Positions 1-64,000 of a stretch of DNA of 64,000 nt are shown here, piece after piece (position 1 is the first letter of the stretch; each line of letters begins with the position of its first letter). The notes beneath the pieces are model-generated. The model did no database searches. It was given only the letters and a program-made list of their open reading frames with translations, and had not been told where the DNA came from. Position numbers and translations under genes: made by a program. Source of the stretch: Candidatus Hydrogenedentota bacterium. GTDB taxonomy: Bacteria > Hydrogenedentota > Hydrogenedentia > Hydrogenedentales > JAEUWI01. The stretch spans positions 92,964-156,963 of the forward strand of contig JACPGE010000056.1 of the NCBI GenBank assembly GCA_016182605.1, given 5' to 3'.

Positions 1-151
1 AAATGGTTTCCTCCTCATAGCGCGCGCCCGGCTTGTCTGCGCGGGCGCCGTCCGGCAGGCGCACCTGGCCGGCCAGGATAAGGCCATGGGCTTTGCTGCG
101 GGAAACCCCGGCGAGGCGCTGAATGAGAATGTCGAGACGTTCTTTCGGCAT
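1..151 (-). CDS. tlyA: TlyA-family rRNA 2'-O-methyltransferase, N-terminal S4 domain (partial)
   Basis: Only the first 50 codons lie in the window; the gene runs off the left edge. The peptide begins MPKERLDILIQRLAGVSRSK and continues with a GLILAGQVRL segment and a DKPG motif, the usual start of the S4 RNA-binding domain of TlyA (hemolysin A family). That family 2'-O-methylates 16S/23S rRNA cytidines. The ATG at 151 has AGGA a few bases upstream. The methyltransferase domain is outside the window, so activity cannot be judged. Confidence 0.8.
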   Translation of the reverse strand, partial: MPKERLDILIQRLAGVSRSKAHGLILAGQVRLPDGARADKPGARYEEETI

Positions 152-416
152 GATATCCTGTGGATGGGAGTGGGGCGCGTCGGGGCTACATCCTACTATG
201 TGGGCTAGCGGCGGCGCACATTTGCGCGAAGGGTCCTGGATGCGGGCTGCTAGGAGTGCCGGTGGTCATTTGGGCGGTCTTGTTTTGCGGCAATTGCGCG
301 TTTAGGGCGCTTTTATTGCTTTTGCTGGTATTCAGCGGCGCCATTGGGGCATAATAGCGCCACAATTTCTTGAGGCAGACGGCCTCTATCAAAAGCGATT
401 ATGAGTAGGAATTCAC

Positions 417-1013
417 ATGGAACGACATCGGGCGCTGTGGTTGATAGACGCGGGATATCTTTTTCAGGCGCAGTTCAGTATCGATAAGAATTACCGCTTC
501 GACTACAAAAAACTCCGGCGGGTGGTGGAGACGGATGGGGAGATCTGGCGGGCCTACTACCTCAATTCCACGCCGGACCCCGCAAACGACATTCAGAACG
601 AGTTTCACTCCTGGTTGCGTTCGGCGCCTCCGCGCGGCCCGAAGATTGTGACCAAGCTGTATCAACTCAAGCAGCTCAACATTCGATCGGCGTATTGTTT
701 GAACTGCGAAGCGAAGGTGCGCGTGCACGGCGAGAATTGCGACACTTTTGAGCAGTGTCATCTTGTAAAAGAGCAGCAAAAGGGGATCGACGTGGGAATT
801 ACCACTCTGATGCTTTCGCTGCAGGATCAATATGATTCCCTGCTGCTCTCCTCCGGCGATGGCGATCTGCTGGATGGGGTCGATTACATCACCCAGCAGG
901 GGAAGCGTCTGGAACTGGTGGTATTCGATCATGGGGTATCCACGGATTTGCAGGCGCGCGCAGACAAGATCCATTGGATAAACGACTTCGCCGATCAGGT
1001 TGGCCGGGAATAG
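417..1013 (+). CDS. NYN (LabA/PIN-like) domain protein
   Basis: A 198-aa protein that fits the NYN fold, a PIN-like, metal-dependent putative RNase domain. The acidic landmarks are in the expected places: LWLIDAGYLF (D11), KGIDVGITTLML (D125), and SSGDGDLLDGV (D148, D150). An insert carries four cysteines, C94, C97, C108 and C114, which could bind zinc. No signal peptide or membrane segment is present, so it is probably cytoplasmic. It stands alone between divergent and convergent neighbours. The RNA target is unknown. Confidence 0.75.
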   Translation: MERHRALWLIDAGYLFQAQFSIDKNYRFDYKKLRRVVETDGEIWRAYYLNSTPDPANDIQNEFHSWLRSAPPRGPKIVTKLYQLKQLNIRSAYCLNCEAKVRVHGENCDTFEQCHLVKEQQKGIDVGITTLMLSLQDQYDSLLLSSGDGDLLDGVDYITQQGKRLELVVFDHGVSTDLQARADKIHWINDFADQVGRE

Positions 1014-1163
1014 CCCCAGCCTGAATCCCGAGCGGATTGCGTTTTCTCCCCGGTCCCATTTGGGCAATCCGGTTGCCCGGCGCACGGATCCCCAGTCCCT
1101 CTTCAAGAGCAATTCTGTGCCGGGTGATTGCCGCCTGAGCACCGGAAATCGAATTGAAAGACA

Positions 1164-1191
1164 ACCGCCGGCGACTGGGGGCGCCGGCGGT
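1164..1191 (-). terminator. Rho-independent terminator of the 1228-2973 gene
   Basis: A perfect 10-bp GC-rich stem (1164-1173 with 1182-1191) and an 8-nt loop. On the minus strand it is followed by a T-rich tail, and it lies about 40 bp past the stop codon. Confidence 0.7.
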
Positions 1192-1227
1192 CGTACATTG
1201 GGTGCTCCGGAATGCCGGAGTCCGGTT

Positions 1228-2973
1228 TCAATTCCTGGATCGGTTCTGCTGCTTCAGGAACACTATCCCGGTCAAGGAAATTAACAAGGCAATGCTGGCA
1301 AGCATCCATGGGCTGTTGGGGACTTCGACTTCAAGACCTCCAATCCCATAGGTCGAGAAGTGACTGACTTTGAAGGTAACCGTGTTGTTAAGGGTGTCCA
1401 CATCCACGATGTCTTCCTGGGGAATCTGCACGAAGATATTGGTTTCCGGATCAAGGAGATAGGGACGAATGAACTGCTCGTCCGGAATACTGGCCACTTC
1501 CGCATCCGTGTAGGAAATGGTAATCGTGATGGGCGGCGCAAACTGGGTGTTGGGCGGTCCAAAGGTGCGGATGATCGGAATCGCGGTCTCCGGGGCATCG
1601 GGTGGCAACTGGTTCGGTGCGACCGGGTCAATCGGCGTAAGGATGGATATCGCCTTGGTCGTGGTGCCTTCGGGGAAATTGATCACTTGATCGGCCGGTA
1701 GCTCAACAATGGTTCCACTGGAGTCTTCCACTTCAACGGGAGTGCTCAACTGCACCGCGCTGTCGGTCAGTGTAAAGGGAAGCTCGACCACTTCGCCGTC
1801 AATGGTGGCGGTCGTTTCGCCCTCATCCAGGGGGGCCGTCTGAGTTTCAATGTTATTCTCGGCAATCAATGTCGTGGCGTACACGTGAATGTCGGTGACG
1901 TCCGTGACTTCTTGCAGGTAGTAGAGCCGCGAGCCGGTGGTGAAGGGCTTCAGGGTGCTTTGACTGTTGTTGGGCTGCGTGAACCGGACATGCCCGGAGC
2001 CGTCGCGGTTGCACAGGTTCATGTCCCAGTCGCCGCCCGATAGACTCGCAAAGAAGTTTTCGAAATCGAAGTTGTTGTTGTAGTCTTCCGCATAAAATAC
2101 CAAGTCGCCGTCCTGACTGAAGCTGGGCGTGGAAGCGAGATTTCCGGTTATTCGAATCGGGGTAACGTTGGGATCACTCAGGGATTCGGGGGCCAACGAT
2201 GAAATGTCGGTGGCTGGCAGCTTTGGGGCGCTCAAGATTTCGCCCAGGTTGTCCAAGACGTACACATCGCCATCGTCGGGATTGAAGCTTGTGTCCCATC
2301 GGATAAAAGCGACCGCGCTGCCATCGTTGGCCACCCATGCCAGAGTGAGCGGGCTTTCGGAGCCTGGCGGGTTGATGATTCCAAATTTGGTTACCTGAAC
2401 GGGCACTCGGCTGGGATCTTCCGTGCCATCATTGAGGATGGGCAGCATCAGGATTTCACTGTTCTCGTCCACACCGACATTGCGGGCCGTGGCCAGCCAA
2501 TTGCCGGTGGGCTTGTGGGTCACGGTGGCTTCGGAAAATCCGTAGCCATGAATGGTGACTCCGGTCTGAATCGTCTCAGATGCGATATCGTAGACGCGGC
2601 TTCCCAGAAAGACCTTGCTATCGTCAGGGGCGAAGGTGATTTGATCGTAGTCGAAGCCCTGATCCGCAGTGAGGCGCTCCCAGCTCGACGGATCGCCAAT
2701 AGTGACCCGGAATAGCCCCTGCTGAAAGTTGGCGCGATTCAGCGCCCAAAAAATGGCAAAGCTTCCACTGTTGCTGACACCAAAGTTGAGCACGAGCCGC
2801 CCTGCGGCATCGGAACCGTCGACCGCTTCACCCGCATAAAATGCCGCGTCGAGCAGTTCAGACGCAGTTCCAAGCGAATACGTAATGGTTTGCGCATGGG
2901 TCGTGCCGGTGGTGAGAGCCATCGTGCTTGCGATGACACCCCAGAGTAGAATCCGTTGAATAATGGTACACAT
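1228..2973 (-). CDS. Secreted beta-propeller-like protein with C-terminal sorting-type anchor
   Basis: A 581-aa protein. The ATG at 2973 is chosen because GGGAGGC lies about 8 nt upstream and the first 27 residues form a signal peptide ending near THA-QTI. The middle has WD40/PD40-like strands (for example GDVYVLDNLGEI). Residues about 380-540 look like beta-sandwich ending in VSHFSTYGI, a motif common at the end of ZU5/Cna-like surface domains. The tail VPNSPWMLASIALLISLTG followed by KQQNRSR is a short motif, membrane helix and basic end, resembling IPTL/PEP-CTERM sorting signals. The protein is therefore probably displayed on the cell surface. The ligand is unknown, and no exosortase lies in the window. 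A structured leader precedes it. Confidence 0.7.
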   Translation of the reverse strand: MCTIIQRILLWGVIASTMALTTGTTHAQTITYSLGTASELLDAAFYAGEAVDGSDAAGRLVLNFGVSNSGSFAIFWALNRANFQQGLFRVTIGDPSSWERLTADQGFDYDQITFAPDDSKVFLGSRVYDIASETIQTGVTIHGYGFSEATVTHKPTGNWLATARNVGVDENSEILMLPILNDGTEDPSRVPVQVTKFGIINPPGSESPLTLAWVANDGSAVAFIRWDTSFNPDDGDVYVLDNLGEILSAPKLPATDISSLAPESLSDPNVTPIRITGNLASTPSFSQDGDLVFYAEDYNNNFDFENFFASLSGGDWDMNLCNRDGSGHVRFTQPNNSQSTLKPFTTGSRLYYLQEVTDVTDIHVYATTLIAENNIETQTAPLDEGETTATIDGEVVELPFTLTDSAVQLSTPVEVEDSSGTIVELPADQVINFPEGTTTKAISILTPIDPVAPNQLPPDAPETAIPIIRTFGPPNTQFAPPITITISYTDAEVASIPDEQFIRPYLLDPETNIFVQIPQEDIVDVDTLNNTVTFKVSHFSTYGIGGLEVEVPNSPWMLASIALLISLTGIVFLKQQNRSRN

Positions 2974-3563
2974 GAAGGCTGCCTCCCTCTTCTGAAAGTC
3001 ACGAGGAACCGGTGGTTCTCGTGCGTTGTGCAGCAATGGTGTGCTGCGGTACCGTTTGGCGGGAAAGGGCCTGAGCCCCTTTCAGGCAGGGCGAGACCCG
3101 CCTGAAAGGCGCGTAGGGCTTATGCCCCGCAATTCTCCAGATCACTCCAATCGACCAAGTCAATCGGGCCGGAAAACTGCCCCCGGCGGCATGCTTGGCA
3201 ATGCAGTCCGGCCAAAGAAGACCGTGTGTCTTTAGAATGCAAATGGACACGATACTTCATCTATGGCCAGAACGTCATTCCGATGAACGGATACTACCAA
3301 GAAATGGGAAAAGATTGGGACGGCGCTGCCTGATGCCCCACGCATCGACTGCCCGTCGAAGCGCGTCCCATTACCTCACGACTAAAAGCAAGTATGAAGG
3401 AGAATGAGTTTTTTGTCAATAGCCCGATTCACCCTCAACGTCTTGAGCGCCGTTGGCCGCTCTTCTATATGCGTGAACCCCAGGGAGTCCCGGCTCGTCC
3501 TGAAGCCTCCATGCTGGTAATCCATCGTTGCTGGGCGGCCCGCAGCCGGGGCGCCTATTCCTT
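2974..3563 (-). promoter_or_regulatory. Long intergenic region with three consecutive hairpins (structured leader, 3067-3127)
   Basis: No credible gene lies here. About 94-155 nt upstream of the surface-protein start there are three adjacent hairpins: 3067-3078 (GGGC/GCCC), 3078-3109 (perfect 10-bp CCTTTCAGGC stem) and 3116-3127 (GGGC/GCCC). In the transcript of the minus-strand gene they would form a compact structured 5' leader. Function is inferred only from position and pairing. Confidence 0.45.
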
Positions 3564-5339
3564 TCAGAAAGGCCAAAACCAGGGTATGAGCACAATCGCG
3601 ATGAGCCAGAGGACAATATGGAGGGGGGCGCCGATACGTGCGAAGTCGGTGAAGCGGTAGCCGCCCGGGCCGTAGACCATCATGTTGGTCTGGTAGCCGA
3701 TGGGGGTCATGAAGCTGGCGGAGGCAGCGAACAAGAGGGCAATCAGGAAGGGGCGGGAACTGACATCATAGAGTTCGGCGGTCTTGAGGCAAAAGGGAAA
3801 AAGGAGAACGGCGGCGGCGTTGTTGGTGATGAGTTCGGTGACGAGGGAGCAGAGCAGGTAGATGACGGCCAGTGCGGCGATGGGGCCCCATCCCGCGGTG
3901 GCATCGACGAGGGCCTGGGCCACGGCGGTTGCCGCGCCGGAGTTTTCGATGGCTATGCCGACCCCGAAGGCGGCCCCAATGGTGATGAGGACCTGCCACT
4001 CTATGCTCTTGCGCACTTCGTTCGCGGTAATGCAGCCGCTGAAGATCATCAATACCGTGGTGAGGGTTGCGGCGACGAGTGTGTTGACCCAGCCGGTGGT
4101 CATCAGGATGATCAGGCCCAGGAAGAGCACTGTTCCCACCCACGCGCGGTCGCGGCGCAGGGGGCTCCATTCCGCCACGTCGTTAATGAGATAGAAGGAC
4201 TGGTCGTTGCGGTGTTTCTGGAGAAAGTTGTCGCGGGTCTGGAGGAGCAGGGTGTCTCCGGGTTGCAATGTGATGTCGCCGATTTTCTGCACGACGCGCT
4301 TGCCGCCACGGTGCACGGCGACGACTGCGGCGCCATAGGCGGTGCGGAAGTCGGCATTGCGGATGGTTTTGCCGATGAGGTGGGAATTGGAGGAGATGAC
4401 GGCCTCGCAGAGGCGGCGCTTGCGCTGCTCCTGGGGCGCGATCTCGTAGGAGGGGTCCGCGACGGGCACGAGCCCGGGAATCTTTTCCAGGTCGAGAATC
4501 GTGCTTACGATACCGGTGAAAACCAGGCGGTCGCCTTCTTCGAGCACGGCTTCCGGGCCCACGGGTCCGATGCATTCTCCATCGCGGTCGATTTCAATGA
4601 GGAAGAGCCCGGCCAGGTGGCGCAGACCGGCCTGCTCGACGGTTTGCCCGGCCAGGCGGCAGCCGGCCTGAATCTGCATTTCAACCAGATACTCGCGGCT
4701 GCTCTCCACCAGTTGTTCGAGCATTTCTTTGCGTTCCGGCAGGAGGCGGGTCCCCAAAAGGTACATGTATGCGAGCCCCACAATGGCGTAGGGGATGCCG
4801 AGGCGCGCAATTTCGAACATGCCGAGCCCCGGGAGCCCATTTTCGATCATGAGCCCATGCACGACCAGGTTGGTGGAGGTGCCGATCAGGGTGCAGGTGC
4901 CTCCGAGGATGGTCATGTACGAGAGGGGGATCAGGAGCCTTGATGCCGATACATTGTTGCGCCGGCACCAGTCCAGGACAATGGGCATAAACATGGCCAC
5001 GATGGGCGTGTTGTTCAAGAAGGCGGAGAAGGGGACGATAATGGCGGCGAGGCGTCCGAAGACCTGTTTTTCAGTGCGGGCTCTTCCGAGAAAGTGTTCG
5101 CCCAGGGTGTCGAGCACGCCGGTTTCCCGCAGTCCGGCGGCGACGGCAAAAAGCATGGCAACGGTAAGCATGCCTGAATTGGAGAAGCCCGCGAAGGCCT
5201 CCTCGGGAGAGATGATGCCAAGCAGGGCGAAGAGGGCAGTGGCGCCCAGGAAGAGTACATCGGTGGCGGCCCAATTGCGCACGAGGGCGGCAAAGATGGC
5301 GGTGACCACCGAGAGCGTGAACCACGCTTCAACGGACAT
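3564..5339 (-). CDS. SLC13/DASS-family permease with two RCK_C (TrkA_C) domains
   Basis: A 591-aa inner-membrane transporter. N-terminal helices include the SLC13-type SAFLNNTPIVAMFMPI motif and GTSTNLVVHG. Two cytoplasmic RCK_C domains follow at about residues 210-280 and 290-375 (IGKTIRNADFRTAYGAAVVA; LQPGDTLLLQ). A second membrane half contains ITNNAAAVLLFPF. The family moves sulfate, dicarboxylates or similar anions with Na+ or H+; the substrate here is not predictable. The ATG at 5339 is preferred because AAGGA lies 6 nt upstream; the reading frame extends 21 codons further but without a ribosome site. It is followed closely by the ispF operon on the same strand. Confidence 0.88.
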   Translation of the reverse strand: MSVEAWFTLSVVTAIFAALVRNWAATDVLFLGATALFALLGIISPEEAFAGFSNSGMLTVAMLFAVAAGLRETGVLDTLGEHFLGRARTEKQVFGRLAAIIVPFSAFLNNTPIVAMFMPIVLDWCRRNNVSASRLLIPLSYMTILGGTCTLIGTSTNLVVHGLMIENGLPGLGMFEIARLGIPYAIVGLAYMYLLGTRLLPERKEMLEQLVESSREYLVEMQIQAGCRLAGQTVEQAGLRHLAGLFLIEIDRDGECIGPVGPEAVLEEGDRLVFTGIVSTILDLEKIPGLVPVADPSYEIAPQEQRKRRLCEAVISSNSHLIGKTIRNADFRTAYGAAVVAVHRGGKRVVQKIGDITLQPGDTLLLQTRDNFLQKHRNDQSFYLINDVAEWSPLRRDRAWVGTVLFLGLIILMTTGWVNTLVAATLTTVLMIFSGCITANEVRKSIEWQVLITIGAAFGVGIAIENSGAATAVAQALVDATAGWGPIAALAVIYLLCSLVTELITNNAAAVLLFPFCLKTAELYDVSSRPFLIALLFAASASFMTPIGYQTNMMVYGPGGYRFTDFARIGAPLHIVLWLIAIVLIPWFWPF

Positions 5340-5418
5340 AAGAAATCCTTCGCTCGAATGGTTGGATGTTTTGCTTGGGAGAGACCCGTGATCGCGATGC
5401 AAGGGAGATGGGTCCCCG

Positions 5419-5913
5419 TCAATCCTGTGTGCCGCCGGATTCTCTTAGGAGCAGCACGATCGCCTGCGTACTGATGGCCTCTTCCCTGCCCTCCGGGCCT
5501 ACGTGCTCCTTGGTCTTGGCTTTCACCGAGATCTGCTCCACCGAAAGGGATAGTGTAGCAGCCAGGGCCTGCCGAATGGAATCCACATAGGGCCGCAGTT
5601 TGGGGCGCTGGGCCACAATGGTGGTATCGAGATTGACGATCGCATAGCCCCGCGCCGTTACCAGGGCGTGGGCTTCGCGCAGGAGATCGAGGCTGTTCGC
5701 GCCGGCATAGTTTGGGTCGGTGTCGGGGAAGAGGGCACCGATATCGCCGAGGCACAGGGCGCCGAGAAGCGCGTCGGTAATGGCATGGGCCAGGGCGTCG
5801 CCGTCGGAATGCGCAACGCAACCTTTCTCGTGGGGAATGGTGATGCCGCCCAGGATAAGCGGGCGGCCCGCTTCGAGGCGATGAAGATCGTAGCCCTGGC
5901 CTATGCGGTACAT
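5419..5913 (-). CDS. ispF: 2-C-methyl-D-erythritol 2,4-cyclodiphosphate synthase
   Basis: A 164-aa enzyme of the MEP isoprenoid pathway. It converts CDP-ME-2-phosphate to the cyclic diphosphate with release of CMP. The zinc ligands are visible as YDLHRL (D-x-H) and AHSDGDALAHAI, followed by LGDIGALFPDTDP and the C-terminal VKAKTKEHVGPEG motif. Length matches the family. The ATG at 5913 lies inside the last codons of ispD (13-bp overlap) with GGGAGA upstream, so the two are translationally coupled. The longer reading frame upstream is only the ispD antiframe. Confidence 0.95.
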   Translation of the reverse strand: MYRIGQGYDLHRLEAGRPLILGGITIPHEKGCVAHSDGDALAHAITDALLGALCLGDIGALFPDTDPNYAGANSLDLLREAHALVTARGYAIVNLDTTIVAQRPKLRPYVDSIRQALAATLSLSVEQISVKAKTKEHVGPEGREEAISTQAIVLLLRESGGTQD

Positions 5914-6602
5914 GCGAGGTTCTCCCGGATCAGCAGTTCGGCAAGCGCGGCATCTTCCGGGGTGGTGACCTTCAGATTGAAGCGGGTGCCTGGCACGAGC
6001 GCCACGGGATGCCCCATGCCGCGCACGAGGGTGGCGTCGTCGGTGCCGCGAAGGTTCTCGCGCTGTGCCCAGGCGTGCGCCGCCTTGATCACTTCCAGCC
6101 GGAAGGTTTGCGGCGTCTGACATTGCCAAAGGCGCGCGCGATCGGGTGTGCGCAGGAGCATGCCCGACTCATCTGCCTCAAGAATGGTGTCCACGGCAGG
6201 AATGGCGACGGTAGCCGCGCCATGCAATAACGTGGCATCGTGGACGGCACGAATGGTTGCAGGCTGGATGAAGGGGCGCGCGGCGTCATGGATAAATACG
6301 ATCTCCGTGGTGGCGGCGTCGAGCGCGTCCAGACCATGGCGCACACTGTCCTGGCGTTCGGCGCCTCCGGTGACGAAGGTGGGAGAGAGGCGGGGAAAGT
6401 GCGACGCGAGACAGGCCTCAAAGGCGGGGCGATCCTCATCGGAAATCACGAGCACCAGGCCTTCGAGCTGTTCCGCGGCATTAAACGCGCGCAGGGTGTG
6501 CACGAGCATGGGCACCCCGTCCAGGGGCAAAAGTGCTTTGGGAATGGAAGCGCCGAGGCGTGTGCCGCGTCCCGCGGCGGGTATGAGCAGCCTGCTCTTC
6601 AC
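5901..6602 (-). CDS. ispD: 2-C-methyl-D-erythritol 4-phosphate cytidylyltransferase
   Basis: A 233-aa MEP-pathway enzyme that joins CTP and MEP to give CDP-ME. The nucleotide-binding signature [12 protein letters not shown] and PKALLPLDG is at the N-terminus, [11 protein letters not shown] lies in the middle and DDATLV in the last third. The start is GTG at 6602, inside a GTGA overlap with the stop of the upstream PIN-TRAM gene. With ispF it forms a three-gene operon read from about 7.7 kb. Confidence 0.95.
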
Positions 6603-7669
6603 GGCACGATGGCGTCGAATCGCGTGAAGATCATGCGTCCCGCGGCGGTCTGGAGAACGCTGGTGACAATAACGGCGACGCGTTTGCCCATGTGGGTGCG
6701 GCCGCCATCGACGACCACCATGGTGCCATCGTCGAGATAGCCCACGCCCTGGTTGGGTTCCTTGCCCTCTTTGATGATCTTCACTTCCATCTGCTCATCG
6801 GGCAGGACCGCAGGCTTGAGGGCGTTGGCCAAGTCGTTGATGTTGAGCACCTGAACGCCCTCAATCTGGGCAACCTTGTTGAGGTTGAAGTCGTTGGTGA
6901 GGACCTTGGCGCCGAAGGTCTTGGCGAGCTTGACGAGCTTGCTGTCGACCTCGCGGATGTCCTCGGGGTCGTCGTCGATGATCTCCACTTGGACACGCGA
7001 TTCGTCGCGCTGCATTTTCTTGAGGATGTCCAGGCCGCGGCGGCCCTTGGCGCGGCGGAGCACATCGGAGGAGTCGGCAATGTGCTGCAATTCGTGGAGG
7101 ACGAAACGGGGCACGAGAAGCTTGCCTTCGAGGAAGCCGCTGTCCGCCACTTCCGCGATGCGCCCGTCGATGATGACGCTGGTGTCGACGAGTTTCAGCG
7201 AGACGAGGGAGCCCTTTTGGCGCTCTACAGCGGAGATGATCTTGTCGAGGTTGGAGGCGCGGGTGAGGCCGAGGAAGATGCCTGTGAAGCCGCAGATGAG
7301 CACCAGGGAGCCGACGACCATGATGCGGAGGCTGAGGTTGGAGGCATCCGCCGGAAACCAGAACATGATGTATTGGCCGATGAAGTAGCCGATGATCATG
7401 GACATGACGATAAAGATCATGGCGGGCGCGAGGCGCTCGTAGGCCTCCTGGGTGACGAAGCGGATTCCGATGAGCACGCCGACGGAAATGGCCAAGCCGA
7501 TGGCGCCGCCGCCGAAGATCCACATGGTGGTGCTGCGGATCTGCTGACCGTCGAGCAGATCCGTGACGGTGTAGTTCCCCCAGATTCCGCCCATGATGAT
7601 GCACCCGAGCACAAATATGCCCCGGACTATGAGCACTACGGTCGAAGCATCTTTTTCTTCAACTGCCAT
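6599..7669 (-). CDS. YacL-type PIN/TRAM domain integral membrane protein
   Basis: A 356-aa protein with four predicted membrane helices (about residues 10-125). A PIN nuclease-like domain follows ([44 protein letters not shown]), then a C-terminal TRAM-like domain ([17 protein letters not shown]). This architecture matches B. subtilis YacL, which also neighbours ispD and ispF. The PIN acidic residues are intact, so RNase activity is plausible but unproven. The ATG at 7669 has AGGTGAGG upstream; the 118-codon upward extension is not coding-like. It leads the ispDF operon. Confidence 0.9.
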
Positions 7670-7718
7670 ATGCCTCACCTTTTCTAAGCGAACGCCAACA
7701 AACTGGGACTCGCGCATT

Positions 7719-7748
7719 AAGATACTGGAATCAGGATTGTATTGTCCA
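7719..7748 (-). promoter_or_regulatory. Sigma-70-type promoter for the PIN-TRAM/ispDF operon
   Basis: On the minus strand, TGGACA (7748-7743) is separated by 18 bp from TATCTT (7724-7719), about 50 nt upstream of the ATG at 7669. The match is 5/6 and 4/6 to consensus. Confidence 0.45.
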
Positions 7749-7761
7749 GAGTGGAGGGGAA

Positions 7762-8580
7762 TTAAATTCGTTCTATGCAGGCCTCCACCAAGCGCGTAAG
7801 TTGCGGTTCCACGGCGTTGGCGATGGCAATGATCTTGCCGATGTCCGCGGGCTGCAGCGCATCCGGCAGGCACTCGTCGGTGATGGCGGAGAAACCGAGC
7901 ACGCGCAATCCCGCGTGTATGGCCACAATGACTTCGGGGACGGTGCTCATTCCGACGGCGTCGGCGCCCATGGCGCGCATCATGCGGTATTCCGCGGCGG
8001 TTTCGAGGCAGGGGCCGGGGCACGCGATGTAGACGCCCCGGCGTACGGAAATCCCCAGCTCGAGCGCGGTATTTTCCGCAAGTGCGATCAATGCGCGGGA
8101 GTAGGGCTCGCTCATGTCTGGAAAACGCGGTCCGAGTCGATCGTCATTCGGTCCGATGAGCGGATTGTCCCCCATGAAATTGATGTGATCGGTAATGATC
8201 ATGAGATCCCCGGCACTGAACTGGGGGTTCAAGCCGCCCGCCGCATTCGATACGATGAGCGTGGAAATGCCCAGCGCCTTTGCGACGCGTACGGGAAAAC
8301 TTACTTTTTGAAGGCTGTAGCCTTCATAGGCGTGGAAGCGGCCCGAAAGCGCGACGACGGCTTTGCCGGCCAAGGTGCCCAAGAGGAGCTGGCCTGCGTG
8401 GGAATCTACTGTCGAATGGGGAAAATGGGGGATGTCCTCGTAGTCAATGCTGTGCGCCCCTTCGATCTCTTTGGCAAGCGACCCCAGGCCGGTGCCCAGG
8501 ATGATACCAATCTGAGGGGGCAAGGGGCATGCCGTGCGGACAGCGGCCGCAGCCTCTTCTATCTGATCGAACAACTCCAC
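7762..8580 (-). CDS. Purine nucleoside phosphorylase (trimeric type)
   Basis: A 272-aa enzyme that splits purine nucleosides with phosphate into base and ribose-1-phosphate (salvage). Typical motifs are [40 protein letters not shown], and [12 protein letters not shown] with the final ITDECLP. The GTG at 8580 is chosen because AGGAG lies 8 nt upstream and the length then matches the family. An alternative GTG at 8610 would overlap the upstream DUF167 stop. It follows accA and the DUF167 gene in one transcription direction. Confidence 0.92.
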
Positions 8581-8606
8581 TTTGCCTGCTCCTTGCCTTG
8601 AGGTCT

Positions 8607-8891
8607 TCACCGTGTATTCCGTTCCAGAACGCGTTCGAGATCTTCCCGGGTTACCCCCGCCAGGCGCAGGAGCTTGTCCCGCGATTTGCCGCCCTGCAGC
8701 AAGTCCACCGCGCGTTTGGCGATGCCCAGTTCCTTCGCGACGAACGCCACCAGCGCCTTGTTCGCGGCCCCTTCCACCGGCGGCGCCGTGAGGTAAACCC
8801 GCAAGGCGCCGTCGGGTTCCTGCTGCCAGGCGTTGCGCGAGGCCTTGGGCTGCACGCGGACCCGAATGGTCAGGCCCTCCCGATCATTCAC
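8607..8891 (-). CDS. DUF167 (YggU) family protein
   Basis: A 94-aa small protein. TIRVRVQPKASRNAW near the start and APPVEGAANKALVAFVAKEL in the middle are the DUF167 signature. The biochemical role of the family is not established. The GTG at 8891 overlaps the last bases of accA, and the gene ends next to the phosphorylase, so the three are probably co-transcribed. An alternative GTG lies two codons upstream. Confidence 0.85.
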   Translation of the reverse strand: MNDREGLTIRVRVQPKASRNAWQQEPDGALRVYLTAPPVEGAANKALVAFVAKELGIAKRAVDLLQGGKSRDKLLRLAGVTREDLERVLERNTR

Positions 8892-9975
8892 TGCCACGGG
8901 CCATGGCCTCGGTCTCCAATCCCGTAGACTCCTCCGGGGCGGCCGGTCCAAGGGGGAGGGCGGGGTCCTCGTCTGGAACAAGAAGCTGCGCCATAAGGGA
9001 CTCCATGGGGACTTCGTCCCAGACGCCCATAGCCTCGAATTTCTGTTGCCGTGCAGCGAGGGTGTAGGCGCCCTGGGCGGCGCGTTCGAGGAAGAGGCCA
9101 ATCGCATCGGATAGTACGGCAGCGGCTCCTTCGGGGTTGCGGTGGGCGCCGCCTTCGGGCTCGGGGAGAATCCGGTCGATCACCCCCAGCTCCTTCAGGT
9201 CCGCCGCGGAGACCCGCAATGCGGAAGCGGCCAGCTCCTTCTTCTCGGCGTCGCGCCAGAGAATTTCGGCGCAGCGCTCTGGGGGGCAAATCATGTAGAC
9301 GGCATGCTCGAACATGAGGACCTCGTCGCCCATGGCAATGGCCAAGGCGCCGCCGCTCCCGCCTTCGCTGAGGATGACGGAAAGCATGGGGGTATTCAGG
9401 CGCGAGCATTCGAGGAGGTTGTTGGCAATGGCCGGACCCTGACCGCGTTGTTCCGCCTCGATTCCCGGGTGGGCGGCCGGGGTGTCGACGAAGGAGACCA
9501 CGGGATAGCCCAGGCGTTCGGCGAGCTTCATGATGCGCAGCGACTTGCGGTAGCCTTCGGGGTGCGCCATGCCGAAGTTGCAGCGCACCTTTTCGTCGGT
9601 GCTCACACCCTTCTGCTGTCCTATCACGAAAATGGTCTGCCCGTTGAAGCGGCCGATGCCGCAGATCATGGCGGGATCGTCGCCCGAATTGCGATCCCCG
9701 TGCAGTTCGATGAAGTCGTCCAGGATGCGGGAAGTGTAATCCAGCATGCGGGGGCGCAGGGGGTGCCGGGCCAGTTGAACCCGTTCCCAGGCAGTTATCC
9801 CGCCGAAGACGGCTTTTTCGCGATCGCGGAGCTGCTGCTCCACTTTCGCCCGTTCTTCCGGGGATTCGGTGGCCTCGATAATTTCGCGCAATTCAAACAG
9901 GGGCTTCTCAAAGGGCAGTATCTGCTCTGAGTTCCCTTGGGAGCGTTTCTTGGTCAAGGTTTCAGCCTTTATCAC
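8884..9975 (-). CDS. accA: Acetyl-CoA carboxylase, carboxyltransferase alpha subunit
   Basis: A 363-aa AccA, which with AccD transfers the carboxyl group from biotin to acetyl-CoA in the first step of fatty-acid synthesis. Landmarks: FEKPLFELREIIE at the N-terminus, RPRMLDYTSRILDDFIELHGDR, GQQKGVSTDEK, FVDTPAAHPGIEAE and EGGSGGALAIAMGDEVLM. It is somewhat longer than usual because of an acidic and Pro-rich C-terminal tail of about 45 residues. The GTG at 9975 lacks a clear ribosome site; a TTG six codons in, preceded by AAAGG, is an alternative. accD is not in the window. Confidence 0.94.
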   Translation of the reverse strand: MIKAETLTKKRSQGNSEQILPFEKPLFELREIIEATESPEERAKVEQQLRDREKAVFGGITAWERVQLARHPLRPRMLDYTSRILDDFIELHGDRNSGDDPAMICGIGRFNGQTIFVIGQQKGVSTDEKVRCNFGMAHPEGYRKSLRIMKLAERLGYPVVSFVDTPAAHPGIEAEQRGQGPAIANNLLECSRLNTPMLSVILSEGGSGGALAIAMGDEVLMFEHAVYMICPPERCAEILWRDAEKKELAASALRVSAADLKELGVIDRILPEPEGGAHRNPEGAAAVLSDAIGLFLERAAQGAYTLAARQQKFEAMGVWDEVPMESLMAQLLVPDEDPALPLGPAAPEESTGLETEAMARGSE

Positions 9976-10185
9976 GTGTCATTGGGTTTTCGCTGCATTG
10001 TGCGGCCGTGCGGGCCGGAAGGGAGGGGCCGGCTGCCCGGGGAGTAAAGCAGGCGCGTAAGTGGGCCCTTTTTGAGGGCACGCAATGCAAGGAAAACGGT
10101 CCGTTGGTTAACTCAGGCCATCTTAGCAATATTGTCCGGTGAAAATGTAGCAAAAAGGCGGCGTGCGAACCAAGCCGGATAAAAA

Positions 10186-10226
10186 TTTTCCCGGATGGTC
10201 AGTCGTCAGACGATCATCCGGGAAAA
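10186..10226 (-). terminator. Rho-independent terminator of the half-LIM microprotein gene
   Basis: A perfect 12-bp inverted repeat (10186-10197 with 10215-10226) and a 17-nt loop. Read on the minus strand, the stem ends in a run of T. It sits about 50 bp past the stop of the 45-aa gene. Confidence 0.75.
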
Positions 10227-10278
10227 GGATCCTGAATCAGACGTTCAGAATCGGGCTTGCGGGATAGTGCGATTGGGG

Positions 10279-10416
10279 CTAGACCGTTTCCAGTACTTCG
10301 CCGAAGTATTCCTGATAGCATTCGGTGTGCCAGTATTCTTCATCGACCTCAATCGCTTCGTTCAGTTCGAACAAAATAACGTCGATCTGTTCATTACACA
10401 ATGTGCATCTGTGCAT
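10279..10416 (-). CDS. 45-aa microprotein with half-LIM zinc-binding pattern
   Basis: The protein starts MHRCTLCNEQIDV and contains EEYWHTECYQEYF. Cysteines C4 and C7, with H30 and C33, give C-x2-C-x22-H-x2-C, the pattern of one zinc knuckle of a LIM or treble-clef domain. The rest is acidic. The ATG at 10416 has an excellent GGAGGTG ribosome site, and the frame could extend 45 codons upstream only through AT-rich non-coding sequence. It has its own promoter (10475-10503) and terminator (10186-10226), so it is monocistronic. I do not recognise the family; zinc-mediated protein or nucleic-acid contact is inference. Confidence 0.7.
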   Translation of the reverse strand: MHRCTLCNEQIDVILFELNEAIEVDEEYWHTECYQEYFGEVLETV

Positions 10417-10866
10417 GATGCAATCACCTCCATTTCGAAAAATTTTGTACGCCGAGTAGCGTAATCTTGGCGGGCTTTTACCATATCTGTAGGGGAAAGT
10501 CAAGTGTTTGGCGTGGATTTTTTTTAAAATCAAAACTATTTGTGGGAACAAGATTGCGATTTAGGTGTGGTTATACGTGATAAGACATTGGGGTATAATG
10601 GTTTAAGTAAATTGTTCCATATGGGCGCATTTTTCGTAAAGCGGGATTTATGGCCCGCGTAAATCCTAGAAAAACCTGCATAAAACCCCTCCTCATTTCT
10701 GCAAAAATTCCCGGATCCCAGGCCGTCTCCCCACCTCAAAAAACCATTCGGGCGAGGGAAGGAAATGGGGCGGAATCCGGAATGGGTTTTGGAGCGGTGC
10801 ATCCAGGAGTCTCGCCAGGGGATTTCCGGTGGGCGTATTCCCGCCGGAATTCTCCCCCCGGGGCGC
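10417..10866. other. AT-rich intergenic region
   Basis: This 450-bp stretch holds the promoter of the microprotein and a markedly AT-rich segment (about 10500-10640). An isolated TATAAT on the plus strand (10594-10599) has no convincing -35 box or downstream gene. No coding sequence is supported. Confidence 0.5.
10475..10503 (-). promoter_or_regulatory. Sigma-70-type promoter of the half-LIM microprotein
   Basis: On the minus strand, TTGACT (10503-10498), a 17-bp spacer, then TAAAAG (10480-10475). The predicted transcript would have a leader of about 50 nt before the ATG at 10416. Confidence 0.55.
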
Positions 10867-11724
10867 TCAGGGGTGGAGTGTCAAGTCCGCCACTACGGGA
10901 ACGTGATCGGAGGGAAAGCGTCCATTCTCGCTATAGCCGAGCGAGGCACAGCGTTTTGCCGTGACGTCACCCATGTACAGGACCCAGTCAATGCGTGCGC
11001 CGTCTTCTTTTGGGGCGCCGAAGCCGCCAAAAGTGCCCTGGGTGCCGGAAAGCTGGGGCGCGGTACGCCAGGCATCCTTGAAGCCGCCGTCGCTCAGGGC
11101 TTTCCAGGGGGATTCGTCGTCGGTGCTGTTGAAATCGCCCGTCAAGAGCACCGGCTCTTTTTCCTGGACGATGCTCGCGGCCTTGGCGGCAAGCAAGATA
11201 CCGCTCTGTTTGCGGGCTTCCTGGCCTCGGTGATCGAAGTGGGTGTTGAAATGGTAGAAGGTGGCGCCGGAGGGGCCATGGAGAAAGCGCGCCCAGGTGG
11301 CAATCCGCGGCAGGCTGGAATCCCAGGATTTGGAGCCGGGCACTTCGGGGGTTTCAGAGAGCCAAAAGGTGCCGGTCTTGAGGGGGCTGAAATGTTCTTT
11401 CTTGTAGAGGATGACTGTGGTCTCTCCTCCGCCGGTGGCCTCTCTACCCATTCCAAGCCATTGGTAGTTGGGAAGTTGGGAGACGATGTAGCCGGCCTGG
11501 AATAGGAGGCATTCCTGCAGCCCGAGGAGATCGGGGTCCTCGGACTGGATGGCCCGGGTGAGGACTTCCTTGCGCTTTTCCCAGGCGTTTTCCCCGTCCT
11601 TGGCGGTGCCATAGCGCACATTGAAGCTCATGATCTTCAGATCGAGGGGGGCAGCGTGCGCGGGCAGGGTAGGGAAAGCGGCGAAGGCGGCGAGGAGGCA
11701 GCAGAGGGTGGTGGGGCGAAGCAT
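10867..11724 (-). CDS. Exported endonuclease/exonuclease/phosphatase (EEP) family protein
   Basis: A 285-aa protein with a signal peptide (first 24 residues, ending AHA). The EEP motifs are LKIMSFNVRYGTA, LLGLQECLLFQ, FNTHFDHRG, LLTGDFNST, and a terminal PSDHVPVVADL, supplying the metal-binding Asn/Glu and catalytic Asp/His residues. Family members cleave phosphodiesters of nucleic acids, phosphoinositides or sphingomyelin; the substrate here is unknown, but export suggests extracellular or periplasmic phosphate scavenging. AGGAG lies 10 nt before the ATG. It is divergent from the acyl-CoA ligase gene. Confidence 0.88.
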   Translation of the reverse strand: MLRPTTLCCLLAAFAAFPTLPAHAAPLDLKIMSFNVRYGTAKDGENAWEKRKEVLTRAIQSEDPDLLGLQECLLFQAGYIVSQLPNYQWLGMGREATGGGETTVILYKKEHFSPLKTGTFWLSETPEVPGSKSWDSSLPRIATWARFLHGPSGATFYHFNTHFDHRGQEARKQSGILLAAKAASIVQEKEPVLLTGDFNSTDDESPWKALSDGGFKDAWRTAPQLSGTQGTFGGFGAPKEDGARIDWVLYMGDVTAKRCASLGYSENGRFPSDHVPVVADLTLHP

Positions 11725-11962
11725 AAGTTCGGGACTCCTGATCGTTGCAGAGGCCGTAAAGTTTTGCCCACCCTAATCAAGTGGCGCTTGCATGATCAAG
11801 TTCTCCGGTACCGGGCCGCCGGGATGTCTTATACGGTGTCTTCGATACTGGGTGAGGGTATGGCCGGGCTTGCGGTGCCGGGATCTTCTGCTTATGATGG
11901 GTGCGCTGAAGGGTGACGTGCGAACTATCAATGGCAGTAACGATATGCAGGAGGATGTGTTT

Positions 11963-13588
11963 ATGGACGGGCTGATGATGGATTTTCCGTTGACGCTGGA
12001 TCTGGTGCTGCGGCGCGCGGAGCAGCATTTTCATCACAAGGAGATAGTAACGCGGATGCCGGGGAAGGGCTGGCACCGCTACACCTATGGGGAGATGGCG
12101 GTGCGGGCCAAGCGCCTGGCGCTGGCGCTGCAGTCGGCGGGCATCAAGGAGGGGGATTGCGTGGCTACGCTGTGCTGGAACCATTACCGGCATCTGGAAG
12201 CCTATATTGGCGTGCCCGTGATAGGCGCCGTGCTTCATACCCTCAATCTGCGGCTTCATCCGGACGACCTGGCGTATATCGCGTCCGACGCGCGCGACCG
12301 CATGGTGATTGTGGACGAGTCGCTCCTGCCCTTGCTGAACCAGTTCAAGGATGCGGTGGGCTTTGAGAAGATTATCGTGGTGACGGAGCAGGGGGTGGCC
12401 CCGGACGGGATGGAGGACTACGAAGCTTTTATAGCGCCGTTCGAGGCGGCGGACTATGTGCAGATTCCGCTGAGGGAAAACATGGCCGCCGGGATCTGCT
12501 ATACTTCCGGCACCACGGGCAAACCCAAGGGGGTTGTCTATTCGCATCGTTCCAACGTGCTGCATTCCATCGGGGCGGGCCTGGAATCGGGCATTGGTTT
12601 GAGCGAACGGGACACGCTGCTGCCTGTGGTGCCGATGTTTCACGCGAACTCCTGGGGCCTGCCCTATGCGGCCTTGATGCTGGGGCCCAAACTGGTCTTT
12701 CCCGGGCCCTACCTCGATGGGGAAACGCTATTGGATGGATTCGCGTCAGAGCGTGTGACCGTGAGTGCGGGGGTGCCCACGGTGTGGAACGCGCTGCTCG
12801 CCACGCTTGCGGTGAAAAAGGACGACTACGATCTGCGCTGTCTGCGCAAACTCATTGTGGGTGGTTCCGCCGTGCCGGTGAGCATGATCCAGGCTTTCGA
12901 TGAGAAATATGGCATTGGCGTGGTGCAGGCCTGGGGGATGACGGAGCTTTCGCCGGTGGGGACGGTTTCGAACCTCACCAGTGCGCTGCTGGAGGCCCCG
13001 AAGGCGGATCAGTATCTCTACCGCGCGATGCAGGGCACGCCCATGCCCCTGGTGGAGATTCGAGCGCGCGGCGATGCGGGGCTGGCCGCTTGGGACGGCG
13101 AGACGATGGGCGAGTTGGAGGTGCGGGGCCCCTGGATTTCAAGCGCGTATTTGAACCGTCCCGATGCAGCCGATCGCTTTACGGAAGACGGCTGGTTCAA
13201 GACGGGCGATATTGTGACCATCGATCCCGTGGGTTATATCAAGATTCAGGATCGCAGCAAGGATTTGGTGAAATCCGGCGGCGAGTGGATTAGCAGTGTG
13301 GATCTGGAGAATACGATCATGGGGCATGAAGACGTGGCTGAGGCCGCGGTCATCGCGGTGCCGCATCCCAAGTGGGATGAGCGTCCGCTTGCGGTGGTGG
13401 TGCGGCGTGCGGGATCCTCGCTGGACGAGGCCACCTTACGGTGCTACCTGGCGGAGCGCGTGGCGAAATGGTGGATCCCGGACGCGATTGTGTTTGTGGA
13501 GGAGATCCCGAAGACCAGTGTCGGGAAGTTCAAGAAGACCGCCTTGCGGGAACAATTTTCGGAGTATCAATTTCAGCAATCGAACTAG
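11963..13588 (+). CDS. Fatty-acid/carboxylic-acid CoA ligase (AMP-forming)
   Basis: A 541-aa member of the ANL superfamily. The intact P-loop YTSGTTGKPKG, the WGMTELSPVG segment, the DGWFKTGDI motif, the hinge IQDRSKDLVKSGGEWIS and the C-terminal SVGKFKK lysine motif are all present, so it should form acyl-AMP and then acyl-CoA. It most resembles medium/long-chain acyl-CoA synthetases. The ATG at 11963 has AGGAGG 8 nt upstream. The stop codon TAG lies inside a perfect hairpin (13585-13622). The catalytic residues contrast sharply with those of the second ligase-like protein at 32.6-34.1 kb. Confidence 0.92.
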   Translation: MDGLMMDFPLTLDLVLRRAEQHFHHKEIVTRMPGKGWHRYTYGEMAVRAKRLALALQSAGIKEGDCVATLCWNHYRHLEAYIGVPVIGAVLHTLNLRLHPDDLAYIASDARDRMVIVDESLLPLLNQFKDAVGFEKIIVVTEQGVAPDGMEDYEAFIAPFEAADYVQIPLRENMAAGICYTSGTTGKPKGVVYSHRSNVLHSIGAGLESGIGLSERDTLLPVVPMFHANSWGLPYAALMLGPKLVFPGPYLDGETLLDGFASERVTVSAGVPTVWNALLATLAVKKDDYDLRCLRKLIVGGSAVPVSMIQAFDEKYGIGVVQAWGMTELSPVGTVSNLTSALLEAPKADQYLYRAMQGTPMPLVEIRARGDAGLAAWDGETMGELEVRGPWISSAYLNRPDAADRFTEDGWFKTGDIVTIDPVGYIKIQDRSKDLVKSGGEWISSVDLENTIMGHEDVAEAAVIAVPHPKWDERPLAVVVRRAGSSLDEATLRCYLAERVAKWWIPDAIVFVEEIPKTSVGKFKKTALREQFSEYQFQQSN

Positions 13589-13622
13589 CAGCCCGTGTTC
13601 GAGTTTTGCAACGGGCTGCTAG
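13585..13622. repeat. AGCAGCCCG hairpin repeat, copy 1 (contains the ligase stop codon)
   Basis: A perfect 11-bp stem CTAGCAGCCCG/CGGGCTGCTAG and a 16-nt loop with a GTTCGAGTTTTGCAA core. The TAG stop of the ligase is within the left arm. A near-identical copy in inverse orientation is at 22432, with degenerate relatives at 58280 and 59212. It may act as a terminator or be a small palindromic mobile element. Confidence 0.7.
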
Positions 13623-13727
13623 GGTGGATGCCCAAGCGCGGAAACGATCCGGCAGGCGATCCCGGCCGCCGCTTGTGTAGCATATCGCCGCGAAGGGTAT
13701 GGGCGCCTTGTCCGGAAAAGCGATCAC

Positions 13728-15305
13728 TTGGATAGATTGAACAAATTGCGATCTTGGCAGGTCATGCGGGATCGAAGACGGAACCAGTATGGACGGGCCG
13801 CCGTGGTGGGGCTGGGCGCGGGCGCAGCGGCCCTGCTCTTTCAGCGATCTCTGGCGTTTTCCGAAGAGTTGCGAACGTCGTTGCTTTCCTGGCTCCAGCT
13901 CTTCCACCCCAGTTGGGGCTGGATAGTCTTGCCGCTCATTGGTGGCGTCTGTGGCGCCTTCGTGGGGTGGCTGACCACCCGGTTTGCCCCCGAGGCTGCA
14001 GGGAGCGGCATCCCGCATGTGAAGGGCGTGCTCATGCACGTCCACACCATGTCGTGGCGCCGCGTGCTCCCGGTCAAGTTCGTGGGCGGGGTACTTTGCA
14101 TTGGCGCGGGTTTCTCGCTGGGGCGCGAGGGCCCGACGGTGCAGATGGGCGCGGCGGTTGGAAAGTTGATCGCGGATCTACTGAAGGTGCCGGCAAAGGC
14201 CGCGCCGCGTCTGATGGCCTGTGGCGCTGGAGCGGGGCTGGCGGCAGCCTTCCACGCGCCCCTGGCGGGCTTCATTTTCACCATAGAGGAATTGCAGCGC
14301 GAATTCTCCACCCTCACGTACATCATGGCGCTGATAGCTGCGGTTGTCGCGGATATCATTACGACCTCCATCTGGGGCAGCGAGAATGTGTTTCAGGCCA
14401 CCGGGTTTCCCGCAGCTCCATTGTCTTCGCTGCCGGTCTGCGCCGCGATCGGGCTGATCGCAGGGGTATGCGGCGGCGGCTTCAACAAGTCGCTACTTCT
14501 GGTACAGCACTTGAACGGTACCCGCCTTAAAGCCCCGGCGTGGGCGCGGGCCGGGGTGGTTGGAGTGCTGGTTGGTCTGGTGGCCTGGTGCTTGCCTGAA
14601 GTGTGCGGGGGAGGCCATGAGATCACGAAGCAGATGCTGCATGGCACGTCGGTACTTTCGGATTCGATGGGCTTCCTTGTCTTGCTCTTCGCCGGGAAAT
14701 TTCTGTTGACCCTGCTTTCGTATGGCTCCGGAGTGCCCGGCGGTATTTTTGCGCCGATGCTTGTGATGGGCGCCAGCGTGGGGCTGATCGCGGGGAATGC
14801 CGTGTGGAGCGTGTTCCCTGGATTGGCTCCCGTGCCGGAATCTTTTGTGGCCATAGGGATGGCGGCGTTCTTTTCCGCGGTGGTGCGCGCGCCGCTCACG
14901 GGCATTGTGCTCGTGCTGGAGATGACCGGCGACTACCATCAATTGCTCCCCTTGATCACGGGGTCGCTCTTCGCGGTGGTCGTGGCGGAGCGCATGGGCA
15001 CGGAACCGATTTACGACGCGTTGCTCGAGGCGGACATCAACCGCCGTCAGCCGGATGTGCCGGCGCATCGTGAGCCTGTGCTGCTGGAGTTTGTTATTCA
15101 AGACGGCTCCGAAATGGATGGAAAGCCCATAAGGGAGATTCCCATCCCGGAGCGCTGTCTCTTCGTCACCATTACGCGGCAGGGGAATGATCTGTTACCC
15201 AATGGGGAAACGGTGCTTCAGCGGGGGGATCACGTTACCGCGGTTTTGAGTGGAGCGGGCGCGGCGGATGCGGTGGTGCGCCTCTTGCCGCTCAGCAAGG
15301 CCTGA
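13728..15305 (+). CDS. ClC-type chloride/proton antiporter with C-terminal RCK_C-like domain
   Basis: A 525-aa membrane protein. The selectivity-filter motifs are GSGIPHVKG (central Ser), GREGPTVQMG (gating Glu) and GSGVPGGIFAPML. FTIEELQREF supplies the proton-pathway glutamate and the late GTEPIYDALLE the filter tyrosine, so it looks like a Cl-/H+ exchanger rather than a channel. The last 90 residues form a TrkA_C-like regulatory domain (FVIQDGSEMDGKPIREIPIP; LQRGDHVTAVL). The start is TTG at 13728; an ATG 12 codons later is possible. It converges on the lipoprotein gene, 8 bp away. Confidence 0.9.
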   Translation: MDRLNKLRSWQVMRDRRRNQYGRAAVVGLGAGAAALLFQRSLAFSEELRTSLLSWLQLFHPSWGWIVLPLIGGVCGAFVGWLTTRFAPEAAGSGIPHVKGVLMHVHTMSWRRVLPVKFVGGVLCIGAGFSLGREGPTVQMGAAVGKLIADLLKVPAKAAPRLMACGAGAGLAAAFHAPLAGFIFTIEELQREFSTLTYIMALIAAVVADIITTSIWGSENVFQATGFPAAPLSSLPVCAAIGLIAGVCGGGFNKSLLLVQHLNGTRLKAPAWARAGVVGVLVGLVAWCLPEVCGGGHEITKQMLHGTSVLSDSMGFLVLLFAGKFLLTLLSYGSGVPGGIFAPMLVMGASVGLIAGNAVWSVFPGLAPVPESFVAIGMAAFFSAVVRAPLTGIVLVLEMTGDYHQLLPLITGSLFAVVVAERMGTEPIYDALLEADINRRQPDVPAHREPVLLEFVIQDGSEMDGKPIREIPIPERCLFVTITRQGNDLLPNGETVLQRGDHVTAVLSGAGAADAVVRLLPLSKA

Positions 15306-15313
15306 GCGGGGTT

Positions 15314-15745
15314 TCAGGCGGGAGGCGTCTCCTCATGCGGGGACGGTTCTACTGCGGACGCTGGCTCGAATTTCTTGTCGCGCAGTTCGCCCGATTGGAA
15401 ACCCAGCCGCAACACGGAACCGTCCTTGAAGCGCCAGATGCGCCACTGCGTGTGCGCCGGGCGCCGGTATTCGCCGTCCCCCGGATCATAAGCGGACTCT
15501 GTTTCATCCTCCGGGCGGCCAATCTGTTCGAGGCAGGTTTCGTAGGTGTAGCCGAAGAAGAGGTTTTGGAAAACCGCGTCCGGCAGGGATTCAATGAATC
15601 CCACGGGCTTGGCCTCTTCCGGGGCGATCTCGACCGGGGGTGGTGGAGGCGGCTCGGGCTTCTTGCACCCGGCAAGGAGGGGCAGGGCGCAAGCGCACAC
15701 GGCGAGAAGCCGAAGCATCGAATTCCTGCTGCGCGGACTGCTCAT
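15314..15745 (-). CDS. Small proline-rich lipoprotein
   Basis: A 143-aa protein with signal peptide and lipobox LLAGC, followed by a KKPEPPPPPPVE linker that would span from the membrane. A compact domain follows (FIESLPDAVFQNLFFGYTYE, QWRIWRFKDGSVLRLGF). The family is not recognised. The ATG at 15745 has AGGA upstream and lies 5 bp from the stop of the GGDEF gene, so both are probably co-transcribed. An ATG nine codons inside is an alternative start. Confidence 0.75.
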   Translation of the reverse strand: MSSPRSRNSMLRLLAVCACALPLLAGCKKPEPPPPPPVEIAPEEAKPVGFIESLPDAVFQNLFFGYTYETCLEQIGRPEDETESAYDPGDGEYRRPAHTQWRIWRFKDGSVLRLGFQSGELRDKKFEPASAVEPSPHEETPPA

Positions 15746-15750
15746 GCCCG

Positions 15751-16794
15751 TTATCCCATGCCCGCCAGTTCCACGCGATTGCGGCCCAGTTCCTTGGCTT
15801 CGTAGAGGGCCTTGTCGGCGGCTTCCACCACTTCGCGTGGGGCGCCGTAAGAGTCATCGAACGTGGCCACGCCGATGCTGGTGGTGACCGAGAGTTCTTT
15901 GGCGCCCACGCCGAGAAACACGTGGTCACGAATGCGCTTGCAGAGTTTGTTTGCGAGCATCGACGCCTCTTCCATCTCCGTCTGCGGAAGTATGACTGCC
16001 ATTTCCTCGCCACCATAGCGGCAGCAAATGTCGCTCTGGCGCGTGTTCTTCTTGATCAAGTGGGCAAACTGCTTGAGCACCTCGTCGCCGGTCTGGTGGC
16101 CATGGGTGTCGTTGAATTTCTTGAAGTGGTCAATGTCGAAGAGCAGCAGTGAAAAAACCCGCTCGTAGCGCTGTGCTGCAGCGAATTCTTCCTCCAGCCG
16201 GAGATCGAAATAGCGCCGCACATACAATCCGGTGAGGCCGTCGTTGACCGCCAGCGCATAGAGCTGTGCATTGTGAATCGCAATGGCTATCTGGGAACCC
16301 AACTGGTGGTAAAAATGGGCGTCGTCCGTGGCGAAGGGCTGTTCGTCCAGGCGTCCCTGAAGCAGCATGACCCCGAGCGGTTCGCCCTTTGCGATCAGCG
16401 GGATATAGACCTCTGGCTGCGGGATGTCGTTCACCAGGATGACCGCGTGGTTGGCAATGGCATCTCCGAAATGACTCCCCTCCCGGGGGACCGCGTCCTC
16501 CTCGAGGCGGCTCGCGGTAATGAGGTCGCTGCCATACTTCGCGATCAGGGGCTGGAGCGTGTCTTCCTTTGGGCGAAACTCATAGATCGTGATGCGGCGC
16601 ACGTCCAGCGCGCCGTGGACCACATTGGCCACGATGGGCAGGGTCTCTGCGAGTTCCAGAGAGGCGTTCACCGCCAGGGAGATTTCCCGGAGGGTGGAAA
16701 GCTGATCCACCTGCCGCACCAATTGCATGGTGCGCCGGTACAGGGCCTCAAAGTCGGCGCCGGGGCCCGTACTATGATCGGCATGTTGCGGCAC
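15751..16794 (-). CDS. GAF-GGDEF diguanylate cyclase
   Basis: A 347-aa protein. A GAF sensor domain covers roughly residues 30-175 and a GGDEF domain the rest (NDGLTGLYVRRYFD, LLFDIDHFKKFNDTHGHQTGDE, RYGGEEMAVILP). The active-site loop reads GGEE, an accepted active variant, so it should make cyclic di-GMP. No transmembrane segment was seen. The start is GTG at 16794, backed by a strong GGAGGAG site 7 nt upstream; the 82-codon upward extension is rejected. It is probably transcribed with the downstream lipoprotein. Confidence 0.9.
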   Translation of the reverse strand: MPQHADHSTGPGADFEALYRRTMQLVRQVDQLSTLREISLAVNASLELAETLPIVANVVHGALDVRRITIYEFRPKEDTLQPLIAKYGSDLITASRLEEDAVPREGSHFGDAIANHAVILVNDIPQPEVYIPLIAKGEPLGVMLLQGRLDEQPFATDDAHFYHQLGSQIAIAIHNAQLYALAVNDGLTGLYVRRYFDLRLEEEFAAAQRYERVFSLLLFDIDHFKKFNDTHGHQTGDEVLKQFAHLIKKNTRQSDICCRYGGEEMAVILPQTEMEEASMLANKLCKRIRDHVFLGVGAKELSVTTSIGVATFDDSYGAPREVVEAADKALYEAKELGRNRVELAGMG

Positions 16795-16969
16795 AGGTTT
16801 CTCCTCCGCTAGAAGGTAGCATAACACCGTCCTGAAGGAAAAATCCGCCCTATTCTTCCGCGCGCAAGAAGAAGTATTTGTGAGCGCGGCGGATTTCGCC
16901 GGGGATGGGGCCGGGGCGCTATAATGCCGAAGTGACGACGCGGGCGCCGGGCGCAACACCCTCAACCCC

Positions 16970-18874
16970 GTGGAGCAGGGAGTGCAGGTATTGACAAAAT
17001 CGGCGGCTACCCAGCCAATCCGCGCGGGCATCCATGTCATCTACTATGGCAGCGCCGCGCTTCTACCCGTGCTCGTTCTGGTGATCTGGTGTTTCTGGCC
17101 CGCTGGCACCCTGCGGGTTCCCATTGTTTTCGAACAAGACGCACTCTTTTCCTCCGTGTACGCGCGCGCATTCATGGATCAGGGTTGGGCCTCGATTCCG
17201 CGATTGGGAGCCCCGTTCTCGCACAATCTCTTTCTCTTTCCCCAGAATGCCCATCTCGACTACGGAATGGCGGGTCTGATCGCGTACGCCTTCCAAGATT
17301 TTGGCATCGGCATGAACTTGGGATGGCTGATTAAGACCGGCCTGGCCGCCCTACTGGCCACCTGGTCTTTCAGACAACTGAAGCTGACCCGGGCTACCGC
17401 CTGGTGTGCCGGGGTTTTGTATGGACTGCTCCCTTACGGGCTCTTTCGAAATGTCCTCCATTTCAATCTCTCCCACTGGCTCGTACCCGTCCTGGCTGTG
17501 GCCGCACTCCTGATGCTTCAGGACAGCTTCGGGCACCTGCCCCGGTGGAAGCGGGGACTTCTGATTGGGGCCTGTGTACTCGCCGGATTCAACGACCCCT
17601 ATGCCGCGTTTTTCGCCTGTTTTCTCTTCGCGGTGGTGGCTGTGCTTCTCCTTGCCCAAACCCGCGTCAGGCAGGCTCTCGCCCCATTGCTCTGCATTCT
17701 TCTTATGGTTGGATGCGGGATCCTCAATACGATTCCGGCGATTCTGGCCCTGAAAGACGCACCCTTGGCCCGGCAGGCGCATGGGGAAAGAACGGCGGTT
17801 GAGCAAGCGGACCAACACGCATTGTATCTTCGCAATCTACTGCTGCCTGTGGAAGAGCACCCGGTGGATTTCATCCGCAACGGAATGTACACCCTGCACA
17901 AGGAATACAAACCCCAGTTCGACACACGCACCAGCCATCTCGGCGCTTTCGGCGCCGTGGGCTTCTTGATACTTCTCGGTGCCGCGCTGTTCAGATTGGC
18001 CCTTCCAAAAGATGCGCCGGTGCCGCCCTTCCTGGCGCGCCTGCTCCCTGCCTGCGCGCTTTGTCTCGCCTGCGTGCTCCTGGGTACCGCCGGGGGCTTT
18101 GGCAGCCTCCTGATGCTGGGTTTCGATCTGATCCGGTGTTATAACCGGGTCTCGGTCTATATTGCGTTTTTTTCGTTCTTTGCCACGGCAGCCGCGTTGG
18201 ACTTACTTGTGCTTCGGCTGCAAGGGAAGGGAAGAGCAGGCGGGATTGCACTGTCCGCCGCACTTCCAATTTGCATTGTGCTGGCAGGTATTGCGGATCA
18301 GGTGGGCGCGGCGCCCAATGCCGCCTACCTTCGCAACACTTCCAGCAAGAGCTTCCATGACGTGAAATCGCTGGTTGGTGCGATGGAGTCCCGCCTCGAC
18401 ACAGGCGCGATGATCTACACATTGCCGAACCGGGATTTCGCCTATCAAACGGATATCCACTCCTACTATCGCCTGTTGATGCCCTACTTGCTCTCCGGCG
18501 ATCTCCGCTTCAGCTATGCACCGCTTGTGGCGCACGACAAGGTCCGTACCTGGCAGGCCGGACTCCACGAGAATCCGCCGGAACAGTTCATTCAAGCGCT
18601 CGTGATTGCCGGTTTCGACGGAATCCTGATCGACCGCCAGGCCTACCGAGACACTGATCACGCCGAATACCAGGCCTTCGTAAAAGTTCTCAAGGAATTG
18701 GGCCCCGAAATGGCGTTGCTATCAGAAAGCGGGGACTTCGCCTTTTACGATTTGAGTGGGGAGCGGAGACGCTTGATGGCGGAATTGGGCGCGGATACCT
18801 ATAAACGGCTGCAACGGGAAAGTCTGGACTCCCCACATCCGCGCGACATGCCGGCTTCCGTTGTCGTGGATTAG
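16970..18874 (+). CDS. Polytopic membrane protein, glycosyltransferase-C/YfhO-like
   Basis: A 634-aa protein with about 11-12 hydrophobic helices in the first 450 residues and a large soluble C-terminal domain. The first extracytoplasmic loop has an acidic VFEQDALFSS segment, as in GT-C-type enzymes that use polyprenyl-linked sugars, and FRNVLHFNLSHW follows helix 4. This suggests a cell-envelope glycosyltransferase or sugar-chain protein, but no family motif is decisive. The GTG at 16970 is the longest start; GTG at 16982 or TTG at 16991 are equally plausible. It is divergent from the diguanylate cyclase gene. Confidence 0.65.
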   Translation: MEQGVQVLTKSAATQPIRAGIHVIYYGSAALLPVLVLVIWCFWPAGTLRVPIVFEQDALFSSVYARAFMDQGWASIPRLGAPFSHNLFLFPQNAHLDYGMAGLIAYAFQDFGIGMNLGWLIKTGLAALLATWSFRQLKLTRATAWCAGVLYGLLPYGLFRNVLHFNLSHWLVPVLAVAALLMLQDSFGHLPRWKRGLLIGACVLAGFNDPYAAFFACFLFAVVAVLLLAQTRVRQALAPLLCILLMVGCGILNTIPAILALKDAPLARQAHGERTAVEQADQHALYLRNLLLPVEEHPVDFIRNGMYTLHKEYKPQFDTRTSHLGAFGAVGFLILLGAALFRLALPKDAPVPPFLARLLPACALCLACVLLGTAGGFGSLLMLGFDLIRCYNRVSVYIAFFSFFATAAALDLLVLRLQGKGRAGGIALSAALPICIVLAGIADQVGAAPNAAYLRNTSSKSFHDVKSLVGAMESRLDTGAMIYTLPNRDFAYQTDIHSYYRLLMPYLLSGDLRFSYAPLVAHDKVRTWQAGLHENPPEQFIQALVIAGFDGILIDRQAYRDTDHAEYQAFVKVLKELGPEMALLSESGDFAFYDLSGERRRLMAELGADTYKRLQRESLDSPHPRDMPASVVVD

Positions 18875-18984
18875 GACCCGTCTGGAGGGCAATTGAAACA
18901 CTGCTTTCGCCGTGGTGTGGATTTTTGCCCTGCCATCGCTTACAATTCTCTCCCTTTTGCCGCAACGCCAACAGGAGCATGCCA

Positions 18985-19590
18985 ATGCCAAAAATAGCGC
19001 GGGCCCTACTGAGTTGTTATGACAAGACCGGTCTCGTGGAGTTGGCGGAGACCTTGCGGGAGTTTGAGGTGGAGATCATCAGCACCTCCGGCACCCTGAA
19101 GGTCCTGCACGAGGCCGGGATCGAAGCCATCAGCATTTCCGACTTTACCGGGGTGCCGGAAATGATGGACGGCCGGGTGAAGTCCTTGCACCCGAAGGTG
19201 CACGCGGGACTCCTGGGAATCCGCGACAACAAACTGCACCAGGAACAGATGCAGGCCTATGAGATGCAGTGGATCGACATGCTGGTGGTCAATTTGCCGC
19301 CGTTGACCGAGTGGCTCGCGCAGGAAGACCGCACGCCGGACGAATTGTTCGAGCGCACGGACATTGGCGGCGCGGCGATGATCCGGTCGGGCGCAAAGAA
19401 CTTCCGCTACGTCACGGTCGTTGTGAATCCCGAGCGCTATCCCAAAATCCGGCATGAACTCTACGCACACGAAGGAAAAGTTTCCTATCCAACCCGCAGC
19501 CGCTTGGCCCAGGAGGCCTTTTATTGCACGGCGGAGTACGACCGCACCATCGCGGATTACCTGAAGCGCATTGAGCCGCCCATCGAATAA
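18985..19590 (+). CDS. purH: Stand-alone IMP cyclohydrolase (PurH N-terminal domain only)
   Basis: A 201-aa protein equal to the N-terminal MGS-like domain of bifunctional PurH, which closes FAICAR to IMP. Motifs are YDKTGLVELAETL, STSGTLKVLHEAG, DFTGVPEMMDGRVKSLHPKV, NLPPLTEW (usually NLYPF) and DIGGAAMIRSGAKN. The AICAR transformylase domain (about 320 residues) is absent, and the stop is followed directly by purD. The ATG at 18985 has AGGAG 7 nt upstream. AICAR formylation must be supplied elsewhere, for example by a PurP-like enzyme or a separate transformylase. Confidence 0.88.
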   Translation: MPKIARALLSCYDKTGLVELAETLREFEVEIISTSGTLKVLHEAGIEAISISDFTGVPEMMDGRVKSLHPKVHAGLLGIRDNKLHQEQMQAYEMQWIDMLVVNLPPLTEWLAQEDRTPDELFERTDIGGAAMIRSGAKNFRYVTVVVNPERYPKIRHELYAHEGKVSYPTRSRLAQEAFYCTAEYDRTIADYLKRIEPPIE

Positions 19591-19638
19591 GGAACGCTTC
19601 CGGCCCTCCGCATGCAGCTTAACCAAGGAACTGAATGA

Positions 19639-20925
19639 ATGAATGTACTCCTGCTCGGTAGCGGTGGCCGTGAACATGCGCTCGCGTGGAAGCTCGTCCA
19701 GAGTGACGCGGTCTCCCAGCTTTTCTGCGCTCCGGGAAATCCGGGGATGGCGACCCTCCTGAAAACCACCTGCCTGCCCGCTACCGGTGTGAACGATTTT
19801 GAGGCGGTGCTGGCCTGCGTGCGGGATCACGCGATCGATTTTGTTGTTGTGGGGCCGGAGGAGCCGCTCGCAAATGGCATTGCCGATGTGTTGAATGCGG
19901 CGGGCTGTCTGGTCTTTGGGCCGAGCCGTGTGGCGGCGCAGTTGGAGGGGAGCAAGGCCTTTGCCAAGGCGTTTATGGCGCGCCACAAGATCCCCACGGC
20001 GTCTTATGCTGAGTTTTACGACGCCGATGCGGCGCTGATGCACCTCGACGCGGTGGGCGCGCCCATCGTGATCAAGGCCGACGGTCTTGCGGCGGGCAAA
20101 GGCGTGACGGTGGCGATGGATCTGGAGACCGCGCGCGATGCTGTGAATCGGATCATGCGCGACAGGGAGTTTGGAGAGGCGGGCGCCGCAGTGGTCATCG
20201 AAGAATTCATGGTGGGGGAGGAGGCGTCGATCTTTGCGTTGAGCGACGGCGGCCATTATCAGATACTTGCAAGCTGCCAGGACCATAAGGCCGCGCGTGA
20301 GGGTGACACGGGACCGAACACGGGGGGGATGGGCGCGTACTCACCCGCGCCCGTGGTCACCCCGGAACTGATGGCCCGCATCGAGGCGGAGGTTATCGCG
20401 CCCACGATTCGTGGCATGGCCGCCGAGGGGACACCCTACCGCGGTGTGCTCTACGCGGGAATGATGATTGCCGCGACAGGGCCGCGTGTGGTGGAATTCA
20501 ACTGCCGCTTCGGCGACCCCGAGACGCAGGTGGTGCTGCCGCGCCTGAAGAACGACCTGCTGCCACTGCTGTTGGCATGCGCAAAGGGTACGCTCGATCG
20601 GCACGAGGTGCGTTTCGACGACACGCACTGCGTCACCGTGGTCATGGCGAGCGCGGGCTATCCGGGAAGTTACGCGAAAGGTAAGGCGATCACGGGGATC
20701 GACGCGGCCCACGAAGCGGGCCTCTACGTCTTTCACGCGGGCACGCGGTTCGAGAATGAACAGTTGGTCACCGCGGGGGGGCGGGTATTGAACGTGACCG
20801 GACAGGGGAAGGATCTGGAGGCGACGCTTGCGCAGATCTACGCGGGTATGGCGCACATACATTTCGAAGGCGGCTGGTGCCGGAAAGATATAGCACACCG
20901 CGCGCTGGCGCGGCTGAAGGCGTGA
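19639..20925 (+). CDS. purD: Phosphoribosylamine-glycine ligase (GARS)
   Basis: A 428-aa ATP-grasp enzyme that joins phosphoribosylamine and glycine in purine synthesis. Visible signatures: VLLLGSGGREHALAWKL, VVGPEEPLANG, the ATP-grasp loop VIKADGLAAGKGVTVA, DHKAAREGDTGPNTGGMGAYSPAP and EFNCRFGDPETQVVLPRL. Length is normal. It follows the IMP cyclohydrolase by 48 bp on the same strand. The stop codon lies within an inverted repeat (20920-20946) shared with the converging gene. Confidence 0.96.
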   Translation: MNVLLLGSGGREHALAWKLVQSDAVSQLFCAPGNPGMATLLKTTCLPATGVNDFEAVLACVRDHAIDFVVVGPEEPLANGIADVLNAAGCLVFGPSRVAAQLEGSKAFAKAFMARHKIPTASYAEFYDADAALMHLDAVGAPIVIKADGLAAGKGVTVAMDLETARDAVNRIMRDREFGEAGAAVVIEEFMVGEEASIFALSDGGHYQILASCQDHKAAREGDTGPNTGGMGAYSPAPVVTPELMARIEAEVIAPTIRGMAAEGTPYRGVLYAGMMIAATGPRVVEFNCRFGDPETQVVLPRLKNDLLPLLLACAKGTLDRHEVRFDDTHCVTVVMASAGYPGSYAKGKAITGIDAAHEAGLYVFHAGTRFENEQLVTAGGRVLNVTGQGKDLEATLAQIYAGMAHIHFEGGWCRKDIAHRALARLKA

Positions 20926-20946
20926 ATGATGTGTGGCCATTCACGC
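20920..20946. terminator. Inverted repeat at the purD stop, between convergent genes
   Basis: GCGTGAATG (20920-20928) pairs with CATTCACGC (20938-20946); the TGA stop of purD is in the left arm. There is no T-run, so termination is only likely from its position. Confidence 0.4.
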
Positions 20947-20983
20947 GCGGTTCTGTCCAGTGGTCTTCTATTCACGCGGCAGT

Positions 20984-22237
20984 TCAGGATGTGGCTTGTC
21001 CCACCGCATAAATTTGTTCGATGCGGGCAAGTTCCGTAAGGAATGCGTCCCAGCCGACCAAGAAGCCGACGTGTCCATCCATGAACAGCGCATTGCGTCC
21101 GACATGGGGCTTGGGAAAGAGAATGGGAATGGTTGCCCGCATGGAAACCACCTCTTCGATGCTCGTGGGATCTGCGACAAGTTTGGTCAAAACTTCATCG
21201 CTCAGCCGAAAGAGAGTGTCACCACTCATGTTGCCCTTACCCACGGGAACGTTGAGATCGGACTCAAAGGAAAAATTCTGTGAGAGGAGACTTTCGTAAT
21301 GGGAGAGAAATTCCAAGCCCTGTTCCGGTGTTTGTATGACATAACCCAGATAGTAAAACCTATCCGCCAGATTTTCCACGAGTTGGGCATCGGCATAAAG
21401 CGGAATAGTTTGAGCAGGATCGATCATAAACACGCCTGTCTTGCGGTTCAGCGGGGGATAGTAGCCACCGGCATGTTCACTCGCGTACATTGAGACGCAA
21501 CTAAAAGCACTAATAAATAGTGAGGCCTCGGTTGGGCGGCGACGGAAGGTTGGCGTTTGTGCTTTTGAAACTGTCGGGGCGGCTCCGCCTTGACCAGGTA
21601 TCGCCGCAGAAGCAAAGTCGCCGAGTGGAATGACCATTAATTCCCGCTCGGCACTCTCTTTCTCCGCCTGCAGTTGGGTGGCAGTAGAGACATTCTTTTC
21701 CAGGGAAACCCGATTGTCATGAACTTGACTTGTCAGTTCGCCCAGCTTTTTTAGCAGTTCTTCGTTTTCATTCGCCTCGGTAGAGATCTCTTTTTCCAGA
21801 TCATCCAGTTGGGCTTTGCTGCCTGCGAGTTCCTGACGGCTGCGGAGTATTTCCACGTTTAATGCGGTTAACGCAGTTTCTTTTTCCTTTACCAAGGCTT
21901 CGTAATCCGCGATCTCCAATTGCGCGATCGTGAGATATTTGTTCCAGCGCTCCCGTGTCTGCTCATCGGTGCTTACGGTCGCAAAGTATTGGGCAAAGAG
22001 CTTTCGATTTGCAGCGCTCTTGTCCAGGGCGTAGCGAACAAATTCCCCGACATTCTCCTGCTCTTTGATGTTGAGGGCATGCTCTTCGATTCCATTCTTG
22101 GTTAGTACTCCGAGCAGGCCGATTACGAAAGTTCCCAGGAAAAATTTGACAAAGCTGAGAATCTGTTCAATCCGGTCCGGCGACGGCGGCAGTTTCTGCT
22201 CGCTGGGGGCGGCTGGGGGCATGGTTTCCATCTGCAT
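20984..22237 (-). CDS. Membrane-anchored coiled-coil protein with H-X-DG prepilin-associated tail
   Basis: A 417-aa protein. A single hydrophobic helix (about residues 28-46, FVKFFLGTFVIGLLGVL) is followed by a long heptad-rich coiled coil (about 85-205). A globular C-terminal domain ends in KPHVGRNALFMDGHVGFL. That end resembles the H-X9-DG signature of prepilin-type processing-associated proteins common in planctomycetes and relatives, although here eight residues separate His from DG. There is no type IV prepilin cleavage motif at the N-terminus. The function is unknown. It has no operon partner and converges on purD. Confidence 0.65.
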   Translation of the reverse strand: MQMETMPPAAPSEQKLPPSPDRIEQILSFVKFFLGTFVIGLLGVLTKNGIEEHALNIKEQENVGEFVRYALDKSAANRKLFAQYFATVSTDEQTRERWNKYLTIAQLEIADYEALVKEKETALTALNVEILRSRQELAGSKAQLDDLEKEISTEANENEELLKKLGELTSQVHDNRVSLEKNVSTATQLQAEKESAERELMVIPLGDFASAAIPGQGGAAPTVSKAQTPTFRRRPTEASLFISAFSCVSMYASEHAGGYYPPLNRKTGVFMIDPAQTIPLYADAQLVENLADRFYYLGYVIQTPEQGLEFLSHYESLLSQNFSFESDLNVPVGKGNMSGDTLFRLSDEVLTKLVADPTSIEEVVSMRATIPILFPKPHVGRNALFMDGHVGFLVGWDAFLTELARIEQIYAVGQATS

Positions 22238-22431
22238 AAAGTCCCTGTGAATTCTCGCATTGTGATGTGGGAAAGGGGCCAGAAGACAAATAGTTGTAGT
22301 GCAACTATTGTAGAATAGCAGCCGACGGAGACTGGGTCAATGGGAAAGTAATGATTGATATTTGAGGCGGATGAAGTAAGTGGAATGGTAGAGCCGCACC
22401 CGCGTTTCACAGGCGGGAGCCTGAGAAAAGG

Positions 22432-22469
22432 CTAGCAGCCCGTTGCAAAACTCGAACGCGGGCTGCGAG
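22432..22469. repeat. AGCAGCCCG hairpin repeat, copy 2
   Basis: CTAGCAGCCCG (22432-22442) faces CGGGCTGCGAG (22459-22469). The loop TTGCAAAACTCGAACG is the reverse complement of the loop of copy 1 at 13585 with one change. The right arm has one mismatch. Confidence 0.7.
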
Positions 22470-22515
22470 CGGGACGAATTGCCGTTAACAAGCTGAACGG
22501 ACCTCAAAAGCGAAA

Positions 22516-22536
22516 CGCCCATCCTGCGGATGGGCG
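22516..22536 (-). terminator. Terminator of the response-regulator gene
   Basis: A 9-bp stem CGCCCATCC/GGATGGGCG with a 3-nt loop and a T-rich minus-strand tail, about 30 bp past the stop at 22567. Confidence 0.75.
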
Positions 22537-22566
22537 CTTCAAAAGGGTCTGAAAAGTGACGGTGTA

Positions 22567-23496
22567 TCAGTGGGCTGCGTCAAGATCCCGGGCGTAGATG
22601 CGGCTTTCGGAATCGCGGCTCTTGGCGAGGAAGAGTCCCCGCATGGCTTCGGCGATGACGAAGTCGGCGCCGCGCGCGCTCCCGTTACGGCACGACACGA
22701 TTCCAAAGGCGAGATTGGCGTTGGGCTTCGGGTTGACGTCGCTCAGGGAAGTGGATCCGATTTCTTCCTGAATCTTGGTGGCGTATTTCACCGCGTCTTC
22801 GAGGGGGGCGTGGGGGAGGACGGCGACGAAGCGGGAAGAATCGAATCGCGCAAGAATGTCGTAGTTGCGCGATGCGTGGCGCATGGCAAGCGCAATCTCA
22901 ACGAGCAGGTCTTCGATGGACATCTCGTAGACGTCCATGTTGACGATGGCCTGTTCATCGATTTCGAGGATCATGCACGATACCGGATGATCGTGGCGGT
23001 GCGCTTTTTCCACTTCTTCCTGGAGGCGTTCCCGGAGATAGCGCTGGTTGCGCAGCCCGGTGAGATGATCGGTGTAGGCCGTGTCGCAGATGTTGGAGCC
23101 GCCGTTGATGTCGCATTGACGCGTGCGCATGGCGGATTCCACCTTCACCATCACCATGGGCAGATTGTAGGGCTTCGCGACGTAGTCAAAGGCGCCCAGA
23201 TCGTAGCCGCGCGCGACGTGATCCTTGGAATCGCGTGCCGTGACAAAGATCACCGGAATATCCCGCGTAAGGGGATCGGATTTCAGCCGCGCGCAGACTT
23301 CGAATCCATCGATATCGGGCAATCCGATATCGAGAAGGATCAGGTCCACATCTCCGGATTGGCAGCGCTCAAGCGTTTCCTCTCCAGAGTGGACGGCAAA
23401 GGCCTCATAATTGTGGAGCTTGAGGCCTTCACAAAGCAGGATTGTCTCATCGATACAGTCGTCGACTACACAAACTTTAAAATGATGCACTTCCAA
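22567..23496 (-). CDS. Response regulator with degenerate GGDEF output domain
   Basis: A 309-aa protein. The receiver domain (residues 5-125) has the acidic pair D12/D13, the phosphoacceptor D56 (LILLDIGLPD) and K108 (VAKPYNL). The C-terminal half has the GGDEF fold (TDHLTGLRNQRYLRERL), but the active-site loop reads ARFDSSRFVAVLP, with no GG(D/E)EF. It should therefore not synthesise cyclic di-GMP and may bind a partner or act as a signal sink. No sensor kinase is adjacent. A clear terminator follows. Confidence 0.88.
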   Translation of the reverse strand: MEVHHFKVCVVDDCIDETILLCEGLKLHNYEAFAVHSGEETLERCQSGDVDLILLDIGLPDIDGFEVCARLKSDPLTRDIPVIFVTARDSKDHVARGYDLGAFDYVAKPYNLPMVMVKVESAMRTRQCDINGGSNICDTAYTDHLTGLRNQRYLRERLQEEVEKAHRHDHPVSCMILEIDEQAIVNMDVYEMSIEDLLVEIALAMRHASRNYDILARFDSSRFVAVLPHAPLEDAVKYATKIQEEIGSTSLSDVNPKPNANLAFGIVSCRNGSARGADFVIAEAMRGLFLAKSRDSESRIYARDLDAAH

Positions 23497-23749
23497 CCCC
23501 CGACCAGCGCTGCCGCTGTGCGTTTACCTGTTGAATACTGTGGGACGAAGCTGGAATTCGGTTATAACCACTCCAAGTTTACCGTATTTCAGAGCGTTAG
23601 GCAAATTTACGAATAAGGCATGGAGCGTAAAGGATTAACGGTTGGACGGGAAAATCCGGCCAGGAACGGTGGGAAATGGGCAAAACAGGGGCTCTTTTCT
23701 TGGAAATGCCGTTTCCATGGGGCCGGGTTGCTTGCTTATTGGATAGCAA

Positions 23750-24916
23750 TCAGCGCTGCCCGGGCGCTACTTTTTCCTGATCGGGCTCGTCTTCGGCGTC
23801 ATTCATCGGCGTCAAGGCGATATTGACCCGCGTGACGCCGCGCGGGCGGTCCTCCTCCGGCTCGCCGTTTTCCTCCAGCCCAGACTCCAGGGGGGCGAGG
23901 CTGAGCGGTTCATGGGCTGGGTGGGGTGGATTGCCCGAGGGCTTTGCTTCCCCGGTTTCGGGCGGCGCGGCGTCGAGGGGGGCAAGACCCGCTGCCAGCA
24001 TGGTGGTGTCCAAGACCGGCAATATAGGGGCATCGGGCAGGGCCAAGTCTTCATCCGGGTTTGCCGCGGGCGCGTCTTCAAGGGGAACCAATTTGCGCAC
24101 AGAAGGTTTCTGCCGGGGTTTGCGCCTGCGTTCCGGCTGGAGGGGCGCAGGCGCAGCGTCCGTTTCGGGAGTATCCTCGATGGCGTGTTCTTCCAGGGCT
24201 TCCAGGCCGGCGGCGCGTACAGGAAGTGCTGGTTCGTCGATCCGGCGCAGCCGTTGTATGGCCGAATCGGAGCTGGATTGTTTAAAGCGCTGCCGATGGG
24301 AGTGCAAGACGCGCCGCGCATCGTCTTTCCGGCCCAGGGATTGGTAGAGGTCGGCGAGGCGTCCCGCCACGGTCATCCAGGTTTCTTCATCGTGAATGAC
24401 GCGCAACGCCCGTTCAAACCAGGTGAGGGCCTCCAGGGGCTGCTCCAGCTTGAGGTAGCATTCGCCCACGCGCAGGTGTGTTTTGTAATGGCGCGGAAAG
24501 ATGCGCGCGAGCACCAGCAATTCCTGGCAGGCTTCCTCGTAGTTGCCCGCCTTCATCAGGGAGTCCGCCGGCCCGAAACGGGGCTCATCCGCGCGCTTCT
24601 CGTCGGAGGGCATGACGAATCCAATGACGACGCGGGAGGTGGCGGAGATGGCCATGGGGCCATAGAGGGCGGAGGCCGAAACGAAGAGTCCGAGAAAGGC
24701 AAAGAGGAAGAGCACGACTTGTTCTTGCATCACTTCGCGGAGCAGGACGAACTGGATGGCGATAAAGATAACCACGGCGGCGAGGGAAAGGCTTTCGTTG
24801 AGGAGGGAGGGCTCTTCGTGGTAGCGGTACCTCCGGATCAGATTATAGATCCCCCAAGCCAAGTAGGGAGTCATCAGCCCCAGTTCGAGAGGGAGTATCA
24901 GATCATCCATCGCCAT
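23750..24916 (-). CDS. Membrane-anchored TPR protein with long acidic/Pro-rich tail
   Basis: A 388-aa protein. Three hydrophobic helices lie in the first 105 residues. TPR-type repeats follow at about residues 115-215 (LMKAGNYEEACQELLVLARIF, HLRVGECYLKLEQPLEALTWF, LADLYQSLGRKDDARRVL). The C-terminal 150 residues are a low-complexity tail rich in Pro, Ala and Glu. It is probably a scaffold at the cytoplasmic membrane. The ATG at 24916 (MAMDDL) begins at a typical membrane N-terminus; GGAGG is rather far upstream, so the start is not certain. It is divergent from the GH4 gene. Confidence 0.75.
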   Translation of the reverse strand: MAMDDLILPLELGLMTPYLAWGIYNLIRRYRYHEEPSLLNESLSLAAVVIFIAIQFVLLREVMQEQVVLFLFAFLGLFVSASALYGPMAISATSRVVIGFVMPSDEKRADEPRFGPADSLMKAGNYEEACQELLVLARIFPRHYKTHLRVGECYLKLEQPLEALTWFERALRVIHDEETWMTVAGRLADLYQSLGRKDDARRVLHSHRQRFKQSSSDSAIQRLRRIDEPALPVRAAGLEALEEHAIEDTPETDAAPAPLQPERRRKPRQKPSVRKLVPLEDAPAANPDEDLALPDAPILPVLDTTMLAAGLAPLDAAPPETGEAKPSGNPPHPAHEPLSLAPLESGLEENGEPEEDRPRGVTRVNIALTPMNDAEDEPDQEKVAPGQR

Positions 24917-25069
24917 ACGCCCGGCAATATGAGCCTCCAGCCCAAGGTTTCGTGAAGCGGTGTGGGCCCCGGCAAAGTCTAGCGGAAAGCCTGGGGGAAA
25001 GGGAAGTGGAACGAAGGCCGGGAAAGGCGCCCAATCCGAGGGGATTATACCCGAAAAAAGCCGCACGCG

Positions 25070-25099
25070 TTGACTTCCGTGCGCTCGACTTAGTATGAT
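25070..25099 (+). promoter_or_regulatory. Sigma-70-type promoter of the GH4 gene (and possibly purCF)
   Basis: TTGACT (25070-25075), 18-bp spacer, TATGAT (25094-25099): both boxes match consensus 5/6. The leader to the ATG at 25193 would be about 85 nt. The only same-strand genes downstream are GH4, purC and purF. Confidence 0.65.
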
Positions 25100-25192
25100 A
25101 ACTGTGGTGCGGGTGGCGTTTCGCCCAAGAGGTGTTGTCGCTGTAAGTAGCTGTCAATAAAACACTTGTTCCCATCCCCCGAGGGCCCTTGC

Positions 25193-26476
25193 ATGAAATT
25201 TGCCGTGATCGGCGGTGGAAGTTCCTACTCCCCGGAATTGTTGGACGGTCTCTTTTCGCGCCTGGAGCAGATTCCCGTTACCGAGGTCTGGCTCATGGAT
25301 CCGGATGAGGGCCGCCTCGCGATCAACGGTGCCTTCGCCCAGCGGATGGCGGCACGCCACGGCAACCCCTTCACGGTGCACACCACCACCAACATGCGCG
25401 ATGCAGTGAAGGACGCGAAGTACGTCATTACCCAGATTCGCGTCGGCCAGATGCCCGCCCGCATCAATGACGAAAAGCTGGGGCTCCGCCACAACATCAT
25501 CGGCCAGGAAACCACCGGGGTGGGCGGCTTTGCCTGCGCCCTGCGCACCATACCCCGGATTCTCGAAGTGGCCCACGCGATGGAAGAACTTTCCCCCCAG
25601 GGCTACCTGCTGAACTTCACCAACCCCGCGGGCATCGTGACGGAGGGCGTCCTCAAGCACAGTTCCATCACCAGTGTAGGCCTGTGCAATGTGCCGATCG
25701 GCATGATTATGGACATGATCGGCCACACCGGCGGCACGGTGGAAGACATTGAACTGGACTATGTGGGCCTTAACCATCTTTCTTGGGTGCGCCATTTCCG
25801 CAAGGCGGGCAAGGATGTGACGGCCGAGGTGCTCGAAGCCTTTTTTGAGAACGCGCGCAAGGAGTGGGAGCACGCGGGCACGCGGGAGAACATGATCGCC
25901 GCCATGCGCAGCCTCAACATGTTCTGCAACTATTACCTCCAGTACTTCTACTCCACCGACACGGTCCTGGAGACGATTAAGGCGAAATCCACCACGCGCG
26001 GCGAAGATGTTGTCGAGGTGGAGAAGGCGCTCTTCGCGAAGTACAGCGACCCGAACCTCACCGAGAAGCCGGAGGAACTCAGCAAGCGCGGCGGCGCCCA
26101 TTATTCCACTGCGGCGTTCTACCTCATTGACGGGATCGAGAACGACCGCCAGAACCGCCAGATCGTGTGTTGCCGGAACAATGGCGCCATTCCCACCTTC
26201 GACGACGACGTCTCCGTGGAGGTCTCGGCGTTGATCGGCAAGGACGGGGCGAAGGCCATTCCGCAGAGCGCGCCCGAGCCGGCCATTCGCGGCTTGATGC
26301 AGCATGTGAAAGCCTATGAGTCCCTGACGGTGCAGGCGGCGGTGACCGGCGACCGGGAAACGGCTTTCCAGGCCTTGCTCCTGAATCCGCTGACGCCGAA
26401 TGCGGGGGGCTGCAAGGCCCTGCTCGACGATCTGCTCGAAGTGAACAAGCCGTATTTGCAGGGCACCTTCTTCTAA
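25193..26476 (+). CDS. Family 4 glycoside hydrolase (6-phospho-beta-glucosidase type)
   Basis: A 427-aa NAD+- and metal-dependent glycosidase. The N-terminal Rossmann motif is VIGGGSSYSPELLDG. QIRVGQMPARINDEKL, NIIGQETTGVGGFACALRT, NFTNPAGIV, GLCNVPIGM (metal-binding Cys) and DYVGLNHLSW (metal-binding His) are all typical of GH4. The sequence is closest in pattern to 6-phospho-beta-glucosidases, but phosphorylated-substrate specificity cannot be shown. No PTS genes are nearby. The ATG at 25193 has GAGGG upstream. It precedes purC by 49 bp on the same strand. Confidence 0.92.
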   Translation: MKFAVIGGGSSYSPELLDGLFSRLEQIPVTEVWLMDPDEGRLAINGAFAQRMAARHGNPFTVHTTTNMRDAVKDAKYVITQIRVGQMPARINDEKLGLRHNIIGQETTGVGGFACALRTIPRILEVAHAMEELSPQGYLLNFTNPAGIVTEGVLKHSSITSVGLCNVPIGMIMDMIGHTGGTVEDIELDYVGLNHLSWVRHFRKAGKDVTAEVLEAFFENARKEWEHAGTRENMIAAMRSLNMFCNYYLQYFYSTDTVLETIKAKSTTRGEDVVEVEKALFAKYSDPNLTEKPEELSKRGGAHYSTAAFYLIDGIENDRQNRQIVCCRNNGAIPTFDDDVSVEVSALIGKDGAKAIPQSAPEPAIRGLMQHVKAYESLTVQAAVTGDRETAFQALLLNPLTPNAGGCKALLDDLLEVNKPYLQGTFF

Positions 26477-26525
26477 TTCCCTGCTCCCGATACCGTGCAC
26501 CCCAACCATCGAGGCACCAGAACTC

Positions 26526-27419
26526 ATGAGCCGTGGCGCTGTTCTCGAAACCCGTGTTCCTTCCCTGCCGGAACCGGTACGGGGCAAGGTGCGCGACATC
26601 TACGACCTCGGCGATACCCTGCTCATCGTGGCCACGGACCGGATCTCGGCCTTCGACTGGATCAACCCGGTCGGCATTCCCGGCAAGGGGAAGATTCTCA
26701 CGCAGATCTCGGTCTTCTGGTTCGATTTTCTGGGAGACAGCATCCGGCATCACCTGATTTCGACGGATCTCAAGGATTTCCCCGCCCCCTTCCAGGAGGC
26801 GGCGGACCAGTTCGAAAAACGCTCCATGCTCGTCAAGAAATGTGCTATGCTTCCCGTAGAGGTGGTCATCCGCGGCTACCTCGCCGGAAGTGGATGGAAA
26901 GAGTACCGCGAGCAGGGCACCGTGTGCGGCATAGGCCTGCCGCCGGGGCTCCTCGAATCAAGCGAGTTGCCCGAGCCATTGTATACCCCGGCCACCAAAG
27001 CGACCGACGGCCACGACATCAATATTTCTCCTGACGAAGCGGGCGCTATTATTGGCGGCGCGCTCAATGCGGAAGTGGCGGGGCTGGCGAAGGAGGTCTA
27101 CCGGCGCGGGCGGGAATACGCCGCAGGACGCGGCATCATTCTGTGCGATACGAAGTTTGAGTTTGGCGTCCGGGATGGCGCACTGGTGCTGGCGGATGAG
27201 ATCATGACCCCGGACTCCTCGCGCTTCTGGCCGGCGGACCAATATGCGCCGGGCCGGGGCCAGCCCAGTTTTGACAAGCAGTTCGTGCGGGACTATCTGG
27301 AGACGACCGGCTGGGACAAGAATTCTCCCCAGCCCCCCTTGCCGGATTCCGTTGTGGAACAGACCAGGGCCAAGTACCTGGAGGCGTATCAACTTCTCAC
27401 CGGTCAAAAGGATATCTAA
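26526..27419 (+). CDS. purC: Phosphoribosylaminoimidazole-succinocarboxamide synthase (SAICAR synthetase)
   Basis: A 297-aa purine-pathway enzyme that couples CAIR and aspartate using ATP. Motifs: GKVRDIYDLGDTLLIVATDR, ISAFDWINPVGIPGKG, PVEVVIRGYLAGSGWKEY, ILCDTKFEFGV and LADEIMTPDSSRFWPADQY. It is the longer eukaryote-like form (about 300 aa) rather than the 235-aa E. coli form. The stop is 3 bp before the purF start, so the two form an operon. Confidence 0.95.
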   Translation: MSRGAVLETRVPSLPEPVRGKVRDIYDLGDTLLIVATDRISAFDWINPVGIPGKGKILTQISVFWFDFLGDSIRHHLISTDLKDFPAPFQEAADQFEKRSMLVKKCAMLPVEVVIRGYLAGSGWKEYREQGTVCGIGLPPGLLESSELPEPLYTPATKATDGHDINISPDEAGAIIGGALNAEVAGLAKEVYRRGREYAAGRGIILCDTKFEFGVRDGALVLADEIMTPDSSRFWPADQYAPGRGQPSFDKQFVRDYLETTGWDKNSPQPPLPDSVVEQTRAKYLEAYQLLTGQKDI

Positions 27420-27422
27420 GCC

Positions 27423-28925
27423 ATGACGCGCGAAGAACTCGATGCCCTCATCGCCAATCCCCCGCCCCTCTACCAGCACCGCCTGATCCCCTCCGAAAAA
27501 GGGGACCACATGCGGGACGAGTGCGGGGTCTTTGCGGTCTTCGGCCACGAAGAAGCGGCGCGCCTCACGTACCTCGGGCTCTACGCCCTGCAACACCGGG
27601 GCCAGGAAGGCGCGGGCATCGTGTGCGCGCACCACGGGGAACTGACCGCACACCGCGGCGTGGGGCTCGTCTCGGACGTCTTCAAGCCGCACAAGCTGGC
27701 GCGCGTCAAGGGCGACGTGGGCATTGGGCACGTGCGCTATTCCACCTTTGGCACCAGCAACCTGCGCAACGTGCAGCCCCTGGTGGCGGATTACGCCCGC
27801 GGTTCGGTCGCCGTGGCGCACAACGGCAACCTCGTGAATGCAAGCGTCCTGCGCGAACAGCTCGAAGAAATGGGCGCGATCTTTCAGTCCACCACCGATA
27901 CCGAAGTGATCATCCACCGGATCAGCCGTTCCCAAGGCGCGGATTTCACGGAATCCGTCATCGACAGCCTCAGCGGCCTGATGGGCGCCTACTCCGTGGT
28001 GGTGATGAACGGCGAAGAGATCGTCGCCGCCCGCGACCCCCTCGGTTTCCGGCCCCTGTGGCTCGGTGAACTGGACGGCGCCTACATCGTCGCGAGTGAA
28101 ACCTGCGCCCTCGACATTATCGACGCCGACTACGTGCGCGAGATTGAGCCAGGCGAAGTGATCACGCTCAACCGCGACGGCATGCGCTCCCAGAAGCCCT
28201 TCCCGCCCGTCGTGCCGAAGCAGTGCATCTTCGAGTTTATTTACGTGTCGCGTCCGGACAGCGACATCTTCGGCCGGCCGGTGGACGAAGTGCGCAAGGC
28301 CTTCGGCGCCGCTCTGGCCACCCAGGCCCCGGTGGATGCCGACATCGTTATGGCTGTGCCCGACTCTTCGAATCCCGCGGCACTCGGCTATTCGCATGCT
28401 TCGGGCATTCCCTTCGACATGGGGATCATCCGCAACCACTACGTCGGCCGGACCTTCATCGAGCCCGAACAGGGCATCCGCGATTTCGGTGTAAAGATCA
28501 AGCTGAACCCCAGCCGCAGCGCCATAGAAGGCAAGCGCATCGTCCTGGTGGACGACAGCATTGTGCGCGGCACCACGGCGCGCAAGATCATCAAGATGCT
28601 CCGCAGGAATGGCGCGAAAGAGATCCACTTCCGCGTCTCCTCGCCCGAGATTATCAACTCCTGCTTCTACGGCATCGACACCTCCAACCCCAGCAAGCTC
28701 ATTGCGCACAACATGAACGCGGAAGAGATCCGCGGCTTCCTCGGCGTAGATTCTTTGTCCTACCTCAGCATTGAAAACATGCTCGCCGCCACCAAGTGCA
28801 ATCCCGACCACTTCTGCCTGGGCTGCTTCACCAGCAAGTACCCCACACCCACCCCGCACGATTTCCTGCCCAGCCGGAACAACCACCGCCACGTGGACCA
28901 CAGCATGGAGGTCTACGCGCAGTAG
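27423..28925 (+). CDS. purF: Amidophosphoribosyltransferase (Fe-S type, with propeptide)
   Basis: A 500-aa enzyme that makes phosphoribosylamine from PRPP and glutamine, the first committed purine step. The Ntn glutaminase nucleophile is the cysteine in RDECGVFAVFG (C34 from this start), so a propeptide of about 33 residues would be removed. An ATG at residue 30, preceded by AAAGGGG, is a real alternative. The PRPP-binding motif is IVLVDDSIVRGTTARK. The four cluster cysteines of the B. subtilis type are visible in KQCIFEF, SCFYGID and CLGCFTSKYP, so a [4Fe-4S] cluster is expected. Confidence 0.95.
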   Translation: MTREELDALIANPPPLYQHRLIPSEKGDHMRDECGVFAVFGHEEAARLTYLGLYALQHRGQEGAGIVCAHHGELTAHRGVGLVSDVFKPHKLARVKGDVGIGHVRYSTFGTSNLRNVQPLVADYARGSVAVAHNGNLVNASVLREQLEEMGAIFQSTTDTEVIIHRISRSQGADFTESVIDSLSGLMGAYSVVVMNGEEIVAARDPLGFRPLWLGELDGAYIVASETCALDIIDADYVREIEPGEVITLNRDGMRSQKPFPPVVPKQCIFEFIYVSRPDSDIFGRPVDEVRKAFGAALATQAPVDADIVMAVPDSSNPAALGYSHASGIPFDMGIIRNHYVGRTFIEPEQGIRDFGVKIKLNPSRSAIEGKRIVLVDDSIVRGTTARKIIKMLRRNGAKEIHFRVSSPEIINSCFYGIDTSNPSKLIAHNMNAEEIRGFLGVDSLSYLSIENMLAATKCNPDHFCLGCFTSKYPTPTPHDFLPSRNNHRHVDHSMEVYAQ

Positions 28926-29534
28926 GGGGAAGGGAAGGGGAGGCCGGAAGTTTGCATTGCGATACCCGTTGGCATTGCAGCGTTGATAGGAATGATGGAG
29001 GCGAGGGGACTGTAGTCTTGATGAAAACGTTCCGGGGACAGCCCCGCGCCGGTGCGGGACGGCGCTGCGGCGCTCAGGAGATGAACACCCGGCGGGGACA
29101 GCCCCCTTGGCCTCCCAATAACCCGTCTCGTAGACTGAGATTCCTGTCAAACGGCCATCTCGAACGCAGTGAGCGATCTGCTCCGGCACGCCGCATCTTT
29201 TCCATGTGCTCCGCGGTACGCGAAGTGCCTTGATCCTCCAGAGGCTTGTACTTGCCCATCGTGTTGGCATCTCGAACGCAGTGAGCGATCTCAGGGGGCT
29301 GTCCCCGCCGGGGCCATAGACCCCGGCCCCGCAGCCCTATCCCACACCGGCGTGGGGCTGTCCCCGGGCATTGCGGCGTGGTGTCGTTGCGTGAATCCCC
29401 TTCCTGGGATCGCTGAGTTGCACTCGGCCTTGATCTCTCACAACTTCGGTTGCAGCTATGCCGCGCCAGGAGGATGAAAATCCTGGCGTTGGCGTGTGGC
29501 ACGGGGATGGGGGGCCGAGGACGCTGGCGATGCT
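28926..29534. other. Intergenic region filled with short repeats
   Basis: About 600 bp with no credible gene. It has several copies of GGGGACAGCCCC or its complement (about 29033, 29095, 29297 and 29350). A 24-bp direct repeat occurs at 29156-29179 and 29268-29291. The stretch looks like repeat debris downstream of purF and facing the end of the next minus-strand gene. Confidence 0.6.
29156..29291. repeat. 24-bp direct repeat pair (29156-29179 and 29268-29291)
   Basis: Two identical copies beginning CATCTCGAACGCAGTGAGCG and ending ATCT, 112 bp apart, within repeat-rich intergenic DNA. Confidence 0.7.
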
Positions 29535-30434
29535 TCAGGGGTCTTCGCTTTGGGTGGGCGCGAGGTCCGGGCACAGCATTTTCAGGCACTCGGGGCAAAC
29601 GCAATGGCTGAAGTCGATGCTGGTGTGTTTGCTCACGTAGGTCTCAATCTGTTGCCAGTAACCGTCGTCCTGGCGCACTTTCTTGCAGTTGGCACAGATC
29701 GGGAGCATTCCGGAGAGGGTGCGAATATCTTCCAGGGCGTGTTGCAGTTGCATGCGGGCATGTTCCTCGCGGTCCAGAGCCAGGTGCTTGAGGCGCTTTT
29801 GGCGCCCGCTGCGTGTGGCGAGCCAGCAGCCGGCCAGCGTGGTGAGCAGGATCGTGCTGAAGAAGGAAATGTGGTAAGGACCGCTCGGGGGTAACTTGTG
29901 GAACCAGAAGAGGAGGATCAGCGCCACGGTGTACGGAAGGGTGACCAGGAGTTGGAGGCGCAGGGGCACCGGAAGGCCGGAGTAGACAATGAAGAGGATA
30001 AAGGTATCGACCAGAAAATGGCCCATGTATTCGGGGGGGCGGCCCAAATCGATGAGGAAGGCCATGACGACGAAGGTGAAGGCTATGAGCGTGAGCGTGC
30101 GGTCGAACTGCAGGGTGTTCTGAAGGCGCGGAATGAGGATCAATCCGGTCAGGAAGATGATGACTTCGCAGACCCGGAGAACAAAAAGATATCTCAGGGG
30201 TGCCGGGCTGTCCCGCATCAGGAAGTCGTTGATGACGAAGGCGAAGATGACCGGGAGCAGCAACAGGATGAAGACGCGGGCCTGTTGTTTTTCGCCTGCG
30301 AGGGCTTGGGTGCGATAGGTGCACTCGGTGCCGGCCGCATGGAATTCGTCCAGCCCCAGGCGGAAGGCGGCGTTTTCCCGGGTTGTGCCGGCGGGATCCG
30401 GGGGGTCCTGGAATGTGTGGCTTGCTTTGGTCAC
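29535..30434 (-). CDS. Six-helix membrane protein with C-terminal Cys-rich signalling-type tail
   Basis: A 299-aa protein with about six transmembrane helices (residues 55-215). A short coiled linker follows, then a tail with LSGMLPICANCKKVRQDDGY and HCVCPECLKML. The CxxC-x(about 30)-CxCxxC tail is often found at the end of PAS or histidine-kinase-like sensors and may bind a metal or act as a connector. No kinase or GGDEF domain is present, so this is the tail on a bare membrane module. The start is GTG at 30434 with TGGAG 7 nt upstream; the extension to 30503 is less likely. Confidence 0.7.
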   Translation of the reverse strand: MTKASHTFQDPPDPAGTTRENAAFRLGLDEFHAAGTECTYRTQALAGEKQQARVFILLLLPVIFAFVINDFLMRDSPAPLRYLFVLRVCEVIIFLTGLILIPRLQNTLQFDRTLTLIAFTFVVMAFLIDLGRPPEYMGHFLVDTFILFIVYSGLPVPLRLQLLVTLPYTVALILLFWFHKLPPSGPYHISFFSTILLTTLAGCWLATRSGRQKRLKHLALDREEHARMQLQHALEDIRTLSGMLPICANCKKVRQDDGYWQQIETYVSKHTSIDFSHCVCPECLKMLCPDLAPTQSEDP

Positions 30435-30548
30435 GCGGCACTCCAGTCGCAGTAACAGGGATGGCACGCCGGCAGCAAGGTAAAGGCGCCGCTGGAGCAC
30501 CAATCAGAGTTCGAACAAGGACAGGATATAGGAGTGCGTCCGAATTGT

Positions 30549-32456
30549 CTATACAGAGATTGGTGTGGAAGTTTTCAGGAAGGAGCGGGCGCTGGCGGCC
30601 AATCCCGCAGTGTTCAAGTCGTGCACGGCAAGCTGTTCTTCGCGCGTGGCCTGCTCGCTGAAGATGTCCGGGATTCCCATACGGAGGATGCGCAACTCGT
30701 GCAGCCGGCGTGTATCCGCGGCGTACTCCAGTATGGCCGAACCAAAGCCGCCATGGAGGGTGTTCTCTTCTACCGTGATCAGGGGCCGATCGAGGAGCTT
30801 GTCGATGAGACCGGTATCAAGAGGCTTGATATGGCGGGCATCCGCGACGCCTACGGAAAAGCCCTCTTGCTCCAGCAGCGTTGCGGCTTCCAGGCAATCC
30901 TTCAGGATGGGACCAATCGCCAGAAAGGTGGCGTCGTCGCCGTGACGCAGGATTTCCCCCCGGGTGATGTCCCGGTTCTCTGCGTCCCCTATTGTGGGGG
31001 CCTGTCCACGTGCATAGCGGATGGCCACCGGAAGTTCCTGTTCCAGAGCCCAGTGGAGGAGGAGACGCGTGTCCACGTCGTCGCGCGGGGCGGCAATCTT
31101 GAGGCCGGGCACGCAGCGCAGGAAGGAGATATCGAAGGTGCCGTTCTGCGTGGGGCTGTCTTCGCCCACAAGCCCGGCGCGGTCCAGGGCGAAAACGACG
31201 GGCAGCTTCTGAATGCACACGTCGTGGAGGAGCTGATCGTAGCCGCGTTGCAAAAACGTGGAGTAGATCGCGGCTACGGGGCGCATGCCCTGTGTGGCGA
31301 GGCCCGCCGCAAAGGTGACGGCGTGCTGTTCGCAAATACCCACATCGAAGAACTGCTTCGGGGCGACTTCTTCTATCTTGTCGAGTCCCGTGCCCGTGGG
31401 CATGGCGGCCGTAATGGCGACCACGCGTTTGTCTTTCTTGACGGCTTCAATCATGGCGCTGGTGAAGGCGTCTGTGAAGGTGCGCACGGGAGCCTTGGCC
31501 GCCTCTTGTTTGGCGGGCAGGGGGTTGCCTTCTTCATCATTCTTGATGCTGCCCAGGGCGAGCGGCTTCACGCCGTGATACTTGAGCGGGTCTTCTTCTG
31601 CTGCCTTGAGACCCTTGCCCTTGTCGGTGCGGCAGTGCAGCAGAATGGGGCCTTGCAGCTTCTTGATGTTGGAAAGGCATTCGATGAGCATCGGCAGGTC
31701 GTGGCCGTCCACGGGGCCCACATAATTGACGCCAAGCTCCTGGAAGAGCGCCCCTTTGGTGATATAGCCCTTGACCGTCTTCTCAATATCCTGGATGTGA
31801 CGCGTCATGCGATCGCCCAGGACACTCTGCACAAAGCTCTTCACATCCTGCTTGGCGCGCTTGTAGGGTTCGGCGGTAATGAGGCGGTTGAAGTAGTTGG
31901 AGAAGGCGCCCACATTCGGTGAAATGGACATCTCGTTGTCGTTGAGAATGACGAGCATATTCGTGCCCAGGTGGCCGGCGTGGCAGAGTCCTTCCAGTGC
32001 CATGCCCGCAGTCAGCGCGCCGTCGCCGATGAGGGCGATCACGTTGAAATCGAGGCCCAGCCTGTCGCGGGCAGCGGCCATACCGACCGCCGCGGAAATC
32101 GAGGTGGAACTGTGGCCCGTGCCGAAGCAGTCGTATTCGCTCTCGGAAATCTTGGGGTAGCCGCTGATGCCGTGCTGCTTCCGGATCGTGTGGAACACGT
32201 CCCGCCGGCCAGTCAGCAGTTTGTGGGCGTAGCACTGGTGGCCCACGTCCCAGATGAGCTGATCGGTACCCACGTCGTACACGTAATGAAGCGCCAGGGT
32301 CAGTTCCACCACCCCAAGCGGGGATGCCAGGTGGCCACCGTTCTGATTGACGACGGAAATAATCCGTTCCCGCACTTCACTGGCGAGTTCGTGCAACTCC
32401 TTAATCGAGAGTTGCTTGATATCGCGGGGGCTGTTGATGCGTTCGAGTAGCGCCAT
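30549..32456 (-). CDS. dxs: 1-deoxy-D-xylulose-5-phosphate synthase
   Basis: A 635-aa ThDP enzyme that condenses pyruvate and glyceraldehyde-3-phosphate, the entry step of the MEP pathway that ispD and ispF serve at 5.4-6.6 kb. Motifs: NGGHLASPLGVVELTLALHY, WDVGHQCYAHKLLTGR, the ThDP motif GDGALTAGMALEGLCHAG with NDNEMSIS, and the transketolase C-terminal region. Length is normal. The ATG at 32456 was taken. The gene ends 114 bp before the upstream start of the next minus-strand gene; no operon partner is evident. Confidence 0.96.
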   Translation of the reverse strand: MALLERINSPRDIKQLSIKELHELASEVRERIISVVNQNGGHLASPLGVVELTLALHYVYDVGTDQLIWDVGHQCYAHKLLTGRRDVFHTIRKQHGISGYPKISESEYDCFGTGHSSTSISAAVGMAAARDRLGLDFNVIALIGDGALTAGMALEGLCHAGHLGTNMLVILNDNEMSISPNVGAFSNYFNRLITAEPYKRAKQDVKSFVQSVLGDRMTRHIQDIEKTVKGYITKGALFQELGVNYVGPVDGHDLPMLIECLSNIKKLQGPILLHCRTDKGKGLKAAEEDPLKYHGVKPLALGSIKNDEEGNPLPAKQEAAKAPVRTFTDAFTSAMIEAVKKDKRVVAITAAMPTGTGLDKIEEVAPKQFFDVGICEQHAVTFAAGLATQGMRPVAAIYSTFLQRGYDQLLHDVCIQKLPVVFALDRAGLVGEDSPTQNGTFDISFLRCVPGLKIAAPRDDVDTRLLLHWALEQELPVAIRYARGQAPTIGDAENRDITRGEILRHGDDATFLAIGPILKDCLEAATLLEQEGFSVGVADARHIKPLDTGLIDKLLDRPLITVEENTLHGGFGSAILEYAADTRRLHELRILRMGIPDIFSEQATREEQLAVHDLNTAGLAASARSFLKTSTPISV

Positions 32457-32585
32457 GGATCCTTTGACTCAATGGTTATGGAGCGGGGTGCGTTCGGTCC
32501 CAATACCCGGCAAGTTCCCAGCACGCACCTACCCGGCCTCCTTGGTCCAGAGTATACCACAAGCCCAGCCGCAATCTTGCAGCGA

Positions 32586-34121
32586 TCAGGCGATCAGCAT
32601 GGCCCGTAACGCGGCCTTGTCCAGTGCGCCCTCCGGGGTGCGTGGCAAGGTGTCCACGAGGTGGATGCGGCGCGGGCATTTATAGGATGCCAGGTGCTTG
32701 CGGCAATGTGCCGTCAAGACTTTTTCCGCATCGTCCAGAGGCTCCCGGAGTATGACGAACGCAATCCCTTCCTCGCCCCGGATCTCTTCGGGCTTCCCTG
32801 CCAGGGCCGCTTCGGCCACCGCAGGGTGTTCCTCCAGCACCAGTTCCACTTCCTTGGGATAGACGTTCAGACCCGAGCACAAGAGCATGTCCTTGATGAG
32901 GCCGGTGATGAAAATGTAGCCGTCCGCGTCCATATACCCGCGATCGCCGGTGTGGAGCCAGCCCCCTTGAAAGATCGCTTCGGTTGCTTCTGGCGCGTTC
33001 AAGTAGCCCTTCATGAGGTTGTGCCCGCGAATGACAATCTCCGCCTCCTCGCCCGGCTTCGCAAAGGTCCCATCCGGGCGCATGATCTGCACCTCCACCC
33101 CCCAAATGGGCAGGCCAATCGAGCCGGGCCGGTTCTTCTCCGGGCTCGGATTAAAAGAGACCACGGGGCTCGTTTCGGTGAGGCCATACCCTTCCAAAAC
33201 CTGGATACCGTATCTATCGCGAATCTTGTCCGCGAGTTCCATGGACATCGCTGCGCCGCCGGTTACCGCAAGGCGGATTTTGGAGACGTCGTAATCATCG
33301 TCTTTCTTTCCGTAAAGAAAGTAGTGGAACATCGTCGGCACCAGGGCAATGACCGTAACGCCATGTTCCCGGATCGCTTCGAAGACCTTCCCCGCTTCGA
33401 AGCGCGGGAGCATGACGACCTTGGCCCCGGCCAGGAGCGGGGCATTCAACATGACCACCTGACCGAAACTGTGGAAGAGCGGCAGGGCCGCCAGGAGGCT
33501 GTCCTCGGGGGTATATTTCAGCAGGATGAGCCCGCAGGTCTGGGCGTTCTGAAACATATTGAAATGCGTGAGTTCGGCGCCCAGGGCCTTTCCGGAGGTC
33601 GCCGCGGTATAGAGAATAACCGCAGTGTCGTCCGGGTTCGTCTGGGCTTTGTCGAATTCCGTGTCTGCCTGGGCAAAAAGGCTTACAAAGGACTCGCCCG
33701 TCTCCGGCACTTCGGGGATCAGGGCGGATTCGACCTGGATCAGGCTGTGGCAAGCCGCAGCCATATCAAAGGCCTCGACGGCCTCCTGGGCCAGGTCTTT
33801 CCATACGAAGAGCGCCGCAGCCTGGGTGTCTTCGAGCACATGGAGAATCTCGCGGCTCTTGAAGAGCACATTCAGGGTGACCACGGTCGCGCCCGTATAG
33901 AGCACCCCATAGTAAATCATGGCGAACTGGGGGATATTGGGCAGCATGACCACCACACGGCTGCCTGGGCCAATGTTCTTGGCGTGGAGCAGGTTGGCCA
34001 CCCGTTTTGCGGCGGCCTGGAGTTCTGCGTAGCTAAGAACAAAATTGTCGAGTGCGACTGCGGGGCGCTCCGGATACTGCCTGGCCGGCAGATCGAGGCA
34101 GTCCACCAGATTCAAACTCAT
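32586..34121 (-). CDS. Divergent ANL-superfamily (acyl-CoA ligase-like) protein, catalytic residues altered
   Basis: A 511-aa protein with the complete ANL fold: YGVLYTGATVVTLNVLFKS, EGYGLTETSPVVSFNP, GGWLHTGDRGYMDADGYIFI and KDMLLCSGLNVYPKEVE. The P-loop at residues 171-181 reads YTAATSGKALG instead of the usual YTSGTTGKPKG. The C-terminal lysine that catalyses adenylation is missing, the site reading PEGALDKAALR (A499). Both changes are clear in the DNA. The protein could be a non-catalytic paralogue, a slow adenylating enzyme or an acyl-binding protein. The family has known variants with similar P-loops. It is upstream of dxs on the same strand. Confidence 0.8.
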   Translation of the reverse strand: MSLNLVDCLDLPARQYPERPAVALDNFVLSYAELQAAAKRVANLLHAKNIGPGSRVVVMLPNIPQFAMIYYGVLYTGATVVTLNVLFKSREILHVLEDTQAAALFVWKDLAQEAVEAFDMAAACHSLIQVESALIPEVPETGESFVSLFAQADTEFDKAQTNPDDTAVILYTAATSGKALGAELTHFNMFQNAQTCGLILLKYTPEDSLLAALPLFHSFGQVVMLNAPLLAGAKVVMLPRFEAGKVFEAIREHGVTVIALVPTMFHYFLYGKKDDDYDVSKIRLAVTGGAAMSMELADKIRDRYGIQVLEGYGLTETSPVVSFNPSPEKNRPGSIGLPIWGVEVQIMRPDGTFAKPGEEAEIVIRGHNLMKGYLNAPEATEAIFQGGWLHTGDRGYMDADGYIFITGLIKDMLLCSGLNVYPKEVELVLEEHPAVAEAALAGKPEEIRGEEGIAFVILREPLDDAEKVLTAHCRKHLASYKCPRRIHLVDTLPRTPEGALDKAALRAMLIA

Positions 34122-34473
34122 GTGTCGGACTTTCTAAGATAATGTGGTTGTGGCGCTTGTAGGAAATGGAAACATACAGGGTTGCCGCGCACGTGGATGG
34201 GGCGGCGGAAGTATATCATCCGTGCGGGATCCAATCCCAATTGGACGGGTTTTTCGCCAAGCTTTTGGCGCCGGGTTGCGTTCGAAGCGGGAGATTGAAA
34301 TAATACACCTTGCTGTTCCTGCCGCTTCGAATCGCGCTCCAGCGCTTCAGGCCGGAGACAGGCGCCCTTATTTTCCTTCCGTACCCCTTCCCGATCCTGT
34401 ATTCAACATGTTGATTTTGTTGGGCTTATGATCTAATCTGGCGCCTTGGCGCGCGGCGTGCGGCGAGGATCCC

Positions 34474-35856
34474 ATGAGTGAAGTCGACGATACCGAGCTG
34501 AATCCCTGGGAAATCATTCAGGGCCACATCCGGGAAGAAAAGCCCGTTGAGCTGCACGACTACCTCAACGAACTCTCTCCCAAAGAAGTGGCCCGCGCGC
34601 TCACGCGTCTGGACGAAAACGAACGCCACCAACTCTTGCTCTTGCTCGACCCGGAGCACGCGGCCGACCTGATCGAGGAACTCGCGGATGCGCAAGGCGC
34701 CGACCTCATCGAGGAACTCAGCGCCAACGAGGCGGCCGCGATTGTCGAAGAGATGGAGAGCCACCACCGGGCCGACCTCTTGGGGGAGATGGATGAGGCG
34801 GACGCCGAGGCGATCCTGCGTCACATGGACCCCGAGGAAGCCCAGGACGCGCGCCATCTCCTTGGATACGAAGAAGACACCGCCGGGGGCATCATGGCGA
34901 CTGAGTTTGTCGCCTACAACCAGGAATTGACAGTGGAGGCGGTGCTCCAGGACATGCGGGAGAATGCAGAGCGCTATTCCGACTACGGGGTCCAGTATGC
35001 CTACGTGCTTTCAGAGCACGATTCCCTCGTCGGCGTCGTGCGTCTGCGCGATCTGCTCCTCTCGCCGGCCTCCAGCCAGTTGAAGTCCATCATGATCGTC
35101 AATCCCGTCTACCTCCTTGTGGATACGCCCATTGAAGAGGTGATCCAGATCTTCGACCGCTATTCGTTCTGGGTGGCCCCCGTGACCGACGACGAAGGTA
35201 AGGTCCTGGGCGTGGTGCGCCGCGCCGATGCGGAAGAGGCGATGGGGGAGGAGCAAGAGCGCACCTTCATGCGATTCAGCGGGATTATCGGCGGCGAAGA
35301 ATTGCGGGACATGCCCCTGCGCGAGCGCACCTCCCGGCGGCTCATCTGGCTGATGGTAAACCTCCCGCTAAGCATGCTTGCAGCGAGCGTCATTCTCTTC
35401 AACGAAGAAACGATCGAACACATCTTCGCACTGGTCTTCTTCATGCCGATTATTGCCAACCTGAGCGGCTGCAGCGGCAACCAGGCCGTGGCGGTGAGCA
35501 TTCGCGAACTTACGCTCGGCATTATTCATCCCAGAGACTACATGCGGGTGTGGGTGCAGGAAGTTTCGGTCGGTGTGTTGAATGGCATGGCCATTGGCAG
35601 CCTTCTGGCCGTCGCCGCGGTCTTGCTCTCCGTGGGGCAGCCCATCATGGGCATCGCCGTCGGGGTTGCCTTCGCCCTCAATACCCTCGTCGCCGTCTCG
35701 CTCGGCGGGTGCATTCCGCTCTTCCTGCGCGCCATCCACGTGGATCCCGCCATGGCGGCGCCCCCCATCCTCACCACCATTACCGACATGTGCGGATTCC
35801 TCTTTCTCTTGACCATCGCCCGGGTCATCATCGCGCAAGGCTGGATTTTGATCTGA
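34474..35856 (+). CDS. mgtE: MgtE-family magnesium transporter
   Basis: A 460-aa Mg2+ channel/transporter. The N-terminal superhelical domain (LHDYLNELSPKEVARALTRL; ADLIEELSANEAAAIVEEM) is followed by a CBS pair (about residues 135-255) that senses cytosolic Mg2+. Five membrane helices follow, with the signature NQAVAVSIRELTLG. No M-box-like leader was recognised in the 330 bp upstream. The ATG at 34474 follows GAGGATCCC. The next gene starts 20 bp downstream on the same strand. Confidence 0.94.
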   Translation: MSEVDDTELNPWEIIQGHIREEKPVELHDYLNELSPKEVARALTRLDENERHQLLLLLDPEHAADLIEELADAQGADLIEELSANEAAAIVEEMESHHRADLLGEMDEADAEAILRHMDPEEAQDARHLLGYEEDTAGGIMATEFVAYNQELTVEAVLQDMRENAERYSDYGVQYAYVLSEHDSLVGVVRLRDLLLSPASSQLKSIMIVNPVYLLVDTPIEEVIQIFDRYSFWVAPVTDDEGKVLGVVRRADAEEAMGEEQERTFMRFSGIIGGEELRDMPLRERTSRRLIWLMVNLPLSMLAASVILFNEETIEHIFALVFFMPIIANLSGCSGNQAVAVSIRELTLGIIHPRDYMRVWVQEVSVGVLNGMAIGSLLAVAAVLLSVGQPIMGIAVGVAFALNTLVAVSLGGCIPLFLRAIHVDPAMAAPPILTTITDMCGFLFLLTIARVIIAQGWILI

Positions 35857-35876
35857 ATCACCAGTATCATTCTTGC

Positions 35877-36794
35877 ATGGTAACCACCGATCACATACAG
35901 ACGATCTGCGCCTCCCTCCAGGCGCCGGCCCCAGCGCCGGATGAGGTGTCGCTGCTACTCGATCTCGCAACCCGGCAATCGGCCCTGGTTGCGCTGGCAC
36001 CCTACAAACGCAACGTCTTCTGCGCGCATGCGCTCGCCTTGTCCCTTGATGGAATGGCCCTCTTTGCGTATGACAACCCGGAGACCATCCTGCCCTTTTC
36101 GCGGTACCTGGAGCGCTGTGCCATTCCCGCGCGCACCATCACCCTGGATATGGATCAGGCACAGCGCCAGGAGACCGCCGCCGCCATTCAGGCGGGCGCG
36201 GTCCGTATACTTTATGCGCCTGTTGAACGCCTCGTGGAAGCACGCTTTCTAGACTTTCTGTACGCCAGCCCCCTGGCCATGATCGCCCTGCTTGGCGTCT
36301 CGCTGGAAAGCCCGCAAGGCCGCAGAGGGTGGGAGGCGCTGCGCGCTCACGCCGTACGGACTCAACGGACCATTCCCTGCTTCTGGTTCGTCCAGGATCT
36401 CCCGCCCGGCGCCGCTGCCGAAGCCGCCACGCGCCTCGGGATTCCCCAGTGCCCAGCGCTTCCCGTGCCCCCGTCACTGGACACCTTCGAAACGCGTCTC
36501 GCTGCCGGGGGAGACCTCTGCGCGATGGTGCACGCCGAAGCGATCCCGGAAGCCGATGCCTGCAAACGCATCGCCGCATTCATCCGTCTTGCAGGAATCA
36601 CGAATCCGCTCAAGTGGGTCGGCTCTGCCACCTACCTCAGCATCTCGCAAGCGGCCGCTTCGGCGCAGAGCACCGACGCCGCGTATGTCGCACGGCTGCT
36701 CGATCCGCCGTTTCCTGCCGTGGAGATCGCGCTTGTTCTCGCCTGTTTGGAGAACCGCGATGCGCGCCGGCCCCAGGGTTCGTTGCCGCTATGA
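35877..36794 (+). CDS. RecQ-like helicase domain with lost ATPase motifs
   Basis: A 305-aa protein whose first 210 residues align, without gaps over 87 positions, with my recollection of the RecA-like domain 1 of E. coli RecQ. GAVRILYAPVERL (107-119) corresponds to RecQ QIRLLYIAPERL, and IPCFWFVQDL to motif III. The Walker A position reads LAPYKRNVF and the DEAH position ALLGVS, so ATP binding and hydrolysis should be lost. The second RecA-like, zinc and HRDC domains are absent. The ATG at 35877 is used; no ribosome site is strong. It overlaps the next gene by 4 bp (ATGA) and follows mgtE by 20 bp. DNA or protein binding without ATPase is the likely role. Confidence 0.6.
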   Translation: MVTTDHIQTICASLQAPAPAPDEVSLLLDLATRQSALVALAPYKRNVFCAHALALSLDGMALFAYDNPETILPFSRYLERCAIPARTITLDMDQAQRQETAAAIQAGAVRILYAPVERLVEARFLDFLYASPLAMIALLGVSLESPQGRRGWEALRAHAVRTQRTIPCFWFVQDLPPGAAAEAATRLGIPQCPALPVPPSLDTFETRLAAGGDLCAMVHAEAIPEADACKRIAAFIRLAGITNPLKWVGSATYLSISQAAASAQSTDAAYVARLLDPPFPAVEIALVLACLENRDARRPQGSLPL

Positions 36795-38020
36795 GGGCTA
36801 TCTATCCACTCATCGCCCGATTGCTCGGCGTACTGTTCCTGCTTTGGTCGCTTTGGCTAATTGGCACGGGGCAGTTCCTGCCGATCTTCATCACAAAGCA
36901 ACACCTGATGCTCAGCTTCTTCGGGGGTGCGCTCTTCGCTGCGGGGGCGGGCCTTGCCGCCTTTGCCGCCGCACGCCATCGCAGGCGCAAAGGCAGGGGA
37001 ACCGCCGTTCATCACGCCATTGCCCTCGCCGGAGGCGCCCTCACGGGAATCTGCACCCTGCTCTTTCTCTTCGAACTAACCTTCTTTACGCTTAACCGCT
37101 GGGATACGTCCGGGCCTGTCTGGGCAGGCAATCCCCACGATTTCCGCGGCTCTCCGCTCCTGGGTTATGAAGGCCCGCCCGGTGTGGTTCTCCATGGCCG
37201 CTGCACCGTCCGGGACGAACTGATCTATGATGTGCACTACACCTTTGATGAAGCGGGAAGGCGGCGCACGCCCTTCGATGCCGCACGCGCGCAAGAAGCC
37301 TGGCTCTTTTTCGGCTGCTCGTTTACCTATGGTGAAGGCGTGGAGGACGACGAGACGCTGCCGGCGTGCATTGCCCGGGCAAATCCGGAGTGGGCCGTTT
37401 ACAACTATGCCCTCGGGGGCTATGGACCGGGCCAGATGCTCGCGCGCCTCGAAGAAATGAATTGGAAAAAGGACGTGCCCCAGCCGCTCGCCGGCGCCGT
37501 GTATGTCTACACCCCTTTTCAAGTGCGCCGCGCTTCCGGTTCGATGAGCATCGTCTCCAATTGGGGACGCCACTTCCCCTGCTATGAACTTCAGGAGGAC
37601 AACACCGTCCGCCGCATCGGCAGCTTTGAGAGCGCCTGGCCCTGGCGTGCAAGCGTCTATGGCTTCCTCAGCAAAGAGGAGGCCGTCCGGCGATTTCATC
37701 TCGACTGGCCGCTCGTTTCGACTGCACGGGATTTCCAATTGACCGCGGGCATCATCCATCAGGCGGCCCGGAGATTGCAGGAAGACGCACCCGGCGTCCC
37801 GTTCTATGTGGTCCTTTATCCGCACAACCCCGTGGCCGAGACAAGTTCCGCCGCGCTCCTTCCGCACCTCGATCAAAACCTCGTGAAGGTGATCGATTGC
37901 AGCGGACTCTGGCCAGGAGATCCCACCGATGACGGTTACTATTACCGCGGAGAACACCATCCCACACCCAAAGCCCACGAAGAACTTGCCGCGGCCATCC
38001 TCTCCAAAATTACGTACTAG
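36791..38020 (+). CDS. Membrane-anchored SGNH/GDSL hydrolase-like protein
   Basis: A 409-aa protein. Three hydrophobic segments occupy the first 105 residues. An SGNH-hydrolase-like domain follows, with block I FFGCSFTYGEGVEDDETLPA (nucleophile Ser), block II ALGGYGPGQML, and terminal HHPTPKAHEELA (catalytic His region). It probably deacylates or acylates an envelope polymer on the outer face. The start ATG overlaps the stop of the RecQ-like gene (ATGA), so the two are coupled; the functional link is unclear. Confidence 0.72.
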   Translation: MRAIYPLIARLLGVLFLLWSLWLIGTGQFLPIFITKQHLMLSFFGGALFAAGAGLAAFAAARHRRRKGRGTAVHHAIALAGGALTGICTLLFLFELTFFTLNRWDTSGPVWAGNPHDFRGSPLLGYEGPPGVVLHGRCTVRDELIYDVHYTFDEAGRRRTPFDAARAQEAWLFFGCSFTYGEGVEDDETLPACIARANPEWAVYNYALGGYGPGQMLARLEEMNWKKDVPQPLAGAVYVYTPFQVRRASGSMSIVSNWGRHFPCYELQEDNTVRRIGSFESAWPWRASVYGFLSKEEAVRRFHLDWPLVSTARDFQLTAGIIHQAARRLQEDAPGVPFYVVLYPHNPVAETSSAALLPHLDQNLVKVIDCSGLWPGDPTDDGYYYRGEHHPTPKAHEELAAAILSKITY

Positions 38021-38048
38021 GTGCATCTACTAAGCAGCAGGGTTCGCC

Positions 38049-38078
38049 TTGACTTGCCGGCCGGTGCATTGCTAGAGT
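38049..38078 (+). promoter_or_regulatory. Sigma-70-type promoter of the trp operon
   Basis: TTGACT (38049-38054), 18-bp spacer, TAGAGT (38073-38078). Predicted transcription begins about 40 nt before the trpD ATG, leaving no room for a trp leader-peptide attenuator. Confidence 0.5.
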
Positions 38079-38126
38079 CTTTTCTTTCTGAAACCCAAGC
38101 ACCACCGCCGGTTGGAATGCGCCTGA

Positions 38127-39140
38127 ATGATTCAACAAGCCTTGGCAAAAGCCGTCAATCGAGTCGATCTCAGCCGCCAGGAAGCGGCGGAGACCTTGCA
38201 CCACATCATGAGTGGCGAAGTCCCCCCGGTATTGACGGCCGCACTGCTCACCGCCCTGCATATGAAGGGCGAGTCGGTGGAAGAAATCGTTGGTCTGGCC
38301 TCCACCATGCGGGCCATGGCCACGCCTATTCCCGCGCAACGCCGCCCGCTCATTGACACCTGCGGCACGGGCGGCAGTGGCACGGGGCACTTCAACGTCT
38401 CCACCGTCTGCGCCTTTGTCGTCGCGGGCGCAGGCGGCGCCGTGGCGAAGCATGGCAACCGCAGCGCCACGAGCAAATCGGGCAGTGCGGATGTACTGGA
38501 AGCCCTGGGTGTAAACATAGAGGCGGCGCCTGCCGTGGTCGCCCGTTGCATCGATGAAATTGGAGTGGGCTTTCTCTTCGCGCGCAGCCTCCACACGGCG
38601 ATGAAGCACGTCGGATCGATCCGCGCGGAATTGAAGATCCGCACTGTGTTTAATGTGCTCGGTCCGCTGACGAATCCGGCCGGTGCGACCCGCCAGGTAC
38701 TTGGTGTCTTTGCGCCCCAGTGGGCTGACCCCCTGGCGCAGGTTCTGGCAAGCCTGGGTTCGGAACATGCCATGGTCGTCTGCGGCGCGGATATCCTTGA
38801 TGAGATCTCACTCACCGGCTCCACCCACGTGGCCGAGGTCATTACCGGCACCGTTAAGTGCCGCGAGATCGTGCCGGAAGATTTTGGTCTGGCGCGGTGT
38901 TCCATGGAAGCCTTACTCGGGGGCGATCCCCAAGCCAACGCGGCGATCGCGCGCGCGATTCTCTCCGGCGAAACCGGCCCCAAGCGCGATCTGGTCGTGC
39001 TCAATTCTGCCGCAGCCCTCGTGGCCGGGGGGCTGGCACAAGATATCCCTGAAGGCATGGCCCAGGCCGCAGAGTCCATCGACTCCTGTGCGGCACAGAA
39101 AAAGTTGGAAGCATTGATTCGGATGTCCCATGATTCTTGA
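38127..39140 (+). CDS. trpD: Anthranilate phosphoribosyltransferase
   Basis: A 337-aa enzyme that transfers phosphoribose from PRPP to anthranilate in tryptophan synthesis. Signatures: DTCGTGGSGTGHFNVST, KHGNRSATSKSGSADVLEALG, MKHVGSIRAELKIRTVFNVLGPLTNPA. Length is normal and no fusion to trpG is present. It is the first gene of a compact trpDCFBA operon and overlaps trpC by 11 bp. trpE and trpG are not in the window. Confidence 0.96.
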   Translation: MIQQALAKAVNRVDLSRQEAAETLHHIMSGEVPPVLTAALLTALHMKGESVEEIVGLASTMRAMATPIPAQRRPLIDTCGTGGSGTGHFNVSTVCAFVVAGAGGAVAKHGNRSATSKSGSADVLEALGVNIEAAPAVVARCIDEIGVGFLFARSLHTAMKHVGSIRAELKIRTVFNVLGPLTNPAGATRQVLGVFAPQWADPLAQVLASLGSEHAMVVCGADILDEISLTGSTHVAEVITGTVKCREIVPEDFGLARCSMEALLGGDPQANAAIARAILSGETGPKRDLVVLNSAAALVAGGLAQDIPEGMAQAAESIDSCAAQKKLEALIRMSHDS

Positions 39141-39912
39141 TGAAATCGTACTGCACAAGCGCGAAGAGCTGCGCCACCTCCAGTCAGAGCGCCCCTTGGC
39201 CGTCCTGGAGGAGAAGCTGGATTACGTCAAACCGCCCCGGGACTTTCGCGCCGCATTGCGCCAGGACGGCATCAGCCTGATCGCGGAGATCAAGCGGAAG
39301 TCGCCCTCGAAAGGGGATATGCTACCGGGGGTGGAGGCGGTGGAACTGGGCGCACTCTACGAGCAGGCGGGCGCGCGCGCCATCTCCATCCTGACGGACA
39401 AAAAGTTTTTCGACGGCACGATCGACGATCTGACCACGGTTCAGCGCACGGTGCACGTTCCCTGCCTGCGCAAGGAATTCATCATCGATCCGTATCAGAT
39501 CTACGAAGCGCGCGCAGGTGCGGCCGACGCGATCTTGTTGATCGTGCGCATTCTCGACGACGCGCAGCTCCGGGACTTCCTCGCCTTGTCGCGTGAACTG
39601 GGCATGGAACCGCTCGTGGAGACGCACAACGAAGAAGAGATCGATCGTGCGATCGAGGCGGGTGCGCATATCATCGGGATAAACAACCGCGATCTGGATA
39701 CGCTAAAGATGGACCTGGAGACGACGGAACGCCTGAGAAAACGCGTGCCCGGCGGCAAGACCCTCGTCAGCGAGAGCGGGATCTACACGCGCGAGCACGT
39801 GAAGCGTCTCGAAGCGGGCGGGATCGATGGCATTCTGGTCGGCGAATCGCTCCTGACCAGCAAGAACATCAAGGCGAAGATCCAGGAACTCCTGGGCCAC
39901 GATGAAAGTTAA
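39130..39912 (+). CDS. trpC: Indole-3-glycerol phosphate synthase
   Basis: A 260-aa (beta/alpha)8 enzyme that closes the indole ring. Motifs: LIAEIKRKSPSKGDM (catalytic Lys), VPCLRKEFIIDPYQIYEARA, GINNRDLDTLKMDLE, LVSESGIYTREHV and GILVGESLL. It overlaps trpD by 11 bp and trpF by 11 bp, indicating translational coupling. Confidence 0.96.
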   Translation: MILDEIVLHKREELRHLQSERPLAVLEEKLDYVKPPRDFRAALRQDGISLIAEIKRKSPSKGDMLPGVEAVELGALYEQAGARAISILTDKKFFDGTIDDLTTVQRTVHVPCLRKEFIIDPYQIYEARAGAADAILLIVRILDDAQLRDFLALSRELGMEPLVETHNEEEIDRAIEAGAHIIGINNRDLDTLKMDLETTERLRKRVPGGKTLVSESGIYTREHVKRLEAGGIDGILVGESLLTSKNIKAKIQELLGHDES

Positions 39913-40472
39913 GATCTGCGGCATAACCAATCTGGAAGACGCCCTCGCGGCGTATGAAGCCGGCGCGGACGCCCTCGGCTTCGTCTTTGCCGAAGAAGCC
40001 CGGAAGCGCAACCGCTATATTGACCCCGAAGCCGCGCGGAAAATTGTGGCGCAGTTGCCGCCCTTCGTCGTTACTGTCGCGGTCACCGTGAATGAACCGC
40101 TCTTGCGCCTGCGCGAGTACCTGCAGTTCATGGATCGCGTTCAATTGCATGGCGAAGAGCCGCCGGATCTCGTGGAGGCCCTCGGGCACCGCGCCATCAA
40201 GGTCTTCCGGCCGGGTCCCGGCTTCGAGCGTTGCGAGGTGGATGAGTATGGCGTGCGGCACCTGCTCGTGGACACCTACTCCACCGCGGATCGCGGCGGC
40301 ACCGGCGCCACGGGAGACTGGGACGCGGCACGTATGCTGGTGGAGGCGGGCTTTGGCGTTATACTGGGCGGCGGGCTGAACGCGGAGAACGTGGCCGAGG
40401 CGATTCGCGCCGTGCGGCCCATGGCGGTGGACACGTCGGGCGGGGTAGAGGCAGAACCGGGAAAGAAAGATC

Positions 40473-41705
<1,233 letters not shown>

Positions 41706-41708
41706 ACG

Positions 41709-42509
41709 GTGAACAGAATCGATGCGCGCTTCGCGGCGCTGAAAGCCGAAGGCAAGACCGCCTTCATTCCCTATATCACGGCGGGCGACCCGAACCTGGC
41801 CCAGACCGAAAAGCTGGTCTACGCGCTGGAAAAGGCCGGGGTGGACATCATCGAGTTTGGCGTACCCTTCAGCGACCCCGTGGGGGATGGCCCGGTGAAC
41901 CAGGAGGCCGCCCTGCGCGCTCTGAAAAACCACATCACGCTGAAGGACATCTTCGCGTGCGTGGCGCGAATCCGCACAAACAGCCCAATACCGATTGTTT
42001 TGTTTACCTACTTTAACCCCGTTTTGGCGTATGGATTCGTCGGTTTTGCTCGGGATGCCGCCGCCGCGGGAGTCGACGGCGTCCTCTGCGTCGACCTACC
42101 CCCGGAAGAGGCCACCGAATATAAAGCGGCCCTCGACGAAGCCGGCGTACGCACCGTCTTCCTCATGGCGCCCACCAGCACCGACAAGCGCATTGAACTG
42201 ATCGCCCGGAACTCCACCGGCTTCATTTACTACGTCTCCCGCCTCGGCGTCACCGGCGAACGAGACGCCCTCGAGACCGACCTGCGCTCCGCCGTCGCCC
42301 GCATCAAGCAGCACACCGACAAGCCCGTTGCCGTCGGCTTCGGCATCTCCACCCCCGCCCACGCCCGCGACGTTGCCTCTATGGCCGACGGGGTGGTGGT
42401 CGGCAGCGCCATAGTGCGGATGATTGGCCAACTGGGGGACACGCCGGACATGCCGGAAAAGGTCGCCGCCTTCACCAAGACCCTGGTGGATGCCGCGAAG
42501 GTAATCTAG
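41709..42509 (+). CDS. trpA: Tryptophan synthase alpha chain
   Basis: A 266-aa (beta/alpha)8 enzyme that releases indole from indole-3-glycerol phosphate. FIPYITAGDPNLAQTEKL, the catalytic Glu in DIIEFGVPFSDPVGDGPV and its partner Asp, VLCVDLPPEEATEYK, and GFGISTPAHARDVASMADGVVVGSAIV are all present. The start is GTG at 41709, with GAGGAG 9 nt upstream inside trpB. A diverged, broken copy of its 3' end lies about 0.6 kb downstream. Confidence 0.96.
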   Translation: MNRIDARFAALKAEGKTAFIPYITAGDPNLAQTEKLVYALEKAGVDIIEFGVPFSDPVGDGPVNQEAALRALKNHITLKDIFACVARIRTNSPIPIVLFTYFNPVLAYGFVGFARDAAAAGVDGVLCVDLPPEEATEYKAALDEAGVRTVFLMAPTSTDKRIELIARNSTGFIYYVSRLGVTGERDALETDLRSAVARIKQHTDKPVAVGFGISTPAHARDVASMADGVVVGSAIVRMIGQLGDTPDMPEKVAAFTKTLVDAAKVI

Positions 42510-42557
42510 TAAAAACGTGGCACCGAGGCGAAGGACTTGTCCCAGCACCCGAAATCA

Positions 42558-42785
42558 TTACGACACACGCGGCAGTCTCCGCCAGATCAAGTATACGACC
42601 GCAATTGCCACGCGAAAGGCGAGTCCAAGCGCACTGAGAAGTGGTGCAGTCTCCGCATCTCCCAGCAAGTGGACAAAGACCGAAGGAATCACCAGAGCCA
42701 GGATGATTGCTCTTCCGTTCCAGCTTGTCTCCCACAGGAACAACGCGATCAGAATCCAAGCTATCAACCCCACTCCAGCGATCAT
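42558..42785 (-). CDS. Possible small membrane protein (75 aa)
   Basis: The frame starts MIAGVGLIAWILIALFLWET and has three hydrophobic stretches with a basic end (YLIWRRLPRVS). The ribosome site is weak (AGAGAAT). It sits in a zone full of gene remnants, so it may itself be a remnant or a chance frame. No family is recognised. Confidence 0.3.
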   Translation of the reverse strand: MIAGVGLIAWILIALFLWETSWNGRAIILALVIPSVFVHLLGDAETAPLLSALGLAFRVAIAVVYLIWRRLPRVS

Positions 42786-43010
42786 AAATGGATTCTCTTT
42801 CTACTGCCATTTCACTGATGACACGAAGCCTAGAGTTGCGATGCGCGCGGATTTCGATGCAATAGTACTCCATCGGGAGACTTGCTTCGAAACTTGTCCC
42901 GATTTCCCATATCGTCGGCAAGTAGCACGGTGCCCCACAGGCGCGGAGACCGGCATTCGGGCTACCCCCAAAGAGACCTCCTGCACCGGGGTTTGGCATC
43001 GTACCCTCAA

Positions 43011-43235
43011 TGCCTACGCTCATCGAGCGAAGGCCTACGCTTGATCTCGCCCGCGACGTCGCCTCTATGGCCGACGGGGTGGTCCTCGGCAGCGCCATCG
43101 TGCGGATGATCGGCGAGTTGGGGGACACGCCGGACTGGCGCAATCCTATGGAGCATACCCGAAGTTTTCCGCGCAAAATCATGTAATAGAAGGCAAGAAT
43201 CGTACAAGTAGGCCTTCGCTCGCCGAGCGTAGGCA
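43011..43235. repeat. REP-like inverted repeat pair
   Basis: 43011-43038 and the reverse complement of 43208-43235 match in 26 of 28 positions; the two changes are in the loop. Each copy is itself a hairpin (GCCTACGCTC facing GAGCGAAGGC), like paired REP elements. The first trpA fragment lies between them. Confidence 0.7.
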
Positions 43236-43453
43236 TTTGCACACAAAGCAACCGCACTATATGCTAACAATCACGCTCTAAACATTGAAACGGTCCCCCT
43301 TCGAAGGGGGGTAGGGGGGATGTAACAACCTTACGCAAGACTCGACACCAGCATGATTTACCACTTAAGTGAGCGCCGTTCGGGACACGCCGGACATGCC
43401 GGAGCAAGGTCGCGGCCTTTACCAAGACTTTGGTCGACGCTGCGAAGGGGTAG
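43048..43453 (+). pseudogene. Second trpA 3' end, split and frameshifted
   Basis: 43048-43135 matches trpA 42362-42449 with 80/88 identity and no gaps. The differences are mostly silent or conservative (V to L, Q to E). 43382-43453 matches the remainder of trpA to its stop but carries a +1 base near 43404 and an altered end. The pieces are separated by 246 bp bounded by a 14-bp direct repeat (43122-43135 and 43382-43395). The 5' part of this copy is missing. The substitution pattern implies it was once a functional, diverged trpA. Confidence 0.8.
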
Positions 43454-43711
43454 GGGAGAGCCGAGGAGGCTGCCAAGTGCAACTTGGCGATCCCAGGGGG
43501 GGATCAACTGGCGTGCCGTTGGTGGAAGACTTTGACGCAGAGCCGGGGAGGCGCACCGAGGCATTGGACGGATCGGCCGGATCCGACGGATCGGTCCGAT
43601 CAATCGACCTGGGACTCACGGCCTTAGTGGAGTGCCCGCAGCATCGGCAAGCGCGGGATCGCCCTCCTCACCCGCGACAAAAGGTGGAGCAATATCCCTT
43701 CCGGCGCATCG

Positions 43712-44062
43712 CTACCCTTGCGGGTTAAGTGGTCGTGAAATTGAGGCCGAGGCGTTTCCGGAGGGGGCAGTACGGGCATGAAACCCGCGCGCGAGGAGAC
43801 CGGCGGCCAGGGCGGCAGGCACGGTGATTGTGGAGGTCATCAAGAGGGATTCAAGCAGCGAGGCAAGCGATTCGAGGCCCCTCCAATCGAGGCCTTCGGT
43901 GGGCAGGACCAGGATCAGGGCCCCGGCCACCCACAGTAAGGCGCCTGCACCTCCACCCAGCACCGATGCCCACAAGAATCCCGGGATCCGCCGGTGCGCC
44001 ACCCATCCCGTGGAAAAACCACATGCTGCCATGATTCCCACGGGAACCGCGATGCTTGGCAT
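43712..44062 (-). CDS. Small three-helix membrane protein
   Basis: A 116-aa protein with three hydrophobic segments (PSIAVPVGIMAACGFSTG; FLWASVLGGGAGALLWVAGA; ITVPAALAAGLLARGF). The ATG at 44062 has a very good AGGAGG ribosome site 7-8 nt upstream, which argues for a real gene. The family is not recognised. It is divergent from the DinB-like gene. Confidence 0.65.
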   Translation of the reverse strand: MPSIAVPVGIMAACGFSTGWVAHRRIPGFLWASVLGGGAGALLWVAGALILVLPTEGLDWRGLESLASLLESLLMTSTITVPAALAAGLLARGFHARTAPSGNASASISRPLNPQG

Positions 44063-44310
44063 GGTTGTTTCCTCCTGTTAAGCCCCCAATTCGACTGTAC
44101 AGGAGTTTCCCACCTGCGTCAATACCTGCCAGTGTCACCGGGCTGCGGAGAGGGTTTTCCGCCTGGAATGCGCGTCCCGTTTCTCAGGAGGGGGCCTTCT
44201 TCCGGCGCTCTGGCCAATCAAACACTCCTGACACGACGCTGTCAGGAGGACTCTGCTACGATAGGCCAAGTGATTCCAAGTGCAACCCACCGAAGAAGGA
44301 GATGTGCGAA

Positions 44311-44784
44311 ATGACAGCGGATACCCTGGTAGCGGAATTGAAGGCCACCCTCGACTACTTCAAGCGGAGCACTGCCGTGCTCTCGGACGCCGAGGAGGAC
44401 TTCCGGCCCACGCCGGACATGATGACCACGGCGCAGCAGGTCGCCCACGTGGCGAATACGGTCGACTGGTTCCTGGAGGGCGCCTTCCGTCCTCAAGGCT
44501 TCAATATGGATTTCGAGGCGATCGAGAAACCCGTTCATGCCGTGGCGAGCCTGGGTGCGGCGCGTGCCTGGGTGGATCGATCCTTTGCGGCGGCCATCGC
44601 CAAGATCCAAGGCCTTTCCGAGGCAGAACTCCTTGCGCCCTTGCCGCCGGGCATCATGGAAGGTGCGCCGCGCTACGCGGTGGTCTACGCCCTGATGGAT
44701 CACACGGCGCACCACCGGGGCGCGCTGACGGTCTACACGCGGCTGAATGGGAAGACCCCCGCCATGCCCTATATGGACATGTGA
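44311..44784 (+). CDS. DinB-like (YfiT-type) metal-binding four-helix protein
   Basis: A 157-aa protein of the DinB/YfiT fold. The three metal-binding histidines are visible: one in TAQQVAHVANTVDWF and two in LMDHTAHHRGALTVY. Family members act as thiol-dependent S-transferases or have no known role. The ATG at 44311 is 9 nt after AAGGAG; an earlier in-frame ATG at 44302 abuts that site and is unlikely. Two strong hairpins follow before the converging gene. Confidence 0.85.
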   Translation: MTADTLVAELKATLDYFKRSTAVLSDAEEDFRPTPDMMTTAQQVAHVANTVDWFLEGAFRPQGFNMDFEAIEKPVHAVASLGAARAWVDRSFAAAIAKIQGLSEAELLAPLPPGIMEGAPRYAVVYALMDHTAHHRGALTVYTRLNGKTPAMPYMDM

Positions 44785-44794
44785 TGCCAGGATG

Positions 44795-44826
44795 GGACGG
44801 ATCGGCCAGAGCCGGCCGATCCGTCC
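44795..44826. terminator. Hairpin downstream of the DinB-like gene
   Basis: A perfect 13-bp stem (44795-44807 with 44814-44826) beginning GGACGGATCGGCC, 10 bp past the stop. Related GGACGGATCGG motifs occur at about 43565, so it may be a repeat as well as a terminator. Confidence 0.5.
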
Positions 44827-44853
44827 GATCGCCGTGCCGGTCGGTGATTTGCG

Positions 44854-44883
44854 CTCGTTCCCACGGTCCCCCGTGGGAACGAG
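44854..44883. terminator. Second hairpin between convergent genes
   Basis: A perfect 13-bp stem CTCGTTCCCACGG/CCGTGGGAACGAG with a 4-nt loop. No T-run. It probably serves both convergent transcripts or is a dispersed palindrome. Confidence 0.5.
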
Positions 44884-44895
44884 AACGGAACAGAC

Positions 44896-44925
44896 GCTTG
44901 GAGCCCGTGATTTATCCGGGTTAGT
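44896..44925. repeat. 30-bp dispersed repeat, copy A
   Basis: Starts GCTTGGAGCCCG; matches 59410-59439 at 26 of 30 positions. It contains an imperfect AGCCCG/CGGGTT palindrome and overlaps the stop codon of the propeller gene. Confidence 0.6.
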
Positions 44926-46399
44926 CCCCGAAGGACAGGGCGAAGAGGGCGGCGTTTTCCAGGGTGAATTCCAGTTCCACGGTCTTGCCGGCAAGTTCCG
45001 CAAGGCGCGCCTGGGTGAATTCCACCGGCGCCCGCAGGGAGTCCGTTGTCACGGGTCTGCAATCCGCCAGCGCAAAGCCGGGCAGGGCCCGGTGCGTGGC
45101 GGGATCATTCAGTTGCACCCGAATGCTGCCCTTCGCCGCGCCGGCATTGAGGGTGAGCCCGGTGACGCCCGCTTCCAATTTGAAGGGCACGGTGCGCAGG
45201 GTGCCCGGCGTTTCTCCGGCGCTGCGCGCAACATAGCGATCCAGGGGGATGCGCACCACGCCGATCTGGCGTTCCTCGAAGCGGTTCATCTTGTGGCCCT
45301 GTTTGTAGCCACCGTAGTAGAGGTAGACCTGCTCCTCCACGATGACCTGTTCATCGATCCAGGCATGGGCGTGGTCCCAGGCCTGGGGATTGTCGTCGGG
45401 CTCGAAGTACTTCGCCCGATCGCGTACCCAGGTGCGGCCGTCCCGGCTCCAGGCCAGGGCGGTATGGGCCCGGCCAAAGCTGCCTTCCGCCGTTTCCGTG
45501 GCGCGCAGATCGTCCCGCAGGATTTTCACCATCCCCACGCGCAGGGCGCCGCGCGTGAGGTAGCCGTCCATGGCGTAGAACTGGGTTTCACCTTCGTCCA
45601 GGGCGTCGCTGGCGGTGAGCACAAACCAGGGCTGCTCCCAGTGGAGCAGGTCTTCACTGAAGCTCATCATGGTGGTGCGGCGCTTGCCGCTCCAGGCGGC
45701 GCCTTCGGTATAGTTGGAGACGGTGGCCACGTAGTGCTCGCGGAGGGGATCCCAGTCGATGCCGGTGATGTCGTGGTCGTGCGGCAGGACGGCGCCCTCC
45801 ACGAGGGGCTGCCAGGTGATGCCGTCGGGCGATGCGGCGAGGCACATGCCCCCGTCGTGCCAATAGCTGTAGACATAGCGTGTGGCCGGATCGGGGTGGT
45901 CTTCGCCGCGATCGATGACCTCCGATCCGAAATCGATCTCGGGAGCCGTGCAGACCGTGTGGGGACGGAGGAAATGGATGCCGTCCTCCGATTCCATCGT
46001 GCAGAGATGGGATCGATTCTGAGAACGGTCTTCCCGGAAGGCGCCATACCACAGGCGGAAGCGGTTCGTCTTGGGATCGCGAAGCACGGTGAGGTAGGGC
46101 TGAAAGGTGTGGTCCTCCGCCGCGTTCGCGATGGGATTGGGCAAGGCGGGGTCACGCCGGGGTTGCTGCACGACCCGCGCGATGTGCTCGCTCCGCGCTA
46201 TGAGGTAGTCGTCCAGGAGGAGGTGGGGACCCGGCAACGCGGGGACGGGGATCTCGGTCGCCGGTGCGGATCCCGGAATGGCGGCATCGGGCTGGTAAAT
46301 GAGGGAGCGATCCACGCGGGCAGGCGGGGCCTCTTCTGCGCCCGTAGGGGGGATGGGGAATAGGGCAAGGAGTGCGATGAGCGGGCCGAGGTGTTTCAC
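44921..46399 (-). CDS. Exported beta-propeller glycosidase-like protein
   Basis: A 492-aa protein with a signal peptide (first about 22 residues, ending TGA-EE). The body has repeated propeller-type blades with DxxxFRLWYGAF, DGIHFLRP, SPDGITWQPL, SEDLLHWEQP and SRDGRTWV, as in GH32/GH43-type five-bladed propellers common in planctomycete-like bacteria. The last 110 residues form a beta-sandwich (VPFKLEAGVTGLTLNAG; LRAPVEFTQARLAELAGKTV). The catalytic acids were not assigned, so activity on glycans is inferred. The start is GTG at 46399 with CGGAGA 8 nt upstream. Confidence 0.75.
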   Translation of the reverse strand: MKHLGPLIALLALFPIPPTGAEEAPPARVDRSLIYQPDAAIPGSAPATEIPVPALPGPHLLLDDYLIARSEHIARVVQQPRRDPALPNPIANAAEDHTFQPYLTVLRDPKTNRFRLWYGAFREDRSQNRSHLCTMESEDGIHFLRPHTVCTAPEIDFGSEVIDRGEDHPDPATRYVYSYWHDGGMCLAASPDGITWQPLVEGAVLPHDHDITGIDWDPLREHYVATVSNYTEGAAWSGKRRTTMMSFSEDLLHWEQPWFVLTASDALDEGETQFYAMDGYLTRGALRVGMVKILRDDLRATETAEGSFGRAHTALAWSRDGRTWVRDRAKYFEPDDNPQAWDHAHAWIDEQVIVEEQVYLYYGGYKQGHKMNRFEERQIGVVRIPLDRYVARSAGETPGTLRTVPFKLEAGVTGLTLNAGAAKGSIRVQLNDPATHRALPGFALADCRPVTTDSLRAPVEFTQARLAELAGKTVELEFTLENAALFALSFGD

Positions 46400-46526
46400 G
46401 GTCGAATTCTCCGGGTTGCCTGAAGGGAACGGCAGGAATGCGATTTGGAATCCCAATGACTTGGCGTGCCCTCGATAGGCCTGTCGACAGACTTTACGTT
46501 ATACTGCGTACGCTATACGAGTTGCC

Positions 46527-47558
46527 ATGAGGAAGTACAACGCCACTACGGTGGCAACACGGGGAAAACTTTACGTGCGAATGAATCGGGCATGGTCTAG
46601 TTTCTGGATAGGGGCGCTGCTGCTGGGGGCCTTGAGCCCGGGGCGGGAATGTGGCGCGGGGGAGACGGATCAGTTCATGACGTGGGGCGTGGAACTGAAG
46701 GATTCGGCAGAGCCGTTAAATGCCTTCTTTAATGAACGGATTGAGGCCTACCTCGACCGGGTGAATAGCCAGGCGCCCAGGATTACGGAAGAGGACGAAC
46801 TCACACGGCGGATCTTTCAGCACTTTTTTGGCGGACTCTTCAGTTCCACCATGCGAAGCTGGCTCCACGAGAGCTCGGAGATCGATCGTTTTCCCACGGA
46901 TGAAGTCTCCGATTGGACTTATCAGCGCCAGAGCATCTTGCGGGGATTTCATTTTCCCTTCCTGCTGCCCATGGCCCAGACTATTCGTATCGGCGAGGTT
47001 TACCTCGGCATTGACAAGATCGGTCACTTTTTCGGCTTTGGCCGGCGCTATTATCAGCGTTACCAGCGCTACGTGGATGCCGGCCTGACTGAGGCGGAGG
47101 CGGAAGAAAAAATGATTCAGTGGGGGCTTTTTCACGAGAGCTACACGGTGGGCGGGCTCGTCGATGGGATATTCTCCAAGGGCGATCTGGAAGCGAATTA
47201 TCAGGGCTTCCGGCTCGCACGCGCCCTCTGCGGCGGCGCTGCGCCCCATATCGTTAACCGCAATGGAGCATGGGTGCTCACGCGTCCCGTGGACCTGCGG
47301 GACTACGTTACCCCCTGGTTCGACGAGTCGTATAACGTATCGCTCTTTACCCAGGGAAGGTGGGACCGGGTGCGGAAGGTTTACACGGAGGAGTATTGCG
47401 TGAATCGCAATCACGATACCGTGCAGGAGCGCTTCCACCGCTACGCCGCCTGGGAGCCGAGTCTCGCCCAGCGCATGGCGGAGCAATACATTGGGGAGCA
47501 ATACCCCCAGCTTCAGGCCATCCAGAACCTGAATGGGCTGTGCGATGAAACCCGGTAA
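46527..47558 (+). CDS. Exported protein of unknown function with DKIGHFF motif
   Basis: A 343-aa protein. A hydrophobic signal-like segment lies at about residues 25-40 (FWIGALLLGALSPG). The rest is soluble and mainly helical, with IDKIGHFFGFGRRYYQRYQR, HESYTVGGLVDGIFSKGDLE, NYQGFRLARAL and a C-terminal half rich in aromatic residues. I do not recognise the family. The ATG at 46527 is the longest start; ATG at 46581 would put the signal peptide at the very N-terminus and is equally likely. It overlaps the DUF3109 gene by about 14 bp, so the two are co-expressed. Confidence 0.65.
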   Translation: MRKYNATTVATRGKLYVRMNRAWSSFWIGALLLGALSPGRECGAGETDQFMTWGVELKDSAEPLNAFFNERIEAYLDRVNSQAPRITEEDELTRRIFQHFFGGLFSSTMRSWLHESSEIDRFPTDEVSDWTYQRQSILRGFHFPFLLPMAQTIRIGEVYLGIDKIGHFFGFGRRYYQRYQRYVDAGLTEAEAEEKMIQWGLFHESYTVGGLVDGIFSKGDLEANYQGFRLARALCGGAAPHIVNRNGAWVLTRPVDLRDYVTPWFDESYNVSLFTQGRWDRVRKVYTEEYCVNRNHDTVQERFHRYAAWEPSLAQRMAEQYIGEQYPQLQAIQNLNGLCDETR

Positions 47559-48129
47559 GCGCTTGCTGACGATCAAGGGCATTGTGGTGGATGTGGATCA
47601 GCTCCTGCGTTTGCGGGCTTCGTGCGCGCCGGAAAAATGCAAGGACCACACGAGCTGTTGTTCGGTCTATGAAGTCTGTATCAGCCGCAAGGAAATGAAC
47701 CTGATCACCGGGATGATCCCCGCCAGTGCGGCCTACGCAAACCACCTGAAGCAGGGGCGTGGCTATGAAAATCCCTTCGAGGAGGCCGGCGCGGGGGAGT
47801 ATGCGCTGGACACCGCGGAGGATGGCACGTGTCTATTTGGCTACCGGGCGTCCGGCGGGGAACTCCTGTGCTCGATCCATTCCGCCGCGCTGGATCAGGG
47901 GCTGAATCCCTACCGGGTGAAGCCCTTCTCCTGCACGCTGTGGCCCCTCGCATTGAGCGAAGGGGAATCCCCGGTGCTGGGCATACAAGACGGCGTGGAG
48001 CAGTTTGCCTGCATCCGCGTTGCGCGGAAGCCGGCCAAGACCCTGAGCGCGCCCGTAACACAGACGATTGCCGATTGCTTTGGCGGCGCCTTTTTGAAGG
48101 CGCTGGAGGCGGCGATCGGGAAATTATAG
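47545..48129 (+). CDS. DUF3109/YkgJ-like cysteine-cluster protein
   Basis: A 194-aa protein. Cysteines cluster in RASCAPEKCKDHTSCCSVYE, and GGELLCSIHSAALDQGLNP and KPFSCTLWPLAL complete the pattern of the YkgJ/DUF3109 family, thought to bind zinc or an Fe-S centre. The role of the family is not established. The start is inside the end of the upstream gene; ATG at 47533 is an alternative. A hairpin overlaps its stop codon. Confidence 0.8.
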   Translation: MKPGKRLLTIKGIVVDVDQLLRLRASCAPEKCKDHTSCCSVYEVCISRKEMNLITGMIPASAAYANHLKQGRGYENPFEEAGAGEYALDTAEDGTCLFGYRASGGELLCSIHSAALDQGLNPYRVKPFSCTLWPLALSEGESPVLGIQDGVEQFACIRVARKPAKTLSAPVTQTIADCFGGAFLKALEAAIGKL

Positions 48130-48148
48130 GTCGTATAGGACCTATAAT
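48123..48148 (+). terminator. Terminator overlapping the DUF3109 stop codon
   Basis: A perfect 10-bp stem ATTATAGGTC/GACCTATAAT with 6-nt loop; the TAG stop is in the left arm. The following CCTCTTT is a weak T-tract. Confidence 0.55.
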
Positions 48149-48189
48149 CCTCTTTGAAACCTATACCCGGCGATTGCCACTAATAAGAA

Positions 48190-48217
48190 GAGGCCGCTGG
48201 GCGAACCCAGCGGCCTC
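48190..48217 (-). terminator. Terminator of the 800-aa surface-protein gene
   Basis: A perfect 12-bp stem GAGGCCGCTGGG/CCCAGCGGCCTC, tetraloop, then TCTTCTTATT on the minus strand, about 25 bp past the stop at 48241. Confidence 0.85.
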
Positions 48218-48240
48218 GAAACACTCAGTAGAGTGTCAGC

Positions 48241-50643
48241 TTACTTCTTGCGGCGCAGTACCACGGCGCCGGCAGCACCCAGCGCGCTGAAGAGCGCACC
48301 GAGGCCGACCATGCCGCCCACTGGAAGGGCAGGGTTGCCTTCCCAGAAGGGACCGAAGCCACCGGAGGCAGCGACGACGAAGTCGTCCTCATCGCCACCC
48401 TGACCCGAGATGATGGCAGCAACGGCAGCGTTGGTCAGACCATCGCCGTCAAAGTCGCCCGCACCCGCGAGGGGTTCGCCAGCAGTCTTCGCGGAATCCT
48501 GCAGCGCAACCCAGGCCGGCCACGCAAGCGGTGCAATGGCGCTGCCACCGGTGATCGCCGGAAGGTCTCCGGGGAACACAGCATTGAAACCGGCTGCGGT
48601 CAGAATCGCAGAGGCTTCCGTTTCCGGGCTGCCCGGGCACGCGCCACCCAGTCCGCCAAACATGGCGGGCAGGACAATCACACCCAGCAACTGGAAGATC
48701 TGATTCGGTGTGTCACGAAGCAGTTCGTCCAGACCGGCATTCAGGGTCAGGCCCAATTCGGTGCTGGTGGTACCCATACCGGCCAAAGCCTGGCCGTTGG
48801 CAGCGACAAGCACGTCCGCAAGACCCAGCAGACCGATATCGCCGGCCGAGTCGAGGACATCTTGCAGTACACCTGCGATGGAGGGAATGCCCAAGCCAGC
48901 CAGTGCGCCGTCGCAGGCAGCCGAAGCGCCGCCCGTGTCGAACTTCGCCTGCAGGGCAACGATATCAGCAAGCGCGCTACCCAAGCCCTGAAGGTGAGGC
49001 ACATAGTTGGCCGTGAGGTCGGCTACAGCAGCCGGCATGAGCGCCAAGTTGGCTTCATACGCAGCCGTGGCTTCCGACACGTCGTCAAGGGACTTGGCGC
49101 TGTCTTCGCAGATGGCCCAAGCCAGCAAGTGAAGCTGCCATGCATCCGGAACGCCGTCGCCGACGCCCAGTTCGTTGTCATCGTCGAAGCCGAAGCCGCT
49201 GAGCTGATCGAACTGCGCAGCGAAATCGTCGTCGATATCGCAAACTTCAAACCAATCCGGAACGGTGACCGTGAGGTCGATGTTGCCGGAAACGTAGTTG
49301 CCCAGGCCGGTGCCCGAAGCGACCGCAACGGTAATCGTCACGGTGCCCGCGCCCGTACCGGTCACCAGACCGGAGTTGTTGACGGTTGCGACGCCCGTGT
49401 CGTCACTCGTGTAGGTGTGCGTGTCGCCGACATCGCTGAGGGCTTCCAATTGCAGGGTGCCGCCCACGAAGAGTTCGGGATCGCCACCGCCATCAACCGT
49501 AACGACAACCGCATCGCCGAAACCATCCGGCACGCCGTTGAGATCTTCGTCAAAGAAAGAATCCGGAATGCCGTCCGTGTCCGCGTCGGCAAAGGTTCCA
49601 TCCAGCTTGTAGAAGAAACCCTGGGTGCCGCCGCCGAGGTCGTTCCAGGTACCGTCGTCGCGCATTTCCGCGAAGTCTTCGGTATTGCCATTGGGTTCGC
49701 CGTCGTTCCAGTTCGCATAGAGGCCGCCAACGGTAGCACCGGCAGCCTTGCCCTGCCAGAACTGGGCGTTGTCGCTGAGCCAGCGCCATTCGTCTTCAAC
49801 GGTCGCGTCGGAAGCGCCGATCCAGCCATCGTCGGGGGCGATGGAAAGCAGCCCTTCATTGAGCAGGGCCGTGCGGGGTTCTGCAAGCGAGTAGCCTTCC
49901 ACCGGAATACCGGCGATGGTTACCGACAGGCCGTCGCGCGCGGCTTCGAAGGTGAGGGCAGTCGCATCATAGCCATAGACGGAGTCCGTCGCGGCATCAT
50001 AGAAATGGGCCTTGAGGAAACCGAAGTTGCCGCAGGAACCGTAGTTGTCGTAGGCAGTGGCCGCCGTGCCTGCCGCGAAAGCATCGGCACGGTAAGCCGC
50101 TTCCGTACCCAAGCCGGCGAAGAACTCGTTGACGTTCTTCACGCCATCGCTGTCCGGATCGGCGCAGGGGCCGACATTGGTGTTCTGCGATTCGTCGTAG
50201 GCTTCGCGTTCCGGCGTCGTGTCCGCGCCGAAGGCTTCGCCCGAGCCCAGAACCGCCGCGACAACCGCCCAGTTATCGTCGCCACCGAGGGTCGCATAGC
50301 CCGCGATAACCGTCACGCCCGTCGGGAACGGAGTGGCCGCACCGGCGAAATCCGCTTCGGTTGCAGTGATATTGGTCTCCATGGCCGCAGTGACCGCAGC
50401 CGCGAAGGAGGCGCCGCCGTCGACGGCCTGCTCAATCAAGGCCAATTCGCTCAAGTCTTCGATGCCGTTCGCATTCAAATCGGCATCGGCGTTGAACACG
50501 TCCGCGCTGTCCGGGGCCAGTGCGCCAACCGTTGCATCGAAGCTCGCCATCGCCGCGGAAAAGTCCCACGGCGCTGCGGAGGCTGCACCTGGCACAATCA
50601 GCGCCAGACCCAGCAACAACGCAATCCATTTTTGCTTTAACAT
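48241..50643 (-). CDS. Large surface protein with C-type-lectin-like domain, Ca-binding repeats, Big_2 domain and C-terminal anchor
   Basis: An 800-aa protein. Signal peptide: residues 1-23 (MLKQKWIALLLGLALIVPGA). A C-type-lectin-like domain lies at about 230-347, with WIGASD, the Ca2+/sugar-binding EPNGNTEDF (316-324) and WNDL (333-336). Acidic thrombospondin-3-like repeats include DTDGIPDSFFDEDLNGVPDG. A Big_2-type Ig-like domain spans about 384-470. A long Ala-rich helical region follows. The end, GGMVGLGALFSALGAAGAVV then RRKK, is a sorting-type membrane anchor. The start at 50643 is fixed by the signal peptide. It probably binds glycans at the cell surface. A strong terminator follows. 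Confidence 0.75.
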   Translation of the reverse strand: MLKQKWIALLLGLALIVPGAASAAPWDFSAAMASFDATVGALAPDSADVFNADADLNANGIEDLSELALIEQAVDGGASFAAAVTAAMETNITATEADFAGAATPFPTGVTVIAGYATLGGDDNWAVVAAVLGSGEAFGADTTPEREAYDESQNTNVGPCADPDSDGVKNVNEFFAGLGTEAAYRADAFAAGTAATAYDNYGSCGNFGFLKAHFYDAATDSVYGYDATALTFEAARDGLSVTIAGIPVEGYSLAEPRTALLNEGLLSIAPDDGWIGASDATVEDEWRWLSDNAQFWQGKAAGATVGGLYANWNDGEPNGNTEDFAEMRDDGTWNDLGGGTQGFFYKLDGTFADADTDGIPDSFFDEDLNGVPDGFGDAVVVTVDGGGDPELFVGGTLQLEALSDVGDTHTYTSDDTGVATVNNSGLVTGTGAGTVTITVAVASGTGLGNYVSGNIDLTVTVPDWFEVCDIDDDFAAQFDQLSGFGFDDDNELGVGDGVPDAWQLHLLAWAICEDSAKSLDDVSEATAAYEANLALMPAAVADLTANYVPHLQGLGSALADIVALQAKFDTGGASAACDGALAGLGIPSIAGVLQDVLDSAGDIGLLGLADVLVAANGQALAGMGTTSTELGLTLNAGLDELLRDTPNQIFQLLGVIVLPAMFGGLGGACPGSPETEASAILTAAGFNAVFPGDLPAITGGSAIAPLAWPAWVALQDSAKTAGEPLAGAGDFDGDGLTNAAVAAIISGQGGDEDDFVVAASGGFGPFWEGNPALPVGGMVGLGALFSALGAAGAVVLRRKK

Positions 50644-51294
50644 AACTCTCAAGTTCCTCTCCAATGTTTCGGCCCGCATCCCCACGATGCGGACCAATTC
50701 GACTCAGGATGATTTCACTACAACTGGCTGCCCGGTGCTGGCTTCAGGCACAAGCCCTTCACCAACGTTCGTTCCGGCCGCCCCATAAAAACGATTCAAC
50801 TCTGCCTCAACGCGTCCGCGCCACTCCTTTTGCCCTGCTCCCAATTTCCCAAGATCGGCCAGGCCATTTTTAATGTGCTTGCCAGAACTGACAGACGGGC
50901 AGGAATACCGTCACTCTCTCCAGAAGCACAATAGCGTCGATCTTCCCTGCAGCCGACGGTGCCATTGCGGACCGCCGAATACTGGTCATGCTACTTTGAA
51001 ACGCGGGAATTTGCAAGCAAAATTTTCTGTAAGTCTGTACCGCAAACCGGTTTGCAAATACGCCCCGCACGCCGGGAGATTTGAAGTTTTTACGGTTTTA
51101 CTCGAAAAGTTGTATCCCATTGAAATTAAATGAGTTACGAATGGATTCCCGCATTGGTGCCTTCCGTTCACGGATTCCTCCGGAGTCCGGGCTTCAAGAA
51201 GAAATACAACCTGTATCCGGATTGCGCCATTTCGTATAATTGACCCTCGCCGCACGGGACCGATCTCACGGGCAACTTGGAAAGAAACTAGCGC
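50644..51294. other. Divergent intergenic region between surface protein and ROK kinase
   Basis: 650 bp with no supported gene. It contains a 14-bp perfect palindrome (51042-51055) and a TATAAT (51235-51240) about 55 nt before the ROK start, without a clear -35 box. Both neighbouring genes are read outward. Confidence 0.55.
51042..51055. promoter_or_regulatory. Operator-like palindrome GCAAACCGGTTTGC
   Basis: A perfect 14-bp palindrome with a central CCGG and A/T-rich shoulders, the general form of LacI/GalR-family operators. It lies in a divergent intergenic region 240 bp upstream of a sugar-kinase-like gene. No regulator gene is adjacent. Confidence 0.35.
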
Positions 51295-52293
51295 ATGAAG
51301 ACAAGTGTACTCGCAGTCGAAATCGGGGGAAGCAAGCTTCAATTGGCTTGGGTGGATCATGGCGGCGCTGTACGGCGTGTCTACCGGGGGCAGGTGGCCC
51401 CCGGTTCCGGGGCGCAGGAAATCTTGTCGTGGTTTCGAGCGTCGGCGCCGCGCTTTCTGGAGGAGCTGGCACAGGTGGAGGGGCTGCGCATTGGACAGAT
51501 TGGGATTGGTTTCGGGGGGCCGGTGGACAGTGCGCGGGGGCTTGTATTGACTTCCCACCAGATCGCCGGGTGGGATCGCTACCCCTTGTGTGCCTGGTTC
51601 GAGGAGCAGTTCGGGATTCCTGCCCTGCTGGAGAACGACTCCAATTGCGCGGGCTATGCCGAGTACTGCTGCGGCGCTGGCCGGGGCACGCGCCAATTCT
51701 GTTACATGAATATTGGCAGTGGGATCGGGGGCGCGCTTGTGGCCGACGGTAAACTCTATACGGGTCAGGGACTCGGCGCCGCGGAGATAGGCCATACTTG
51801 GGTGCCCGATTGGACCGCGGGGCAGGCCGGGGTGGCGGTGAAACTGGAGGACCGGTGCTCGGGCTGGTCCATTGAGCGCCGAATCCGGCAGTGGAAATCC
51901 CTGAATGCCGGTACGCCCCTTTACACTGCCTGCGGCGGAGATGCTTCCCAATTGACGTGTGCCCAGCTCGGAGAGGCCGCCGCCGCAGGGGACGGGCGCG
52001 CATTATCAGAACTCGATCGGGTCGCCAATGCGCTTGCGGTGGCGCTGGGCAATGTGATTACGCTGTTTCATCCCGAGCGTATTGCGCTGGGTGGTGGCGT
52101 GGCCCTGATGGGGGAGGTGCTTGTGGGGCCGTTGCGCAAAAAGCTGGAGCGGTATGCCTTTGGCGAGTACCGGGGCAGCTTTGAAGTGGTGCCCTGCGAG
52201 CTGGAGGAGTCTGTGGTGACGGTGGGCGCGGGGTTGATCGCCGCCAGGGCGTTGGAGGGCCGCGGGGAGTCTGATTCTGGAGCCGTAAGTTAA
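51295..52293 (+). CDS. ROK-family sugar kinase-like protein
   Basis: A 332-aa protein of the ROK family. VLAVEIGGSKLQLAWVD (phosphate 1), IGFGGPVDSARG, LENDSNCAGYAEY, MNIGSGIGGALV (phosphate 2) and AAEIGHTWV are clear. The zinc cysteine cluster (CxCGxxGCxE) that normally follows the EIGH motif is missing; the place reads WVPDWTAGQAGVAV. No DNA-binding N-terminal domain is present, so it should be a kinase (glucose, fructose or N-acetyl sugar) rather than a repressor. The downstream genes are on the other strand. Confidence 0.82.
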   Translation: MKTSVLAVEIGGSKLQLAWVDHGGAVRRVYRGQVAPGSGAQEILSWFRASAPRFLEELAQVEGLRIGQIGIGFGGPVDSARGLVLTSHQIAGWDRYPLCAWFEEQFGIPALLENDSNCAGYAEYCCGAGRGTRQFCYMNIGSGIGGALVADGKLYTGQGLGAAEIGHTWVPDWTAGQAGVAVKLEDRCSGWSIERRIRQWKSLNAGTPLYTACGGDASQLTCAQLGEAAAAGDGRALSELDRVANALAVALGNVITLFHPERIALGGGVALMGEVLVGPLRKKLERYAFGEYRGSFEVVPCELEESVVTVGAGLIAARALEGRGESDSGAVS

Positions 52294-52303
52294 GTTGCTG
52301 TAG

Positions 52304-52777
52304 TTACTTGAGCTCCTCGAAGCTCTGCTGCAACGCCCGAATGTAGGTGTCGATCATTCCTTCGAACTCGTGCCTGAGCAGGGGCGCCACCACGATCTTG
52401 GCAAGCGCCGGGAGTTTGAGGGTGATCTCCGCCGTGGTGCTAAACTGCACGGCACATCCAACGGCGCCATTCTGGGAGATCTGCCACTCTCCCTGAATGA
52501 GGGCATTCCCTTCCCCTTCGACGGGGGTCCACCAGACGCGCCCGGCCTTCTTATCGGACATATATTTACAGGCATACTCGGCGCCGATGGCATAGCGGTC
52601 CAGGCCAATCTTCTCCATCTCCCAGTAGTAGGTGTTTTCACCCATATCGTAGAGGTTGGCCAGCTTCGGGAAGTGCCCTGCGGATTCCGGCACATCGGCG
52701 AGCAGTTGAAAGACCTTTTCTTTGCCACACAGGGTCTTGAAGTTCCGGCTGAGTTCCAGATGGACGGTCACAGACAT
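52304..52777 (-). CDS. SRPBCC (START-like) lipid-binding-fold protein
   Basis: A 157-aa protein. SVTVHLELSRNFKTLCGKEK, VFQLLADVPESAGHFPKLAN and the final long helix (LLRHEFEGMIDTYIRALQQ) match the SRPBCC/polyketide-cyclase fold, which makes a hydrophobic cavity. Location upstream of the lipid-storage genes suggests binding of a fatty acid or similar ligand; that is inference. The ATG at 52777 has AAGGGA upstream. It starts 13 bp after the helical-protein gene, so they form a two-gene operon. Confidence 0.75.
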   Translation of the reverse strand: MSVTVHLELSRNFKTLCGKEKVFQLLADVPESAGHFPKLANLYDMGENTYYWEMEKIGLDRYAIGAEYACKYMSDKKAGRVWWTPVEGEGNALIQGEWQISQNGAVGCAVQFSTTAEITLKLPALAKIVVAPLLRHEFEGMIDTYIRALQQSFEELK

Positions 52778-52790
52778 GGCGGAATCCCTT

Positions 52791-53546
52791 CTAGAGCGCC
52801 TCGGCATCTTGACACGCGGTTTGATACCAGTCGAATTCGATGGCTTCGATTCCCTTGATAATGCCGGGGAAGTGGCTGGGCTCAATATGGACGAAGAGCG
52901 CCAAGCCTCCTTCGACAACCTCCTTGCCGAGGGCAACGCCTTCGGCATCCTCGTCTGTAAAGAGTGCCGGGTGGTGTTTCATCGCGGCAATGAACTGATT
53001 CATGAGTTCGACGGCCACCCTGAGCATCTCTGTGTTGGAGAGGGCGTGAAAGAGCTTGAGGATGTCGTGAATGAGCCGTTCCACATCCTTGGCGGGCACT
53101 TCGGTGATAAGCCGGATCATGGTTTCGCGTCCCACCACGTCGCCGGCCGCTATTTTCAGCCGGGCCGCGCTCTCAAAGAGAAGGCCTTCGAGCTTCCGCG
53201 TTTCCCGGTAGGCGTCCACGGTGGCGGTGCCGGCGCTAATGGCGGAGGGGAGCTTTATGCCGAGCCGCCAGATGGTCTTGAGGGCAATGCTCATCAGGGG
53301 GCGCAAGTGGCGTGGGGAGGTGAGCACGATTCCAAGCCGGTCGATGGCATGGTCCAGCGCTTCCCGCTCCTTGATGGGGGGGTAGATGCGTTGGAGGAAG
53401 TACTCGCGCAGGGCGGCGATCTGTTCGTCGGGGATGGGATCGAAATCGGAGAAGCGGCGGACATTCTTGAGCTGGTAGCGGCGTTTCAGCTCGCTGCGGT
53501 AGAACTCAATGATTTTACGCTGTATTTCTTTTGAAACCGAGGCCAT
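52791..53546 (-). CDS. Helical protein of unknown family (operon with SRPBCC protein)
   Basis: A 251-aa, largely alpha-helical cytoplasmic protein: KEIQRKIIEFYRSELKRRYQ at the start, an amphipathic segment KTIWRLGIKLPSAISAG, and LIHDILKLFHALSNTEMLRV further on. No motif was recognised. The ATG at 53546 has GGGGA 9 nt upstream; an ATG five codons upstream (53561) lacks one. It lies divergent from the reductase-like gene and upstream of the SRPBCC gene, so it may serve the lipid locus. Confidence 0.7.
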   Translation of the reverse strand: MASVSKEIQRKIIEFYRSELKRRYQLKNVRRFSDFDPIPDEQIAALREYFLQRIYPPIKEREALDHAIDRLGIVLTSPRHLRPLMSIALKTIWRLGIKLPSAISAGTATVDAYRETRKLEGLLFESAARLKIAAGDVVGRETMIRLITEVPAKDVERLIHDILKLFHALSNTEMLRVAVELMNQFIAAMKHHPALFTDEDAEGVALGKEVVEGGLALFVHIEPSHFPGIIKGIEAIEFDWYQTACQDAEAL

Positions 53547-54074
53547 AGTCTGCATCCCCATGGTTGGGGGCCGTGTCCGGTCCTTGCCTGTGTCTCAAGC
53601 ACGAATTGGGCCAAAAATGTATGGGTGGCGGGGGACTCAAAGTGGGCCATAACGGGGGGGTGTAGCGGAGTAGGGCTATTGTAGCGGGACCCGCAGGCTA
53701 CAGATCTGCTCATGCGCAGGACGCATCTGCTCTATATCCAGCGTCATTCAGGGGCAATACGATGAAAAGCGCCCTGGAACGAAAATCGGTATCGAGCAGG
53801 GCCTTGCACGATAGGCAAGGTCTATTTCCGGCGCGGGTCAGTCGCTTTTGGGCGTTGTTTTGGGCTGTTTTTCCGGTATTTATGGCATCCGGCATGCCTT
53901 CGTATTCCCAACGTCCTACCCAGTTTCTGGGGCGTGGGGCGGGGCGGGGGGACTGGTTTTTCGGGCAAGGGTGCGAATTCGCAGGTTGGTATGATTAATG
54001 CGGCCCGTTTTTTGGAGTGGTATATCCCCCCAATGGCGGTGAAGGCTGGAGGGCAACGCGGGAGTGTTGGCGCC
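53547..54074. other. Divergent intergenic region
   Basis: About 530 bp. A weak TGTAGC/GCTACA inverted repeat lies at 53661-53702. A small plus-strand frame (53762-53998) has an AGGGG site but no recognisable features. No clear promoter was found. Confidence 0.4.
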
Positions 54075-55265
54075 ATGAAAACAGGCAAGCGGGTGTTTAT
54101 CACCGGGGCCACCGGCATCTTGGGCAATTGGGTGGTGGCAGAGGCCCTGGCCGGGGGGTATCGGCCCATGGTATTGATGCGGGACGCTTCAGAGGCCCAT
54201 GCGCGCGAGCGGCTGGAGCAGGCATTGCGTCTGGCGGGAAGCGCGGCGCCGGTGGAGGCTGTGGAGATTGTGCGCGGGGATGTGCGCCACCGGAATTTTG
54301 GGATGACGCGGAGCGCCTTCGAGCACCTGCGCACGCGCATCGATCTCGTGATACACGGGGCCGCGAGTGTGAGTTTCGATCCCAAGCAGGATGAGAATAC
54401 GTGGTTGACCAATGTGCTTGGGGTAACGCATGTGGTGGATTTGGTGGCGGACACGGGCATACCGCTCTATCACGTGAGCACGGCCTATGTGGCGGGCAAC
54501 CGCCTCGACTTGGTCCGGGAAGAGGAATTGGACGCGGGGCAGCACTTCAAAAACGCCTACGAGCGCAGCAAATTCGAGAGCGAGTACCTGTTGCGCGCAG
54601 CCTTCCGGGACCACACGATTAAGGGCGCGATACTGCGGCCGAGCATTATAGTGGGCGCGGTCCATGAAGGGCGCATCGCCCAGTTCTTCAATTTCTACGG
54701 ATTCATGCGGCTGGTGGATTGTGTCATGAGCGGGCGGGTGCGCCACAACGGGCGATTCAAGATTGCCCTTGAACCGCATTGCACGAAGAATTTGATTCCC
54801 GTGGACTGGGCGGCGAGGGCCATCTGGCGCATTATCGAGCATGAGGGTCCCAGCGGGCTGAATTACCACCTGACCCATCCTTCACCGGTGCCGCAAGGGG
54901 TGCTTATCGATTGGGCAAACCGTCACCTGCGCGAACATGGGGTATATATGGAGGCGGGTGTGGTGGAAGGGCATGGATCCAATTCCCTGGAGCGGCTCGC
55001 ACAACTTTCGCTCCGGCATTATGGATCGTACCTTGAGCAGGAGCCGCGGTTCGATCGGACGAACACCGATCGGGCGCTGGAGGGGATCTTGCCGTTTCCG
55101 GAGATGGGGATGGAGTTTTTTGACGCGTTATACCGTTTTGCCCGGGCGCACGATTGGTCGCATCCCGTGTTGATCGAGGAAAGGCCGCCAGCGCCAGGGC
55201 ATGGCCGGGCAGCCTGCACAGGGGAAGCCTGGGTAACGGCGGAACTGGCAGGCGCACCGGTGTAG
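54075..55265 (+). CDS. Extended SDR / fatty-acyl-reductase-like (NAD_binding_4) oxidoreductase
   Basis: A 396-aa protein. The Rossmann motif FITGATGILGNWVV is at the N-terminus. VIHGAASVSFDPKQDENTWL, HVSTAYVAGNRLD and the catalytic YERSK (NAYERSKFESEYLL) follow, as in the NAD_binding_4 (male-sterility) group that includes acyl-CoA reductases. GAILRPSIIVG closes the core. It could supply fatty alcohol or aldehyde for wax esters, but the sequence could also be a general SDR epimerase. The ATG at 54075 has GGGAG upstream. It heads a plus-strand run with the phasin and GNAT genes. Confidence 0.78.
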   Translation: MKTGKRVFITGATGILGNWVVAEALAGGYRPMVLMRDASEAHARERLEQALRLAGSAAPVEAVEIVRGDVRHRNFGMTRSAFEHLRTRIDLVIHGAASVSFDPKQDENTWLTNVLGVTHVVDLVADTGIPLYHVSTAYVAGNRLDLVREEELDAGQHFKNAYERSKFESEYLLRAAFRDHTIKGAILRPSIIVGAVHEGRIAQFFNFYGFMRLVDCVMSGRVRHNGRFKIALEPHCTKNLIPVDWAARAIWRIIEHEGPSGLNYHLTHPSPVPQGVLIDWANRHLREHGVYMEAGVVEGHGSNSLERLAQLSLRHYGSYLEQEPRFDRTNTDRALEGILPFPEMGMEFFDALYRFARAHDWSHPVLIEERPPAPGHGRAACTGEAWVTAELAGAPV

Positions 55266-55325
55266 CCGGGCGTCTGTGCGGCGCACACGAATGAGCGCGC
55301 AACACCTGAAAGGAGGGTGAAAGCC

Positions 55326-55853
55326 ATGACGGAACGGAAGAAGCATAAGGAAGCGGCGAAAGCCAAGGGCTATATGCCGGATCTGGAAAGCATAAACAGG
55401 AAAGCGGAAGACATCCGCGGAAAGATCAAGGAGCAGGCGGAGAAGACGAAGGACCAGACGATTCTGAAGTCAGCGGAACTAAGCATGGCGATGGTGGATT
55501 TTCAGAAGGCGACCTTTGACAGCACGCTGACGGTGATAGGCGAGTTGCAGAGCCACACGGACAAGATCATCGACAACATGGCCGCCAAGTCGGGGTGGCT
55601 GCCCAAGGAAGGCAAGCAACTGGTGCATGAATGGCTGAAGATGGCGCAGGCGGGGCGGCGCGAGTATCAGCGGACGGTGGACAAGAGCTTCGATCTGATC
55701 CTCGATTTCTTCGAACGGATGCAGAAAGAGCATACGGTTCACACGGCGCACAAGGCGCCCGCGCACAAGACGAATGGCAAGGCGGCGCCCAAGGCGAAGA
55801 AGAAAGCCGCGGCCAAGAAGAAGGTGGCCTTGAAGAAGCGCGTAGCTGCCTGA
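55326..55853 (+). CDS. Phasin-like protein with histone-H1-like lysine-rich tail
   Basis: A 175-aa protein. Residues 15-130 are long amphipathic helices with phasin-like periodicity (AMVDFQKATFDSTLTVIGEL; LVHEWLKMAQAGRREYQRTV). The last 40 residues are Ala/Lys-rich (KAAPKAKKKAAAKKKVAL), like the histone H1-type tail of PhaF. Such proteins coat lipid or polyester granules and may tether them to DNA. The ATG at 55326 has a perfect AAAGGAGG site 9 nt upstream, implying high expression. It lies between the reductase-like and GNAT genes. Confidence 0.78.
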   Translation: MTERKKHKEAAKAKGYMPDLESINRKAEDIRGKIKEQAEKTKDQTILKSAELSMAMVDFQKATFDSTLTVIGELQSHTDKIIDNMAAKSGWLPKEGKQLVHEWLKMAQAGRREYQRTVDKSFDLILDFFERMQKEHTVHTAHKAPAHKTNGKAAPKAKKKAAAKKKVALKKRVAA

Positions 55854-55883
55854 GACGGGCCGTGCTAGAAACAGGAGCCTGGC

Positions 55884-56447
55884 GTGAACAAGCCCTTGAC
55901 ACTGAACCGGACCTATCCTTTTGAACGCAGTTTCGGCGGACAGGCCATCGCCTTCCGCCTGATGACGGGCAAGGACAGGGCGCGTATCCTCAAGCTTGCG
56001 GGCAAACTGCACCACGAGGATCTTCTGTTTCTACGGATGGACATCACTCAAAAAGCGGTGGTGGACACCTGGTGCGATAACATCAAGCTGGGGCGGAGCA
56101 TTACGGTGTTGGCGGAGAATGCCAAGAATGAAGCGATCGGCTACGGCACGGTTCATCACGATGAACTGCTCTGGACCCGTCACTTGGGCGAGATGCGCCT
56201 GCTTGTGGCTCCCGATTACCGCAGTTGCGGTCTCGGGAAGGTCTTGGCCACGGAGCTGGCGCAGATCGCGGGGGCGCAACACCTGCAGCGCCTTGTCGTC
56301 CATATTCCGCGGGACAAGCCGCACGTCCAGCACATGTTGATCCGGCTGGGGTTCAACGCGGAAGCCTTGCTGACCGATTGGCTGATGGATCGGGAGGGAA
56401 AGCTGCACGACATGCTGGTGATGTCGCGGTGGCTGCACGAGTCTTAG
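55884..56447 (+). CDS. GNAT-family N-acetyltransferase
   Basis: A 187-aa protein of the GNAT fold. The acetyl-CoA loop is in RLLVAPDYRSCGLGKVLATE, and IPRDKPHVQHMLIRLGF forms the last helix and strand. The substrate is unknown. The GTG at 55884 has AGGAG 6 nt upstream. It follows the phasin gene by 30 bp, so it may modify the lysine-rich phasin tail; this is only a guess from position. Confidence 0.82.
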   Translation: MNKPLTLNRTYPFERSFGGQAIAFRLMTGKDRARILKLAGKLHHEDLLFLRMDITQKAVVDTWCDNIKLGRSITVLAENAKNEAIGYGTVHHDELLWTRHLGEMRLLVAPDYRSCGLGKVLATELAQIAGAQHLQRLVVHIPRDKPHVQHMLIRLGFNAEALLTDWLMDREGKLHDMLVMSRWLHES

Positions 56448-56610
56448 CTGCAATCGGCTGCTTATGGGGCCAGGCCGTTCCCGCCCGCGCACTTGGCATG
56501 GGCGGGAACGGCGCTTTTTGTTGCTGGAACCGTTTCGGCGCCGTGGCATGGGCGAATGCAGCGACGCTCCCGCCGCGGCAGTGCATTCCGGGGGCGGGGG
56601 AGGCGTGGCG

Positions 56611-58140
56611 TCAATGCTGGGTGACGCAGGCTTCCTGGGGGGCCTCTTTGGGCGGCGTTGCGCTCCGGCCGGAGCGCGTAATTTGAATGTACTTGGCCGT
56701 GCTGACGGCGGCGGCATTGCGGAGCGCCTCGGCTTCGGCGGCCATGTGTTGCATCAGGAGCGCGGCTTCCGGCGCCACGGTTTTGTCCGCAATGAAGGAA
56801 ACCGAAATCTTCTGGTCGTAACTTAGAATCCCGCAATTGATTCCCATGTCGAGACAGACCGGTAGCATGACATTGATGGAGGTGAGCCGGTGTCCGGCAC
56901 AATAGAGCGGGAACTGGGGTCCGGGAACGTTGGTGCAGATCATGTGGGCCAGGGGAATGAGGGAGAAGGCGCCGAGGAGACGCTGCACGGCGGCGTTGCC
57001 GCCCGTGGAAAGCGCCATGGACTGCACGGCGGCGGTATTGGATTGCAGGGCCTCGAAGAGCAGATTGACCGCGTGCGCAATGTTGGCGGTCTTCATCTCC
57101 TGCGTGCGCAGGTGAATGGCATGGAGGCGATCCACCGGGTCCGCAATATCGAGGTTGACGTCGATCGGCAGGAAGGAGATGTGGTTGCCGATGGCGCCGC
57201 GCTCTGCCTCATTGCGGATGTTCACCGGGGCCAGAATGCGGAAGGTCTTCGATTTCTTGAGATAGGCCGGGGCGCGCTCTTCCAGGTAGCGCCGCACCGC
57301 GCCGGCTATGATCGTGAGCACGATGTCGTTCAGCGTGCCCCCCAGGACCGCCCGGATCGCGCGGAACTCGGCAAAACTGAATTCGGTCCAAGCGATGACG
57401 CGTTCGTTGGAGCGGGTTTTGTTGAAGGGCATGTGACGGATGGGGAGCATAAACTCCGTCATCGTCTTCAAAAAATGCTGCACACCATTGCCCCATTCGC
57501 CCTCCTTGAAGGAGGAGAAGTAGGATAGGGCATTGCGTTGCAGGTGCGTCCAGTGCCGGACGGCGCCAATGGCGGAATCCCAGACCTCTTCCGTGACGCG
57601 CGTGGGGCCGGTGCGCGGTGCGGCCGGGACAAAGGGGACGGCCTTTGCCGGAGGCGCGTCGGCCGAAAGATCGAAGAGGACGAGGGCCATGCTGACGCCC
57701 GCGACACCGTCGATCATGGCATGATGCACCTTGAGTATCATGGCGGAGTCGCGCCGGTTGAAGCCGTGGACGAGATGGATTTCCCAGAGTGGCTTGCCGC
57801 GGTCGAGCATGCCGCTGAAAATCTTTCCCGCGAGCGCGTGCAGGTCTTCCAAGGCGCCGGGCGCGGGAAGGGTGTGCAGGAAGACGTGGTTCTCTATTCT
57901 GAAATCCGGGTCATCTTCCCAAACCGGATGGTGCAGGTTGAGGGGAGAAGAAAGCAGTTTCTGGTAATAGCGGTGGAAGTGACCGATCCGGCTCTCAATG
58001 TGCCGGCGGAATTTCTTGAAGGGGATCTTCCCCTCGAAGGTGTTCACGGAGCCGACATGCATGGGCTGCTGTTCGTTCTCCAGGTAGATGAAGAAGGCAT
58101 CCATGGGGGAGAGCCGATCGGATTCCGCTACGCTGCTCAT
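56611..58140 (-). CDS. WS/DGAT wax ester synthase / diacylglycerol acyltransferase
   Basis: A 509-aa bifunctional acyltransferase. The catalytic motif HHAMIDG is at residues 139-145; PLWEIHLVHG (117-126) and the family's N-terminal LSPMDAFFIYLENEQQPMH are present, as is NVPGPQFPLY. It esterifies acyl-CoA with fatty alcohol or diacylglycerol to make wax esters or triacylglycerol. The ATG at 58140 has AGGAAG upstream; TTG at 58146 is a poorer option. A candidate promoter lies at 58188-58216. Neighbouring genes suggest a neutral-lipid storage role. Confidence 0.93.
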   Translation of the reverse strand: MSSVAESDRLSPMDAFFIYLENEQQPMHVGSVNTFEGKIPFKKFRRHIESRIGHFHRYYQKLLSSPLNLHHPVWEDDPDFRIENHVFLHTLPAPGALEDLHALAGKIFSGMLDRGKPLWEIHLVHGFNRRDSAMILKVHHAMIDGVAGVSMALVLFDLSADAPPAKAVPFVPAAPRTGPTRVTEEVWDSAIGAVRHWTHLQRNALSYFSSFKEGEWGNGVQHFLKTMTEFMLPIRHMPFNKTRSNERVIAWTEFSFAEFRAIRAVLGGTLNDIVLTIIAGAVRRYLEERAPAYLKKSKTFRILAPVNIRNEAERGAIGNHISFLPIDVNLDIADPVDRLHAIHLRTQEMKTANIAHAVNLLFEALQSNTAAVQSMALSTGGNAAVQRLLGAFSLIPLAHMICTNVPGPQFPLYCAGHRLTSINVMLPVCLDMGINCGILSYDQKISVSFIADKTVAPEAALLMQHMAAEAEALRNAAAVSTAKYIQITRSGRSATPPKEAPQEACVTQH

Positions 58141-58187
58141 GGTCAATCTTCCTGTCCGGTTCGCGATGCGCGGGGAATAGCCCCTTT

Positions 58188-58216
58188 AGTATAAGTTAGC
58201 CTGGCGAATAACACAA
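58188..58216 (-). promoter_or_regulatory. Sigma-70-type promoter of the WS/DGAT gene
   Basis: On the minus strand, TTGTGT (58216-58211), 17-bp spacer, TATACT (58193-58188), about 45 nt upstream of the ATG. The -10 box is 5/6; the -35 box is weak. Confidence 0.45.
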
Positions 58217-58279
58217 TACAATTATCGTGCCAAGCCCGCTGGAAGCGGGTGAAAAATAAAGGATTGATCTTTATGCTTC

Positions 58280-58309
58280 AGAAGCCCTACTCTTGAACCG
58301 GGCTGCTAG
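58280..58309. repeat. AGCAGCCCG hairpin repeat, degenerate copy 3
   Basis: AGAAGCCC faces GGGCTGCT, with a loop TACTCTTGAACC close to the ACTCGAAC core of copy 2. It lies between the divergent WS/DGAT and hydrolase genes. Confidence 0.45.
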
Positions 58310-58348
58310 GCTGGCCGTTGCGGTTGAGACACGGAGAGGAGTGCCTTT

Positions 58349-59215
58349 ATGTATCACAAGAGTCCAGTGGCCGTGGTGGAGGAACCGGAGCATTTCCGGC
58401 TTCCCCTGTGGAAAGAAGGCTTTTGCGGGCTGGACTTGTTGCGCTTGAAGGTTTCCCGGGTCTATTCGGGGCGCCATTGCCCCAAGGGCGATGGGAGCCC
58501 GGTGGTGGTGGTGCCGGGCTATCTGGGCTGCGATCTCTACCTTGTGGAACTCTATTGCTGGCTGGAGCGCATCGGCTATGCCCCGTATTTTTCCCGGATT
58601 GGGCACAATGCGGAGTGTCCCGACATTTTGACCCAGCGCCTCGTGCGCACGATAGAGCGCGCCCACGCTGAAACTGGAATGGCCGTACATTTGGTGGGCC
58701 ATAGTCTTGGCGGTGTTTTTGCGCGGAGCGCGGCGGCGTGCGTTCCGGATAAAGTCGCTTCGGTCATTACGTTGGGTTCGCCATTCTGCGGGGTGCGCGT
58801 GAATCCTTGGGTGCTGCGTTCCGTTTCGCTGCTTCAGGCCAGGCTCCGGTTCCGGGGGCGGGGGAAGGATTGTTTCACAACCCGTTGCGCATGCGGCTTT
58901 TCCTGCCGTATGCGGGACATTTTCCCCGAGGGGATTCCGCAGACGGCGGTTTACACGAAGAGCGATGGGGTTGTGGACTGGCAGGTGTGTATCAATGGTA
59001 ACCGCGATACGGATTTCGAAGTGAGCGGCACCCACACGGGCCTCGTGTGGAATGCCAAGGTTTATACGCTGATTGCAGACCGTCTCGCGTTGGCGGTTTC
59101 CCATCAGGCTGCGGCGGCAGTCAAGCAGCGGGCCAATGGGGAGCAGCTCTCTCGTGCTCCCCGCGTGCGCGCAGCAGCGCTGAAAGGCACGGGAGTACGG
59201 CCTGCGGTGCACTAG
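58349..59215 (+). CDS. Alpha/beta hydrolase (lipase/esterase type)
   Basis: A 288-aa protein. The nucleophile elbow VHLVGHSLGG places the serine at S119. The acid is probably in YTKSDGVVDW (D206 or D210) and the histidine in SGTHTGLVW (H229). VVVVPGYLGCDLY forms the oxyanion-hole segment. No signal peptide is seen, consistent with intracellular turnover of stored esters. The ATG at 58349 has GAGGAG 7 nt upstream. It is divergent from WS/DGAT, so synthesis and hydrolysis of the lipid may be paired. A hairpin repeat contains its stop codon. Confidence 0.82.
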   Translation: MYHKSPVAVVEEPEHFRLPLWKEGFCGLDLLRLKVSRVYSGRHCPKGDGSPVVVVPGYLGCDLYLVELYCWLERIGYAPYFSRIGHNAECPDILTQRLVRTIERAHAETGMAVHLVGHSLGGVFARSAAACVPDKVASVITLGSPFCGVRVNPWVLRSVSLLQARLRFRGRGKDCFTTRCACGFSCRMRDIFPEGIPQTAVYTKSDGVVDWQVCINGNRDTDFEVSGTHTGLVWNAKVYTLIADRLALAVSHQAAAAVKQRANGEQLSRAPRVRAAALKGTGVRPAVH

Positions 59216-59283
59216 CAGCCCGCACATTTCACCACTTGCAGGGTCAATGCGCGAGCAGATATTCGGAGCGCGGTGAAATGTGC
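59212..59283. repeat. AGCAGCCCG hairpin repeat, larger variant at the hydrolase stop
   Basis: The left arm begins CTAGCAGCCCG and continues into GCACATTTCACC (59222-59233), which pairs perfectly over 12 bp with GGTGAAATGTGC (59272-59283). The TAG stop of the hydrolase lies in its first bases. It shares the arm sequence of copies 1 and 2 but has a different, 38-nt loop. Confidence 0.6.
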
Positions 59284-59656
59284 TCAGCGTGACGATGGCG
59301 CTGGCGCTGGCGCTGGCGTTCGCCGGGCAGGCTAAATCACGGGCTGTCTGGCGATGCCGCCGTGCATGTTGTGGCCATTGTGGGTCTAAGAAGGAGTTAC
59401 GGAAGAGATGCTTGGAGCCCGCGATTGATCCGGGCTGGTTCTGAGCACCTTTGATACTGCCGATGAGCAGTCTTGCTCATTGGCGCGCGAAGCCGGCCGG
59501 TATGGGCAACGTTTTCGTGAGTCATCCCGGCCGTGTGCCGCCGGTGGCGGGTGGGAGCGCGCCGAACACCGTGGAAAGCGAATCCCTTCAAAAACTTGCG
59601 CCCCCCCATGAGCCCCCCCTATACTCTGCGCCGAATTCACGACAGGAAGGCTGAGC
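59216..59656. other. Intergenic region with repeats, before the prepilin peptidase
   Basis: About 440 bp holding the rest of the hairpin repeat, a short GGCGCT tandem run (about 59297-59318) and copy B of the 30-bp dispersed repeat (59410-59439). No gene is supported. Confidence 0.55.
59410..59439. repeat. 30-bp dispersed repeat, copy B
   Basis: GCTTGGAGCCCGCGATTGAT and onward; 26/30 identity to 44896-44925, with an AGCCCG/CGGGCT palindrome. Confidence 0.6.
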
Positions 59657-60574
59657 ATGGACCTTGCGGCGACACTGGCCCCATTACATAACTTTTTCCT
59701 CATAGTATCCTTTGTGTTTGGCGCCCTCGTGGGCAGTTTCGCCAACGTGTGCATTGGGCGCTGGCCCCACGGTGAATCGGTGATTTCCCCCCGTTCGCGG
59801 TGCCCGAAGTGCAAGAGCCTGATCGCCTGGCACGACAATATTCCGATGCTGAGCTGGCTGCTGCTGCGGGCGCGCTGCCGGAACTGCGGATTGCCGATTA
59901 GCTGGCAGTACCCGGCCGTGGAGTTCATTACGGGCCTGCTTTTTCTGCTGGTCTTCTGGCGCTTTGGATTTGCCGCGGCAAGCCCCATTTATATGGGCAT
60001 CTGTGCCGCGCTCGTGATTGTGACTTTCCAGGATCTCACGGACTGGACCATCCCCAATGAAATCACCTTTCCGGGCATTTTCCTTGGGCCGGCCTGCGCG
60101 CTGATAGGCATGACCATGCCCGAGACTAGTGGCTTGCGCGTGACCGATCCCCTGGACGCCCTGGCAGGGCTTTTTCTGGGGGGGGCTATTCTCTATTCCC
60201 TCGACCGGATCACCGTGCTGCTCTTGAAGAAACCCGGAATGGGCTTCGGCGATGTGAAGCTTCTGGCCATGCTGGGGGCCTTTCTGGGCTGGTGGGGGGT
60301 CCTCTTTATCGTCATGTTCGCCAGTATTATTGGCACGATTGCCGGCGGGCTCACCATCTTCTATTTCCGGAACAAGGCGGATTCGCCGGGGGAGGAGACG
60401 GCAGAGAGCGACACTCGGGAAGAGGATGCCGACGGCATTAGCCTGCAAGGGCATTACCTGCCCTTTGGCCCGTACCTGGCGCTCGCGGGTTTGCTCTACC
60501 TCTTCGTGGGGCCGGAGATGATCCAATGGTATATTGCCACGCTGACCCCGGCTCCCCTGGATGCCGCATTATAG
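59657..60574 (+). CDS. pilD: Type IV prepilin peptidase / N-methyltransferase
   Basis: A 305-aa membrane protease that cleaves and methylates prepilins. The N-terminal cytoplasmic zinc site is C49/C52 (RCPKCKSL) and C74/C77 (RCRNCGLP). The catalytic aspartates are D126 (QDLTDWTIPNE) and that in KKPGMGFGDVKLLA (GFGD). A 40-residue acidic loop near 245-285 is an unusual insert. The ATG at 59657 has AGGAAGG upstream. It could process pilins or pseudopilins encoded elsewhere. pilD is a convenience symbol; gspO is equally apt. Confidence 0.93.
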   Translation: MDLAATLAPLHNFFLIVSFVFGALVGSFANVCIGRWPHGESVISPRSRCPKCKSLIAWHDNIPMLSWLLLRARCRNCGLPISWQYPAVEFITGLLFLLVFWRFGFAAASPIYMGICAALVIVTFQDLTDWTIPNEITFPGIFLGPACALIGMTMPETSGLRVTDPLDALAGLFLGGAILYSLDRITVLLLKKPGMGFGDVKLLAMLGAFLGWWGVLFIVMFASIIGTIAGGLTIFYFRNKADSPGEETAESDTREEDADGISLQGHYLPFGPYLALAGLLYLFVGPEMIQWYIATLTPAPLDAAL

Positions 60575-60647
60575 TCTGGCCGGTGCAAAACCCCTGGGAT
60601 AAACCCAGGGCGGGAGTCGAAATCTTTCCAGCGGAGTCCGTTTCGGG

Positions 60648-61652
60648 ATGACCAGTCTGCCCCTGCTGCGATTTGAAGAAGCCTACTTCGAGCGGCTCTG
60701 GGGCGGGGACCGTCTTCGCGCGCATTTTGGCAAGCCCGTGCCACCGGATCGACGCATTGGCGAGGCTTGGCTCATTGCGGATCACGAGGCCCATGTAAGC
60801 CGGGTGAGCGGCGGTCCCCTCGACGGCCGCTCCTTGCACGAATTGCTCTGCGAAGACCCGGAAGCCCTCTTGGGTAGCCTTCCGAAACCCGATAGTGAAG
60901 GCCGTTTTCCTCTCCTCCTCAAGCTCTTGGACAGCAATGCCCCGCTTTCCGTTCAGGTGCATCCCGGCGATGCCGCAGCGGTGCGCCTGGGAGAAAGGGA
61001 TGGGGGGAAGACGGAAATGTGGCATGTGATCGAGGCCGATCCTGGGGCGGAGATTATCTGCGGCCTCGATCCCGATCTGAATGCCGCGCAGTTCGAGGAG
61101 GCCGTGCGCTCCGGTGAACTCGAATCCCGCCTCACTCGCTTTCAGGCTGCCCCGGGCGCCTCCGTCTTCGTTGCGCCTGGCACAGTCCATGCCTTGGGCG
61201 CGGGTTTTCTCATCGCCGAGATCCAGCAGACCAGCGACCTGACCTACCGTATTTACGATTGGATGCGCCGGGATCGCGATGGCAATCCGCGGACGCTCCA
61301 TCTGGAGAAGGCGATGGCGGTCATCGACTTCGGGCAGCGCCATCCTGGCCCCGTTTCTCCGCGTTTGCTGGAGCGGGGGGGAGCCCCCACGGAATTGTTG
61401 TGCGCGTGCACGCATTTCGCCGCGGAGCGGATTTCCGTGCGTCGCCACTTCCAGCGCGAGACCCACGGTGAAAGTTTCCATCTCATACTTCCACTGCAAG
61501 GGGAATTGACACTCTGTTTGGACAACGATGCGGTGCAGGCCCCGGCAGGCAGGGCACTATTGGTGCCGGGCTCCGCGCAAGGCTACGGCGTGCGTGGCCG
61601 GGGGGTATTTCTGGACTACTATGTGCCCGCTCCGGGTTGCCCGCCGGCATAG
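60648..61652 (+). CDS. manA: Mannose-6-phosphate isomerase (class I)
   Basis: A 334-aa zinc enzyme interconverting fructose-6-P and mannose-6-P. Zinc ligands are in SVQVHPGD and KTEMWHVIEAD; the third is in PGTVHALGAGFLIAEIQQTSD, which matches the family. YRIYDWMRRDRDG and a C-terminal cupin region complete it. It is about normal for the short bacterial form. No strong ribosome site precedes the ATG at 60648. It lies 73 bp after the peptidase gene on the same strand. Confidence 0.9.
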   Translation: MTSLPLLRFEEAYFERLWGGDRLRAHFGKPVPPDRRIGEAWLIADHEAHVSRVSGGPLDGRSLHELLCEDPEALLGSLPKPDSEGRFPLLLKLLDSNAPLSVQVHPGDAAAVRLGERDGGKTEMWHVIEADPGAEIICGLDPDLNAAQFEEAVRSGELESRLTRFQAAPGASVFVAPGTVHALGAGFLIAEIQQTSDLTYRIYDWMRRDRDGNPRTLHLEKAMAVIDFGQRHPGPVSPRLLERGGAPTELLCACTHFAAERISVRRHFQRETHGESFHLILPLQGELTLCLDNDAVQAPAGRALLVPGSAQGYGVRGRGVFLDYYVPAPGCPPA

Positions 61653-61788
61653 GGTCCAATTTGGAACGGTTTGCGCGATTCAACCCCCGAAGCCCCACCA
61701 TTAGTGTGATCGCAAAAGTTGAATCCGCGAAGAAGGCAAGCAATAGCGGGGCAGTCAGGCAGATGGCTTGGGGCCAGGAGCGAACTGA

Positions 61789-62385
61789 ATGAACCGAAAA
61801 GGCGATGCAGATCTTGTCAGCCGTTGTTTGGACGGCGACACGGATGCCTTCGGCAAGCTCGTTCAGCGCTATCAGTCGGCGGTATACGCGACGGCCTATT
61901 ATTATGTGGGCCGCTACGGTTCAGCGGAAGATGTGACTCAGGAAGCGTTCTGGGCCTGCTACCGAAGCCTTCCCCACCTGCGGGACCCCGAAAAGTTCGG
62001 CCCGTGGTTAAAAGAAATTACGACCCGTACCGCGGCCAACTGGCTGCGGCGGAACAGCCTTCGCCTGCGCAATGAAACCCCGCTGCCGCACCGCAGAACA
62101 ATCTCGATCGAAGATGCGCGGCGTGGGCCGGAGGGGGTGATGGAGCGCAATGAGCGCTATGAGCGGGTGCAGTTGGCGATAGACGCGTTGCCGGAACGTT
62201 ACAGGCTTCCGGTGATGCTCCGGTATTTGCAGGAATTGTCGTATGACGAGATTAGCCGCTTTACAGGCGAGACCCGGGAGGAAATTCGGGGCTTGCTCTA
62301 TAGGGCGGGGCGGCAGTTGCGAGAGTTGTTGACAGACATGGACGATCGGGAGGATGAATCGAAGTGGCCTCGTGCGCACAAATAG
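61789..62385 (+). CDS. ECF-type RNA polymerase sigma factor
   Basis: A 198-aa sigma-70 family factor. Region 2: LVSRCLDGDTDAFGKLVQRY and AEDVTQEAFWACYRSL. Region 4: IDALPERYRLPVMLRYLQEL and YDEISRFTGETREEIRGLLY. It directs transcription of a specific regulon and is held by its neighbour anti-sigma factor. The ATG at 61789 fits the family start. Its last 22 bp overlap the anti-sigma gene. Confidence 0.93.
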   Translation: MNRKGDADLVSRCLDGDTDAFGKLVQRYQSAVYATAYYYVGRYGSAEDVTQEAFWACYRSLPHLRDPEKFGPWLKEITTRTAANWLRRNSLRLRNETPLPHRRTISIEDARRGPEGVMERNERYERVQLAIDALPERYRLPVMLRYLQELSYDEISRFTGETREEIRGLLYRAGRQLRELLTDMDDREDESKWPRAHK

Positions 62386-63653
62386 AGCTCTTGTTACAGG
62401 GCTACATCGACGGTGAGCTGGACAAGCGCGAGCGTGCGGCGCTTGAGCATCATTTGAATCACTGTGCCTCCTGTTCCCAGGTTCTGGCGCAGCAAGAGCA
62501 CTGCGTGCAGACTGTGCGTTCGGTGCTGCATGCCTCCCGCCTTCAGGGCGATTTGACCCCAGCCGTGCTGGCCCACCTCCCCGAGATGGATTCTCACATA
62601 CGCCGGCGCAGACGGACTTGGATCCGGCAGACGGAGCATTGGCTTCTACCCATTTTGCGAACGGCCGCGCCCGCAGTGGCGGTTTCGGTGCTGGTGATTG
62701 TGGCGATAGGGCTGTTGATTTCCTGGCCGCCCAGTTCGGGAAGCTCGGGCGAAGTGATCGGGATGATTACACAGCAACTTGGCCGCGCCCAGCAAAGCCA
62801 CGTGACCAGCACGGAAACACGCAGCACGGAATTGGCCGGACGCGTTCACGGCAATGAGCGTTTTGAGACTTTCGACGGCGGTCAGTTGATGATTTCGCTT
62901 GCGGGAGACACCCGGGTGAAACTCGACGCGAACACCCGCGTGGTGGTGCAGAATACCCGGAAGGTGGCGGTGGAGAAGGGGCGCGTGTGGTTGAATGTGG
63001 GCAAAGACGGCCGGCATTTCCGGGTCTTGACGCCGGAAGGCGCGGTGATGGTCTTTGGCACGACCTTTGATGTGAATGTGGTTTATGGCAGCACCGTTGT
63101 GACGGTGAAGGAGGGCGAGGTGCAGGTGGAGAACCTGAACGACTTCACCTCCATGACTTCTGGCGATCAGGTGCGGCTGGCCGACGACGTGGCGCAGTTG
63201 ACGCCTTTCAAGGTGGAGCCCGAAACCGTGATGGCATGGGCGGATCGCATTCAGGCCGATCCTGCTGCCGAGCAGATCTACAGCAAGGAGATCAAATCGC
63301 TGGGCACGCGCGTGGTTCAGGCGGAGAAGGTCTTCATCATCAATGGCGTGGATGCGCAGCAGGTTGAATCGATCTCGTTCCACTGGAAGCCGGACACCCG
63401 TGTGGATGGCCACAGTGGTTATGACGTGTATATTTCGGACGATCGCGGCGAAGCGTTGATCAAGGGCCGCTTGGAGGCGGATCTGTTCGCGGACAAATCG
63501 CACAGCAGTTTCGAAATGGCGGTTCCCGGGAACGTTTCCCTCAGTGGCGTGCGCATGTTGCAGATTAAGATTGTGCCCGATTCGTCAACGGGCAGCGTGG
63601 AAACGGCGTTTGATGTTAGTGCGACACGCATCCGCAGCGAGGCGGGCCTGTGA
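62364..63653 (+). CDS. Transmembrane anti-sigma factor with zinc finger and FecR domain
   Basis: A 429-aa protein. The N-terminal zinc anti-sigma (zf-HC2) motif HHLNHCASC lies in the cytoplasm. One membrane helix is at about 103-123 (AVAVSVLVIVAIGLLISW). A periplasmic FecR-like domain follows at about 160-260 (FDGGQLMISLAGDTRVKLD, GRVWLNVGKDGRHFRVLTP, GTTFDVNV). The last 120 residues form a beta-sandwich of unknown type. It should bind the sigma factor and release it on a periplasmic signal. The start is GTG at 62364, with GGGAGG upstream, overlapping the sigma gene by 22 bp. Confidence 0.9.
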   Translation: MASCAQIELLLQGYIDGELDKRERAALEHHLNHCASCSQVLAQQEHCVQTVRSVLHASRLQGDLTPAVLAHLPEMDSHIRRRRRTWIRQTEHWLLPILRTAAPAVAVSVLVIVAIGLLISWPPSSGSSGEVIGMITQQLGRAQQSHVTSTETRSTELAGRVHGNERFETFDGGQLMISLAGDTRVKLDANTRVVVQNTRKVAVEKGRVWLNVGKDGRHFRVLTPEGAVMVFGTTFDVNVVYGSTVVTVKEGEVQVENLNDFTSMTSGDQVRLADDVAQLTPFKVEPETVMAWADRIQADPAAEQIYSKEIKSLGTRVVQAEKVFIINGVDAQQVESISFHWKPDTRVDGHSGYDVYISDDRGEALIKGRLEADLFADKSHSSFEMAVPGNVSLSGVRMLQIKIVPDSSTGSVETAFDVSATRIRSEAGL

Positions 63654-63681
63654 TGTGGTCTTGGTATCCCTATCGTTCTTT

Positions 63682-64000
63682 AGCAGCCGGGCTTGTGGAG
63701 TGTACGGGTAACTTTCTGCCTCACGTCACTCCTTCCCCAAGAGTACCTGCAGCCAGTAAGCTCCACTGGTCCGCTGCTTGCACTTATAATTAAATCGTTT
63801 TTCTGCTCTCCAAAAAGCAGCCGGACTTGTGAAGCATACGGGTAACTTTCTGCCTCACGTCACTCCTTCCCCAAGAGTACCTGCAGCCAGTAGGTTTCGC
63901 GGGTCCGCTGCTTGCACTCATTCGAGGAGATTTTTTATTTGCTCTCCTAGAAGCAGCCGGGCTTGTGGAGCGTACGGGTAACTTTCTGCCTCACGTCACT
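63682..64000. repeat. Tandem array of about 135-bp units, at least 2.4 copies, cut by the window edge
   Basis: Units begin with AGCAGCCGG at 63682, 63816 and 63952 (134 and 136 bp apart). Each has a nearly invariant core of about 103 bp (for example GGTAACTTTCTGCCTCACGT and CCAAGAGTACCTGCAGCCAG). A shorter, partly conserved spacer of 31-33 bp follows (both have a T-run and TGCTCTCC). The variable spots in the core sit just after the CAGCCAGT segment. Read on the minus strand, the core has an open frame ending YWLQVLLGKE-stop in both complete copies. The function is unknown. Confidence 0.85.

Follow-up and report, generated by a model that had tools for sequence, protein, structure and literature searches.

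A conserved gene cluster in Hydrogenedentota with the features of a neutral-lipid storage locus

Introduction

To our knowledge, most bacterial droplet proteins described so far come from Actinomycetota, and a literature search for neutral-lipid storage in Hydrogenedentota found no report. A 64,000-nt stretch of Hydrogenedentota DNA, referred to here as the window, contains at positions 52304-59215 a WS/DGAT acyltransferase gene surrounded by genes for a lipase-type hydrolase, a phasin-like protein and four other proteins. Does this cluster constitute a dedicated locus for neutral-lipid storage, or is it an assembly of ordinary neighbours? Our analysis favours a real, conserved and dedicated storage or droplet locus, with a probability of roughly 0.8.

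Results

Composition of the locus

The original prediction, which was made from the sequence alone, had placed seven ORFs in this region. All seven were found, and the SDR had the length claimed for it (Table 1). The coordinates and strands also bear out the proposed divergent pairing of WS/DGAT and lipase, which are separated by 202 nt, while the SDR, phasin-like and GNAT genes follow one another on one strand, spaced 51 and 30 nt apart. A scan for promoters and terminators gave signal that was not above that of shuffled sequences. Outside the cluster, positions 48241-50697 of the window encode an 818-aa protein with a Big_2 domain, whose C-terminal hydrophobic segment and basic end resemble a sorting signal.

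Table 1. Features of the candidate storage locus, in coordinates of the window
Feature	Position	Strand	Length (aa)	Remarks
SRPBCC (START-like) lipid-binding protein	52304..52777	-	157	
All-helical protein	52791..53561	-	256	Family about 250 aa; upstream partner of the SRPBCC gene
NAD_binding_4 SDR, proposed fatty acyl-CoA/aldehyde reductase	54075..55265	+	396	GATGILG and YxxxK motifs
Phasin-like granule protein	55317..55853	+	178	Helical hairpin (47-91, 97-145) and 42-aa tail
GNAT N-acetyltransferase	55884..56447	+	187	Acetyl-CoA motif RxxGxG
WS/DGAT wax ester synthase/diacylglycerol acyltransferase	56611..58146	-	511	HHAMIDG, PLWE and NDIVL intact
Alpha/beta-hydrolase lipase	58349..59215	+	288	GHSLGG nucleophile elbow; S119, D206 and H229 invariant

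The WS/DGAT assignment, for which TIGR02946, PF03007 and PF06974 are the family models, was upheld by the curated model TIGR02946 (355.7 bits, above the cut-off of 309.95), by a WS_DGAT_cat match of 187 bits and by an intact HHxxxDG motif. The enzyme is present as a single copy in the genome and would make wax ester and/or TAG. A well-supported branch sets the cassette WS/DGATs of the phylum apart from their counterparts in other phyla, and the nearest WS/DGAT outside the phylum comes from a Thermoanaerobaculia genome. One relative (G010, locus L045, 7362-10445) has a 1028-aa ORF in which the WS/DGAT domains occupy the C-terminal half and are preceded by approximately 540 residues without a Pfam match. 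The lipase gave only a weak alpha/beta-hydrolase match in Pfam, and its assignment as a lipase-type hydrolase stands on the GxSxG/Asp/His triad and on its nearest solved structures, which are true triacylglycerol lipases of the Burkholderia/Pseudomonas type (E 5e-8).

Conservation of gene order and co-occurrence

Conservation of gene order in relatives, the main check proposed for the locus, was found within the phylum. The 68 genomes of the phylum considered here all belong to one order, which, like the GC content of 60%, would be compatible with Hydrogenedentota. In G047, a member of another family of that order (f11), all seven slots recur with the order and orientation of the window read backwards: lipase (-), WS/DGAT (+), GNAT (-), phasin (-), an FcrA-like gene (-), helical protein (+) and SRPBCC (+). 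The six homologous proteins are 37-56% identical between the two loci, the exception being the slot between the phasin and helical genes, where G047 has a homolog of HMG-CoA reductase instead of the SDR. Partial versions occur in other genomes: GNAT-phasin-SDR-helical-SRPBCC, with the SDR included, in G014; GNAT-phasin-helical-SRPBCC, without a reductase, in G070; lipase-WS/DGAT-GNAT-phasin in G008; and smaller subsets in G042, G032, G035 and G017.

Co-occurrence was assessed by Fisher tests in 60 genomes (the window's own and 59 others), with a lipase counted if it scored >200 bits; as the genomes are not independent, the p-values given here serve as guides. WS/DGAT and the lipase had identical distributions, both being present in the same 12 of the 60 genomes (nine genera, six families; p=7e-13, by genus 5e-9). 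The GNAT was present in 12/12 WS/DGAT carriers and 5/48 non-carriers (p=4e-9), and the phasin-like protein in 11/12 and 15/48, respectively (p=2e-4). The helical protein, found in 27/60 genomes, co-occurred with WS/DGAT at p=0.02 and with the phasin-like protein at p=1e-6. No association with WS/DGAT across the phylum was detected for the SDR (4/12 versus 12/48, p=0.40).

A proposed acyl reductase and the stored product

The SDR had been predicted to be acyl-reductase-like, and the NAD_binding_4 support sought for it was obtained: its best Pfam match was to this family (PF07993; 142.7 bits over the full profile) versus 76.4 bits for Epimerase, which rules out a sugar epimerase. The GxxGxxG and YxxxK motifs are present as GATGILG and YERSK. 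There was no match in the SDR to the Sterile C-terminal domain (PF03015) of FarA-type enzymes, and the full AcrB/PRK07201 architecture was not recovered, with 124 bits against a cut-off of 549 through the N-terminal part only. The best PDB match is the thioester reductase MxaA, and a second copy of the SDR is encoded elsewhere in the window organism's genome.

A class-I HMG-CoA reductase homolog lies between the phasin and helical genes in G047 and between the phasin and WS/DGAT genes in G049. HMG-CoA reductase homologs termed FcrA have been shown to convert long-chain acyl-CoA into the fatty alcohol used in wax esters, and in them Ser684 is replaced by Glu, Leu862 by Trp and the pocket Lys by a small residue (PMC11948995). 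The homologs in G047 and G049 have Glu at the Ser684 site, Trp at the Leu862 site, which lies four residues ahead of the catalytic His, and Ala at the pocket Lys site, and both copies thus bear the FcrA signature of a class-I HMGR fold with these three replacements. The gene is absent from the window, where the SDR occupies the slot between the phasin and helical genes, as it does in G014. Since an unrelated FcrA-type acyl-CoA reductase fills this slot in G047, the probable role of the SDR in the window organism is to provide fatty alcohol or aldehyde, and wax ester would therefore be a likely product beside TAG. This reductase swap is the best evidence for the role of the SDR, and it is good though indirect.

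The strongest competing explanation, which we consider a real but lesser possibility, is that the locus makes TAG only, with WS/DGAT acting as a DGAT and the SDR being an unrelated neighbour that reduces thioesters or other carbonyls. This would be consistent with MxaA being the closest structure, with the lack of association between the SDR and WS/DGAT, with the absence of this SDR from 8/12 WS/DGAT genomes and with its location apart from WS/DGAT in G010 and G033, but it leaves unexplained the FcrA-type fatty acyl-CoA reductase in the SDR slot of G047, the SDR in the same slot of G014 and the NAD_binding_4 affiliation of the protein. We therefore lean towards wax ester as a product in the window organism. 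Thus, the predicted acyl-reductase-like character of the SDR is retained on the basis of family and slot, while its lack of co-occurrence with WS/DGAT rules out that the cluster always requires it.

A phasin-like protein with a lysine-rich tail

The original prediction had named a phasin with a DNA-binding-type tail and had made a match to phasin models a test of this name, which the protein failed: no match to PF05597, PF09361, PF09602, TIGR01837 or TIGR02131 was obtained. Sub-threshold matches to PhaP_Bmeg (2e-3) and Phasin (4e-3) came from single relatives. A fold search with the hairpin returned generic helical bundles only, none below E 0.001, and profile comparison with the granule proteins of Caballeronia and Novosphingobium detected no kinship. 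The part of the prediction that stands is the architecture and its setting. The protein is predicted to form a helical hairpin followed by a disordered tail (pLDDT 80 without an alignment), helix 97-145 is amphipathic to a degree reached by 1% of shuffles, and the last 42 residues are Lys/Ala-rich, with 13 Lys, a tail that is kept in most relatives. It is therefore a small helical amphipathic protein encoded near a granule synthase, here WS/DGAT, and we describe it as a phasin by context rather than as a family member because no curated model was passed.

A protein of this kind could instead be mainly nucleoid-associated and histone-H1-like, with a secondary link to neutral lipid. Members of the family do match HC2/histone-H1-like models through the tail, and 15 of the 26 genomes that carry the family are without WS/DGAT; there, judging from sequence reading, the gene has unrelated neighbours, lpxK and holA among them. 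This explanation nevertheless appears improbable, as the conserved part of the family is the amphipathic hairpin and not the tail, the protein is encoded mostly near WS/DGAT in the genomes that have both, and the tail alone occurs on WS/DGAT in G035. We thus retain a granule role, in which coating of droplets and tethering to DNA are plausible.

Several further observations concern the tail. In G010 and G033, the phasin copies beside WS/DGAT (L095, L096) have a basic N-terminus and no C-terminal Lys tail, while second copies beside the GNAT keep the basic tail. In 1.16 Mb of loci, 24 Lys-tailed ORFs were counted (one of them twice), and all were phasins, WS/DGATs or SRPBCC proteins, a count that is descriptive because these genes had guided the choice of loci.

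The GNAT and possible tail acetylation

The predicted GNAT was substantiated by a Pfam match of 38 bits and by a conserved acetyl-CoA motif of the form R/QxxGxG/A (RSCGLG, with R113, G116 and G118 conserved). Its closest NCBIfam models include small-molecule and protein acetyltransferases alike. In most WS/DGAT-bearing relatives the gene adjoins that of the Lys-tailed granule protein. In G035, where no phasin was detectable, the Lys-rich tail is carried by WS/DGAT itself, whose gene lies between two GNAT genes, and in a Thermoanaerobaculia (Acidobacteriota) genome a Lys-tailed WS/DGAT is followed by a GNAT homolog. As the GNAT adjoins a tailed WS/DGAT in both cases, acetylation of the tail is a reasonable idea; it is weakened somewhat by five f11 genomes in which the GNAT gene is instead located close to the helical gene and, in the neighbourhoods that were read, has no phasin gene next to it. 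That the GNAT is dedicated to acetylating the Lys-rich tails of droplet proteins, and that acetylation frees droplets from the nucleoid, is for now a speculative proposal drawn from gene arrangement. If it were true, tail acetylation would couple droplet tethering and the breakdown of the stored lipid to the supply of acetyl-CoA.

The SRPBCC/helical pair

The SRPBCC label was corroborated by Polyketide_cyc2 matches of relatives and by a full-length match of the window copy to PDB 3p9v (E 6e-52), which we take to be Maqu_3174 of Marinobacter. Relatives of this protein (L134, L141, L142) carry Lys/Ala-rich, phasin-like tails, and the window copy is without one. As a marker of storage in Gammaproteobacteria the SRPBCC protein was ruled out, its relatives there lying near his genes. 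The helical protein matched no Pfam family, and its single-sequence structure model had a pLDDT of 42, too low to be of use. Plasmid searches with the SRPBCC, phasin-like and helical proteins returned no matches.

The cluster and its flanking genes

The genes flanking the cluster in the window (ROK, A24 peptidase, PMI) are not companions of WS/DGAT in relatives, while the cluster genes are, which indicates that the conserved order is not background synteny. Despite the membership of the genes in common superfamilies and the absence of WS/DGAT from all six other genomes of the window organism's family (0/6), a chance neighbourhood of ordinary genes is highly improbable, because the order recurs between families at about 40% identity, with no such conservation of the flanking genes. 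In G011 and G013 (L119, L120), which lack the cluster, the SDR gene directly adjoins the A24 prepilin peptidase gene, and in the window (54075-60574) the phasin-GNAT-WS/DGAT-lipase genes sit between the two. This arrangement suggests insertion of a cassette between the SDR and A24 prepilin peptidase genes.

Discussion

The gene content of the locus, its intact catalytic motifs, the conserved order, the co-occurrence of its genes, the swap of reductases and the swap of the tail between coat protein and synthase together argue for a locus dedicated to neutral-lipid storage. We propose that WS/DGAT would esterify acyl-CoA to fatty alcohol and/or diacylglycerol, the alcohol (or aldehyde) probably coming from the SDR. 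The phasin-like protein would coat the droplet via its amphipathic hairpin while the Lys/Ala-rich tail contacts DNA, and the composition of this tail hints at partitioning on the nucleoid. The divergent lipase would mobilise the stored lipid, the GNAT would modify granule proteins, most likely at tail lysines, and so loosen the tether, and the SRPBCC/helical pair probably serves to carry acyl lipids or pass them on.

This conserved and self-contained locus of an uncultured phylum provides a defined set of genes with which wax or fat droplets could be rebuilt in E. coli: acyl-CoA reductases that can replace one another, a coat protein with a Lys tail, a lipase whose distribution follows that of the synthase exactly, and a GNAT. 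Tethering of droplets to the nucleoid and its possible control by acetylation become directly testable, and two uncharacterised families, those of the helical protein and of its SRPBCC partner, are brought to attention.

Among known systems, the tail resembles in composition that of MLDS from Rhodococcus jostii RHA1, a droplet-coating protein whose Lys-rich C-terminal region binds DNA without sequence specificity and requires the tail lysines to do so; mlds forms an operon with the regulator gene mldsr, whereas the coat gene of the window is grouped with WS/DGAT, lipase, GNAT and acyl reductase genes (PMC5504291). The pairing of WS/DGAT with a fatty acyl-CoA reductase, of the FcrA type in the G047 locus, recalls the FcrA/FarA/AcrB wax ester pathway, and the available portion of that report describes reductase-WS/DGAT(-FadD) neighbours and does not describe a coat protein or GNAT in these loci (PMC11948995).

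PHA granule loci, with phasin, PhaM/PhaF-type DNA-binding proteins and depolymerase, follow the same logic of synthase, basic-tailed coat and hydrolase, but have a polymer synthase where WS/DGAT stands here. PhaC_N was absent from all 60 genomes, with a positive Caulobacter control, and PHA storage was thereby ruled out. On Novosphingobium pNL2, a lipase of the window-lipase family adjoins PhaE-PhaC-GNAT. Caballeronia plasmids carry a lipase-phasin-WS/DGAT trio; in that of plasmid p1 (L210) the three core functions are adjacent, with 36% and 28% identity to the window lipase and WS/DGAT, but the phasin is Phasin_2-like, is without a Lys tail and has no detectable kinship to that of the window. 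The Thermoanaerobaculia genome with the Lys-tailed WS/DGAT has phasin, lipase and WS/DGAT in a row elsewhere. Beside the Acidobacteriota phasin-lipase pair (G060, L247, 1954-2574), the WS/DGAT has HQALVET, not HHxxxDG. The Thermoanaerobaculia and Caballeronia trios and the pNL2 locus suggest a locus logic common to wax/TAG and PHA granules; only in the phylum of the window was the locus observed with all seven genes.
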